41,074 nucleotides of DNA from Patescibacteria group bacterium (GCA_030916945.1 JAUPVS010000010.1:1-41074), one strand, 5' to 3'; shown: positions 1 through 41,074, counted from the first letter of the stretch. Notes: generated by a model not told the origin, from the letters alone. Numbers and translations are program-made.

Positions 1-868
1 TATAGGTATGAAACTTGGGAGTGTTGGTATTATCGCTATAAGTACCAACAAAAGTACCGTTGGCTAAATAGGTACCGCTAAAGTTACCCGAATCAAGCGC
101 TGACGAAGAATTCCAACTATCTAACAACTGGGGCGTTAACCAAGCATTGCCATTCCAGGGGAAACCATACAAATACTGAGTCGTCCCGTTAAAGAATCGC
201 GCGATTACCATTTTGTTGGTGCCCGACTGCGCCGAATAAACCTTAACTGACCGGGCTACTCGGTTACTGGCGCCAACACTGGGCAGCGATTGCGGCGATG
301 TCCATAAGCCATCCGACTGTAGCAACCGATAGTTAATCAAGCTAGTGGTGGTACCGCCGTTGGCATAAACTAACAAGCCAGTTTTAATTGAAGCATTGGT
401 TGATGTCTGCCAGTTCGATAAATAGGTCGTGGTAGCAACCTGACCTTGCCGTTGCGAGTTAATCTGCCAACTCACCGTCACTGTCACCTGACGGCTGTTG
501 TTGGGCCCGGGGCCAAACACTAGCGAGGGGGTAAAAATACTATTAATGGTCGTTGGCGTACTACTAATTGCCCACTGGCTGCCCGAAGCATTCAAGTAAT
601 AAGTTGTGCCGTTATTATAGTTATTGAGGTTGGCGTAGGAGCTTTGGGCAATGTTCTTAAGGGCTTCGACGGCCGTATTCGAAACCTGGGCCGCACGGCT
701 GTTATCACCGCCAATTGCCGTACTTTCCCGACCATAAATGAAAGCCGATAACACAATTAGGCTAATCATCCCAAAGATGGCCACTGCCAGCAAAATCTCA
801 ACCAATAGCACACCCTTGGATCCTCTAAGCCTTTTAGGTTTTGATAATTTAGAATGTAGAATTTTCAT
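1..868 (-). CDS. Prepilin-like protein with large C-terminal domain, 3' end cut by window edge
   Basis: The reading frame opens with ATG at 868 and stays open to base 1, so about 289 residues are visible and the C-terminus is missing. A basic leader (RLRGSKG) is followed by VLLVEILLAVAIFGM. This is a class III/type IV prepilin signal with predicted PilD cleavage after Gly19 and the conserved Glu at mature position 5 (Glu24). The hydrophobic helix is followed by a long Ser/Thr/Asn-rich, probably beta-rich region with aromatic repeats such as YLYGFPWNGNAW. Typical minor pilins are 150-200 residues, so this one carries an extra surface domain that I cannot name. The start lies 2 nt after the stop of the upstream prepilin, so it is the fourth visible gene of the pilB1 operon. 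It could be a tip adhesin, but that is inference. Confidence 0.8.
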   Translation of the reverse strand, partial: MKILHSKLSKPKRLRGSKGVLLVEILLAVAIFGMISLIVLSAFIYGRESTAIGGDNSRAAQVSNTAVEALKNIAQSSYANLNNYNNGTTYYLNASGSQWAISSTPTTINSIFTPSLVFGPGPNNSRQVTVTVSWQINSQRQGQVATTTYLSNWQTSTNASIKTGLLVYANGGTTTSLINYRLLQSDGLWTSPQSLPSVGASNRVARSVKVYSAQSGTNKMVIARFFNGTTQYLYGFPWNGNAWLTPQLLDSWNSSSALDSGNFSGTYLANGTFVGTYSDNTNTPKFHTY

Positions 869-870
869 GC

Positions 871-1311
871 CTAGTACTCCACCATTCCCTTGTTGTTAAC
901 GGTGATGGTGTTGGTTTTGCCAGCCCCAGTGAGCGTAAACGAGCCGGTACTGGTGGGCAGACCATACAGTTTGCTATACACAATCTGCGTCAGGCCCCCG
1001 ATTGCAATGCCACTGGGCACAGCGTAAACCACGTCATTATTGGGGTCACGGGTAGCGTAACTGGCGCCGCTGAATAGTACGATAGACTGACCATTAATGG
1101 CCACTCCCCACTGGCTATCCTGGGCACGGTTGCGACTGTAAGACTGAGCCTGATATAAATCTTGAGCCAGCAAGCTGGTAGCAGCATCGAGCTGATTACT
1201 ATTACTAAGCGACAGATACAGCGGCGTACCGATGGCTGTTATGACGGTGATGATCGCCACCACCAGCAGCATTTCGGGCAAGGTGAAGCCCTTCTGCCCT
1301 AGCCTACGCAC
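871..1311 (-). CDS. Minor prepilin, GspH/FimT-like
   Basis: A 146-residue prepilin. The leader MRRLGQKG is followed by FTLPEMLLVVAIITVITAIG, giving cleavage after Gly8 and Glu at mature position 5 (Glu13). The post-helix stretch with SYSRNRAQDSQWGVAINGQSIV resembles the GspH/FimT minor-pilin family, where an R...WGV motif follows the N-terminal helix. The mature protein would be inserted in the membrane, then built into the pilus or its initiating tip. The start overlaps the 3' end of pilC1 by 8 nt and the stop is 2 nt before the next prepilin, so translational coupling in one operon is likely. Assignment as a type IV prepilin is firm; the GspH/FimT subtype is moderate. Confidence 0.88.
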   Translation of the reverse strand: MRRLGQKGFTLPEMLLVVAIITVITAIGTPLYLSLSNSNQLDAATSLLAQDLYQAQSYSRNRAQDSQWGVAINGQSIVLFSGASYATRDPNNDVVYAVPSGIAIGGLTQIVYSKLYGLPTSTGSFTLTGAGKTNTITVNNKGMVEY

Positions 1312-2641
1312 CGTTCAAATTCCCGATTAAACTATAGATTGGCAAGAAGACGGCCATGGCCACAAACAATACGGCGGCCGCAATCAACACCAAGACAATC
1401 GGTTCCAGCAAAGTTTCGAGGTTATGAGCCGTTAGGTCGGCTTTGTCTTCGTAGTTATTACCGATTTTTAACAGGCTGGAGGACAAGTTACCCGACTTTT
1501 CGGCACTAACCACCACCTGCGTGATCGTACCCGGCAATAACGATCGATACTTCTTATCCGATAGGATTTTGTCAAAAGAGTCGCCTTCATCAACCCGGCG
1601 GGCAATCTCGGCCGCAAAGCGGGCGTATCGCTTGGTCGACATCGATGCCGCCAATGAATCCAGCGCCGTGACTACTGGCAAGCCGGCGTCCAGTAACGTC
1701 CCCAGCACAAAGCCAAACCGAGCCATTTCGGTCTCGAATAATAGCTTCTTTATACCCGGAATGCGGTACAGCACTACTTCGGCCGCACCCCGTGCTGCCG
1801 ACGATTTTTTTATCAAGATGGACAGAAAAATAACCGATATCACCGTACCGGCCGCAAAAATTAGACCGTATTTTCCAAACCAAGTACCGACTACAATCAA
1901 TATTTTGGTCATGGCGCCGACTTCGATCTGCAAGCCGGTGATAATATTCAGCAATTTAGGCAGCAGGAAGACCCCGATGCCGGTTCCAACTACAAATAGT
2001 AATGTCACCAAAAAGGCCGGATACAACATGGCCGACTTAATCTTGGCGTTCATGGTGTTATTCTTGTGCATTTGAGCCGCTACCACCTTCAGGTTTTCCG
2101 GCAGTTTACCGGTCGATTCACCAACCTCAATCAGGGTGATAACCGACGTATTAAACAGCCCGGTTTCTTCTAGGGCGCGGGCGAACGGTACACCTTCGTC
2201 AATACTGTCTTTCATGCGCATCATGGTTTCACGAGGGCCTTTTTGGGGAATTTCTTTGGCAATTGAGTCAATCGCTTCCCCCACAGTCACCCCAGCTAAC
2301 AACAACATACTCAAACTTTCGATGATATATTCGCTAGTATCACGGTTGATGCCACCAAAGGCCTTCTTTTTGGTATGTTTACGTTTGACTTTTTCGGCCG
2401 GGCCTTCGGCAGGCGCACTGGCGCTGGGGGCAGCTTGAGCAAACGGGTTAATGGCCCGTGACGGCTCGACCGGCTGCTTACTAACCGGTGCTTCCATACC
2501 GGCGGTGGGCGTGATTTTTATTTTTGGAGAGGTCGACAACGGCGGTGGTTTGGGTACGGCCATACTGCTGCCGTTAACATCATCGATGGGCTTGGCCACC
2601 ACGCGAGCGCGGTGCTCAAGACTACGTAAGTCGCCGCTCAT
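1304..2641 (-). CDS. pilC: Type IV pilus inner-membrane platform protein PilC (copy 1, N-terminally extended)
   Basis: A 445-residue polytopic platform protein of the GspF/PilC family that passes force from the assembly ATPase to pilin. Two T2SSF domains are visible, roughly residues 105-230 (YIIESLSMLLLAGVTVGEAI) and 305-430 (FGFVLGTLLDAGLPVVTALD), with membrane helices near 205-235, 255-280 and 410-435. Residues 1-100 are an added Pro/Ala-rich segment ending in a basic patch (KRKHTKKK), absent from the 406-residue second copy in this window. The ATG at 2641 overlaps the pilB1 stop by 4 nt. An internal start cannot be excluded, but the coupling favours 2641. It probably pairs with PilB1. Confidence 0.93.
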   Translation of the reverse strand: MSGDLRSLEHRARVVAKPIDDVNGSSMAVPKPPPLSTSPKIKITPTAGMEAPVSKQPVEPSRAINPFAQAAPSASAPAEGPAEKVKRKHTKKKAFGGINRDTSEYIIESLSMLLLAGVTVGEAIDSIAKEIPQKGPRETMMRMKDSIDEGVPFARALEETGLFNTSVITLIEVGESTGKLPENLKVVAAQMHKNNTMNAKIKSAMLYPAFLVTLLFVVGTGIGVFLLPKLLNIITGLQIEVGAMTKILIVVGTWFGKYGLIFAAGTVISVIFLSILIKKSSAARGAAEVVLYRIPGIKKLLFETEMARFGFVLGTLLDAGLPVVTALDSLAASMSTKRYARFAAEIARRVDEGDSFDKILSDKKYRSLLPGTITQVVVSAEKSGNLSSSLLKIGNNYEDKADLTAHNLETLLEPIVLVLIAAAVLFVAMAVFLPIYSLIGNLNGA

Positions 2642-4356
2642 TTTGGCTCGGCTACACGTTGTAGCTCGGTTATGGTAGTAACGCCGCGTTGGACTTTTTC
2701 GATACCGTCCGCAAACAAGGTGTGATCGCCCTGTTTATGGGACAGCTCGGCAATTTGGGCCGTCGACGGGTTCTTCAAAACCAGTTCTTGCATGGCCGGC
2801 GTCATATTTACCAACTCAAATATCGCCGTCCGACCGTGGTAACCGGTAAAGTTACACGACTCACAGCCCTTCCCCTGATAAAGGGTTACAATCGGGCCGG
2901 CAAAGTGTTGTTCGGCGTGAGGCATGGTCTTGGCTAGGTCTTCGATCTTAATTTGATAGCTCATTCGACATAGAGGGTGGATCATGCGCACCAAGCGTTG
3001 CGCAATCACCAGGTTCAAAGTACTGGCCAGCAGGAAGGGTTCGACGCCCATATCGAGCAAACGCGGGATGGCCGAGGCAGCGTCGTTGGCGTGAAAGGTC
3101 GAAAACAGTAAGTGGCCGGTTAAGGCGGCGTTAACGGCCAACTTGGCAGTCTCTTCATCACGAATTTCTCCTACCAAGATGACATCCGGATCTTGGCGGA
3201 CAATCGAGCGCAGGCCATCGGTAAAAGTCAGTCCCGTCAGGTTGTTGACCTGAATCTGGTTAACGCCCACAATTTTGTATTCAACCGGGTCTTCGATGGT
3301 GGTGATGTTAATCTCGGGGTTATTAATCATTTTTAACAGTGAATACAGCGTGGTGGTCTTACCCGAACCAGTTGGGCCAGTGGTCATAATCATGCCGTAG
3401 GGACGGTGAATCTGACGGTCAAAAATCTCTTTGTCTTTGCGGCTCAACCCCAAACCCTTCACATTCAAACCCTTGGAATACTCGGCCAGCAGACGCAGCG
3501 CGACTTTTTCGCCATCCAGGGTTGGCACCACCGAAATACGGACGTTGACCGGCTTGCCGTCGACCTCGTAACGGATAGCACCGTCCTGGCTGACGTTGTG
3601 TTCGTCAATCCGCATATGAGATTGAACCTTAAGGCGGTTCAAAATGTTATCGTAGTATTGCTTGGGCAACTGACCGGCTTCGTGCAGAACGCCGTCGATG
3701 CGAAAACGGATAACAACAATCGATTCCTGGGGCTCAAAGTGAATGTCCGACACCTTGTAAGCGGCGGCGTCTTTGATAATTTCATCAATAATTTCCGGGG
3801 CGACCCGGTTCTGCTGTTGAATAATCTGGTTAAAGCGCGTTACCAACGGCTTGCGATAGTGAATCAAGGCCTCGTTAAGCTCGTCCGGCAAGGCGTAGTA
3901 GATCTTGAGCTTAATTGGCGGCAAGAACACTTTCTCCAGCGCCTCTTTCAGGCCAGGCTTATTGGGGTCGTCAGTAGCCAGCGTAACCACATCACCCTGC
4001 TTTTGATAAACCACCACGCGGTAGGCCTGACCAATGTCAGCTGGAATTAAACTGATGTGCTCTTTGCTGGGCTGATAGATGTCGAGATCGGCATACTCGA
4101 CACTGTAGTACTTGGCCAGAGCCGGCCCCAGCAAGTCGTAGGCAATAATATTTTGGTTTAGAAAGTAGTTAAACAGCGTTATGTGGTGCGTGGCGCAGTA
4201 ACTGCGGGCGTTGTTGAGGTCGGCCTCGGTGACATAATTGCCTTCGGACAATATCTTAGCCAGGCGTTCGTCATCGACCGCCCCACTGCTTGTTGCTACA
4301 TCAATTGGCTCTTTCTCGTTAGAAGGTTGAGCGGTTGATATGTCCTTATCTGCCAT
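2638..4356 (-). CDS. pilB: Type IV pilus assembly ATPase PilB (copy 1)
   Basis: A 572-residue GspE/PilB-family secretion ATPase that powers pilus extension in the cytoplasm. An N-terminal MshEN-like region (about residues 40-165) precedes the catalytic core. Walker A is GPTGSGKTT (327-335), the Asp box ITTIEDPVEY (351-360), Walker B DPDVILVGEIRDEET (389-402) and the His box GHLLFSTFHAND (414-425). The zinc-binding tetracysteine insert usual in PilB is incomplete: Cys463, Cys498 and Cys501 are present, but the expected second cysteine of the first pair is replaced. It is the first gene of the leftward operon, followed by pilC1 with a 4-nt overlap, and is led by an extended -10 promoter about 79 nt upstream. 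Confidence 0.95.
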   Translation of the reverse strand: MADKDISTAQPSNEKEPIDVATSSGAVDDERLAKILSEGNYVTEADLNNARSYCATHHITLFNYFLNQNIIAYDLLGPALAKYYSVEYADLDIYQPSKEHISLIPADIGQAYRVVVYQKQGDVVTLATDDPNKPGLKEALEKVFLPPIKLKIYYALPDELNEALIHYRKPLVTRFNQIIQQQNRVAPEIIDEIIKDAAAYKVSDIHFEPQESIVVIRFRIDGVLHEAGQLPKQYYDNILNRLKVQSHMRIDEHNVSQDGAIRYEVDGKPVNVRISVVPTLDGEKVALRLLAEYSKGLNVKGLGLSRKDKEIFDRQIHRPYGMIMTTGPTGSGKTTTLYSLLKMINNPEINITTIEDPVEYKIVGVNQIQVNNLTGLTFTDGLRSIVRQDPDVILVGEIRDEETAKLAVNAALTGHLLFSTFHANDAASAIPRLLDMGVEPFLLASTLNLVIAQRLVRMIHPLCRMSYQIKIEDLAKTMPHAEQHFAGPIVTLYQGKGCESCNFTGYHGRTAIFELVNMTPAMQELVLKNPSTAQIAELSHKQGDHTLFADGIEKVQRGVTTITELQRVAEPK

Positions 4357-4434
4357 GTTTGTTCGTAACCCACCTCTTTTTGCTACTACATCGCATAACC
4401 CTTGAAGGGCCTGCCTCTAGTCATTACCATAAAC

Positions 4435-4440
4435 ATTATA
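4435..4440 (-). promoter_or_regulatory. Extended -10 promoter of the pilB1 operon
   Basis: Reading leftward, TGC-TATAAT forms an extended -10 box. The TTGACA nearby sits only 11 nt upstream, so it is not a properly spaced -35. The element would give a leader of about 70 nt before the pilB1 ATG at 4356. It lies in the divergent intergenic region shared with the rightward gene at 4501. Confidence 0.6.
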
Positions 4441-4450
4441 GCAACGATTC

Positions 4451-4479
4451 TTGTCAAAAAGTATATCCCCGCTTATGCT
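4451..4479 (+). promoter_or_regulatory. Sigma70-type promoter of the 4501 gene
   Basis: TTGTCA (4451-4456), a 17-nt spacer, then TATGCT (4474-4479). Transcription would begin about 15 nt before the ATG at 4501. This rules out the longer in-frame start at 4402, which lies upstream of the promoter. Confidence 0.7.
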
Positions 4480-4500
4480 AACTACAGAAGAAAGGTTTAT

Positions 4501-5127
4501 ATGTCTAGTAGTTCTGGTTATTCTGGCAATCAACAGGGGTTCGGCAGCCTTGGCCTGTTACTGATTGGCGTAATCTTGCTGATTGGCGGTATTGGGGTGT
4601 ATGTGTTTACGCAGCGCCCAACTTCCCAACCAGCCTCGACCGAATCTTCCACCGCCACTACATCAACCGGAACCAGCACCTCGCCGGGCGGCATTCCCGG
4701 TGGTGCTAACGGCGGGACTACTACTGGTACGGCAGCGTCGACAAATATCGTTAAGATCACCTCTGTTGGTATGCAATTAACTGTTCCCGATTCCTTGAAG
4801 GATCTAACCTACGCGCTTAAGCCGGTAGCCGGTGGCGCCACCGAAGTTACTTTTTCAACCAAAACGCTGGCCGGCCGCGTGCCCAGCTGCGCCGCCGACC
4901 AAGGCTCGGGCGCTTTTCAAACCGTTACCCGCGGACCCGGCAGTTACCCCGGCCCGGCTAACCCCTCACGCGGCGCCCTTCTTAAGCAATATGATAGCTA
5001 CTACTTTGCCTACACCTTACCGACCGGCCCCTGTGCCAAAGGCCTTTCGGTAGAGAACCAAAACCTGCTCAACAGCCTGGCTCAGGACTTCTCCGGCGCC
5101 CTGCCATCAGTTACAGCGCTGTTGTAG
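4501..5127 (+). CDS. Single-pass membrane protein, pilin-like leader, unknown function
   Basis: A 208-residue protein. ATG 4501 is chosen because AAAGG lies about 5 nt upstream and the promoter lies at 4451-4479. The N-terminus SGNQQGFGSLGLLLIGVILLIGGIGVYVF looks like a prepilin leader (Gly13-Phe14) and hydrophobic helix, but the mature position 5 residue is Gly instead of Glu. It may be a non-canonical (GspK/PilX-type) pilin or simply a membrane-anchored protein. A Thr/Ser/Gly-rich linker (about residues 38-80) leads to a C-terminal domain of about 125 residues with two cysteines (PSCAAD and GPCAKG) that could form a disulfide outside the cell. It is divergent from the pilB1 operon, which suggests but does not prove a pilus link. 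Confidence 0.72.
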   Translation: MSSSSGYSGNQQGFGSLGLLLIGVILLIGGIGVYVFTQRPTSQPASTESSTATTSTGTSTSPGGIPGGANGGTTTGTAASTNIVKITSVGMQLTVPDSLKDLTYALKPVAGGATEVTFSTKTLAGRVPSCAADQGSGAFQTVTRGPGSYPGPANPSRGALLKQYDSYYFAYTLPTGPCAKGLSVENQNLLNSLAQDFSGALPSVTALL

Positions 5128-5152
5128 AATATGCAAAACAGGGGTCGTAACA

Positions 5153-5181
5153 TTGACACGATTGCTCGTTTGTGTTAACAT
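5153..5181 (+). promoter_or_regulatory. Near-consensus sigma70 promoter
   Basis: A perfect -35 TTGACA (5153-5158), a 17-nt spacer and -10 TAACAT (5176-5181). This is the best-matching -35 hexamer I found in the window. It drives a short unit that ends at the terminator at 5357-5380, giving a predicted transcript of about 190 nt. Confidence 0.8.
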
Positions 5182-5205
5182 AACCGGGTTAAACGAGGCT
5201 TGTGT

Positions 5206-5325
5206 GTGAGTACCACCCCTTCGAGTTCGCTCGAGAATTTTAAGTTGTTCTACGAAGAACTAACTTTCATTAAACCAACTCATCACCGTATCCGACGCAA
5301 CCGCGTCGTACTGGTTAGCAAATAA
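5206..5325 (+). CDS. Possible 39-residue basic protein, or a structured small RNA
   Basis: GTG 5206 is preceded by GAGG at a 7-nt spacing and opens a 39-codon frame (start STTPSSSLENFKLFYEELTF, end RIRRNRVVLVSK), with a basic C-terminus and no homologue I recognise. It lies between a near-consensus promoter and an intrinsic terminator. The same stretch also forms three compact hairpins: TCGAG/CTCGA at 5221-5234, GTTCT/AGAAC at 5247-5260 and CGACGC/GCGTCG at 5293-5308. The product may therefore be a small RNA instead of, or in addition to, a protein. The sequence alone does not separate these options. Confidence 0.45.
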   Translation: MSTTPSSSLENFKLFYEELTFIKPTHHRIRRNRVVLVSK

Positions 5326-5356
5326 GTTCTAATTTCTAATACAGAAATTCTAAAGA

Positions 5357-5380
5357 AGCTGCAATTACTGCGGCTTTTTT
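5357..5380 (+). terminator. Intrinsic terminator
   Basis: A 7-bp stem (AGCTGCA/TGCGGCT with one G-T pair) around a 5-nt loop, followed directly by a T run. It closes the short transcription unit begun at 5153. Confidence 0.85.
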
Positions 5381-5453
5381 AGTATTTAGATATTCGAATT
5401 TAAAGTTTTGCTCAGTTTTCCAGGGTTTATCCACTAGCATTTTCTACAGCGTT

Positions 5454-5471
5454 ATGACAATATGTAGTCAT
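5454..5471 (+). promoter_or_regulatory. NrdR-box-like dyad overlapping the nrdR start
   Basis: ATGAC-N8-GTCAT spans 5454-5471 and runs into the nrdR start codon. Its core ACAATATGTAGT differs at one position from ACwATATATwGT, the centre of the known NrdR box. The position suggests NrdR represses its own gene. Only one box is seen, whereas characterised targets usually have two. Confidence 0.5.
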
Positions 5472-5877
5472 GGTTTGTATATATTGTGGGCAAAAAACAA
5501 AGATAATTAACTCGCGGGCTCAAAGGCGAACGCACGCCACCTGGCGGCGCCACCGCTGCACCGCCTGTAACCAGCTCTTCACCACCCAGGAACAGGTTGA
5601 TCTGGCCGTGTCAGCCAGTTTCATTGCCAAAGATGGGTCAATACACCCCTTTAACCGTCAACACCTGCTACAGAGCTTGTACGACAGCCTCAAACATCGC
5701 CCTCACGCCCTAACAGAGGCGCTCGACCTCACCGACACGGTAATCGCCAAATTACTCCCCCAAATCAAGGCTGCCGGCTGGTCACGCCAAGCGGTAGTAG
5801 AAACCGCTCAGCAAGTTCTAGCAAATTTCGACAAAGCCGCCGCTACAGCGTATCGGGCTTATCACCCTGGCAGTTAG
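5470..5877 (+). CDS. nrdR: Ribonucleotide reductase transcriptional repressor NrdR
   Basis: A 135-residue protein with the NrdR layout. An N-terminal zinc ribbon has Cys3, Cys6, Cys30 and Cys33 and the family signature RRHRCTACNQLFTTQE. It is followed by an ATP-cone domain (from about residue 47: ASFIAKDGSIHPFNRQHLLQSL). NrdR senses ATP/dATP and represses ribonucleotide reductase genes. It is slightly shorter than the usual 145-155 residues, lacking most of the C-terminal tail. No nrd structural gene lies in the window. The gene is convergent with the hexapeptide-repeat gene, overlapping it by 4 nt. The dyad at 5454-5471 suggests autoregulation. Confidence 0.88.
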   Translation: MVCIYCGQKTKIINSRAQRRTHATWRRHRCTACNQLFTTQEQVDLAVSASFIAKDGSIHPFNRQHLLQSLYDSLKHRPHALTEALDLTDTVIAKLLPQIKAAGWSRQAVVETAQQVLANFDKAAATAYRAYHPGS

Positions 5878-6353
5878 GTAACTTCCGGTGACGCCAAACG
5901 CATAGTTGCGCCCGGGCCAACCATTCCGTTCACATATACGCCTGCGCCAATAAACGATCTTGGCCTTATATCGGCGCCATATCCAAGCACTGCACCTTCG
6001 CATACGTGCGAGAAATCACCTACTGGAATATGCGGCGGAACATCAACCCGTGGTTCAATGTGCGTATTAATACCAACCTCAGCGCCACTGCCAATTATGG
6101 CTTCTTCACCGATAATAGCTCGGTATCTTATGTGTGCGCCCTCGCCAACACTAACACCATCACGCAACTGTACAAACGATTCGACAACCGCACCAGCCGC
6201 TAAGCGGGCGGCTTCGATTCGAGTGTGCACACCTGAGGGCAACATCTCTAAAGTCACTTGAGCGCCAGGTTCAATTTCAGCTTTTTCGGAGATACAAAAG
6301 TCGACAATTTGGCGGTAAATTTGTTCGACCGGTACAGCTTGTATCTCGGACAT
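5874..6353 (-). CDS. Left-handed beta-helix (hexapeptide-repeat) protein
   Basis: A 159-residue protein built mainly of imperfect hexapeptide repeats (for example GAVVES, GVSVGE, GAHIRY, AIIGSG, GAVLGY, GADIRP, SFIGAG, GPGATM), the pattern of left-handed parallel beta-helix acyl/nucleotidyltransferase domains. The first 30 residues are helical (VEQIYRQIVDFCISEKAEI). No N-terminal nucleotidyltransferase domain is present, so it could be a stand-alone acetyltransferase-like enzyme or a non-catalytic trimer; the substrate is unknown. A TACACT -10 box at 6361-6366 ends 7 nt before the ATG, so the mRNA is probably leaderless. Confidence 0.75.
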   Translation of the reverse strand: MSEIQAVPVEQIYRQIVDFCISEKAEIEPGAQVTLEMLPSGVHTRIEAARLAAGAVVESFVQLRDGVSVGEGAHIRYRAIIGEEAIIGSGAEVGINTHIEPRVDVPPHIPVGDFSHVCEGAVLGYGADIRPRSFIGAGVYVNGMVGPGATMRLASPEVT

Positions 6354-6390
6354 TGAAACAAGTGTACATCGCCAGGGCGATTAAGCAAAA

Positions 6391-7989
6391 TTATTCGGGC
6401 TTATCACCCTTAACGGCTTTTTCGGTGACGTCAAAGGTATCTAAGTAACGACCAAACATCAAGCGAGTTTGTGCCACCAAGCCAGACAGACCGTTATAGA
6501 TAATGGTGGTAAACGGTAGAAACACCCACTGCAACGTCATAAAGATGTGGCGGCGACGCTTATAGCGAGCTGGTTTGGGCGGCAGCAACAGAATACTTAA
6601 GAAGAAGGTGATGACAATTCCGGTTAGAGCCACGGTTTCGATGCGACTAGCCACAATTGGCAACTGATTGGCAGCATAGCTATCAGGATGGAACAGCGAC
6701 GGTATAAAGGCCGTACCAGCCACTAGTAGCGCGGCCGTTGCCCAACTAATATGACCCTCGAATAAGCGCCAGAATTTGGCGAACAGATCACCCTTCTTTA
6801 ACTTGTTCTTGCGGAAAAAACCCATTTCGGCCACGTAGGCAATGTCACTACAACCCCAGGCCCAACGGCGCAACTGGATAAACTGAGCCTTTAGGGTTCG
6901 CCGATAAGTCGCCGATAGAACGGCGTCTTGGTAAATCGGCACATAGATTGGGTAGACTTCGTAACGGCCATCAAAGGCAAAATAGCTGCGCCAGAACTGA
7001 TGACCATCTTCTACAATGGTACGGGCGCTCCAAAAGTTGGTTTCAATTAGCCCGGCCAGCGGTTGAGCGTGGGCCGAAAAGTTACGCAAGGCATGCAAGC
7101 GCATCGAAGCCACCACCTGAAAGAACGAGTTACCAGTGGCAATTACCCGCATCGGCGCCGGCACGTCCCAGATATTTTGGGTATACAAAGCGACCGGTTG
7201 GTACGACGTGTGAACCGGATCGGGTGAAGCACAGTAGGTGTAGCTTAAAGCCGATAAATAGCCCGGATGCGGTCGGTTATCAGAGTCCAGCGTCGTAACG
7301 TTAACACGCAGCGGATCAATTTTTTGTTCGGTAACGTATTTAAGCAAGGCTTTACCGGCGTAGTTAATGTTGCCACCCTTGCCGCGGACTTCGCCAGGAG
7401 TTAGCGGATGCTTAATGGCCATGGTATGCATAAATCGATCACCGTACTTTTTAACCATGGCTTGAACGGCCGGTTCCGATTGAGCGCCATCTCGTGCCTC
7501 ATAGGCAAATACCAGAATCACCTGCTTCATATCGTAATCAGAATTAAGCACCGACTGAATAGTTGGCTCCAAAACCTCGGCGCCTTCGTTGTACGAAGCA
7601 ATGATAATAGCATTTACAACTTCGCTGGGCTTGATTTTAAGTGGCTGAACTTGGGTACGTAACAGATTGTCGTAGTGCCACTTGGGGCGCTGGGCACCCG
7701 GGTCAGTCACCTCGCCAGCCTCAAGTTCTTTTAATAGCCGTGCCCAATCAAGCTTTTGATGCTGCTTGAGTTTGCGCCAGCCTTCGATCACTCGCACGTT
7801 CATGCCAACGGCCTTGGCAAACCAGATTAACAGATAAACTATCAACCCATACACCAACGCAATCGGCCAAAAGGCGCTCAATACAAATGGCAACAACAAG
7901 ATGCTCCAGCTGAGCATGCCGGGTAGCTTTTCGAAGAACAAATAACGGCGGCTGCGGTCTTCTTTATAGGGTATTTCGATGTTTTTCAT
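6391..7989 (-). CDS. Membrane-bound family 2 glycosyltransferase
   Basis: A 532-residue processive-type GT2 enzyme. Two N-terminal membrane helices (about residues 22-62) precede a cytosolic GT-A domain with AIIIASYNEGAEVLEPTIQSVL, the metal-binding DSDNRP (DxD motif), the catalytic TIVEDGHQFWR, and LRRWAWG, matching the (Q/R)xxRW acceptor motif. C-terminal helices lie at about 420-440, 450-475 and 490-510. Such enzymes polymerise or add sugars from nucleotide-sugar donors to a membrane or cell-surface glycan; the sugar cannot be told from sequence. It is directly preceded by a small membrane protein gene (no gap), probably its partner in the same operon. Confidence 0.88.
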   Translation of the reverse strand: MKNIEIPYKEDRSRRYLFFEKLPGMLSWSILLLPFVLSAFWPIALVYGLIVYLLIWFAKAVGMNVRVIEGWRKLKQHQKLDWARLLKELEAGEVTDPGAQRPKWHYDNLLRTQVQPLKIKPSEVVNAIIIASYNEGAEVLEPTIQSVLNSDYDMKQVILVFAYEARDGAQSEPAVQAMVKKYGDRFMHTMAIKHPLTPGEVRGKGGNINYAGKALLKYVTEQKIDPLRVNVTTLDSDNRPHPGYLSALSYTYCASPDPVHTSYQPVALYTQNIWDVPAPMRVIATGNSFFQVVASMRLHALRNFSAHAQPLAGLIETNFWSARTIVEDGHQFWRSYFAFDGRYEVYPIYVPIYQDAVLSATYRRTLKAQFIQLRRWAWGCSDIAYVAEMGFFRKNKLKKGDLFAKFWRLFEGHISWATAALLVAGTAFIPSLFHPDSYAANQLPIVASRIETVALTGIVITFFLSILLLPPKPARYKRRRHIFMTLQWVFLPFTTIIYNGLSGLVAQTRLMFGRYLDTFDVTEKAVKGDKPE

Positions 7990-8346
7990 CTAGCGTAAGA
8001 CGAGTAAGGCATTACTAACAATCAGCGTTAACGCCAGTAGCAAGGTGCCAAAGCCCAGTACCACCACGGCGACATCACGGCGCTGCGGGAAAACCCGGTG
8101 GCTAATCACAGTGTGAAACACTAACACAAAGATAGCAAAGGCGATAAAGGCTAACAGCGAAGCGTAGCCGCCGAGCTGGTAGGCGTTAAGGCCCAGGTTC
8201 TCACGGTACTGCACAAAGTAGCCGTCGCTGCGGCTGGTGTCGAGGCGCAACAAAATTAGCACAGATGTGATCAGGGCGATAAAGGCGTTGATGCTCAAGA
8301 GCAACAATACCAATCGATCGTGTAGATACTTTTTTGATGTGTCCAT
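7990..8346 (-). CDS. Small membrane protein upstream of the glycosyltransferase
   Basis: ATG 8346 is chosen over a TTG at 8367 because AAGGA lies 5 nt upstream. The result is a 118-residue protein with three predicted membrane helices (about residues 10-32, 48-73 and 93-116) and a short charged N-terminus (MDTSKKYLHDR). No family is recognised. Its stop abuts the GT2 gene, so the two are almost certainly co-transcribed and may form a complex. TATACT just upstream may be its -10 box. A tRNA-Gly 3'-end copy lies just upstream at 8369-8389. Confidence 0.72.
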   Translation of the reverse strand: MDTSKKYLHDRLVLLLLSINAFIALITSVLILLRLDTSRSDGYFVQYRENLGLNAYQLGGYASLLAFIAFAIFVLVFHTVISHRVFPQRRDVAVVVLGFGTLLLALTLIVSNALLVLR

Positions 8347-8368
8347 GAATTCCTTACTAGTATACAAG

Positions 8369-8389
8369 GCTGGTGCGAGATACGAGAAT
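8369..8389 (-). repeat. Truncated copy of the tRNA-Gly 3' end
   Basis: Twenty-one nt identical to 8446-8466. This covers the CCA end, the acceptor 3' strand and the T-stem 3' strand of the adjacent tRNA-Gly. The copies are direct repeats 77 nt apart with the fragment downstream of the intact gene, like the attL/attR remnants of tRNA-targeted integration. Confidence 0.85.
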
Positions 8390-8447
8390 ACTTGCTACGC
8401 TCATTTCTCTACTCTCCCAGCTAAACCGAACATAACAGTTCTTTAGC

Positions 8448-8521
8448 TGGTGCGAGATACGAGAATCAAACTCGTGCCTCTTGCTTGGGAAGCAAGCGTA
8501 CTATCATTATACTAATCTCGC
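8448..8521 (-). tRNA. tRNA-Gly (anticodon CCC)
   Basis: Cloverleaf read on the minus strand: acceptor GCGAGAT/ATCTCGC, D arm GTAT/GTAC, anticodon stem CTTGC/GCAAG around loop TTCCCAA, T arm ACGAG/CTCGT, discriminator A and an encoded CCA (8448-8450). The variable loop is 4 nt. Confidence 0.95.
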
Positions 8522-8542
8522 CTGCAATCAGCTACTAAATAC

Positions 8543-8561
8543 TGGAGCCACCTAGCAGGAT
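8543..8561 (-). repeat. Truncated copy of the tRNA-Thr 3' end
   Basis: Nineteen nt identical to 8708-8726, the CCA, acceptor 3' strand and T-arm start of tRNA-Thr. Like the tRNA-Gly fragment, it lies downstream of its intact parent, with a hairpin-rich spacer between them. Confidence 0.85.
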
Positions 8562-8707
8562 AAGCCTTCGGCTTGCGACTTCGGCGCTTTCTCGGTGCAA
8601 GCACCTGCGACAGCACCTTGTCTTCGAACTGGGGCTACGCCCTTAAGTTCTTCTCTGCTGTGACTAAAATATCTGTCATTGTCCCTCTGGGACAGTGCCA
8701 GATATTT
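8562..8707 (-). repeat. Hairpin-rich spacer element downstream of tRNA-Thr
   Basis: This 146-nt stretch lies between tRNA-Thr and its 3'-end copy. It contains several small hairpins (AAGCC/GGCTT, GGTGC/GCACC, and a GGGC-TAC-GCCC hairpin inside a GAAC/GTTC stem) and a longer stem at about 8669-8707 (AAATATCTG... with CAGATATTT). TTCGAACTGGGGCTACGCCC at 8623-8642 matches the repeats beside tRNA-Asp except for one substitution over the shared core. I see no protein-coding frame. Confidence 0.6.
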
Positions 8708-8782
8708 GGAGCCACCTAGCAGGATCGAACTGCTGACCTACACGTTACGAATGTGTCGCTCTACCAACTGAGCTAAGGTGGC
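8708..8782 (-). tRNA. tRNA-Thr (anticodon CGT)
   Basis: Minus-strand cloverleaf with acceptor GCCACCT/AGGTGGC, D arm GCTC/GAGC, anticodon loop TTCGTAA (anticodon CGT), T arm AGCAG/CTGCT, discriminator T and an encoded CCA. The innermost anticodon-stem pair (31-39) is an A-C mismatch. Confidence 0.94.
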
Positions 8783-8810
8783 GTATCTACGGCGCTATTA
8801 TAGCCAACTC

Positions 8811-9293
8811 CTAGAGCTTAATCCACTCGGGCGCCGATGCAACCAGCTGTGTACCCTCGAACGTCACCATATCGGCAGGCTTCACCGGTACAAAGTGGTC
8901 ATAACTAAACTCCCAGGCATTCCCCTCAGCTGTTACAACGTACAAGTCAGCAGCTGCAAAATCCTGTTTTTGAATAAGCTCAAAAAGCCGCCAGTCGCCG
9001 CGCTGGCGCTTCATCCGAAAAACTTGGTACTCGGGAAATATACCTTCTTCTGTAGCTATACCCAAAACTGGCCGCTGGTCAAGGCTAGGCCCAAATATAA
9101 CAAAACGATCAGTGTCACTGTCGTAATCCTGAGGTTCCAGGCCGACCATCTCAATAATGCCTGTCTCCCCTCGCACTGGCCAAATAAATTGATCCCGCCC
9201 ACTGGCTGTTTTTTTAACCGCTGCTTCAAATATCTTACGGCAGTGATCAATAACACCAGGTAATTCGGTGTTTTCTTCGTGTTCTCGGGCCAT
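8811..9293 (-). CDS. Hypothetical protein, 160 residues
   Basis: A soluble, acidic protein with no signal peptide or membrane helix. It reads as one alpha/beta domain: an N-terminal helix (GVIDHCRKIFEAAVKKTA), then strands including FIWPVRGETGIIEMVGLEP, DRFVIFGP, GDWRLFELIQKQ and ADLYVVTAEGNAWEFSYDHFVPV. I do not recognise the family. It stands alone between tRNA-Thr and the beta-helix surface protein, both on the same strand. Codon use looks like that of its neighbours. The ATG at 9293 is the only well-placed start; no Shine-Dalgarno sequence is evident. Confidence 0.65.
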   Translation of the reverse strand: MAREHEENTELPGVIDHCRKIFEAAVKKTASGRDQFIWPVRGETGIIEMVGLEPQDYDSDTDRFVIFGPSLDQRPVLGIATEEGIFPEYQVFRMKRQRGDWRLFELIQKQDFAAADLYVVTAEGNAWEFSYDHFVPVKPADMVTFEGTQLVASAPEWIKL

Positions 9294-9350
9294 TAATCTA
9301 GTTTCTGCTCATGGAAGTCTGTTTGCAAGCACCAGCGTTATAAACAACGG

Positions 9351-10592
9351 TTAACGGGCGCCAGGGTGGTTGTTCTTCCATTGGGCAACGGCGTTATTCC
9401 AAACCGACGCATCGGTTGTCACCCTAAAGCAACTCGGTAGCGCGTTGGGAAACGGACCTTTGCCGAGCCAGACAAATATGTTGTTTTCGCAGTTCTTTAA
9501 GTTGGCCAAGGGCGGTACTCCAAGTGTTGCCCCACTAGAATGAACACTTAGGCCGGCTTTGTCGTCAGCCATAAAGATATTGTTCTTTAATATTATTGAA
9601 GGGCCGACACCGGCGCGGTACCACCCCTTAAATAGCATTCCCGAGGCCGGCTTGGGGCCCGTATAAACAGTATTCATGCGCTTTATATACACTAAGTTGT
9701 TAGTTATCTGCCAAGTATTAGCCGACCCGTTCAGAGTAGCAGTATGATCATCGGCGCTAAAGCCAACGTAGCAACCATCCAGCAAGGAGTCATCGAGAGT
9801 GCCGGCGTGCAAAAAATCATTCTCGATGCAATCATCGTGAATATTAGACAAGTGCACTCCCCTAATAAAGAAGTTGCTGCCGGCCGACTCCATCCTAACA
9901 CCATCGCCTTGGTTATTAACCCGTAGGCTTTCGACCAAGAAGTCAGGCACACGGATCGTCAAACCACCGGAATGGTGGTAAGAGTTCTGCCAGGTCACTG
10001 CCGGGTTGGTATCATCCCAGGCACCATTGTAGTTACCACCGTACCAACAAGACGGCCCCAGACCTTGAACAATTATTGCCCAAGCTATCGGGACACCGTT
10101 ACTGGTAGTCCCGTCCCAACGAGCAGACGAGGCATCAATCACCGTATTGGCCCGCAGCGAGTAATTTCCGTAAGCTTGTTTTTGCAAGCCGGGCACAATA
10201 ACTTTTTGTCCACTACGCGCCAAACACTGTGATTTAAAGACGGTTGATGTACCAGGACTGGAATTGACCCCACCCTTCAGAGCTGACGTCCCCCCACTAT
10301 TCCCAACCGGAAGCCGGCCACTTACGCCCGACGAGCCGTTACCAACCGGGATTGAACTGCCGCCATCGCTACTACTAATACCACCCGGACCAAAGTTATA
10401 ACCGGCAAATTCGACATTGCTACGCTGGGTAATACTCTTGGCAAACTCGGTCTGCATAAACTTCTGGAATAACCACATAGAAGGAACCAGCACACCAACG
10501 ACGCCCAGCAATAAAGCTAAGCGCATCAGCCAGGTCGACCTTCCGGTCGATATCTCCTTGTTCGAGTTGAACGATAGATTGTTATTTGTCAT
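9351..10592 (-). CDS. Membrane-anchored surface protein with right-handed beta-helix domain
   Basis: A 413-residue protein. One N-terminal membrane helix (about residues 22-46, LALLLGVVGVLVPSMWLF) is followed by a Gly/Ser-rich linker (about 65-115) and an exported domain. From about residue 205 it has the short, Asn-rich strand repeats of a right-handed parallel beta-helix (LTIRVPDFLVESLRVNNQGDGVRME, NFFIRGVHLSNIHDDCIENDF, WQITNNLVYIKR, SIILKNNIFMADD). This fold is shared by pectate lyases and many surface glycan-binding or cleaving proteins. Paired cysteines suggest disulfides outside the cell. No catalytic residues can be assigned. It could act on host or matrix polysaccharide, but that is inference. 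Confidence 0.72.
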   Translation of the reverse strand: MTNNNLSFNSNKEISTGRSTWLMRLALLLGVVGVLVPSMWLFQKFMQTEFAKSITQRSNVEFAGYNFGPGGISSSDGGSSIPVGNGSSGVSGRLPVGNSGGTSALKGGVNSSPGTSTVFKSQCLARSGQKVIVPGLQKQAYGNYSLRANTVIDASSARWDGTTSNGVPIAWAIIVQGLGPSCWYGGNYNGAWDDTNPAVTWQNSYHHSGGLTIRVPDFLVESLRVNNQGDGVRMESAGSNFFIRGVHLSNIHDDCIENDFLHAGTLDDSLLDGCYVGFSADDHTATLNGSANTWQITNNLVYIKRMNTVYTGPKPASGMLFKGWYRAGVGPSIILKNNIFMADDKAGLSVHSSGATLGVPPLANLKNCENNIFVWLGKGPFPNALPSCFRVTTDASVWNNAVAQWKNNHPGAR

Positions 10593-10650
10593 GTTTATTT
10601 TTTAGTTACTACATAAACAGTAGCACGATCTAACACCTAATAACAGAGAG

Positions 10651-11055
10651 CTATTTGGGAGCGTTAAAAGATAGCCTAATCATTTCACCAAGTACCCCCT
10701 GGTCAATGTCGGCCAAGCGCTTAATATACAAGCACCCTTTGCCGGCCTTGTGTGGCCCCAGTTCTTTTAGCAATTCTTGGCCTTTATCGTAATAAATCAG
10801 GCCATACAGCACCAGGGCGGCTTTACGCGGCGAAAATCCCACCACCATAAAATCACCCTCGCGGCCAGATTCATACTTATAGTGGTAGCTGCCAAACCCA
10901 ATCATGGTTGGACCCCACATCACCGGTTTCTCACCAGTAATATCGGTCATCATCTTGATTAGTTGGTGGCTGTCGGCGCGCTTTTGCGGGTCTTCCACGG
11001 CATCAATAAACTGGGCTACAGACTGTTTAGTCGGCTGGGTTTTGTTGTCGCTCAT
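10651..11055 (-). CDS. DUF1801 (YdhG-like) domain protein
   Basis: A 134-residue protein matching the DUF1801 pattern: an N-terminal helix (SVAQFIDAVEDPQKRADSHQLIKMM), then GEKPVMWGPTMIGFGSYHYKYESGREGDFMVVGFSPRKAALVLY and a C-terminal GKGCLYIKRLADID. The biochemical role of the family is unknown. ATG 11055 is preferred to the upstream start at 11079 because a perfect TATAAT -10 box at 11062-11067 ends 6 nt before it, implying a leaderless mRNA. Confidence 0.82.
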   Translation of the reverse strand: MSDNKTQPTKQSVAQFIDAVEDPQKRADSHQLIKMMTDITGEKPVMWGPTMIGFGSYHYKYESGREGDFMVVGFSPRKAALVLYGLIYYDKGQELLKELGPHKAGKGCLYIKRLADIDQGVLGEMIRLSFNAPK

Positions 11056-11106
11056 AAGTCCATTATACCTAAGTGGCACTAGATATTGAGCTTAGTGGAG
11101 CACTAT

Positions 11107-11388
11107 TTACAAAGCTTGGTTGTCGCGAAAAGTCAAACTATTGCGAACCGTAGTAACGTACTCGAGCTGCGGAAGCCCGTCACCACCAAGGCCTTCTGGG
11201 TCGGGAGAATCTGCCAAAATTTTTGCTTCATGCAAGGCATTAAAAACAGCCGTGGCCGAAAGGCCCTTAGGCACACTCACATCCAGGTAGACTATATCCT
11301 CACCTTCCTGTGGTACAGGGGTGACGTTAACAGGCGGTTCGCAAACTTCGAGCGCTTCAACAATCATTTGGTAACCTTCTGGTCTCAT
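11107..11388 (-). CDS. Small hypothetical protein, 93 residues
   Basis: A 93-residue soluble protein starting at ATG 11388, preceded by GGAG at 6-nt spacing, one of the few accessory genes here with a clear ribosome-binding site. Composition is acidic and proline-rich in the first half (CEPPVNVTPVPQEGEDIVYLDVSVPKGL), followed by a helix (SATAVFNALHEAKIL). No family is recognised. It stands alone; TATAAC about 35 nt upstream could be its -10 box. Reliability rests on the ribosome-binding site and the protein-like composition. Confidence 0.55.
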   Translation of the reverse strand: MRPEGYQMIVEALEVCEPPVNVTPVPQEGEDIVYLDVSVPKGLSATAVFNALHEAKILADSPDPEGLGGDGLPQLEYVTTVRNSLTFRDNQAL

Positions 11389-11451
11389 ATAAACTCCAAC
11401 TTTTACTTATGAAGATTGTTATACTACTTTTACAATGTTTTTACAAGTGTT

Positions 11452-12201
11452 CTAGACACCGAGCAGTGCTGTTACCACCCCAACCGTCACGGCACCTAGT
11501 AGCAACAGAACTGGCTGAACATCGAATAGTTTTTTATGCTGGGCGTTGGCATGAATGTCGGGGATGATGTCGCTGGTAGCGATGTACAGCAAAAAGCCGG
11601 CGCTCAAACCTAGCAAGACGCCAATCGGCAATTGTTCTTCGCTACCAATTGCAAAAGTTAGCACCGCCATAACTGTGGTGGCTAGGGCGCTGAACACATT
11701 TACTAGTAAGACGCGCTTGCGCGACAAACCCTTGCTAAGCAGCAACCCAAAGTCCCCCACTTCTTGCGGGATCTCGTGGGCGGCCACTGCCAAAGTAGTC
11801 ACGATGCCCACCTGCACGTCCACCAAAAAGGCAGCCGCAATAACCACGCCGTCGATGGCGTTATGTAGCGTGTCACCGATGATAATCAGTGGTATCGCCG
11901 GGTCCGATTCGCCCTCGTGATGATGATGGTGGTGGAACCAACGAATGTAGCGTTCGGCAAAGAAGAACAGAATAACCCCGGCCAAGGCAAACAATAGTAC
12001 TTGATCCGCACTGGCTTCGGCAATACCTTCTTTAAGCAAGTCCAAAAACACCGCCGACAGCATGGCGCCGGCCGCAAACGGAGCAGCATAACGGGCCAGG
12101 CGCTCGGCGATAGATTTGTTTTGCAGGATCAGTAAACCGCCAAGTAGTGAGAATAAACCACCGACCAGCGAAAAGATAATAACGATTGTGTAATTTGCCA
12201 T
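11452..12201 (-). CDS. ZIP-family metal ion transporter
   Basis: A 249-residue polytopic protein with eight predicted membrane helices. Helix 4 carries HNAIDGVVIAA and helix 5 HEIPQEVGD, the HNxxDG and HExPxExGD metal-site motifs of ZIP transporters (GufA/ZupT type), which import Zn2+ or other divalent metals. A cytoplasmic loop holds six consecutive histidines before HEGE, as in the variable His-rich loop of the family. ATG 12201 is preferred to a TTG at 12225. The gene diverges from a Fur-family regulator across a 67-nt region with an inverted repeat, so metal-responsive control is likely. Confidence 0.9.
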   Translation of the reverse strand: MANYTIVIIFSLVGGLFSLLGGLLILQNKSIAERLARYAAPFAAGAMLSAVFLDLLKEGIAEASADQVLLFALAGVILFFFAERYIRWFHHHHHHEGESDPAIPLIIIGDTLHNAIDGVVIAAAFLVDVQVGIVTTLAVAAHEIPQEVGDFGLLLSKGLSRKRVLLVNVFSALATTVMAVLTFAIGSEEQLPIGVLLGLSAGFLLYIATSDIIPDIHANAQHKKLFDVQPVLLLLGAVTVGVVTALLGV

Positions 12202-12231
12202 ACCCGTAAATGTATACAATCCCAATTACTT

Positions 12232-12266
12232 TTGCAAATTTGTCGCAATTAATGCTATATTTGCAA
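12232..12266 (+). promoter_or_regulatory. Candidate metalloregulator operator with overlapping promoter
   Basis: An inverted repeat TTGCAAAT (12232-12239) ... ATTTGCAA (12259-12266), 19 nt apart, with a smaller dyad GCA-N5-TGC between. A rightward promoter fits inside it: TTGCAA (12232-12237), 18 nt, TATATT (12256-12261), ending 7 nt before the regulator ATG. Binding here could silence both divergent genes. Confidence 0.5.
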
Positions 12267-12268
12267 CC

Positions 12269-12691
12269 ATGTCCTCGCAACTAGACGATTTTAAGGAGCT
12301 CCTACGTAACAGCGGCAACAGTGTCACCCTGCCCCGTTTGGCGGTATTCGAAGTACTAACCAAACACGAAGCCTTAAGTATGCAGGAGTTATATCAACGG
12401 CTGGCTGGCCAAATTGACCGCGCCACCCTATATAGAGTAATCGAACTATTCGAAGAACTCGAAATCGTCCACCGCATCAATTTGGGTTGGAAGTATAAAA
12501 TTGAACTGGCCGAAACCTTTACTGGACACCATCACCACCTTACCTGCCTGGGTTGCGGCACAGTTGTACCAATAAACGAGTCAAAGCTCGAAGATTTTAC
12601 AAAGCAAGTCGCGTCTGAACACAATTTTAGGGCCAGCCGCCATCAGTTCGAAATCCAGGGCTACTGCGCCAAGTGTCAGGCTAAAGATTAG
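12269..12691 (+). CDS. Fur-family metalloregulator (Zur/PerR-like)
   Basis: A 140-residue Fur-superfamily repressor. An N-terminal winged helix (to about residue 75, with IDRATLYRVIELFEELEIVHRI as the recognition region) is followed by a dimerisation/metal domain with GHHHHLTCLGCG. Structural zinc cysteines are Cys93/Cys96 and Cys133/Cys136. Such proteins repress metal-uptake genes when loaded with Zn2+, Fe2+ or Mn2+. Divergence from a ZIP transporter favours a Zur-like role, though the sequence does not fix the metal. The promoter predicts a leaderless mRNA that starts at or next to the ATG. The stop is 1 nt from the convergent gene. Confidence 0.88.
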   Translation: MSSQLDDFKELLRNSGNSVTLPRLAVFEVLTKHEALSMQELYQRLAGQIDRATLYRVIELFEELEIVHRINLGWKYKIELAETFTGHHHHLTCLGCGTVVPINESKLEDFTKQVASEHNFRASRHQFEIQGYCAKCQAKD

Positions 12692-12692
12692 C

Positions 12693-14117
12693 CTACTTTA
12701 TGACTACCGGTACGTCTGGATAGCGTTGGTGCGCCTGTTCAACCAGAAAATTAGCATATTCGGTAGGTTCCTTACCCCGCTGTTCGGCAGCCTTAATTAG
12801 ATCCGACTGACTCAGCACCAGTGCCGACTCAACGCCGTGCTGCTGGGCCTGGCGGGCCACTCTTAAGCAATCCTCTAAATATTCCGGTGATGATTTATCA
12901 AACCGATAAGTTACATCGATCTTAGCCAGGTCGGTCATGTGCAGGCCGGGTATTTGAGCCTCGATGTAACCAATCCCTTCAGAGAAGTTAGCCGGCGGAT
13001 TTGCGGCCATTATCTGATAGGCCTTGCGCGCATCTTGAGCATTGAGACTGCGGTACTCAGGTGGCTCAAGATTAAACTCAAGCGAATCTCCCCAGGTGTA
13101 AGTGGCGCCTTTGGCATCGAGGTTTTCGAGCTTTGGGTAAAGCACGACATCGCCGTAAGGCGAAGCCCCGCCTTTGGCCTGACGTTCATCAGTTAGGGCA
13201 CCGTAAACTGGCGGCGGCAGAAAAATATTGTGCTCGTGCCCCAAACTTTCCTCACGGCTGCGCCTTTGCTGACGGTAACCCTGGTTACGGTGAGTCCGGG
13301 TGCGCCAAGTGGCCTCGTGGCCGCCAGCCGAGTCATGTTCATGCACCGAAAGATAGCGTCCACTCGAAAACGGATCAAATAAGGCTTCAGCCGTTTCGAG
13401 TGTGGTATTAATGCTCACAGCCACAGCCGCGCTTTCGGGCACGGCTGGTAGAGCTTCGCTGCCCAGGGTGTGGGCGACAAACTTCTGCAGATGCTGAGCC
13501 GATTCTTGGTCGCTTACTTTTACAGCCTGCGGGTCGTAATTCTGGGCGGCCACCAAGCGTTCGCGCAGCAGACTTTGCAGATGTGGGGCGTAATCAAGTT
13601 GGCCCAGTAACTCCTCGGTATGCGCCATATCGCCGTGGTAGGCCGACTCCACCGCCGCATACAAAACATGGGCACTTTTAAGACCGGGCTGCTGCCCAAA
13701 GACGGCCTGCGGATCATCCACCGACTTAATAAAAACACGATAGTGATCAAGATAGCTTAGCAAATAGTCGTCGGCGTGGTTCTTAAATGTATCGTCGGCC
13801 GCCAACTTCTCAAAGCTATCCCAGGTAAACTGCAAGTCGTCGGCAATATGGGCCTCATCGCTCCGCTCCAGCTCCCTAAGGCTGCTCTGCACCACCCCAG
13901 TTAACTGGACGTCCAATAAGTCGGGGTCATTCCTGACATGTTCGGCCGCTTGCTGGACGGCCTGCTCCACACCACCTTCGTAATCAATCTGGGCGCTAAT
14001 CATGCCGTCGCGCTCGGCATAGTGCTCATACAAAGCCGTTTGCGCTTGGGTAAGTAATGCCTGACGATCTTGAGACGCCGCAACTTCTGGGCCGGGAGCC
14101 TGAGCGAGTGTATTCAT
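12693..14117 (-). CDS. Unknown 474-residue protein with a YGAL...TxTxGDS motif region
   Basis: A soluble acidic protein. Residues 1-215 are mainly helical (ALLTQAQTALYEHYAERD, HVRNDPDLLDVQLTGVVQSSLRELE). Residues 260-305 are rich in His, Arg and Gln. Residues 300-350 contain VYGALTDERQAKGGASPYGD and ATYTWGDSLEFNLEP. The spacing and the TxTxGDS segment recall DUF3626-type proteins (YGAL ... TTFTFGDS), a family of unknown activity. I recall this similarity from memory and could not search for it. No export signal is seen. The stop is 1 nt from the Fur gene stop, and no Shine-Dalgarno sequence is visible before ATG 14117. Confidence 0.6.
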   Translation of the reverse strand: MNTLAQAPGPEVAASQDRQALLTQAQTALYEHYAERDGMISAQIDYEGGVEQAVQQAAEHVRNDPDLLDVQLTGVVQSSLRELERSDEAHIADDLQFTWDSFEKLAADDTFKNHADDYLLSYLDHYRVFIKSVDDPQAVFGQQPGLKSAHVLYAAVESAYHGDMAHTEELLGQLDYAPHLQSLLRERLVAAQNYDPQAVKVSDQESAQHLQKFVAHTLGSEALPAVPESAAVAVSINTTLETAEALFDPFSSGRYLSVHEHDSAGGHEATWRTRTHRNQGYRQQRRSREESLGHEHNIFLPPPVYGALTDERQAKGGASPYGDVVLYPKLENLDAKGATYTWGDSLEFNLEPPEYRSLNAQDARKAYQIMAANPPANFSEGIGYIEAQIPGLHMTDLAKIDVTYRFDKSSPEYLEDCLRVARQAQQHGVESALVLSQSDLIKAAEQRGKEPTEYANFLVEQAHQRYPDVPVVIK

Positions 14118-14173
14118 AGTGTTTGTTTTTGATTAACAGTTCTAGTTTAGCATGCCCCCAGTGGTGCGTCTAC

Positions 14174-14593
14174 TTACATACAGAACGTAGTCGAACCCTT
14201 ACCACCACCAGCCGAACCGTGGGCGTAGTAACAGGCGCCAGCCTTGAGGTAGAGCATGTTGGTCATGGAGTGATAGCCATTGGAATGACCAATCAGGTAA
14301 TTACTCGGGGAGGATCGTCTGATTACAGCGGTAGAACTCCCCTTTACACGTACACTGGTCCGGGCAAATATACCATTACTACACTTATATACATAAAGCG
14401 TGCCGTGGTTCATACCACTACCACTAACAATTGCTTTGGTCTTAACGGTTTTTCGGTTACTACAGGTTGACCAGTGCAGGTCATCGGTTGGCCGAGCGGC
14501 CGCAACCGGTGCTACAAAAGTCAGCACCATAACTAATGTCAGAACACTTACTAACAACGCTTTAACAGATACTTTTACATACTTAGCACTCAT
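14174..14593 (-). CDS. Small secreted protein, DUF2690-like
   Basis: A 139-residue protein with a classical Sec signal peptide: basic MSAKYVKVSVK, hydrophobic core LLVSVLTLVMVLTFVA, and predicted cleavage after PVAAA (about residue 33). The mature part of about 105 residues has four cysteines. The pattern C...V.....V......GTLYVYKCSNGIFARTSVRV recalls the DUF2690 family of secreted actinobacterial proteins; this is a by-eye match. ATG 14593 has a good GGGGG ribosome-binding site. An 11-nt tandem repeat (14625-14646) lies in the upstream region, so expression may be regulated. The function is unknown; the exported location is fairly sure. Confidence 0.7.
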   Translation of the reverse strand: MSAKYVKVSVKALLVSVLTLVMVLTFVAPVAAARPTDDLHWSTCSNRKTVKTKAIVSGSGMNHGTLYVYKCSNGIFARTSVRVKGSSTAVIRRSSPSNYLIGHSNGYHSMTNMLYLKAGACYYAHGSAGGGKGSTTFCM

Positions 14594-14624
14594 GATGAGC
14601 CCCCTTGTTATGAGTTAATATCGC

Positions 14625-14646
14625 TTGTTAAGGTTTTGTTAAGGTT
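14625..14646 (-). repeat. 11-bp tandem direct repeat upstream of the secreted-protein gene
   Basis: Two exact copies of TTGTTAAGGTT (plus strand) sit head to tail. One-helical-turn direct repeats of GTTAA-N6 type are typical of OmpR/PhoP-family response-regulator sites. It lies 32 nt before ATG 14593. No two-component gene is in the window. Confidence 0.5.
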
Positions 14647-14713
14647 TTAGTGTTTTTGGCGCAAGCGCTTTTTATTTATTATACAACGCCCGTCAAGCCA
14701 AAATGAACTATTT

Positions 14714-15595
14714 CTACTCAGCGTTAGTGGCTTCGTGAAGTTTCTTGGCCGTTAGTACGAGCTGCCGCAGTGCCGACGAGGCCTTTTGATAGTGCCTAGA
14801 GTCTTTGTCTTGTTCGTCGGTACGAGCAACTGGCAGGGTGTCGGTGACAACAAAGGTTTGTGGCTCATTCCGGTCTGTATCAAAATCTGGATTGAATTTT
14901 TGAGCGGCGGCGCGCAATTGTAAGGCCATAGTAACCCCGGCATTGGCGACCCGCACCACGGCAATACGCTTTTCTAGAAGCTGAGGGTTGGTTTCAAAAA
15001 ATTCACTCAGTATCTCATCGCCATTAGTAGTTGGATAAGCCGTGGCGGCAACATTGTAACCAAGCTCAACTAAACCTGGGGTGATAATACTGGCGGCATA
15101 CTCTGCCTCGGTTGGATAGCGACCAAAAACATCATAAAAGTGGCTTGTGCTTGGGTTAGTCGTTTCTGTATCGGTATTCATAACGCGCGTTCCCGCCAAG
15201 TTATAAACCGGCATGCCAACGAATTCGGCGGGCACGGCATCGGCCGCCCTATCCTGCCAGTTGGCAACACCTCCCATCAGAACAACCGCATCAACCGTTT
15301 GCCAGTCAGCCGGGGTTTCGGGCGTCCATAAACTGCGCTCCAAAGGGGCTTGAATGCCCGAAGCATCAACTAGATCGGCCATTTCGTCGCGACTTAACGC
15401 CTCGATCTCGGCGTTGTCTCGCAAGACCTTATTTGTTCCGACCTTATTCATAATCAGCTGCAAGCCTTCACTGGTTGGCTCGTGACCAATTGGCGCTTCT
15501 AGCCTGTCGGCTATTGTCGGAATCAAACCTTGCTGAAGTTCATACACATTATCACCAAGTTCAAAATTGCTAAAATTGCGTTCTGCTGTAGTCAT
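14714..15595 (-). CDS. Hypothetical protein, 293 residues
   Basis: A soluble protein with an alpha/beta look. The central strand-loop VDAVVLMGGVANWQDRAAD resembles the start of a Rossmann-like nucleotide or sugar-binding fold such as DUF218, but the rest does not let me place it. A second strand-loop (RIAVVRVANAGVTMALQLR) and a C-terminal helical part (SSALRQLVLTAKKLHEATN) follow. No signal peptide or membrane segment is present. A TATAAT -10 box at 15603-15608 ends 7 nt before ATG 15595 with no Shine-Dalgarno sequence, so the mRNA is probably leaderless and monocistronic. Confidence 0.65.
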   Translation of the reverse strand: MTTAERNFSNFELGDNVYELQQGLIPTIADRLEAPIGHEPTSEGLQLIMNKVGTNKVLRDNAEIEALSRDEMADLVDASGIQAPLERSLWTPETPADWQTVDAVVLMGGVANWQDRAADAVPAEFVGMPVYNLAGTRVMNTDTETTNPSTSHFYDVFGRYPTEAEYAASIITPGLVELGYNVAATAYPTTNGDEILSEFFETNPQLLEKRIAVVRVANAGVTMALQLRAAAQKFNPDFDTDRNEPQTFVVTDTLPVARTDEQDKDSRHYQKASSALRQLVLTAKKLHEATNAE

Positions 15596-15630
15596 AGTTG
15601 ATATTATACAATAATTACTTTTACCTGTCT

Positions 15631-16185
15631 TTACTGGCCGCTCATGACCAATGTATAGCGCGTATCTGCACCCAGGTTTCGGCCCCTGTGCAAGACATAT
15701 GGTCGGGTGTGAACAACTATATCGCCAGCATTCAGCTCAAGCGTCAGAACATCAGGTGGGTCGGGTCTGTCTTTGCCATATGCAAAATTTCTATCGTAAT
15801 CAGCCAGCGAAAAATCGAAAGCCCCACAGTCACTAGCGTGCACAATTACACTAATTGGGTCATCTGGGTGAAAGCGCTGCCATGCAAACGGCGCTTGTCG
15901 ATTAATACCCGCCCTGGATGGGTCATACTTATTGTTTGGGCTATAGGCCAAGACCGAGCGAAGTGCCATAAGTCCTGCACCGTCTAGAACGGCAGTTGAT
16001 AACGGAAAGTGGTCTACGGTTCCAATACTATCTACAGCCGTTGTGTTATAGATGCGAGTCGCATCTTCGCTAGCAAATAGCTCTTGGCATTCCGTCGAAA
16101 GATCACGGGCTAGCGCCGGATCAATGCCTTGACGCACCACTAAGATGCCGGCTTCTAGCAATTGGCTTTGATTCGGAGTTGTCAT
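15631..16185 (-). CDS. Phytanoyl-CoA dioxygenase-like 2OG-Fe(II) oxygenase
   Basis: A 184-residue protein. N-terminal GILVVRQGIDPALARDLSTECQELF is followed by a jelly-roll region with VIVHASDCGAFDFSL and, near the C-terminus, GDIVVHTRPYVLHRGRNLGADTRYTLVM. The last segment matches the family pattern of the distal iron-binding His followed by the 2-oxoglutarate-binding Arg. It is shorter than the usual 250-300 residues of PhyH enzymes, so it is a compact version. The first two iron ligands cannot be placed with certainty. Substrate unknown. A TATTAT -10 box (16193-16198) ends 7 nt before ATG 16185, so the mRNA is predicted leaderless. Confidence 0.6.
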   Translation of the reverse strand: MTTPNQSQLLEAGILVVRQGIDPALARDLSTECQELFASEDATRIYNTTAVDSIGTVDHFPLSTAVLDGAGLMALRSVLAYSPNNKYDPSRAGINRQAPFAWQRFHPDDPISVIVHASDCGAFDFSLADYDRNFAYGKDRPDPPDVLTLELNAGDIVVHTRPYVLHRGRNLGADTRYTLVMSGQ

Positions 16186-16237
16186 AACGCATATAATACA
16201 ATATTTAATCTGTTAAATCAATATACTGTTGCCCTTT

Positions 16238-16693
16238 TTAATGAGCTCTAAGTAAATCGAGCGCCCTAGCAACCGTTGGATCGCTGCGTGGGACAGCAAC
16301 GTAGTTGTTCAGCTCGAATGGAGGCATATTTACCACCGCCAGCACTAGGTCTTTACCAGGTAAAGTTATGTGTAGCGTATCTGGTGGCGTCACAATAATT
16401 ACTCCGGGGGCTAGTTGGCTGACCTCGTGACCAACCACAATCTTGCCCTTGCCCTGAAGCACAAAGTAAACTTCGGTTTCACCGTTTATGTGTTTGTGCG
16501 GATCAGATAATTCCAGATTTCGCATATCAGCAATAGCCAGGCTCTCGTTCGGACGATCGATTGGATTAGAAAGTTCATAAACCAACCCACAGCCACCGGC
16601 TTTTGGCTCAACGCCGGCAACTAGTTTTTCCCAATTAGGCGCCCCGGCTAAATACTCTTGCCAAACCGTAACAACTTCATTTATACGTGCCAT
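16238..16693 (-). CDS. Cupin-domain protein
   Basis: A 151-residue protein from ATG 16693, chosen over the in-frame upstream start at 16717 because TATAGT at 16700-16705 ends 6 nt before it. A single cupin_2 barrel is visible: motif 1 is PHKHINGETEVYFVLQGKGKIVVG (metal-binding His, His and Glu) and motif 2 is APGVIIVTPPDTLHITLPG (last His). Cupins of this size bind a metal and act as isomerases, oxygenases or small-molecule sensors; the substrate is not evident. It stands alone between the 2OG oxygenase and the Tat-exported protein. Confidence 0.8.
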   Translation of the reverse strand: MARINEVVTVWQEYLAGAPNWEKLVAGVEPKAGGCGLVYELSNPIDRPNESLAIADMRNLELSDPHKHINGETEVYFVLQGKGKIVVGHEVSQLAPGVIIVTPPDTLHITLPGKDLVLAVVNMPPFELNNYVAVPRSDPTVARALDLLRAH

Positions 16694-16735
16694 ACGAACA
16701 CTATAACAAAAAACCAACTAGCAGAGGCATCCACA

Positions 16736-16764
16736 TTGACTTTTAACGTATTATTTGCTATAAT
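16736..16764 (+). promoter_or_regulatory. Strong sigma70 promoter of the Tat-signal gene
   Basis: TTGACT (16736-16741), a 17-nt spacer, then a perfect TATAAT (16759-16764). The predicted start lies about 20 nt before ATG 16792, so this gene, unlike most nearby, has a short leader. Confidence 0.85.
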
Positions 16765-16791
16765 ATCGCTAAACCCGCAGATACAAAAACC

Positions 16792-17781
16792 ATGAAAGAT
16801 AGATCAACCAATCCCTACCGTGCTCACCGACCAGAAGCTGGCGAGCAACGCGTAAGTCCACTGAGCCGCCGCAACTTCCTCAAGGGCTTGGGTGCCACAG
16901 CCGGCGTTTTAGCGCTGCCCAAGACAGCCAGCGTAGTTGCCGACTTTGCAACTGTCTCTGATAGTGAACTGCTCGCTTGGCGTCAAAGACGAAATGAAGT
17001 GCGCAGCAATCGGTACGAAGCCGAGGATAGACAGCAAATAAAAGAGATGCTCGAGCTTAACAAGGCCGTCCCTATTGGCGAGGTCGCCACCGAGTCGGGT
17101 ATGCTGGTAAAAGTTATGCAGGCTCAAACGGGCTGGAACCAAGACGTCCCGATTCAGGTCAACGCAGTCGCCCTCAACAATAGTCTCAACTTTCTGATCG
17201 GTAGCATGGGCCAAATTAATGAAGCCAACGGGCGGCCTATCGAGCCTGGCTACATTTCGACCTTCCAAGAAAAGGCTCGCCAGGGCAAGCTAAGTAATGT
17301 TGAAATGACGGTTATTGTATCGGCCACCACTGGTTTCCATAATTTAGATGGCAATGAACAAAGCGGCGGCCTAGCATACAACGGGCACGTCCACGACGGT
17401 GTCGATGTCCGAAAGAATCCTCTGCCGCTGATTTGCATTGCACCAAACATCTACGCCCCTGGTTCCGAAGAGGTCACAAGAACTCCTTCGGCAGGTTTAT
17501 TCCCGGATCAAGATACGCAAGCCCTAGAGAAGCTAATGCCGACCGGCTCACAGTACTTAACGACACACTTTGCACACGAAACTTCGCATGTTTTGTGGGA
17601 TCTCGTGGGTACCGGGCCGATTGAAGAGCTTGCCGACAGCGACCCCAACCATTACCATGTCGACTACGAGCACAAACTACTAGTATCGCCACACAACTGG
17701 TATCACACTGCCGCACTGGCTGGGCTGGTCGAGGGTCAGCCGCCACTCGAGAGCTCGTTCGTACTACCGGAAACCTTTTAA
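16792..17781 (+). CDS. Twin-arginine-signal exported protein with HExxH motif (putative metallopeptidase)
   Basis: A 329-residue protein. Residues 25-45 read SRRNFLKGLGATAGVLALP, a textbook twin-arginine (Tat) signal with Arg26-Arg27, so it is probably exported folded. The mature domain contains FAHETSHVLWD, with His262-Glu263-X-X-His266. This is the zinc-metallopeptidase HExxH motif; a later Asp/His-rich stretch (EELADSDPNHYHVD) could supply the third ligand. I recognise no specific peptidase family, so peptidase activity is inference. It is rightward among leftward neighbours and has its own strong promoter. No tat genes are in the window. Confidence 0.72.
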   Translation: MKDRSTNPYRAHRPEAGEQRVSPLSRRNFLKGLGATAGVLALPKTASVVADFATVSDSELLAWRQRRNEVRSNRYEAEDRQQIKEMLELNKAVPIGEVATESGMLVKVMQAQTGWNQDVPIQVNAVALNNSLNFLIGSMGQINEANGRPIEPGYISTFQEKARQGKLSNVEMTVIVSATTGFHNLDGNEQSGGLAYNGHVHDGVDVRKNPLPLICIAPNIYAPGSEEVTRTPSAGLFPDQDTQALEKLMPTGSQYLTTHFAHETSHVLWDLVGTGPIEELADSDPNHYHVDYEHKLLVSPHNWYHTAALAGLVEGQPPLESSFVLPETF

Positions 17782-17787
17782 GCAATT

Positions 17788-17805
17788 TGGCCTAGAACCT
17801 GGCCA
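17788..17805. terminator. Short hairpin between convergent genes
   Basis: TGGCC ... GGCCA with an 8-nt loop lies between the convergent stops of the Tat-signal gene and whiB. There is no clear T run on either side, so its role as a bidirectional terminator is tentative. Confidence 0.3.
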
Positions 17806-17809
17806 CCGA

Positions 17810-18079
17810 CTATTCTGGCAACGTTCCCCAGGCTCGGTACTGGGTCCGTTCTCTTTCGGTCATACCACCATAAATCCAACCCTTAGCTGACTCAGGGTTA
17901 TCTAACGCATAATCTAAACATTCCTGACGAACAGCACAGGTTCCACAGATGATCTTGGCGGCCTCGGCTTCTTCTGGTGTACGGCCAGCAAAAATTTCGG
18001 GATCCTCCACATATTGACAATCAGCATCACGGCGCCAATTAACTGGCTGACTGCCACTTGCTTCGTTGTCTATGCTCAT
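17810..18079 (-). CDS. WhiB-family iron-sulfur transcriptional regulator
   Basis: An 89-residue protein with the WhiB layout: Trp15, then Cys21, Cys45, Cys48 and Cys54 (C-X23-C-X2-C-X5-C) to ligate a 4Fe-4S cluster. AKIICGTCAVRQECLDYAL matches the family core. A GWIYGGMTERER turn and basic tail correspond to the G-V/I-W-G-G DNA/sigma-binding motif, with the family Trp replaced by Tyr. WhiB proteins bind the housekeeping sigma factor and sense redox or nitric oxide. The family is essentially actinobacterial and phage-borne, so its presence here is notable. TATGCT at 18086-18091 ends 6 nt before the ATG (leaderless). Confidence 0.9.
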   Translation of the reverse strand: MSIDNEASGSQPVNWRRDADCQYVEDPEIFAGRTPEEAEAAKIICGTCAVRQECLDYALDNPESAKGWIYGGMTERERTQYRAWGTLPE

Positions 18080-18091
18080 AGCCCCAGCATA

Positions 18092-18415
18092 CTACTTTTT
18101 TGATTTCTTTGTAGCAGCTAGGTAGCCGGCGAGCGTGCCCACCACAACGGCACCAAGGTAGTGAAAAACGACTGCCCAAGCTGGTGTTTTGGTTTCACCA
18201 TACCCAAGCAAGGTTAGCAACACCACCACGACCAAGAAAAAACCAAAGTATGCAATATATGCTTTAAGAATAGATACGCGTTGGCGTTTGGTAACATTTT
18301 GCCCGGTAAATACGCGAACTAGCCCAATCGAAACCAAGCTTAACACAACAATCTGAAGCGCCAGGTAGACCAGACAAACGGTCGCCAGTATGGCAATAAG
18401 TATTAGAGCACCCAT
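18092..18415 (-). CDS. Small membrane protein, 107 residues
   Basis: Three predicted membrane helices (about residues 4-35, 50-72 and 80-100) and a basic tail ending ATKKSKK. No family is recognised. It is the last gene of a run of five leftward small membrane-protein genes (18092-19540) with overlaps or gaps of a few nucleotides, so they are probably one operon. ATG 18415 lies 4 nt after the stop of the upstream gene, with AGGGG spanning the junction as a plausible ribosome-binding site. whiB follows, but with its own promoter. Confidence 0.65.
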   Translation of the reverse strand: MGALILIAILATVCLVYLALQIVVLSLVSIGLVRVFTGQNVTKRQRVSILKAYIAYFGFFLVVVVLLTLLGYGETKTPAWAVVFHYLGAVVVGTLAGYLAATKKSKK

Positions 18416-18419
18416 GCCC

Positions 18420-18746
18420 CTATTTTAGTTTACGATTTACCAAAACGCCTATGCCAAGACCCAAAGCAACACCCGTACCTATGTCCAGCAACACGGCAGC
18501 ATTGTTTGAGTACCAGCCCCAGTCGGCGTCATCTTTTGAGTCAAAAGTAAAAGGCACACCAATACTTGAACAGCCCGGCTCACAAGCCGCCATGACGTAG
18601 TGTGGCCCTTCCCAGCCAAAAGGCAGATTAATTCCCTGCACCCTTCCTATCGCCATTCGATTAACCAAAAATATGCACAACAAACTCACGGTTATACCGA
18701 CAATGTATATTAAGGCTGTTCTTATGCGACCGGTAGTCTGGCTCAT
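18420..18746 (-). CDS. Small membrane protein with exoplasmic loop, 108 residues
   Basis: Two predicted helices (about residues 9-28 and 82-102) flank a loop of about 50 residues with two cysteines (MAACEPGCSSIGVPFTF), which would lie outside the cytoplasm if the N-terminus is inside. The positively charged ends (TGRIR and NRKLK) agree with that topology. No family is recognised. Its start overlaps the upstream 53-residue gene by 4 nt, showing tight coupling. Confidence 0.62.
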   Translation of the reverse strand: MSQTTGRIRTALIYIVGITVSLLCIFLVNRMAIGRVQGINLPFGWEGPHYVMAACEPGCSSIGVPFTFDSKDDADWGWYSNNAAVLLDIGTGVALGLGIGVLVNRKLK

Positions 18747-18904
18747 CGCCCAATCACCCGACTGATTGGGCAGGAATTCGGGTGAGTACTAAAGTAGGTG
18801 GCGTTGCTGTTACAGCGGTGGTTATGGCGCATCAGAGCAGTGGCAGACAAAACGATAACTAAGACTGCGGCTACCGCCAATATAGAAATGTGTTTTTTGT
18901 TCAC
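18743..18904 (-). CDS. Very short membrane-anchored protein, 53 residues
   Basis: The longer frame reaches back to 18958, but GTG 18904 is the better start: it lies 4 nt after the upstream stop and gives the compact N-terminus NKKHISILAVAAVLVIVLSATAL, a basic start plus one membrane helix. The rest (RHNHRCNSNATYFSTHPNSCPISRVIGR) has two cysteines and would be exoplasmic. Its 3' end overlaps the next gene by 4 nt. Reliability comes from the operon fit; function unknown. Confidence 0.5.
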   Translation of the reverse strand: MNKKHISILAVAAVLVIVLSATALMRHNHRCNSNATYFSTHPNSCPISRVIGR

Positions 18905-18908
18905 TGGG

Positions 18909-19181
18909 CTACTTCTTCCTTGACGTTGATTGTACAAGCGTAAAAATCCCGATACCAATAATTCCCAGCGAGGAAAGGTAAACTCCGTAGCCAGTAAGTG
19001 TTTGCGCGACGGTTGGTTTTATTGAGGCCACGCAACCTTCGGGCAGCATATAATTTCCTTCGTTGTAGCAGTCGACAGACTTGTTATAGGTGTTGTATCT
19101 AACCTCGGTAACTGGAGATAGCTGCTGAAATAGCGCGCAGAACAACAATACAGCAACAAGAAGATAGAAAGCCTTTTTCAT
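18909..19181 (-). CDS. Small membrane protein, 90 residues
   Basis: ATG 19181 is chosen because it overlaps the upstream stop by 4 nt and gives a signal-anchor start (KKAFYLLVAVLLFCALF). A loop of about 35 residues with two cysteines (VDCYNEGNYMLPEGCVASI) and a second helix (about 62-83) follow, ending in basic RKK. The layout (helix, Cys-pair loop, helix, basic tail) is the same as in the 108-residue protein encoded downstream, so the two may be diverged paralogues. No family is recognised. Confidence 0.6.
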   Translation of the reverse strand: MKKAFYLLVAVLLFCALFQQLSPVTEVRYNTYNKSVDCYNEGNYMLPEGCVASIKPTVAQTLTGYGVYLSSLGIIGIGIFTLVQSTSRKK

Positions 19182-19540
19182 AAATCTATGATCTCGCCTT
19201 CTATAGATGCTGCGCCTTTTACATACCGCCAAATATGCGGCAAAAAAGTAATGTATGTGTAGATAATGTATACCCCAACTGAAAGCGCTAGTATTCCTGA
19301 CAGTAAACCAGCCCAGTAGTTTAAGCCCTCTGAACCGGGCAATACGAAAGCTGCAGCAATCAAGAACAGGCCAGCAATAAGGTCGAAAATTATAGGAGTA
19401 ATGGCAAACGTTCCTGTTGCGCCTTCAAAATTCGGGTCATTCCAACCCATTCGTATTAGGTATTTATGATCCTTCTTGGGGCGCCGAGGAAACTTATACA
19501 GAAGATGTACTCGAAGCAGGCCATTCATTATATGAAACAT
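19178..19540 (-). CDS. Small membrane protein, about 120 residues
   Basis: First gene of the five-gene membrane operon. The start is uncertain: TTG 19573, ATG 19540 and ATG 19528 are in frame, and a perfect TATAAT lies only 3 nt before 19540. If that is the -10 box, translation would begin at 19528. Two helices (about residues 42-64 and 70-95 from 19540) and an amphipathic tail (WRYVKGAASIEGEIIDL) are visible. The N-terminal part is basic (YKFPRRPKKDHKYL). No family is recognised. Confidence 0.58.
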   Translation of the reverse strand: MFHIMNGLLRVHLLYKFPRRPKKDHKYLIRMGWNDPNFEGATGTFAITPIIFDLIAGLFLIAAAFVLPGSEGLNYWAGLLSGILALSVGVYIIYTYITFLPHIWRYVKGAASIEGEIIDL

Positions 19541-19593
19541 AGCATTATAATAACAAAGAATTAGCCATAACAATGGTACGACCTAGCGCTACT

Positions 19594-20046
19594 TTACAAG
19601 GTTTTGCGGTAGGCATCAGCATGATCATCCCACTGATAACCTAACTTTCTGTATAAAGCTCCCCCGGCTTTGGTGGGCGAGACAATTACTGCCTCTTCAA
19701 CTCCCTTGCTTCTAGCAAAGTCGTGCACTGCAGCCATAACAGCGGTCCCGATACCAGAACGCCGTTTATCACTAATGGTTGCCACATCAACAACCAGTGC
19801 CCATTGTCTTTCATCTAGGGTGCTCCCGTTAGCCAGGCCAGCTACTCCCACCAGCCTGCCGTCATCATCAAACGCTCCAATCTGGAGTTCATCCATCCTG
19901 CTCAGGTGTTTCTTAGCAGCTTCAACTTCTACCGGCTTAAGTTTAGGATCGTGCCAAAGCTCGGATACTATAAATTTAGCTGCCATATCAGCTTCAAACG
20001 GGTCTGTGATGGGGTGAATATCTAGTTGTTCGGTTGGATTAGACAT
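19594..20046 (-). CDS. GNAT-family N-acetyltransferase
   Basis: A 150-residue protein from ATG 20046 (the frame extends to 20193, but that part overlaps the upstream gene). The GNAT core is clear: LVGVAGLANGS (beta 2-3), WALVVDVATISDKRRSGIGTAVMAAVHDFARSKG with the acetyl-CoA pyrophosphate loop RRSGIG, then AVIVSPTKAGGALYRKLGY. The acceptor is unknown; the gene may modify a small molecule, peptide or antibiotic. It starts 7 nt after the stop of the preceding gene, so the two are co-transcribed. Confidence 0.85.
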   Translation of the reverse strand: MSNPTEQLDIHPITDPFEADMAAKFIVSELWHDPKLKPVEVEAAKKHLSRMDELQIGAFDDDGRLVGVAGLANGSTLDERQWALVVDVATISDKRRSGIGTAVMAAVHDFARSKGVEEAVIVSPTKAGGALYRKLGYQWDDHADAYRKTL

Positions 20047-20053
20047 GTTTACT

Positions 20054-20452
20054 TTACTTCCGGATGTTCTTTGGAGAACGATATGTAGCCCAGTTACCTG
20101 CCGGCGTATCGGTTGAGTAAGGATAGTGTTCGTGGACCTCGATATCACCCTCGGCATCAACTTTAACGCCGGTACGCCATTGATTACCAACACCTGCTAA
20201 ACGTTTACTCGCCATGTCTTCGTTATAGTGCCCTCTTTGAGCGCCATCCCTGATTTGAGTCGATACAGTGTGATGAGCACTGGCAAGGCGTTCGGTGTGC
20301 GCTCCTATGCCATTAGCCCATTGCTCCATCTCGTCCATGCGCTCCTCTTTGACAAGAGCCTGCCCAGCCGCTAATGGGTCACTGGTAAACTCATGCAAAC
20401 GAGCGTTGGCGGTTTCTAGGATTTGCCTTTTGTTTGGTTCAGATTCTGACAT
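20054..20452 (-). CDS. Hypothetical protein, 132 residues
   Basis: ATG 20452 is chosen over 20503 because TATAAA at 20459-20464 ends 6 nt before it. The protein is soluble and mostly helical (NKRQILETANARLHEF, AGQALVKEERMDEMEQWANGIGAHTERLASAHHTVSTQI), with a C-terminal strand segment (WRTGVKVDAEGDIEVHEHYPY). No family is recognised. It is followed after 7 nt by a GNAT acetyltransferase gene, so the pair could act together; a toxin-antitoxin reading was considered, but nothing specific supports it. Confidence 0.6.
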   Translation of the reverse strand: MSESEPNKRQILETANARLHEFTSDPLAAGQALVKEERMDEMEQWANGIGAHTERLASAHHTVSTQIRDGAQRGHYNEDMASKRLAGVGNQWRTGVKVDAEGDIEVHEHYPYSTDTPAGNWATYRSPKNIRK

Positions 20453-20505
20453 TTTGGTTTTATACCTTATCCTGATTTTAGCATAAACGTGTTGGTTTGT
20501 CAATC

Positions 20506-20532
20506 TGGCGGCGGCTGTGGCTTCTGTGACTA
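20506..20532 (-). repeat. tRNA-end-like 3' border of the VOC gene
   Basis: Reading leftward, the TAG stop of the VOC gene is followed by CACAGAAGCCACAGCCGCCGCCA. The end resembles the 3' terminus of tRNA-Asp (GGGCCCGCCA) and the borders at 21346, 21698 and 22487. Confidence 0.4.
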
Positions 20533-20910
20533 CTTGTCTTTGGTGAAGAACGAGATGTGAAAACCTTCGGGGTCAGTAATGCGAAACGAAGTGTCTCCCC
20601 AGCTATTGTGACGCAAGCCATGAACTATTGGCGTGTTGTCTTTTAGTTTTTCCCATAGAGAATTAACATCTGTTACCTCCCAGGAAACATCGGCTCCTTG
20701 AACGGGCTTGTAGCCGTCTGCCGGGCTAAGAAGTTCAAGCGTAGTGCTGCCCACAGAGAACATGACTCCTTTGTTGACTGGGCCATTATCCCACTCGTGA
20801 AACACCGGGAAGCCTAATTTATGTTCGTAAAAGTCTCGCACTAGCTTAAAATCTTTTGGGTAAAGCTTAAGACGGAATTCTTTTACAGAAGTTAGCTTTG
20901 GGTCAATCAC
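20530..20910 (-). CDS. VOC-superfamily (glyoxalase/bleomycin-resistance-like) protein
   Basis: A 126-residue protein of the vicinal-oxygen-chelate fold with two beta-alpha-beta-beta-beta modules: KEFRLKLYPKDFKLVRDFYEHKLGFPVFHEWDNGPVNKGVMFSVGSTTLELLSP, then VSWEVTDVNSLWEKLKD...FRITDPEGFHISFFTK. The closing DPEGFHISFF is the hallmark C-terminal strand. Metal ligands of glyoxalase I are not all evident, so it may be a binding or drug-sequestering protein, not an enzyme. Its ATG overlaps the pyrophosphatase-like gene stop by 4 nt, so the two are translationally coupled. Confidence 0.85.
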   Translation of the reverse strand: MIDPKLTSVKEFRLKLYPKDFKLVRDFYEHKLGFPVFHEWDNGPVNKGVMFSVGSTTLELLSPADGYKPVQGADVSWEVTDVNSLWEKLKDNTPIVHGLRHNSWGDTSFRITDPEGFHISFFTKDK

Positions 20911-21302
20911 TCTTTGTCCTTATACGGCTCAATTGCAGCCAACACAGCGTCAACGTCTGGCAATTCCTGATGATCAACCAGAACCGGCTCCAGCTCTTTT
21001 AAGACCAAAGCAAGCTCTTCTTTAGTGAGCCCTATATAGAACTTACGTTCATGCCCAATACTGCTGCCGCGGTCCACAACCAGGCTACCGGCTTCGCCGT
21101 CGACTGCTTTGCCGACAAAGAAATCCAGCTCATGCGTATCTTCGGCCGTGTAGCCAGGAATGTTTCCGTAATCGACCGGATATGTCACACCCTTGAGCGG
21201 ATAAGTGCTGCCGGGTGATAACTCAAAATCGTAATACTGATTGGCTGGCACATCGATAACGAAGTTCCTCAGAGGTTGAGGTAGCTGTTCTGCGATATTC
21301 AT
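20907..21302 (-). CDS. Degenerate inorganic-pyrophosphatase-like protein
   Basis: A 131-residue protein. YPLKGVTYPVDYGNIPGYTAEDTHELDFFVG resembles the family I soluble pyrophosphatase core (YPxDYGFIPGTxxEDGDPLDVLVL). The metal-binding triad EDGDPLD appears as EDTHELD, so the second Asp is His, and the conserved later D...D.K segment is not evident. The protein is also about 40 residues shorter than the usual 170-180. Loss or change of activity is likely. A TATAGT -10 box (21309-21314) ends 6 nt before ATG 21302 (leaderless). It is coupled to the VOC gene by a 4-nt overlap. Confidence 0.6.
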   Translation of the reverse strand: MNIAEQLPQPLRNFVIDVPANQYYDFELSPGSTYPLKGVTYPVDYGNIPGYTAEDTHELDFFVGKAVDGEAGSLVVDRGSSIGHERKFYIGLTKEELALVLKELEPVLVDHQELPDVDAVLAAIEPYKDKE

Positions 21303-21345
21303 GATTTAACTATAGCAAAAAAGATCGGGTGGACGTACTTGTGCT

Positions 21346-21360
21346 TAGCGGGCGGTGGAG
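21346..21360 (-). repeat. tRNA-end-like 3' border of the 21377 gene
   Basis: CTCCACCGCCCGCTA in the leftward reading, followed by AGCA. It resembles the border of the next gene (CTCCACAGCCACGGCTCGCCA, then AGCA) and the tRNA-Asp 3' end. It is the weakest member of the set. Confidence 0.35.
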
Positions 21361-21376
21361 TCTATATTTCGAAAAG

Positions 21377-21658
21377 CTAAACAGTACGGATGGTTTCTGG
21401 GGTGCCTGTCCAAGCACCAGCTTCAGTTAGACGTACTCTGCTGGGGTCTTGTTCATCGAGAGCTAATAAGCCATCTTGGACTAGGCTAATGGCGGCAGCT
21501 AGGCTATCTGTAGTGTTTGCAATGGTTTCGAGTAATAGCGTACCGCCCGTCAGTGCAGCAGTAGCGACGAGTGCCCTTCTTGCCTCAGAAAATTCTGGAT
21601 CATTTATCTCAGACCATCGCGGTCCGGGCAAATAAAGGTTTTCAATATCAGATGACAT
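21377..21658 (-). CDS. Small hypothetical protein, 93 residues
   Basis: ATG 21658 is preferred to 21664 because TATTTT at 21665-21670 ends 6 nt before it. The protein is helical: PEFSEARRALVATAALTGGTLLLETIANTTDSLAAAISLVQDGLLALDEQDPS, with amphipathic rather than membrane-spanning character. No family is recognised. It sits in the tRNA-Asp-proximal block as an isolated gene with its own promoter and a tRNA-end-like 3' border, like its neighbours. Confidence 0.5.
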   Translation of the reverse strand: MSSDIENLYLPGPRWSEINDPEFSEARRALVATAALTGGTLLLETIANTTDSLAAAISLVQDGLLALDEQDPSRVRLTEAGAWTGTPETIRTV

Positions 21659-21697
21659 AAACAAAAAATACCATTTTTCAGGTATTCTGTCGATGCT

Positions 21698-21729
21698 TGG
21701 CGAGCCGTGGCTGTGGAGGTGTGGAACTA
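21698..21729 (-). repeat. tRNA-end-like 3' border of the GNAT gene
   Basis: From the TAG stop leftward: TAGTTCCACACC, TCCACAGCCACGG, then CTCGCCA. Most positions match the border of the APH gene at 22487-22518, including the stop codon, although the two genes encode unrelated proteins. The similarity is therefore not due to coding homology. Confidence 0.6.
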
Positions 21730-22254
21730 TTTAACTGCATCAACAACATAACGGCCATTAAATTTTCCGTTACCATCCGGCGTAAACTCATCTTCCACAC
21801 GGGCTACACCAGCTTGCGCCAATCGCTCCCATACCTTTTTAGCACCCTCAGTCTGTGACCATTCGTGCGTTTGAAAATCATAGCCGTCACGCATCGCTTG
21901 TTCTATTACGGTTTTATAGGCTGCCGTACCGAAACCCTTACCCTTTTCGTTTACTTCTATTCCGTTAAACCACCGGGCACGAGCCATATTATCGCTTACA
22001 ACTGTACACCTCCCAATAGTCTCACCGTTGTATATAATCAGCGAGGGCCGTGGGACGAGACTTCCTCGTCCAACGCGAGTAGATGGATCGTTTACTATCT
22101 CTACAGATGGGAGTGTGTGGGTAGGATCAATAGCCTCGGATACTTGGCTGGCACGTTGCAACCGAGGGCCTATTTCTAAACCCAAAATCGCTGGCGCGGC
22201 TTCTTGAGCAGTCGACGCCGGATCTAATTCTTGTAGTTGAGTAAATTCTGTCAT
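21727..22254 (-). CDS. GNAT-like N-acetyltransferase
   Basis: A 175-residue protein from ATG 22254 (22275 is also in frame but lies next to a perfect inverted repeat). The C-terminal half is GNAT-like: SLIIYNGETIGRCTVVSDNMARARWFNGIEVNEKGKGFGTAAYKTVIEQAMRDGY, with the acetyl-CoA loop EKGKGFGT, then AKKVWERLAQAGVAR. The N-terminal 60 residues are low in structure and may form a partner-binding segment. The acceptor is unknown. The 3' border is shared with the neighbouring APH gene. Confidence 0.75.
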   Translation of the reverse strand: MTEFTQLQELDPASTAQEAAPAILGLEIGPRLQRASQVSEAIDPTHTLPSVEIVNDPSTRVGRGSLVPRPSLIIYNGETIGRCTVVSDNMARARWFNGIEVNEKGKGFGTAAYKTVIEQAMRDGYDFQTHEWSQTEGAKKVWERLAQAGVARVEDEFTPDGNGKFNGRYVVDAVK

Positions 22255-22281
22255 TTTTGTTTTTTGCTGTGACATAAAAAT

Positions 22282-22301
22282 AGTACCACAAAAGTGGTAC
22301 T
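22282..22301. promoter_or_regulatory. Perfect 8-bp inverted repeat upstream of the GNAT gene
   Basis: AGTACCAC-AAAA-GTGGTACT. In the leftward direction it is followed by an AT-rich stretch ending near the GNAT start, so it may be an operator or a terminator for upstream transcription. The sequence does not decide. Confidence 0.45.
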
Positions 22302-22313
22302 TTGTCTAGTTAC

Positions 22314-22327
22314 TGGCGGGCCCGACC
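22314..22327 (-). repeat. Truncated copy of the tRNA-Asp 3' end
   Basis: GGTCGGGCCCGCCA in leftward reading is identical to the last 14 nt of tRNA-Asp at 23595-23608. It lies 1.28 kb downstream of the intact gene, just beyond repeat A. Confidence 0.8.
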
Positions 22328-22332
22328 TACTA

Positions 22333-22492
22333 AACGCTTCGCTAGTGTCTGAGCTCGTCCTCGAAGCACGCTATGCTGCTTCTGCGGGCGAGCTGGACGA
22401 TCGAACCGGGGCTACGCCTATCCGTTTCGTTTCCGTTGGGCTGTGAGCAAATAAAAAAGCACTCTATCGAGTGCATTTTGATTTGCTGGCGG
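22333..22492 (-). repeat. 160-nt hairpin-rich repeat, copy A
   Basis: About 97% identical to 23440-23600. It holds nested hairpins (a GAAGCA...TGCTTC stem, and a GGGC-TAC-GCCC hairpin) and, at its upstream end, an intrinsic terminator (GCACTC/GAGTGC at 22459-22474 with a T run at 22453-22458, leftward). Copy A follows the APH gene and serves as its terminator. No protein is encoded. Confidence 0.9.
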
Positions 22493-22518
22493 TCCGTGGC
22501 GCTGGCGGTGTGGAACTA
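22487..22518 (-). repeat. tRNA-end-like 3' border of the APH gene
   Basis: TAGTTCCACACC, GCCAGCGCCACGG, then ACCGCCA in leftward reading, joining repeat A at the same point where repeat B joins the tRNA-Asp CCA end. Both junctions read CGCCA then GCAAATC. Confidence 0.65.
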
Positions 22519-23409
22519 TTGGGCTGCAAGAGCTTCTTCCCCTAACGCAATATAGGGGCCGGAGTAACGGGTATTGTGAGCGGCGTTCCATGTCGCACAG
22601 ACCCCTGCTGCGTAAGCAACTGCAAGGCCGAAAGCTTTCCGTTCCTCAGCAGTAAGAGGTTCTTTGGCGGCGGCGTTGTAGCCATCAAGCAGCTTATCAA
22701 TGAGCTCCTGCGAAGAATATTCGGTTTCCATCCGCATTGATAGATAAGTTCTAGCTAGGTCAATAATTCGATAAGTGTTCTCGGCTGTTTCTAGGTCAAA
22801 TACTGCTGTTACCTTATCGCCATCAGCAAACACATTACCAAGCCACAAGTCGCCATGCGTGACTGACTTCGGTAGATCAAGTTCAAATAGTGACTTCCCG
22901 TTCTCAATCAAATTAGTGAGCTTGTCTTTAAGAGGCCCATCGTAAGCCGCCAAATCTTCTTCGGCATTATTAAGATTAAACCACTGCATTTTGCTAGGTG
23001 GCACATCCATACCTTCAAGACTATTGTGCAGTTTAGCGAGTGTTGCTCCGAAATCAGCCACAAGCTCAAGTGAGGCCGACTTTGGTGCTTCTCCTTCAAT
23101 ACGTTTGCTGAGGGTAAAGGAAGTACCATCGTGCATGCCCACAAATCCACCACCCTCAAGTTCTATATAAGCCGGAGTACGCACACCTGCTTCTGCTAGC
23201 CTAATCTGCATAGCAGCTTCCACCTGTACAGTTTCAGGCAGCTGAGTTTTGAGCACTCTCATGACGTATCTTTGGCCGTTCATATCTGTGAGGTTGTAAA
23301 CATCATTAGCAAAGGCATCTGGATTACGTTCGGAACTGACAAGTTCGTCATCTACATAACTATGAAAGAGCTGGTTAAGTTCAGGGGTATCAAGATTAGC
23401 TTCAGTCAT
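22516..23409 (-). CDS. Aminoglycoside-phosphotransferase (APH)-family kinase
   Basis: A 297-residue protein-kinase-like phosphotransferase. The N-lobe has VYNLTDMNGQRYVMRVLK (ATP-binding Lys). The catalytic loop THGDLWLGN carries His185, Asp187 and Asn192, and VFDLETAE carries the metal-binding Asp205. The family includes aminoglycoside, choline, homoserine and fructosamine kinases; the substrate cannot be fixed and antibiotic resistance should not be assumed. TATGAT at 23416-23421 ends 6 nt before ATG 23409 (leaderless). The gene lies between the two 160-nt repeats downstream of tRNA-Asp, like a cassette. Confidence 0.86.
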   Translation of the reverse strand: MTEANLDTPELNQLFHSYVDDELVSSERNPDAFANDVYNLTDMNGQRYVMRVLKTQLPETVQVEAAMQIRLAEAGVRTPAYIELEGGGFVGMHDGTSFTLSKRIEGEAPKSASLELVADFGATLAKLHNSLEGMDVPPSKMQWFNLNNAEEDLAAYDGPLKDKLTNLIENGKSLFELDLPKSVTHGDLWLGNVFADGDKVTAVFDLETAENTYRIIDLARTYLSMRMETEYSSQELIDKLLDGYNAAAKEPLTAEERKAFGLAVAYAAGVCATWNAAHNTRYSGPYIALGEEALAAQ

Positions 23410-23428
23410 GGGTACATCATAGCAGAAT

Positions 23429-23438
23429 CCGACCGGAT
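23429..23438 (-). repeat. Short tRNA-Asp T-arm fragment
   Basis: ATCCGGTCGG in leftward reading matches the T-arm/acceptor junction of tRNA-Asp and lies 1 nt beyond the end of repeat B. At ten nt it is significant only because of its position, equivalent to the fragment at 22314-22327. Confidence 0.45.
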
Positions 23439-23439
23439 G

Positions 23440-23600
23440 AACGCTTCGCTAGTGTCTGCGCCCGTCCTCGAAGCACGCTATGCTGCTTCTGCGGGCGAGC
23501 TGGACGATCGAACCGGGGCTACGCCCTATCCGTTTCGTTTCCGTTGGGCTGTGAGCAAATAAAAAAGCACTCTATCGAGTGCATTTTGATTTGCTGGCGG
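23440..23600 (-). repeat. 160-nt hairpin-rich repeat, copy B, directly downstream of tRNA-Asp
   Basis: Near-identical to 22333-22492, with two small differences near 23459 and one extra C at the GGGC-TAC-GCCC hairpin. It begins within the last bases of tRNA-Asp. Copy B probably forms a structured 3' trailer of the tRNA transcript. Confidence 0.9.
23561..23582 (-). terminator. Intrinsic terminator of tRNA-Asp
   Basis: GCACTC-GATA-GAGTGC followed by six T in the leftward direction, 13 nt after the CCA end. If it is efficient, the rest of repeat B is not transcribed from the tRNA promoter. Confidence 0.85.
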
Positions 23601-23672
23601 GCCCGACCGGATTCGAACCGGCGATCTCCTCCGTGACAGGGAGGCGTGTTAGGCCAGCTACACCACGGGCCC
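23595..23672 (-). tRNA. tRNA-Asp (anticodon GTC)
   Basis: Minus-strand cloverleaf: acceptor GGGCCCG/CGGGCCC, anticodon stem CCTCC/GGAGG around CTGTCAC (anticodon GTC), T arm GCCGG/CCGGT with loop TTCGAAT, discriminator G and an encoded CCA. Confidence 0.95.
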
Positions 23673-23715
23673 CCGCGCTTGGTTCCCCGCCCCTGCGGGC
23701 GAAAGAACAGGGGTA

Positions 23716-23744
23716 ATCATAGCAAGTTTAGAGGCAAATTGCAA
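23716..23744 (-). promoter_or_regulatory. Promoter of tRNA-Asp
   Basis: Leftward TTGCAA (23739-23744), a 17-nt spacer, TATGAT (23716-23721). Transcription would start about 35-40 nt before the mature tRNA 5' end. Confidence 0.65.
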
Positions 23745-23763
23745 ACCCTATTAGGTGGTTTGA

Positions 23764-24834
23764 CTAGAAGCTAATGTAGGCGTGAGCCGGATGCTTTTCT
23801 TTTTGGTCATTTATGTAGGTGGCAGCCGGTTGGAAGTTAATGTCGATGTGGGCGCCCTTAATTTTGCCGTCTGGGGTGGCTTCGTTGTTCTTGAGTATTT
23901 GCAGGCTGTAACCGGTGTTAACGATTTCTGAGATCTGGCCGGGGGCAAGTTTGAACAGCGCGTCGGTGGTGATCGGGCTAATGTCGCGGTTGGTGGGGTC
24001 AACCACAAAGCCAAAGTCGCCGTTGTTGGCTTTGCTGGCAGCATCGTCGGAGTATTTAGCGGCTACGGCAGCAAAACTAGCGCCAGCCTTGAGTTCGGCC
24101 AGAGCAGCTTGGGCACGGGCCGTGGCGTTTTGATCCATCACAGCCACTACCTTCTGCTCCAAGATCTGTTGGCGAATAACCCGGCGGAAGTCGTCGGCCG
24201 ACCAGCCAAAGTTCTGGCGCAGAGCGTCGTTGTAGGCTTGTTCGCTACCGCCTAGGCGGTTTTGGCGGCGCAGAATGGTAATGGCATCACTGACCTCTTT
24301 GTCACTGACTGAAACGCGCTTTTGGACAGCCAACTGCTTAATATAGGCATCGTTAATGACTTTTTCGAGGGCGCGTTTTTTGTAATCGGTTAACTGCTGT
24401 TTACCGGCTTCGGTGTTAAAGTCGAGTTTTTGCTGGTTTTCGTAGAAGTACATGTAGTGGCGCAGCTCAAACAGGTAGTTTTCGTACGATACATAGCTCG
24501 AACCGGCCTTGGCGACTGGGAATGGTACAACTTGGGTAACGCGATATAAAAAGGCCGAGGTACCGTCGAGGCGATACAGCGACAACACCGAGTAACTCAT
24601 AAAAATTACAAAGAAAGCGATGATAATGGTGGTCGTGACCACCACCACGCGGTGCTTAGAATGCTGCAGCGGGTAGATGTACTTACGGGCGCTACTGAGC
24701 ACTTCTTCGCGGTGGACGGCAACGGTGTCGTTGGTAATACGTGGCGCATCGGCCGGTGCATCCGGTTGCTTATCGATCCGCTTTTCGACTTCTTCTTTAG
24801 CTCGGTTATGGAGCTTCTTAAACTTCCGCTTCAT
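23764..24834 (-). CDS. Membrane-anchored parvulin-type peptidyl-prolyl isomerase (PrsA/SurA-like)
   Basis: A 356-residue protein from ATG 24834, chosen because GAGGA lies about 6 nt upstream; it overlaps the preceding gene by 17 nt. A basic, charged N-terminus (about 60 residues) precedes one membrane helix (VVVVTTTIIIAFFVIFMSYSVL). A SurA-N-like helical chaperone region follows (SYENYLFELRHYMYFYENQQKLDF...KVINDAYIKQLAVQKRVSVSDKEVSDAI), then a parvulin domain (GASFAAVAAKYSDDAASKANNGDFGFV...LFKLAPGQISEIVNTGYSLQILK). It should help exported proteins fold at the outer face of the membrane. A pilus-related role is possible because many pilins are made, but this is inference. Confidence 0.88.
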   Translation of the reverse strand: MKRKFKKLHNRAKEEVEKRIDKQPDAPADAPRITNDTVAVHREEVLSSARKYIYPLQHSKHRVVVVTTTIIIAFFVIFMSYSVLSLYRLDGTSAFLYRVTQVVPFPVAKAGSSYVSYENYLFELRHYMYFYENQQKLDFNTEAGKQQLTDYKKRALEKVINDAYIKQLAVQKRVSVSDKEVSDAITILRRQNRLGGSEQAYNDALRQNFGWSADDFRRVIRQQILEQKVVAVMDQNATARAQAALAELKAGASFAAVAAKYSDDAASKANNGDFGFVVDPTNRDISPITTDALFKLAPGQISEIVNTGYSLQILKNNEATPDGKIKGAHIDINFQPAATYINDQKEKHPAHAYISF

Positions 24835-25435
24835 CAAATTCCTCGTCGTCAGACTGGTTAGTTGGTTGCCCACCCGGGCTGGCCGGATAATTATTGGCGG
24901 TTAATACGCCCTGTTCTCGCAAAATCCCCAGCAGTTTCTTCTGTATTTTGGCCGGATGGTGGACGTCATGGATAATTAAGTCCCCAAGATAGGTTTGCAT
25001 CATTATTGTACCAAATCCCAGCAAAGTTTCCTGCAATCCGGCAATCTCGTAATTCACCATCTGAATCTGCGGCAAGCCGATATCGACCACCGCCCGATGG
25101 AACAAGCCCTTCTGAGTAATCTGAATCAGTCGCTGGTCGGTGACAATAAACACGCTGTAGAACCAGCCAATCCAAAATGGGAAGAAGATAACCGCGCTCA
25201 ACACAAAGCTAATCAGCAAACTGGTAAAGAAGAACTGGGTCGACGGATACTGTTCGGGCGGCCGCGAATAAGTTAGCGCCAAGGTATACAGCGGGCCAAT
25301 CAACAAGGCCAGCATACTTATAATTAACCCCTTGCGCATCACCACCGGGTGCTTGCGAAAGACGAATAACACCTCTTCGTCATCCATTTGGTCGGCAAAG
25401 TACTTGTGACCGCCGTTACTGGCTTTTTTAGACAT
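24818..25435 (-). CDS. Bacterial PH-domain (bPH2) membrane protein
   Basis: A 205-residue protein from ATG 25435; the frame continues to 25552 but crosses the tRNA-Arg promoter region. Two membrane helices (about residues 37-57 and 72-100) precede a bacterial pleckstrin-homology domain (FIVTDQRLIQITQKGLFHRAVVDIGLPQIQMVNYEIAGLQETLLGFGTIMMQT...HHPAKIQKKLLGILREQ), followed by an acidic tail (QSDDEEFDEAEV). The TDQRL...Q..G.F motif is typical of YdbS/bPH2 proteins, whose role is unknown. It is coupled to the parvulin gene by a 17-nt overlap. Confidence 0.82.
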   Translation of the reverse strand: MSKKASNGGHKYFADQMDDEEVLFVFRKHPVVMRKGLIISMLALLIGPLYTLALTYSRPPEQYPSTQFFFTSLLISFVLSAVIFFPFWIGWFYSVFIVTDQRLIQITQKGLFHRAVVDIGLPQIQMVNYEIAGLQETLLGFGTIMMQTYLGDLIIHDVHHPAKIQKKLLGILREQGVLTANNYPASPGGQPTNQSDDEEFDEAEV

Positions 25436-25454
25436 AGCATTAGCGTAAAGCTTT

Positions 25455-25483
25455 TTGGGGCTACTGTCCAGAGGCGGTATACT
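25455..25483 (+). promoter_or_regulatory. Promoter upstream of tRNA-Arg
   Basis: TTGGGG (25455-25460), a 17-nt spacer, TATACT (25478-25483). The transcript would carry an unusually long leader of about 85 nt that contains a GCAGGC-TTC-GCCTGC hairpin at 25501-25515. Confidence 0.5.
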
Positions 25484-25574
25484 GTTCGGGAACGGTCGAG
25501 GCAGGCTTCGCCTGCGTGGCCGCTCATTCGGAATGTGTGCACATGCAAGCACGTGCCCTACCTTCCTCGTTCGC

Positions 25575-25649
25575 GTCCCCGTAGTTCAATGGATAGAATA
25601 ACTCCGTCCTAAGGAGCAGATAGCGGTTCGAATCCGTTCGGGGATACCA
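25575..25649 (+). tRNA. tRNA-Arg (anticodon CCT)
   Basis: Acceptor GTCCCCG/CGGGGAT with a G-T first pair, anticodon loop GTCCTAA (anticodon CCT, T33 present), T arm AGCGG/CCGTT-type with loop TTCGAAT, discriminator A and an encoded CCA. It is the only tRNA here on the plus strand and the only one without a 3'-end copy downstream. Confidence 0.93.
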
Positions 25650-25656
25650 AGGTGAC

Positions 25657-25737
25657 GTCTTCTCAATAGTTCATCCTGCAAAAGTCCTCGACCTCAGGGG
25701 TTTGCGGGTACAGGATTCACTACAGAGAAGACTTTTT
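25657..25737 (+). ncRNA. Structured RNA or elaborate terminator downstream of tRNA-Arg
   Basis: Three stacked stems: outer GTCTTCTC/GAGAAGAC (25657-25664 with 25725-25732), middle ATCCTG/CAGGAT, inner GCAAA/TTTGC extended by TCCT/AGGG. A TTTTT run follows directly. It is about twice the size of an ordinary intrinsic terminator, so it may be a small RNA released from the tRNA-Arg transcript. It lacks the GGAA tetraloop of SRP RNA. Confidence 0.5.
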
Positions 25738-25755
25738 ATACCTAGCTAAACTAGG

Positions 25756-25836
25756 CTTTCGCGCAGCGGCCTTTGGTCTGCATCTGCAGGCCCGCTAGGG
25801 CCGAAGCCGCAGCCAAAGGTTTTGCTGCGCGAAAAG
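25756..25836 (-). terminator. Long imperfect inverted repeat after ndk
   Basis: CTTTCGCGCAGC (25756-25767) pairs with GCTGCGCGAAAAG (25824-25836). The pairing continues through CCTTTGG/CCAAAGG and an inner GGCCC-GCTA-GGGCC hairpin. It begins 3 nt after the ndk stop and probably ends or protects the ndk mRNA. Confidence 0.65.
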
Positions 25837-25838
25837 TA

Positions 25839-26354
25839 TTACTTTTTAGAGCGATTTCGGGCTTGGGTGTAGACTTCGTGGACGGTTTCGTAGTCGAACA
25901 GTTCGGCTTCGGCGAACCAGTGAGCGATTTCTTCGGCGGCTTCTTCAGGATCACCAGAGGCGTGAATAATGTTAGGGACACCAATCTTTTCTTTATTAGA
26001 GTGACCGAAGCCCATGTGAGCGTAGTCGCCACGGATGGTGCCAGGGGCAGCTTTTTGCGGTTCGGTGTCACCGACCATCTTGCGCACTAGGCCAACACAG
26101 TCAATTCCTTCTAGAACAACGGCGATAACCGGGCCTTCTTCCATGAATTCTAGGGTCATGTCAAAAGCCTCTTGGCCGCGACGGCTGATCATCTTGCCGA
26201 TTTTTTCGTAGTGGTTATAAAATTCGTCGTAAGTTGGTTTAAGCATTTTGATGCCGACGATTTTAAGACCGGCTCGTTCGAAGCGACTGATCACTTCGCC
26301 CACGACGGCGCGCTTGACGGCGTCGGGTTTGAGTATAATTAAAGTTCGTTCCAT
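25839..26354 (-). CDS. ndk: Nucleoside diphosphate kinase
   Basis: A 171-residue enzyme that transfers phosphate from ATP to NDPs, via a phospho-histidine intermediate, to balance nucleotide pools. TLIILKPDAVKR, the APGTIRGDY motif and NIIHASGDPEEAAEEI, with the active His131, are all present. It is longer than the usual 135-150 residues because of an insertion (about residues 115-127, GFGHSNKEKIGVP) just before the catalytic His, plus a C-terminal extension. TACAAT at 26362-26367 ends 7 nt before the ATG (leaderless). It diverges from the Xer gene across 59 nt. Confidence 0.96.
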   Translation of the reverse strand: MERTLIILKPDAVKRAVVGEVISRFERAGLKIVGIKMLKPTYDEFYNHYEKIGKMISRRGQEAFDMTLEFMEEGPVIAVVLEGIDCVGLVRKMVGDTEPQKAAPGTIRGDYAHMGFGHSNKEKIGVPNIIHASGDPEEAAEEIAHWFAEAELFDYETVHEVYTQARNRSKK

Positions 26355-26413
26355 TGGCTCAATTGTAACAGATGTGACGGGGCTTTTCTACCCCAATGTC
26401 GTACAATATAGTT

Positions 26414-27334
26414 ATGCTATTCGCTAAAGCTAAAACCGATTTTTTGGAATACTTGGAAATTGAACAAAATCGTTCCCAAAAAACGATATCCAACTACGAC
26501 CATTACCTGACCCGCTTGAGCGACTTTGCCGGTGACATTAAGGTGTCCGCTATCGATGGCGAGTTAATTCGCAAATGGCGCCTGTGGCTCAACCGCCTCG
26601 GTACCAACACCAGTGACGAACTGCAAAAAACCACCCAGAACTACCACCTGATTGCCCTGCGTAGCTTTCTAAGGTACTGCGGTAAACGCGACATCGCCGC
26701 CCTGCCCCCAGACAAGATTGAGTTAGCCAAGACCGTCCGCAAGCAAGTTACTTTTTTGAACCCCGACGAACTAGGCCGATTATTTAGTCAACCAGATGTC
26801 AGCGGACTAGCCGGTTTGCGTGACAGGGCCATCTTAGAACTGTTATTTAGTAGTGGTTTGCGCGTCTCTGAACTGGTTGGCCTGGATCGTGACCACATTA
26901 ACTTGAAGCGGCGCGAGTTTATGGTGCGCGGTAAGGGCCAAAAAGACCGACCGATCTTTATTAGCCCCGATGCCGCCGAATGGGTGCAAAAGTACCTAAC
27001 CGAACGCCAAGACACGGCTCAGCCCCTGTTCGTACGTTACAGTGGCACTAAGCAGGCCGATACCAGTGGTAACTTTAGCCGCCTAACGGCGCGTAGTGTC
27101 CAGCGTATGGTGGCCCGTTATGCCCTGCTGGCCGGTATTACTAAGCATGTTTCTCCCCATACCCTGCGACATTCGTTTGCGACTGACTTATTAATGAACG
27201 GCGCCGACCTGCGTTCGGTCCAGGCCATGCTGGGTCACAGCAACATTGCCACTACCCAGATCTATACGCACGTCACCGACCCACACTTAAAGGCCGTGCA
27301 CGAAAAGTTTCACCACCATAAACCTAAAGACTAG
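26414..27334 (+). CDS. Tyrosine recombinase, XerC/XerD-like
   Basis: A 306-residue site-specific recombinase from ATG 26414 (TACAAT at 26402-26407 ends 6 nt before it, so the upstream in-frame start is rejected). The N-terminal SAM-like domain (FLEYLEIEQNRSQKTISNYDHYLTRLSDF) precedes the catalytic domain, which has SGLRVSELVGL (Arg), GKGQKDRPIF (Lys), HTLRHSFATDLLMNG (HxxR), MLGHSNIATTQIYTHV (His and nucleophile Tyr). It probably resolves chromosome dimers at dif. With only one recombinase in the window, I cannot tell whether it also serves the tRNA-associated repeats. Its stop overlaps the convergent PilX-like gene stop by 4 nt. Confidence 0.9.
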   Translation: MLFAKAKTDFLEYLEIEQNRSQKTISNYDHYLTRLSDFAGDIKVSAIDGELIRKWRLWLNRLGTNTSDELQKTTQNYHLIALRSFLRYCGKRDIAALPPDKIELAKTVRKQVTFLNPDELGRLFSQPDVSGLAGLRDRAILELLFSSGLRVSELVGLDRDHINLKRREFMVRGKGQKDRPIFISPDAAEWVQKYLTERQDTAQPLFVRYSGTKQADTSGNFSRLTARSVQRMVARYALLAGITKHVSPHTLRHSFATDLLMNGADLRSVQAMLGHSNIATTQIYTHVTDPHLKAVHEKFHHHKPKD

Positions 27335-28446
27335 TTAGGCGAACAGGCTGGCTCGTCACCGGCGTTGACGCCGCTCGGCAGATCAACACTCGAGCCACCT
27401 GGCCAGGAAACTAGGCGCTTACAGATGGATTCCATACTCTCGACGGCAAACTCGGGACGGTGATAGCTGGCCTGGAATGGTACGCGTACTTGAATGCGGC
27501 GCAAGACGTTATTGGCCTTACCGGTTACATCAACCGAGGCCTGGGCATTGGCTAGTTGGGCATCCTCGGTGGCGGCGACTTCACGAGCCGTGATAGTGAC
27601 CTTTGAAGAGCGGTATATACCCCGCAGGCGCAAATAGAACTTATCGGTAGCGCCACGCGCTGTTAGGTTGGTGATGGTCGCCTTACAAAACCGCGGCTGT
27701 TTGGCGTTATTACAGTTGCCGTCTACCCAGACACCCTGGCCCAAGTCGGTACTCTGGTTACTGGTAACAAATGACTGCTGGCTAACCGTGTTGGCCGCTC
27801 CTGCCTTAGGGTAGAAAAAGGCCGTTTGGGTATCATTTAGTAAAGAATCTTTGGTAATTGGGTTAAAGATCGGGATTATGGTGGCTCGCAAAATACCGGT
27901 GCTACCTGCCAGATTATCCCCGCCCGAAACACCGGTACCGTCTTGAGGCAGCCAGTGACTATTGTTGGTCGCAAAGCTATTATTGCCCTGTTCGTCTTGC
28001 CAACTAATCGTTATAGATTCCAACGGCTGACCGGACTTGCTATGAACTGGGATAATTGTAGAAGTTTCTTTAATTGTATACTCCAGTGATCGCGGTGCTC
28101 CCTGAAACAGGACGCAAGTATACTCGATTTGGTCGTTGCCGGTGTCACCGCCAAGATTGGGGTTATAGCCGGCGCTCAGGGCATTCATGCCGGCCTGACA
28201 GGTAGTAGCGTCAGCCGGCAACACACCAGTTGACTCAAGTCGGTCGAGCATGAACTTTACAGTGTCGTTAACGCCAGATTCGGCGGCGTAAAAGGCCTGG
28301 GTACTAAGCTGGCGGTTCTGGTTCTGTTCTTGGTTCTGGCGGGCTAAAAATGCAAATCCCAGCGCCACCAAGGTGACAAATATCATAATTACTAACGCCA
28401 CAATGATCGATACAAAGCCTTGCTGTTTGGTTCTTACTTGCTTCAT
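27331..28446 (-). CDS. PilX/GspK-like minor pilin
   Basis: A 371-residue protein. ATG 28446 is used; a GTG at 28455 is also possible. The leader MKQVRTKQQG is followed by FVSIIVALVIMIFVTLVALGFAFLARQNQEQNQNRQLSTQAFYAAESGVND. That is the PilX N-terminal signature: prepilin cleavage after Gly10, no Glu at position 5, and a Q..AFYAAESG motif. A large exported domain of about 300 residues has several cysteines. PilX-type pilins cap or start the pilus with PilV/PilW-type partners, whose likely genes lie directly upstream. It is the last gene of the minor-pilin operon. Confidence 0.85.
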   Translation of the reverse strand: MKQVRTKQQGFVSIIVALVIMIFVTLVALGFAFLARQNQEQNQNRQLSTQAFYAAESGVNDTVKFMLDRLESTGVLPADATTCQAGMNALSAGYNPNLGGDTGNDQIEYTCVLFQGAPRSLEYTIKETSTIIPVHSKSGQPLESITISWQDEQGNNSFATNNSHWLPQDGTGVSGGDNLAGSTGILRATIIPIFNPITKDSLLNDTQTAFFYPKAGAANTVSQQSFVTSNQSTDLGQGVWVDGNCNNAKQPRFCKATITNLTARGATDKFYLRLRGIYRSSKVTITAREVAATEDAQLANAQASVDVTGKANNVLRRIQVRVPFQASYHRPEFAVESMESICKRLVSWPGGSSVDLPSGVNAGDEPACSPN

Positions 28447-28447
28447 C

Positions 28448-29158
28448 TTACTCACCTACCCTTTTTAAGACTACCGTGGTGAGCTGAGAGCCGGCACACC
28501 ATTGGTTACCTATAATTGTCGCACAGTTTGTTGGCACGGCCTCTTGCGGATTTGGTTCTAACAGATCATTGTCGCCACTTAATATGGCGACCGCCACGCT
28601 GCAACGACGTGAATCGTCGCAACTCAAAGCAAAATTACTCAGCCGCATGCCTTCGGCCAGCAACTCAACTCCCTGACCACCAACCGCGCCACTGGTAGTA
28701 CTGGGGTTAGCTAGGCTCAGGTTAGCCGGTATACAGGCCGCCGGACCTGGGTTAACCGTGTCACGCCACAACCCGTGACGCAGGCGGTTAGTTGTCGGTT
28801 GGTACTGGCCCTGGACAACAGCATCGTTAACCTGAGCGTTGATAGCGTAAGTGTAGCGAGTTGAACCAATGCAATAAGCCTTAAAGGTCATTTTGGTGCC
28901 AGATACTGGTCCTTGAACAACATCGTAAGTTACGTCGGCTGGGGTCAGCAGCGGCGCGTCATTAAACTGGATCTGCTGAGAAATTGAATCGACCACCGAA
29001 CGAGTCGACTCTTGAGTACGGTTAGTCACCACACCTTTGTAATACAGTTTGGCAATCTGCAGGATTGCGGTTGTCGCACCCATAAAGATTACAGCGAAAA
29101 CAATCGTTGCAATCATCAACTCCAGGATAGTAAAACCGTTGTTATTAGTCTTCTTCAT
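28448..29158 (-). CDS. PilW/GspJ-like minor prepilin
   Basis: A 236-residue prepilin: MKKTNNNG | FTILELMIATIVFAVIFMGATTAILQ, with Glu13 at mature position 5. About 180 residues of exported beta-rich domain follow, with several cysteines (for example LSCDDSRRCSVAV) likely to form disulfides. Size and position next to PilX- and PilV-like genes favour a PilW/GspJ role in the tip complex. The ATG overlaps the upstream gene's stop by 1 nt, and its own stop precedes the next gene by 1 nt. Confidence 0.84.
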   Translation of the reverse strand: MKKTNNNGFTILELMIATIVFAVIFMGATTAILQIAKLYYKGVVTNRTQESTRSVVDSISQQIQFNDAPLLTPADVTYDVVQGPVSGTKMTFKAYCIGSTRYTYAINAQVNDAVVQGQYQPTTNRLRHGLWRDTVNPGPAACIPANLSLANPSTTSGAVGGQGVELLAEGMRLSNFALSCDDSRRCSVAVAILSGDNDLLEPNPQEAVPTNCATIIGNQWCAGSQLTTVVLKRVGE

Positions 29159-29655
29159 TATTGATACACCTTATAGGCCAGTTGAACTTGTTCCCTAATG
29201 CCGCGAGCACTAGTCCAGCGCACGCTGGCTACAAAATTATTACCGGTGCCACCAATCGACTTTTTAATACCAACGTAGTAGCAATAGCTAGTACAGGCCT
29301 TGCCCACAGGGTCGTGAGGGTCTTGCTGACATTCGGTTGGATAATTGGCAGTCTGGTCGGTTTGGTAGTTATTGCTGGGACTGCCACCGCTAATCGGGGT
29401 TACAGTGGTGCCATTCAAGCAAAAGCCCTGATCATTGTCCAAAACGGTTGAATCTGGTAGCGACGCGGCCGACTTTAAGCTCTCGAGCTGCCCCTCGGCC
29501 AGCTTAAGGGCAAAGGCTCGTTCTTGGGTTAGCTGGGTAGCCTGTAGGCTGCGGATCGAAATACCATAGGCACTAGCTAGGACGGTCGCTATGACAATGA
29601 TGACTATCAGCACCTCCACAATGGTGTCGCCGGCTTGCTGCCTACGCGCTAACAT
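29158..29655 (-). CDS. PilV/GspI-like minor prepilin
   Basis: A 165-residue prepilin: MLARRQQAG | DTIVEVLIVIIVIATVLASAYGISIRSLQATQLTQERAFALKLAEGQLESLKS. The E..A..LAEGQLESL segment after the helix is typical of PilV/GspI. Glu14 is at mature position 5. The first mature residue is Asp in place of the usual Phe/Met, which is atypical. A cysteine pair (CTSYC) lies in the exported domain. It overlaps the upstream gene by 7 nt. Confidence 0.85.
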   Translation of the reverse strand: MLARRQQAGDTIVEVLIVIIVIATVLASAYGISIRSLQATQLTQERAFALKLAEGQLESLKSAASLPDSTVLDNDQGFCLNGTTVTPISGGSPSNNYQTDQTANYPTECQQDPHDPVGKACTSYCYYVGIKKSIGGTGNNFVASVRWTSARGIREQVQLAYKVYQ

Positions 29656-30527
29656 CGGGTATCCTCCACAGCTACAACAGAACGGGTTGCCCCGTTGGCT
29701 GTAAAGATAGTAATCGACGCTCGTCGGTTGTCGCCACTATCGCGTAGACATAGCAACACCCCTTTATTGGGGTTCGGTCCAATTAACGGCGTTTCATCTT
29801 CTACCGCCTCGGCCATCTGCTGAATATTAGTCGGGTTTACTGGATCGCTCTTTTTTATCGCCCAAAAGTTCACGTTTTGCGAGCCCGAAGTCAGATTGTC
29901 GGTAGCGTCGTATGAACCACCAAAGGTCTGAAACAAGCCAAGCCCCGAAATAGGCGTTAGGCTGTTGTTATCTTCGATTAAAAATACTCCTGTTACGTGG
30001 GTGCCGTAGCCAAGATTAAAACTGGTCGTAATATTGGGAGTACTAACAATTCGCGGCCGGGCACCTTCGCTACCAGTTAAACTGGTGACACTCAAGTTTT
30101 TAGTTTGGTTGGACTCACGCCGTCCGAGAACACTATAGACCTCGATATTCTCGCAGTCGCTCTGGTTTATAGGGGCCGTGCAGTTTGAACCGGTGACACT
30201 AAAGTTCATAACCTTGCCCACAAAAATGCAGTCTTCTCTGGTTCCCTGTAAGTCAGTTGAAGAATTAGCGAGTGGCGTAACCTGAGGAACGCCAGCCGAT
30301 ACAGAACAATCAAAGGCTGGAGTAGTTGGATAGGTACCAGTGGTTACTTCGTTGGCCACCGTCGAAATCTTGGTTGCCAGAGCTTGGACGGACTGATTGA
30401 ACTGGGTGCGCTGAATCCGTCCGCTGAACAACCCGATGGCGCTCAATAACAGCACAGCCGAAATCACCAAGAAAATCATGGTTTCAATAATAGTATAACC
30501 AGCGTTCCGAACAGGGGCGGGTCTCAT
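29649..30527 (-). CDS. Minor prepilin, 292 residues
   Basis: From ATG 30527 (the open frame reaches 30620, inside pilD). TATACT at 30534-30539, preceded by TGC (extended -10), ends 6 nt before this ATG, so it starts its own leaderless transcript for the four-gene minor-pilin operon. MRPAPVRNAG | YTIIETMIFLVISAVLLLSAIGLFSG gives cleavage after Gly10 and Glu15 at position 5. The exported domain of about 260 residues is Thr/Asn-rich with cysteines (FDCSVSAG, GSNCTAPINQSDC, LCLRDSG). Subtype not resolved; it may be the largest of the tip pilins after the PilX-like protein. Confidence 0.82.
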   Translation of the reverse strand: MRPAPVRNAGYTIIETMIFLVISAVLLLSAIGLFSGRIQRTQFNQSVQALATKISTVANEVTTGTYPTTPAFDCSVSAGVPQVTPLANSSTDLQGTREDCIFVGKVMNFSVTGSNCTAPINQSDCENIEVYSVLGRRESNQTKNLSVTSLTGSEGARPRIVSTPNITTSFNLGYGTHVTGVFLIEDNNSLTPISGLGLFQTFGGSYDATDNLTSGSQNVNFWAIKKSDPVNPTNIQQMAEAVEDETPLIGPNPNKGVLLCLRDSGDNRRASITIFTANGATRSVVAVEDTRC

Positions 30528-30558
30528 GTGTTTAGTATAGCACAAGCGTTTTACTGTT

Positions 30559-31392
30559 TTACAGGAGTAAGAACTGTCGCGTGTACCAGTCGGCCAAATC
30601 GGCTCCGAATAAGACCACAAAAACTGTGGCCACCATCAAGAACGGCCCAAAGGCTATTCGCTTGCTAAGACCAGACTTCTTACGAAAAACATCGGGTAAC
30701 GCCACCAGCAAGCCCAATACCGAAGCCACAAACAACACCAGAATGGCATTAACTGGGCCAGTCACCAGCAATCCAATTACTACCCCGAGCTTAACATCCC
30801 CGCCGCCGATCCACTTACCACCCGACACCTGAAAAATGGCGTAGAACAAACCAGCCAGACAAGCTACACCGACCAAGGCATAGACCAAATGCATCGGGTC
30901 TTCACTTAGGACGCTGACAACTAGAGCATTTATCGCCGCTACAACCATCAAGGGATAAACAATCCGGTCGGGCAAAATTTGCCAGCGGGCATCATAGACC
31001 GTTAGAGCCATAAAGCCGACCACTATTACCAGCCACACTGCGAACTGAAAAACGCCCAGTGTAGTCCAGCTGTGTGGCCAAAAGGCGTACGAAAACACAA
31101 ACATGGCGGCGGTTAACACTTCTACCAAAGGGTATTGCCAACTAATGGAGTGGTGACAGTAACGACATTTGCCGCGCAGGCCTAGCCAGCTTGCAACCGG
31201 CAATAAATCCCAAAAGCCAAGTTGATGCCGACAATCCGGACACATCGAACGTCCCTGGCTAATCGACAGCTCCTTAGCGGCCCGTTTAGCCTTTTTACCC
31301 GTCAGCTTATCTTGCTCATGTAAACGCCACACCAGAGCGTTCACAAAGCTCCCCAGGCACAGACCCAACAAGACAAGCACAAGTATAATCAT
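30559..31392 (-). CDS. pilD: Prepilin peptidase PilD (A24 family)
   Basis: A 277-residue polytopic aspartic peptidase that cleaves prepilin leaders and methylates the new N-terminus. The N-terminal methyltransferase-like part has the zinc cysteines Cys51/Cys54 and Cys76/Cys79 (MCPDCRHQLG, KCRYCHHSISWQYPLVE). The catalytic Asp residues are Asp134 (TVYDARWQILPD) and Asp199 in the GGGD motif (WIGGGDVKLG). About eight membrane helices are visible. It should process every prepilin of both clusters, as no second copy is seen. It lies between the major pilin (terminator between) and the minor-pilin operon. Confidence 0.95.
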   Translation of the reverse strand: MIILVLVLLGLCLGSFVNALVWRLHEQDKLTGKKAKRAAKELSISQGRSMCPDCRHQLGFWDLLPVASWLGLRGKCRYCHHSISWQYPLVEVLTAAMFVFSYAFWPHSWTTLGVFQFAVWLVIVVGFMALTVYDARWQILPDRIVYPLMVVAAINALVVSVLSEDPMHLVYALVGVACLAGLFYAIFQVSGGKWIGGGDVKLGVVIGLLVTGPVNAILVLFVASVLGLLVALPDVFRKKSGLSKRIAFGPFLMVATVFVVLFGADLADWYTRQFLLL

Positions 31393-31428
31393 CTTCCCTA
31401 TAGTAACGGAACATGGTGCAAAAAGAAA

Positions 31429-31452
31429 AGTGACCCGTACAAATGGGTCACT
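31429..31452 (-). terminator. Intrinsic terminator after the major pilin
   Basis: AGTGACCC (31445-31452 strand partner) and GGGTCACT form an 8-bp perfect stem with an 8-nt loop, followed leftward by TTTCTTTTT. It separates the pilin from pilD, allowing far higher pilin expression. Confidence 0.88.
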
Positions 31453-31476
31453 TTATTTGGAGTGTTCTAGGTTGTA

Positions 31477-31983
31477 CTAAAGACCGCTTGAGATACAAGC
31501 GTTAGTTCCCGTACCACCACCACCTTCTACTTGATAGGAGAGGGCAATCTGGCGAGCCGATGTTCCAACACTAACGGCATTACCGTTACAAACTGCGTTT
31601 GTTACCAAAGTCACTGTTGAAAGTGTTGGTGCAGGTGTAACTGTCACGGCTGAACCAGCCGTACCGCTTGCTGTTTGGATTGTCAGAGTTGTGATGATCT
31701 GGTTGGTGTTAACCAAGCCAAGAACACGTGCCGCCGCAGATGAAGCGGTTGTACTTGTGCTGGCTGCCGGGATAGCACCGTTGTTGTTTGAGCTGTCTTC
31801 TGAAGCCGCGCTAAGGATATCAGCTGCGATGTTCTTCTTTTGAGTGTTACGTGAGTTACGTTGCAGAGCTGGAACCGCCAAGAAGACGATCAACAGAATA
31901 ACTGCCGCGATAACCAACACAATCATGACTTCGATAATGGTGAAGCCTTCTTGTTGTTTCTTTAGTTTTGTAAACATGCCCAT
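31477..31983 (-). CDS. pilA: Major type IV pilin (PilA-like)
   Basis: A 168-residue prepilin: MGMFTKLKKQQEG | FTIIEVMIVLVIAAVILLIVFLAVPALQRNSRNTQKKNIAADIL. Cleavage falls after Gly13, and Glu18 is the position-5 residue. The exported part is very rich in Thr, Ser, Ala and Val. Near the C-terminus, two cysteines (AVCNGN, NACISSGL) can form the D-region disulfide. A strong ribosome-binding site (GGGGG), its own promoter and its own terminator mark it as the highly expressed subunit. The identification as major pilin is from this context. Confidence 0.88.
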   Translation of the reverse strand: MGMFTKLKKQQEGFTIIEVMIVLVIAAVILLIVFLAVPALQRNSRNTQKKNIAADILSAASEDSSNNNGAIPAASTSTTASSAAARVLGLVNTNQIITTLTIQTASGTAGSAVTVTPAPTLSTVTLVTNAVCNGNAVSVGTSARQIALSYQVEGGGGTGTNACISSGL

Positions 31984-32022
31984 GTTCCCCCTTTAAGGTG
32001 TAAATTTATGCTTATGCTTACG

Positions 32023-32051
32023 AATATACCGCTACCGCTGATAAAAAGCAA
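32023..32051 (-). promoter_or_regulatory. Promoter of the major pilin gene
   Basis: Leftward TTGCTT (32046-32051), a 17-nt spacer, TATATT (32023-32028). The -35 lies inside the terminator hairpin of the preceding pilC2 transcript, so termination and re-initiation overlap. A leader of about 35 nt follows. Confidence 0.65.
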
Positions 32052-32060
32052 TAGCTTTTT
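32043..32060 (-). terminator. Terminator after pilC2
   Basis: AAAAAGC-TATT-GCTTTTT, a 7-bp stem with a T run at its 3' side, 3 nt after the pilC2 stop. Confidence 0.75.
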
Positions 32061-32063
32061 CCA

Positions 32064-33284
32064 CTATTGGACGTTAATCTCGCCAACCAGGCCGTAGATC
32101 GGTAACAAGACGGCAGCAACGACAATTAGCGCTACTACCCCCATTAGGATCATCAATACCGGCTCAATTGTGGTTGAGATAGTTCGAATTTGGTTGTCGA
32201 CTTCTTTTTCATAATAATCGGCGGCCTTACCTAGCATCTGTTCCATCGAACCCGATTCTTCACCGATATGTAGCATGTCGCCAACCAGTGGCAAGAAGTT
32301 TGGATCACCCTTAAGTGAGGCCGACAGGGCTTTACCACCTTTTACTTGATCAGCCGCCTTCATGATTGATTCGTTAACATGTATGTTGTTAATTGCCTTA
32401 CCGGTGATTTCAAGCATCTGAATAAGCGGTACACCACTGGCGATAAGGGTCGAGCCAATCCGGGCAAAGCGCGCCATGTAGAGCTTCATGAACAGTTGGC
32501 CAAGTGGTGGTGTCGACATCTTGGCCCGGTCGATAATCCGCTTGCCGCCAACCGTTCGCGCCCAGCGCGAGGTAAAGAACACTATTATTCCAACCAGAAT
32601 AACTTCAACCCACCAAAACTTAGTAGTAAAGTTGGCCACGGCCACCAGAGCCTTGGTTATAAATGGCAGCTCGGCGCCAGGAATACTTTCGTAAACCACC
32701 TGTACAGATGGAACGACTTTAACCACCATAAAAATAATCACCCCGACCATGACTATCAGGACAATAATTGGGTAAACCATGGCTCCCCGCACCTTACTTA
32801 TAATGTCGGCGTCTTTTTCGCTCTGGTCGGCCAAACGGGCCAATGACGCATCGAGCGTACCAGAAACTTCTCCAGCTGCTACCAGGTTTACAAATATAGC
32901 GTTAAAAACATCGGGAAATCTACCTAAGGCGGCCGAGAAAGCCGTACCTGATTCAACGTCGGTAATAACCTGATTCAAAATAACCTGGAAGTTCTTATTC
33001 TGAGTCTGACCAACCACGTTGCGTAAGCTTTGCACCAAAGGTAAGCCAGCGTTAATTAGGGTAGACAGCTGCCGCGCAAACAAAACCTTGTCTTTGGTCT
33101 TAATCCGATGCATATATTTAGATACAGGGTTGCCGCTTACTCCCGACTTGGCCTTAAGCTCGATTGGCGCTAAACCCTGCTTTTGCAGCAGGTTAGCCGC
33201 CGCCTGTTCATTATCGGCCTCAACGGTTGATTTGACCTTCTCTCCGCTGGCCGGGTCGCGCGCCACATATTCGTAAGTGAGCAT
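32064..33284 (-). CDS. pilC: Type IV pilus inner-membrane platform protein PilC (copy 2)
   Basis: A 406-residue standard-length PilC/GspF platform protein: an N-terminal degenerate domain (YEYVARDPASGEKVKSTVEADNEQAAANLLQKQGLAPIEL), then two T2SSF domains (FARQLSTLINAGLPLVQSLRNV, ARIGSTLIASGVPLIQMLEITG), each followed by membrane helices, and a closing ILMGVVALIVVAAVLLPIYGL. It receives force from PilB2 and PilT, whose genes are directly upstream in the order pilB-pilT-pilC, as in many pilus operons. It differs from copy 1 in lacking the 100-residue Pro-rich N-terminus and in having the ordinary PilC N-domain instead. Confidence 0.95.
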   Translation of the reverse strand: MLTYEYVARDPASGEKVKSTVEADNEQAAANLLQKQGLAPIELKAKSGVSGNPVSKYMHRIKTKDKVLFARQLSTLINAGLPLVQSLRNVVGQTQNKNFQVILNQVITDVESGTAFSAALGRFPDVFNAIFVNLVAAGEVSGTLDASLARLADQSEKDADIISKVRGAMVYPIIVLIVMVGVIIFMVVKVVPSVQVVYESIPGAELPFITKALVAVANFTTKFWWVEVILVGIIVFFTSRWARTVGGKRIIDRAKMSTPPLGQLFMKLYMARFARIGSTLIASGVPLIQMLEITGKAINNIHVNESIMKAADQVKGGKALSASLKGDPNFLPLVGDMLHIGEESGSMEQMLGKAADYYEKEVDNQIRTISTTIEPVLMILMGVVALIVVAAVLLPIYGLVGEINVQ

Positions 33285-33290
33285 GTTTGT

Positions 33291-34367
33291 TTAGCCTCTC
33301 ATCATCCTGTCGAGTTCATCAACATCAACAGCGTAGTTACGGGCTTCGTCGTAAGTAATAGTTCCCTTTTGAACGTGCGATACCAGCGTTTTATCCATTG
33401 ATTGCATACCAAATTCGGCACCAGTCTGGATAACGGCTTCGAGCTGGTGGCTCTTACCTTCGCGAATAATGTTGCGGACGGCCGGCGTGGCAATCAGAAT
33501 TTCGGCGGCAGCGATGCGTCCACCGCCAATGGCTGGGATAAGACGCTGCGAAGCGATCGCCATTAGGATGTTAGCTAGCTGGGCCCGGATTTGCGGCTGC
33601 TGGTGCGGCGGGAAAACGTCGATCATACGGTCAATCGACTGTGAGGCCGAGTTGGTGTGTAGCGTTGCGAACACCAAGTGACCGGTTTCGGCGATGGTAA
33701 TAGCAGCGGCAATGGTTTCGAGGTCGCGCATTTCACCGATCAGAACCACGTCGGGGTCTTCACGCAAGCTACTACGCAGAGCGGCTGAGAACGAATAGGT
33801 GTCGTAGTGGACTTCTCTTTGCACCACCACCGACTTTTTAGACTTGTGGGTAAACTCAATCGGGTCTTCGATGGTAACAATGTGCTGAGCGCGTTCGCGG
33901 TTAATCTTGTCGACTAGAGCCGCCAAGGTGGTTGACTTACCGGAACCGGTCGGCCCGGTTACCAGCACTAGGCCTCGCGGATACTCGGCAAATTTATTCA
34001 CAATCTGCGGCAGCTGTAATTGTTCGATGGTGAGGATTTCGTTCGGAATCAAACGTAACGCAGCGGCCAGGTTTCCCCGTTCATGAAAGGCGTTAACACG
34101 AAAACGACCTAGGTCGCCGTAAGCGAAACTGAAGTCAAATTCTTTGTCTTTTAATAATATCTGCTTCTGATCTTCGTCTAAGATAGAAAAGATTAGCGTT
34201 TCAACGCTTTCTTCGGTTAAAACTTCTGTAGCGGGCACGGCAATAAGCTTACCGTCAACACGTAAAATTGGCGCCAAACCCACTTGCAAGTGCAGGTCCG
34301 AGGCTTTACGCTTAATAACCTCGTCTAACAGTGGTTCGATTCGTACTTGTGAATTGTTGTCGGTCAT
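33291..34367 (-). CDS. pilT: Pilus retraction ATPase PilT
   Basis: A 358-residue hexameric ATPase that depolymerises the pilus, powering twitching and uptake. The N-terminal PAS-like part (KASDLHLQVGLAPILRVDGKL) leads to Walker A GPTGSGKST (138-146), Asp box IVTIEDPIEF, Walker B DPDVVLIGEMRDLET (204-218) and His box GHLVFATLHTNSA. The PilT-specific AVRNIIREGK (296-305, the AIRNLIRE motif needed for retraction) separates it from PilB and PilU. It stops 6 nt before the pilC2 start, in one operon. PilT implies active retraction. Confidence 0.96.
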   Translation of the reverse strand: MTDNNSQVRIEPLLDEVIKRKASDLHLQVGLAPILRVDGKLIAVPATEVLTEESVETLIFSILDEDQKQILLKDKEFDFSFAYGDLGRFRVNAFHERGNLAAALRLIPNEILTIEQLQLPQIVNKFAEYPRGLVLVTGPTGSGKSTTLAALVDKINRERAQHIVTIEDPIEFTHKSKKSVVVQREVHYDTYSFSAALRSSLREDPDVVLIGEMRDLETIAAAITIAETGHLVFATLHTNSASQSIDRMIDVFPPHQQPQIRAQLANILMAIASQRLIPAIGGGRIAAAEILIATPAVRNIIREGKSHQLEAVIQTGAEFGMQSMDKTLVSHVQKGTITYDEARNYAVDVDELDRMMRG

Positions 34368-34394
34368 CCTTATCCCATCCCCTTTTATCCCCGA

Positions 34395-36191
34395 TTACGC
34401 ATTATCTTCACCAGCCACTCGGTCTACTTCTGCTAAAGAGGTAAAGCCGTCTAAGGCTTTTAGATATCCGTCTTCGCGCATGGTAATCATACCTTGGGCC
34501 CGAGCTGCTTTTTGGATCTCGCTACTGGTTGAACGCTTGATGACCAAATCCTGGATGGCATCTGATACATCAAACACTTCGTACAGTCCCATTCGACCCT
34601 TAAAGCCGCCACGTGCGTCGGGGCTATCTTTGCCCTTGTACAAAGTATAAGCGCTTTGGCCTCTTAGAGGCAAGCTCTTATACCCAAGATCTTCGGAAAC
34701 CTTGGCTTTATCGGCTTCGGTGGCTGGTAATAAGTTCCCTAGTGTTGACTCGATAGCGGCATGTTCGGGTCCGCTCGACTTATATTCTTCCTTCTCGTCA
34801 TTAAGGCGTCGCACCAGGCGTTGACCGATGACACAACGAACTGTCGAAGCAATCAGGAACGGTTCAATGCCCATGTCTAACAGACGTGGCAAAATGCCCG
34901 CCGCCGAGTTGGTGTGCAGCGTCGAGAAAACTAAGTGACCAGTTAAAGCCGCTTGGACGGCTAGCTGGGCCGTCTCTTTATCGCGAATCTCCCCCACCAT
35001 CACCACGTCGGGGTCCTGACGCAAGATAGAACGCAAACCGGCCGCAAAGGTTAAGCCCACGTCGGCATTCACCTGAATCTGGTTAACGCCACTCATTTTA
35101 TATTCAACCGGGTCTTCCAGAGTGACAATATTGACTTCGTCGTTCTTGATTTCCTGAATCAAGGCGTACATTGAGGTCGACTTACCGGAACCGGTCGGTC
35201 CAGAGGTCAGCACCATGCCATTAGGGAATTTAAGAGCTTCCCGAATAGTACGTAAGGCACGGCCTCGGTAACCCATGTCTTCTAGCAATAAGCTGGTACC
35301 AGTTTTGTCGAGTAAACGAATAACAACTTGTTCGCCCCAAACCACTGGCGAAATAGCAATACGCAAGTCGATCTCGCGGGCACCGACCTTAACTGTAAAC
35401 TGGCCGTCCTGCGGGATGCGATGTTCGTCGATCTTGAGGCTGGATAAAATCTTTATGCGCGATACCAGCGGTGCCTCGGTGGCCTTGGGTAGGCGCATAA
35501 TTTCGCGCAGCACACCGTCGATCCGGGCCCGAATTTTTAACTCTTTTTCAAGTGGTTCAATATGGATATCACTGGCTCGGCTATTGGCAGCGTACTCCAG
35601 GATCGCCGAAAGCGCCTTGCTGACTGGCGAGTCTTGCACAATCGCTTCGATACCTTCGTTGGTACGCTTCTTCTTGTCGTCTTCGGCCTTATTGTTAGCA
35701 TCGTCCTTAACTTGCTCTCCTAGAGCTCCCACGATGTCCTGGTTCAAGTTTGACTTGTACTGACCCAATACTCGGCGAATTCCCTCTTCACTGGCCGCAT
35801 AGACCTTGAGCGGGTGGCCAATTTTGTTAGACAAGAAGTCAACGGCCTGGACGTTGTCGGCATCGAGCATAGCCACTACCAAACGGTGCTGCATTTTGCC
35901 CAATGGTACGGCCATGTAACGTTCGGCAATTTCTTGCGGTAATAAGGCCAAAATATCGGGGTCAATAATAGCCCGACTTAAGTTGACGTATGGGACATTG
36001 GTGACGGTAGCAATCGTCTTAGTGAGCTGCTCGTTAGTTAAGTGGTCTTCACTGACTAAATAAGAAAAGAAGGGCTGACTCTTACTCTGGGCTTCTTCTT
36101 TTAACTTCTTAATTTCGTTGGCCTTTAAGAGGCCGGTTTTAACCAGATGTTCCTCGACCTGCGTCTGAATGTCAGCCGATAAGACGCTCAC
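34395..36191 (-). CDS. pilB: Type IV pilus assembly ATPase PilB (copy 2)
   Basis: A 598-residue extension ATPase. An MshEN-like N-domain (about residues 25-145) is followed by a charged linker (155-185) and the ATPase core: Walker A GPTGSGKST (331-339), Asp box IVTLEDPVEY, Walker B DPDVVMVGEIRDKET (393-407), His box GHLVFSTLHTNSA. The tetracysteine zinc insert usual between about 460 and 520 is absent: the segment reads RRLNDEKEEYKSSGPE...GKDSPDARGGFKGR and contains no cysteine. This differs from PilB1, which keeps three of the four. It sits in the full pilMNO cluster, so it is probably the main motor. Confidence 0.95.
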   Translation of the reverse strand: MSVLSADIQTQVEEHLVKTGLLKANEIKKLKEEAQSKSQPFFSYLVSEDHLTNEQLTKTIATVTNVPYVNLSRAIIDPDILALLPQEIAERYMAVPLGKMQHRLVVAMLDADNVQAVDFLSNKIGHPLKVYAASEEGIRRVLGQYKSNLNQDIVGALGEQVKDDANNKAEDDKKKRTNEGIEAIVQDSPVSKALSAILEYAANSRASDIHIEPLEKELKIRARIDGVLREIMRLPKATEAPLVSRIKILSSLKIDEHRIPQDGQFTVKVGAREIDLRIAISPVVWGEQVVIRLLDKTGTSLLLEDMGYRGRALRTIREALKFPNGMVLTSGPTGSGKSTSMYALIQEIKNDEVNIVTLEDPVEYKMSGVNQIQVNADVGLTFAAGLRSILRQDPDVVMVGEIRDKETAQLAVQAALTGHLVFSTLHTNSAAGILPRLLDMGIEPFLIASTVRCVIGQRLVRRLNDEKEEYKSSGPEHAAIESTLGNLLPATEADKAKVSEDLGYKSLPLRGQSAYTLYKGKDSPDARGGFKGRMGLYEVFDVSDAIQDLVIKRSTSSEIQKAARAQGMITMREDGYLKALDGFTSLAEVDRVAGEDNA

Positions 36192-36206
36192 TGTTCGCCC
36201 TCCTGC

Positions 36207-36461
36207 TTACTGTCCGTTTTGGGTACTGAACGGTTGAGTATTCTGAGTGTCGCCAATGGTAATGTTCTTGGTTGGATCAATCGCGTTAGCATTAAAGTAG
36301 CGCCCATCGGGTTGCGGGAAGTCCGAAGAGATCGCCTGAACCACTTCTACCTTGGTCTGACGGTCTTTAGGAATCGTAAACAAGTACTTGGACAAGAAGA
36401 ATGAAATCGTACCACTCACAATTACTACAGCTACGACCAGGATTATATCTTTTTGTTTCAT
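36207..36461 (-). CDS. Small membrane-anchored pilus-cluster protein
   Basis: An 84-residue protein with one N-terminal membrane helix (DIILVVAVVIVSGTISFFLSKYLF) and an extended exoplasmic tail of about 55 residues. Its place after pilO and before pilB is where pilP lies in proteobacterial operons, but the sequence is not recognisably PilP and lacks a lipobox. A PilP-like role as partner of PilN/PilO is possible by position only. The ATG overlaps the pilO stop by 4 nt. Confidence 0.7.
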   Translation of the reverse strand: MKQKDIILVVAVVIVSGTISFFLSKYLFTIPKDRQTKVEVVQAISSDFPQPDGRYFNANAIDPTKNITIGDTQNTQPFSTQNGQ

Positions 36462-37126
36462 TGCACCACCTTTGTTTCTATATTCAAGCTCTTCTGTGGC
36501 TGATAGTAGGTTTCGGCCGTTATAACCAGATCAAGCTCGCCGTTGTTGCCACTAGCGTTAACTGTCTGTATCTTAATTGGCCGAATTGAGCGTTCTAGTA
36601 TGTTTAGCAAGTTCTTAGCGCCAACCAAGTTGGTTGTGACGGCTATCTGGAAAGGTATTGCCAATGGTTCGGGATTGATACTTTCTTTGTTCTCTTTCTG
36701 CAGGATTTCGTCGTCAGTACCAGTTATGGAGTTAATCTTGTAGCCATTATCGAGGGCGATTTTTTCTAGGCTGCTGGCCAATGCCGGAAAGTCATACTGA
36801 CTCGGCAAGGCATCGAGCACGATCTTAGCGTTGTCGCCGTCGCGATCGCCAGTACCAGCCGGGTTTCCGCCCAAAACGTTAGAGGAAGTACTAACAAACG
36901 CTTTGTAAGAGTTGGCCAGGGTGTTGGTGGCCTTAATGTTAGCCTCGAGCTGATCAACCGCTTTTTCTTTGCCGTTAATCACCTTGGCTTGGTAGGAACG
37001 CTTGTTTAGCAGAGCGCGGCCAGCAATTATAGTAAAGGTCAACGCAAAGGCAGCGATTGCTGTAGCGATCACCATAGTAGTGTTGGCTTTAGAAATTTGA
37101 ACTCGTTTTAGTGATACATTTGCCAT
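36458..37126 (-). CDS. pilO: PilO-like pilus alignment protein
   Basis: A 222-residue protein with a short basic cytosolic N-terminus (VSLKRVQISKANT), one membrane helix (TMVIATAIAAFALTFTIIAG), a coiled coil (KEKAVDQLEANIKATNTLANSYKAFV) and a C-terminal ferredoxin-like domain (YDFPALASSLEKIALDNGYKINSI...PFQIAVTTNLVGAKNLLNILERSIRPIKIQTV). That layout is PilO, which dimerises with PilN to form the ring joining PilM to the outer parts. Sequence conservation is low in this family, so position after pilN is part of the call. Confidence 0.85.
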   Translation of the reverse strand: MANVSLKRVQISKANTTMVIATAIAAFALTFTIIAGRALLNKRSYQAKVINGKEKAVDQLEANIKATNTLANSYKAFVSTSSNVLGGNPAGTGDRDGDNAKIVLDALPSQYDFPALASSLEKIALDNGYKINSITGTDDEILQKENKESINPEPLAIPFQIAVTTNLVGAKNLLNILERSIRPIKIQTVNASGNNGELDLVITAETYYQPQKSLNIETKVVQ

Positions 37127-37134
37127 AATAATCC

Positions 37135-37812
37135 TTAGTTTGCTCCCGCCGGCTGCTGGAATAAGTCGGCCGGTTTAGCCGTTTCGGAACGGGTTGAAAT
37201 AATCTTTGGAACGACCAGTACGACTTGCTTGGTGCCATCAAAGATGACCGGGTCAAAAATGGCTTTTATTTCGTAGCTGACCTTCTTTTCTTCGTTGGTA
37301 CTAAAGCCACTCAGGACAACCTCGGAAAAGGCTGGCTTAGATTCGCTCGAACCATCGACGGTATAGGTAGTGAACTTCAACGTATCAACATATTTGTTAA
37401 CGGTTGATAGTGCATCAGCGTTGCCGGTAATAACCAGGCTGTTAGTCGAGAGATCGAGTTTGATGTCGGAAATTGTAGCCGTAGCCGGTGTCATCTGGCC
37501 AAGATAATCAACAAGTCGTGAAGTTGTTGGCTTTTGCTCGTGCAAAGCCGTTAGACTACCTAGTTGATTCTGAACAGTCAAAATCTTATCTAGATCAGGC
37601 ACCGCCTTAAGGGTGGCGGTATTCTTTTTAATATCCTTGTCTAAGTCGCTAATACGCTTGGTTTGTAGCACGTTAACGACCAAGAATAGGCCCAGGAAGA
37701 TCAACAAAGACGCTGCTGTCACGGCGGCTGCTACCAGCAGAACCATATGCTTGCTCCGGCGAGCCTTGATAAATTCAAGTTTTACATCTGGTAGAAGGTT
37801 AAACTGGATCAT
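37135..37812 (-). CDS. pilN: PilN-like pilus alignment protein
   Basis: A 225-residue protein. The N-terminal MIQFNLLPDVKLEF is the (I/F)NLLP motif by which PilN binds PilM. It is followed by one membrane helix (MVLLVAAAVTAASLLIFLGLFLVVNVL), a coiled coil (LQTKRISDLDKDIKKNTATLKAV) and a ferredoxin-like domain (TATISDIKLDLSTNSLVITGNADALSTVNKYVDTL). It overlaps pilM by 4 nt and precedes pilO by 8 nt, so the three should be made in equal amounts. Confidence 0.92.
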   Translation of the reverse strand: MIQFNLLPDVKLEFIKARRSKHMVLLVAAAVTAASLLIFLGLFLVVNVLQTKRISDLDKDIKKNTATLKAVPDLDKILTVQNQLGSLTALHEQKPTTSRLVDYLGQMTPATATISDIKLDLSTNSLVITGNADALSTVNKYVDTLKFTTYTVDGSSESKPAFSEVVLSGFSTNEEKKVSYEIKAIFDPVIFDGTKQVVLVVPKIISTRSETAKPADLFQQPAGAN

Positions 37813-38849
37813 TCTTGTCGCTCCGCCAAACCTACGGCTACGCCGAAGCTATTAGAAATTGTCATCAGTTCACTTTGCCGGTCGGCTGGGAAGTTAGTGT
37901 TGCGCCAAGCGTTGCCAATCTCGACACTAATGCCAAATTTGTTAGCTATGTAAGATGGGAATTCTGGCAAGGTCGAGGCGCCGCCGGTAACGATAATGCG
38001 TTCTAGTTTATTTTCTGGATAGCGAGTCTGGAAAAACTTAATCGACTTCTCTATTTCGGTAACCAGTAAGTCGACTGTGTTGATTATAGCCTTATAAACC
38101 TGCCCTTCGAGCTTGTCTTTACTCAAACCAAACTTATAAACAAATTGTTCAGCTTGTTTCTGCTCGATATTCAGGTTCTGCATGGCGGAGCGGATAACCG
38201 CTTCGGTGCCGGTTGGTATGGATCGGGTCAGTCGGGGCGCATCGTTCATGGTTACAACCAAGTCGGTGGTCTTAAAACCAACGTCTACTACCATTTGTGG
38301 GGTTGCCGTAGCAGGAGCTACTAAGGCGCGGGCCAAGGCCAAGTTATCCGGCTCAAAGGCAATAACATTTAGACCAATCGATTCGAGCATGTCTAAACGT
38401 TTTTCGACAAAGTCGTTACTAACGCTGGTTAGTAACACTTCTACCTTAGTTTTGTCTTTAGGCGAATCGCCAATCACCGCCCAGTCGATCTTTGATTCGG
38501 CTAAAGGTGTCGGGATTAGTGAGTCTGCCTGAAAACGAATCGTTTTGGCTAACTCACTGGGCGACAGCCGATCGATGTCGACTACGGTTGTAAAAACTTT
38601 TTGCGAAGGTATGCCTACCGCCACGTTATGTGTAGTAACTTTGGCTTGGTTCAAAAGGTCTTTTAGCACTTGGACGACTTTTTGTTGGTCGGCATTCGAG
38701 TCGCTCACCGCAATATTGCTGTCTAGTGGCGTGTGGGCATACTTAATGAGCTGTCGAGCCGGTCCACTACCTCTTAACTGCACCAGTCGGATGGCAGTCG
38801 TGCCAAGGTCCAGTCCAAAAAAATCTGATACGCCAGTTATGAGACTCAT
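37809..38849 (-). CDS. pilM: Actin-like pilus assembly protein PilM
   Basis: A 346-residue cytoplasmic protein of the actin/FtsA fold. ATG 38849 is used, with GGAG 5 nt upstream and TATAAT at 38860-38865; the frame extends to 38882 but that part lies upstream of the promoter. FFGLDLGTTAIRLVQL is phosphate-binding loop 1, QMVVDVGFKTTDLVV is loop 2, and RIIVTGGASTLPEFPSYIANKF is the adenosine motif. PilM binds ATP and recruits PilN through its N-terminal NLLP motif. It is the first gene of the pilMNO-x-pilB-pilT-pilC operon, which ends at the terminator at 32043. Confidence 0.95.
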   Translation of the reverse strand: MSLITGVSDFFGLDLGTTAIRLVQLRGSGPARQLIKYAHTPLDSNIAVSDSNADQQKVVQVLKDLLNQAKVTTHNVAVGIPSQKVFTTVVDIDRLSPSELAKTIRFQADSLIPTPLAESKIDWAVIGDSPKDKTKVEVLLTSVSNDFVEKRLDMLESIGLNVIAFEPDNLALARALVAPATATPQMVVDVGFKTTDLVVTMNDAPRLTRSIPTGTEAVIRSAMQNLNIEQKQAEQFVYKFGLSKDKLEGQVYKAIINTVDLLVTEIEKSIKFFQTRYPENKLERIIVTGGASTLPEFPSYIANKFGISVEIGNAWRNTNFPADRQSELMTISNSFGVAVGLAERQE

Positions 38850-38859
38850 ATTAACTCCG

Positions 38860-38865
38860 ATTATA
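38860..38865 (-). promoter_or_regulatory. Extended -10 promoter of the pilM operon
   Basis: TGC-TATAAT reading leftward, 10 nt before ATG 38849, with GGAG between. Because GGAG is so close to the expected start site, the leader is very short. Confidence 0.6.
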
Positions 38866-38906
38866 GCATAAGCGTTATGCAAGGGTGCAAGCTTTTTATA
38901 ACAGCG

Positions 38907-41073
38907 CTACAAAGTTGGCGGCAAACTGGTGATAGAATCGTAGGCGCAATTGTTATTGGTACAGCCCCCGCCAATCTGCAAGGAGGCTGGTAGGTCACCC
39001 AAATAGAGCTCAGCCCCACCCACAAACACCTCGGCCGCGTTGGTTGTGGTAGCGGCTTCGTTAGGCTGGCTGTTACGCAGTGTCTGGAAGGTGCGCAGGA
39101 ACTTTACCTGTTGAGCTACAAAGGCACCACCAATCGTTAGCTTAGTGCCGCAGCGCGCATATAATTCATTGCCGTTCAAGATATTTCCGTTCGCCTCGGT
39201 GCAGGTGTAAATCTTACCGCCTTCGGTACCGCTTCTGGGTTGAGCTATAAAGACCCCATCAACTCGGCTAACACCACCGGCTATCTTGATATCACCGCTC
39301 GCGACTATCCATAGCGATGGTATTTCTGACTTGTTAACCCAGTTATTGCTGAACTGGATATTAGACGGTATGGTCACATCGCCATCGACATAAATAACCT
39401 TATGGCCGGTGTAATTTGGCGATGAGTTAATCAGGCTGATATCGCCAGCGTAAAAGTACGAGTTATCACCCAAGTTAGACAGGTTAACCGTACCGGACAC
39501 GCCACTTTGGGTGGTTGGGCGCTTACTATAGAAATCTGGTACACAGCGATAGAGTCCGCTATTACCACCGTAGTCAGGCACCTTGGTGCCGTCTAGTACG
39601 TACTGCCCAAGTGGCGAATTGGCACCGCTTACCGAGCTGGTCTGGCGGTTGGGGTCGTAGTTACCAAAGGCTAGATCATTAACCGGTCTCGCTAAAGTGC
39701 TGCCAGCGGTATTTTGACGCGGGCTATGTTGACCAGCAGTAAAGAAGTTTCGGTTGGTGCCTAAAGCGAAGCTGGCAAACTGGGTGGATGATCCCGCCCA
39801 GTGCTCTGGCTGACCAGGTGCCGGCGACGCTGGCTGCCCTGTCCATGGGTTAATAGTGCGGCTATAGGTTATGATCGAAGCCTGATCATTAGCCGCCGCA
39901 CAAGCTGCCGCATTACTAAAGGCCCCACCGGCCGCTACGTCCTGGCCATAAACTTTTACGTACGACTTATTACCAATCTGAATTTCGTGGGTACAGGAAG
40001 CTGGTCTGGCGCCAGGGTTTGCCACCAGCTCGGCCCGCGCTGTGTAGGACCCGGCCGGAGCACTCAGATTATCGAATGTACGGCTGCCAGTTGCGGCATT
40101 TGGCGGAAATTGCACAAGTGACGTTAATACATTACCGGGGGCAACTACCACTGCCCCGCCGACTGTGACTGGTGTTGGGAAGCTGTAATTGATAGTCAGG
40201 CTAAACGGCTCGCCTGGTTCCGGCTTACCTGGGCTAGTGCTAATCGTGCAGCTTAAGTCGGCCACCGGCCCACACGGCCCAACATCATTAACCGAACCAA
40301 CGTTGACCCACTGGCCGGTGTTATTACCATTGCTATCTATATTAAGAGCAAATATATAGTAATCACGCTGCTGGTCGGTATAAGATCCGATATCTACATC
40401 AAAACCGTGACGACCAACAAATCCACCAACATCGATGTCAGCATAACCCTCGGCAATCTTGGTACCACCAAAGCCCGGATAGGCGTCACGATAAATCTGG
40501 TAAAAGATAGCGTCACTAGGCTTGTCAGCATCAAGAATGAAACCTCTCAGGCGACGGTTGGCACAACTAGCCTGTCCAATCGGTGCGTAGACCGGGTTGT
40601 CCGGGCAATCTTCGTTCACAGCGTAGTCATCGTATGGCATGTAAACTTGCAAGCCGTTGTTGGCCAGAACTTGGTTCCAAGACCAGACAAAGAAGTCACC
40701 GGGGCGAATTTCGGCAAAGGTGCCGTTGCTACCGGTAATATTGTAGCTCCCTGGCGCGTTGTTGCCGCCCATCGGTATATTAAGGTTTCGGGAATCAATA
40801 ACTTGCGACGGGAATTGATCCCCCTGATGATACTGGGCCAGCGTAAAATGAATATCCCGACCCGCCCCGTAGTTAGCCGGTATTCCGTCTGGTGAGCTGT
40901 CGGCATCGAACCACTTTAACTGAAAACCGGTATTGGTCGCGGTGTCACAGTTAACTCTAAAACGAACCCGAATCGTATCCACCCAGTTAGTATTGGTGTA
41001 GTTCTTACTGGCATCACGTTGCTGGACGACCAGCGGCTGAGTGTAGCCAGCTTCTAGCGGATTATTGTTAGCC
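38907..41073 (-). CDS. Large exported protein of the pilus cluster, 5' end outside the window
   Basis: The frame is open through the right edge, so the N-terminus is missing; at least 722 residues are visible. An apparent start at 40982 is only an internal GTG. The first part is beta-rich and cysteine-bearing (VDTIRVRFRVNCDTATNTG, NEDCPDNPVYAPIGQASCANRRLRGF). An Ig-like module follows (CTISTSPGKPEPGEPFSLTINYSF...AGSYTARAELVANPGARPASCTHEI). A C-terminal region has the pattern GHKVIYVDGDVTIPSN...LWIVASGDIKIAGGVSRVDGVFIAQ, resembling the C-terminal domain of large PilX-associated and polymer-forming exported proteins. No sorting signal is seen. Location upstream of pilM suggests a pilus-linked adhesin, but this is inference. 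Confidence 0.75.
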   Translation of the reverse strand, partial: ANNNPLEAGYTQPLVVQQRDASKNYTNTNWVDTIRVRFRVNCDTATNTGFQLKWFDADSSPDGIPANYGAGRDIHFTLAQYHQGDQFPSQVIDSRNLNIPMGGNNAPGSYNITGSNGTFAEIRPGDFFVWSWNQVLANNGLQVYMPYDDYAVNEDCPDNPVYAPIGQASCANRRLRGFILDADKPSDAIFYQIYRDAYPGFGGTKIAEGYADIDVGGFVGRHGFDVDIGSYTDQQRDYYIFALNIDSNGNNTGQWVNVGSVNDVGPCGPVADLSCTISTSPGKPEPGEPFSLTINYSFPTPVTVGGAVVVAPGNVLTSLVQFPPNAATGSRTFDNLSAPAGSYTARAELVANPGARPASCTHEIQIGNKSYVKVYGQDVAAGGAFSNAAACAAANDQASIITYSRTINPWTGQPASPAPGQPEHWAGSSTQFASFALGTNRNFFTAGQHSPRQNTAGSTLARPVNDLAFGNYDPNRQTSSVSGANSPLGQYVLDGTKVPDYGGNSGLYRCVPDFYSKRPTTQSGVSGTVNLSNLGDNSYFYAGDISLINSSPNYTGHKVIYVDGDVTIPSNIQFSNNWVNKSEIPSLWIVASGDIKIAGGVSRVDGVFIAQPRSGTEGGKIYTCTEANGNILNGNELYARCGTKLTIGGAFVAQQVKFLRTFQTLRNSQPNEAATTTNAAEVFVGGAELYLGDLPASLQIGGGCTNNNCAYDSITSLPPTL

Positions 41074-41074
41074 G

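Follow-up and report, generated by a model that had tools for sequence, protein, structure and literature searches.

The window analysed here is a stretch of 41,074 nucleotides from a Patescibacteria group bacterium (JAUPVS010000010.1), which is contig 24 of a genome of 860 kb in 27 contigs. On its minus strand, a tRNA-Asp gene is followed by a repeat (B), a phosphotransferase gene of the APH family, a second repeat (A) and a GNAT-like gene (Table 1). The two repeats are 94-99% identical and, as the original prediction had stated, both abut CGCCA; unit A contains the 14 nt that it described as copied from the 3' end of tRNA-Asp. The likeness that it saw between the ends of the unrelated APH and GNAT-like genes holds over 35 nt (0 of 5000 shuffles). 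Two of its four gene borders fail, as the sequences proposed for a 93-residue gene (CACCGCCCGCTA) and for a PPase/VOC gene pair both score as background. Pfam upholds the label of the APH gene, and gives no match at 1e-3 for the proteins called GNAT and PPase. The suggestion that each gene has its own promoter finds weak backing, with 7 promoter-like sites as compared to 3.2 +/- 2.0 in shuffled sequences.

Table 1. Coordinates of the features in the tRNA-Asp array and elsewhere in the window.
Feature	Position	Strand	Evidence or remark
tRNA-Asp (GTC), array anchor	23595..23672	-	ARAGORN; Rfam RF00005
U unit B, directly behind tRNA-Asp	23429..23594	-	R1 model match
U unit B, terminator	23567-23582	-	
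U unit B, structured core	23453-23538 (R1 match)	-	68.5 bits
DR_B, partial 10-nt copy of the tRNA-Asp 3' end, in U unit B	23429-23438	-	
APH-family phosphotransferase, first gene cassette	22516..23409	-	PF01636, 5.5e-25; homolog behind tRNA-Lys in G037
35-nt Asp-type border, end of APH cassette	22487..22521	-	27.2 bits, rank 2 of 320,280
U unit A	22314..22486	-	R1 model match
U unit A, terminator	22459-22474	-	
U unit A, core	22346-22430 (R1 match)	-	57.4 bits
DR_A, exact 14-nt copy of the tRNA-Asp 3' end, in U unit A	22314-22327	-	
Terminator-like leader, second gene cassette	22282..22301	-	
GNAT-like 182-aa gene, second gene cassette	21727..22275	-	no Pfam match at 1e-3
35-nt Asp-type border, end of GNAT-like cassette	21698..21732	-	35.9 bits, rank 1 of 320,280
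Putative border of 93-aa gene, unsupported	21346..21380	-	-1.3 bits; 3,869 positions equally good
Putative border of PPase/VOC pair, unsupported	20506..20540	-	-12.1 bits
U unit behind tRNA-Thr(CGT) (8707-8782)	8543..8706	-	74.7 bits; exact 18-nt copy of the Thr 3' end
Short unit behind tRNA-Gly(CCC) (8448-8521)	8371..8447	-	terminates in a copy of the Gly(CCC) 3' end
Xer-like tyrosine recombinase, candidate enzyme	26396..27334	+	no other PF00589 protein found in this genome

The border motif is not a sequence that occurs at random all over the genome. Three tRNA-Asp borders of other lineages, and none of the window, went into a scoring matrix. Of all positions, the GNAT-like border had the highest score and the APH border the second highest, the next best reaching 15.0 bits, and the two kept these ranks when the acceptor copy was removed from the matrix. 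The five 35-nt Asp borders now available, from four lineages, align without gaps.

When the region was used as a query against the whole genome, the two short additional matches lay directly behind tRNA-Asn and tRNA-Glu, which points to tRNA 3' flanks in general and beyond tRNA-Asp. The flanks of all 36 tRNAs found in the genome were read, and 11 of them (Gly-CCC, Thr-CGT, Asp, Lys-TTT, Thr-GGT, Val-TAC, a Met, Pro-GGG, Glu-CTC, Asn and Gln-CTG) have a copy of their own end (at least 9 nt of the last 20 nt) within 210 nt downstream; non-cognate matches of at least 11 nt fall mostly inside neighbouring tRNA genes. Exact copies of the last 10 nt on the same strand and within 6 kb downstream number 7 in this genome (36 tRNAs) and 22 in the genome G024 (39 tRNAs), as compared to 0 and 0 on the opposite strand or upstream, counts that cover these two genomes with nearly all of their found tRNAs read. 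Copies of tRNA ends behind tRNA genes are real, wider than tRNA-Asp, and found across Saccharibacteria. The units that carry them are of two kinds, gene-free U units and gene cassettes, both of which start with a terminator right after the CCA and end with a copy of the 3' end of the resident tRNA. They lie on the strand of the tRNA, head to tail, with some genes inside them oppositely oriented, and arrays of several units are found, for instance, behind tRNA-Gln in G024 and tRNA-Glu in G079. The repeats first read as parts of a tRNA-Asp array are, in this light, copies of a separate structured unit that stands behind many tRNAs.

Leaders or borders are common to unrelated genes that stand behind the same type of tRNA. 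A gene cassette holds one or a few genes, coding for small accessory enzymes (APH, GNAT, NADAR, LD-carboxypeptidase, a predicted protease) or for unknown proteins, and then a border of about 35 nt that includes an acceptor copy of about 10 nt. In G007 (locus L095), tRNA-Asn is followed by a terminator, a GNAT gene, a border with the end GGGAGCCA, another terminator, a U unit and its copy; the same order is seen behind tRNA-Lys in G016 (L075), with a NADAR gene and a border with the end TGGCCCTCCA. G037 (L281), which belongs to another family than the genome of the window, has an APH gene 59% identical to the one described here, placed behind tRNA-Lys and a U unit; the border of this gene contains GGCCCTCCA and its end is of the Lys type. 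The leaders of the two Lys cassettes (NADAR and APH) match over 46 nt (0 of 5000 shuffles), and the borders of the two APH genes, Asp-type here and Lys-type in G037, do not match. The two Lys borders have a common TAGTTGC start and acceptor end, their likeness outside the acceptor copy not being significant alone (994/5000).

The arrays differ between relatives. In one genus, tRNA-Arg(CCT) is followed by one unit in G024, two in G061 and none in the partly read G048, and tRNA-Asp by two copies in G024 and by remnants in the other two; the three genomes also differ in their units at tRNA-Ser(GGA), Gly(GCC) and Phe. The order of genes is not fixed either, as G001, from the same family as the genome of the window, has a U unit at tRNA-Asp with different genes behind it. 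These data support the central idea of the original prediction, according to which small genes would have been carried in one after another at tRNA 3' ends, every insertion leaving a tRNA-like end. The idea withstands the refuting conditions set with it, and is larger than was stated.

The U unit is about 169 nt long and has a covarying structure of several hairpins. The CCA of the tRNA is followed by a terminator and then by two helices, the first T-arm-like (GAACC..GGTTCG) and the second interrupted by a conserved internal loop (CGCAG .. CGAG); the unit closes with a copy of 18-19 nt that runs from the T-loop to the CCA. At the start of 40 of 41 U units, a lax scan that also accepts 48% of shuffled sequences finds a hairpin and T-run resembling a terminator, and a stricter scan (7% in shuffles) finds a third small hairpin before the copy in 10 of the 41. 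The R1 model of the unit was built from eight sequences and then extended to 88 matches, among which 93.7% of the cells are paired and 342 are doubly changed (0 of 500 shuffles as high), counts that are biased towards the model because the matches were fitted to it. Each pair is changed on both sides at least once, and slid structures score far lower. In the alignment of the eight sequences, made without the model, 29 cells are doubly changed, again with 0 of 500 shuffles as high. Rfam holds no match for the unit, the nine loci searched giving only tRNAs and two sub-threshold matches. The records that carry the element are named Saccharibacteria; it occurs in 57 of the 149 genomes of the order, with a maximum of 23-24 per genome, and in a phylum-wide sample of 380 genomes it hardly extends beyond the order and class, the matches outside these coming from two fragmented genomes, near contig ends and without a tRNA. 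Among 59 matches of the model search, 38 start within 90 nt behind a same-strand tRNA and 44 within 250 nt, and several of the remaining ones are further down arrays. The strong covariation and the conserved internal loop would suit a functional RNA or tRNA trailer (e.g., a tRNA-like regulatory RNA) that spreads by tandem duplication and to which the genes are incidental, and its hairpins beside a CCA-ended strand do resemble a tRNA. We nevertheless consider this improbable, even as the best of the alternatives: the terminator stands before U, which is thus not simply co-transcribed with the tRNA, the copy number varies among close relatives down to zero or remnants, and the tRNA-specific leaders and borders of unrelated genes would be left unexplained.

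The limits of the terminal copy are sharp. Across the 41 U units, the exact copy counted from the CCA has a mode of 18 nt and a maximum of 20, and identity past the CCA extends over mostly 0-1 bases; the copy therefore spans the T-loop to the last base of the tRNA. There is no mismatch over 18 nt in 24 of the 41, and the resident tRNA is the strictly best match in 49 of 62 units, as compared to 1 for the control region. Where the end of the tRNA is unlike that of the isoacceptors of other genomes, the copy agrees with the resident tRNA at the differing base in 43 of 46 cases, a proportion somewhat favoured by the preselection of the 41 units at no more than 4 mismatches to the resident tRNA. 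At the locus L136, tRNA-Asp has the variant end GGGCGCGCCA, and the same variant is found in two complete copies; the last nine bases of a gene border (CGGCGCGCCA) are common to this variant end, and a third copy, further down, is truncated. We tried and rejected two fuller palindromes. The pairing of the left arm of U with the copy, which an attC-like palindrome would predict, follows the tRNA only weakly (median rank 0.28), an observation that goes against the proposal made below. An antisense arm that would be an inverted copy of the whole 3' half was also discarded, its acceptor part having no tRNA specificity; its T-arm part is kept.

A copy of 18-19 nt, reaching from position 58/59 to the terminal A of the CCA in any tRNA and following the resident one, could also be the cDNA of a mature tRNA 3' end, made by tRNA-primed or tRNA-templated reverse transcription in retroelement-like units. 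Copying would then stop at methylated A58 and so set this limit, as it does for the primer binding sites of retroviruses. This reading is rather unlikely, and slightly more so than that of a functional RNA: the gene cassettes have copies of about 10 nt only, and an attachment site that extends from the T-loop to the tRNA end predicts identical limits.

Regarding enzymes, the Xer-like gene of the window lies 3 kb from tRNA-Asp. Its product, the sole PF00589 protein, is below the cut-offs for integron integrases (TIGR02249, 131 against 265; PRK15417, 82.7 bits against 435) and fits Xer models better, so no integron integrase was found in this genome; the element-rich genomes G000, G007, G024 and G064 have no integrase beside a single Xer-like one. 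Almost every genome has an Xer-like protein, whether or not it has U, and this presence, which does not track the element, also speaks against the proposal below. A Y1 transposase was rejected as the mover since it was not found in G000, G001, G007 and G064; it occurs in 10 of 21 element-bearing genomes. Three pattern scans of viruses gave no U that the model upholds, apart from a fragment of 17 bits. Neither an excised circle, nor a clean empty/filled pair with conserved flanks, nor a dedicated integrase was found, which likewise counts against the proposal. The T-loop and 3' end of tRNAs are classic integration sites, at which identity blocks usually end with the tRNA, and the units might have accumulated as relics of prophages, or of ordinary integrative elements with tRNA targets, that lost their integrase genes; this is as doubtful as reverse transcription, considering that one structured family stands behind many tRNAs with each copy fitted to its own tRNA, that the gene-free units are intact and not eroded islands, and that the integrase and virus searches above ended as they did.

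Based on these results, we propose that tRNA genes are docking sites for short cassettes, which would enter at the tRNA 3' end through site-specific recombination, a reading to which we assign a probability of about 0.68. As each cassette starts with an intrinsic terminator, the end of the tRNA transcript would stay proper after insertion, and the tRNA copy at the end of the cassette would keep the next junction tRNA-like. U may be the recombination module, with a fold that presents T-arm-like helices beside the 3'-end copy, and the folded unit could be recognised, perhaps as a single strand, in the manner of the attC hairpin of integrons. A recombinase acting in trans would join U to the tRNA gene, the simplest candidate being the single Xer-like enzyme of the host.

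An integron-like system would be expected to show conserved ends, variable genes, a fixed orientation, borders specific to the tRNA and a structured module, as these arrays do. Integrons and CALIN consist of head-to-tail, mostly single-gene cassettes with a fixed docking site, a structured module and sequence-poor recognition, and their arrays may lack a local integrase (PMC2727003, PMC11389934). The tRNA arrays share the head-to-tail order, the single orientation and the fixed docking site; they resemble them further in their mostly single-gene cassettes, their structured module, whose recognition would be sequence-poor too, and the lack of a local integrase. They differ in that this site is a tRNA gene, with many such tRNAs per genome, that cassette ends copy the local tRNA, that attC boxes (RYYYAAC .. 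GTTRRRY) are present in 0 of 41 U units and that there is no IntI. As integrase and attC boxes both fail, our claim is that the system works like a tRNA-anchored cassette array, and not that it is an integron. Elements that target tRNAs, including islands and satellites such as tycheposons, insert at the tRNA 3' end, which they restore, leaving a direct repeat. The direct repeat of 18-19 nt found here is likewise the 3' part of the tRNA; unlike these elements (phage satellites are reviewed in PMC11389934), the units measure from 150 nt to a few kb, stand several in a row, have no integrase of their own beside the site and belong to one structured family that serves many tRNAs. U also recalls MITEs and REP-type palindromic elements, which are moved by an outside enzyme, in being short, non-coding, structured and present in many copies, but its location is tied to tRNA ends, with a single orientation, and the lack of Y1 transposase in the four genomes named above separates it from derivatives of IS200/IS605 or REP/RAYT. 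Finally, IMEX are elements that exploit the Xer tyrosine recombinase of their host in trans. The host tyrosine recombinase proposed here, a candidate only, would act in the same way, with tRNA ends as targets instead of the dif site of IMEX.

We found no earlier description of tRNA-anchored cassette arrays in the open-access literature, which bounds our claim of novelty. How very small, host-dependent bacteria with almost no recognisable mobile-element machinery gain genes is an open question, and an array system that requires tRNA genes alone would, if true, answer part of it. With it, the problem that integrons solve would have a second solution in nature. More tentatively, and at somewhat less than even odds, the arrays could represent a second, independent form of cassette capture, in which docking at tRNAs, a folded recombination site that mimics tRNA and the host Xer or another enzyme in trans would move genes between tRNA loci and between Saccharibacteria. 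For the array system as such, the U unit, the border and the tRNA end offer direct, testable sites, together with a single candidate enzyme.

Two serine tRNA loci of G024 speak both for and against the proposed insertion. The whole U unit, including its copy, is nearly identical at both, and each tRNA has an end of its own; behind tRNA-Ser(GGA), which keeps its own end, the copy is of the Ser(GCT) type. A crossover in the T-loop therefore fails for that case, whereas one would expect such a copy if insertion took place behind the acceptor part or inside it. In the same genus, some second units are near-identical to their neighbours but cut short; neighbours as alike as this may simply have arisen by tandem duplication, which would also count against the proposal.

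Behind tRNA-Gln(CTG) in the genome of the window, we found two successive U units (the gene-less units that carry a copy of the tRNA 3' end) with related cores. Beyond them come a small ORF, several larger genes that run on the opposite strand, and a truncated third U. At tRNA-Lys(CTT), the LD-carboxypeptidase gene is closed by a copy of the tRNA-Lys end, and the 60 nt that follow hold no obvious T-run terminator. Behind tRNA-Asn, the candidate border resembles that of the Asn-type cassette in genome G007 (shuffle test: 19/5000) and is likely a gene-cassette border of Asn type. A 431-aa ORF precedes it.

Features in the genome of the window
Feature	Location	Position	Strand	Remark
Candidate Asn-type gene-cassette border, GTCCACTAGTGGGAGCCA	L053 (C8)	4483-4517	+	4.2 kb behind tRNA-Asn
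End of LD-carboxypeptidase gene, CCTGGCCCTCCA	L040 (C19), tRNA-Lys(CTT)	+1326		gene located behind U
tRNA-Gln(CTG) and array behind	L057 (C23)	266-2850	+	
tRNA-Arg(CCT)	window	25575-25649	+	

Away from tRNAs, U matches occur in two fragmented genomes from other lineages of the phylum (G472, G467), on short stretches close to contig ends (L285, L286) and with no tRNA beside them; these may reflect contamination or true spread. Further matches (on L107, L109, L074, L084, L090 and L253) have no same-strand tRNA upstream within the stretch read and may be the far ends of arrays.

The tRNA-Arg(CCT) of the window has neither copy nor U behind it, unlike its counterparts in G024, G061 and G010, where units are present. 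In decayed units of one genus (L238, L274, L094), the right part (second helix and copy) seems to go first, with the terminator and T-arm-like start apparently retained. In G001, of the same family (L061, contig C9), tRNA-Asp and its U are inverted with respect to the SurA-like and Xer genes, taking the window as reference.
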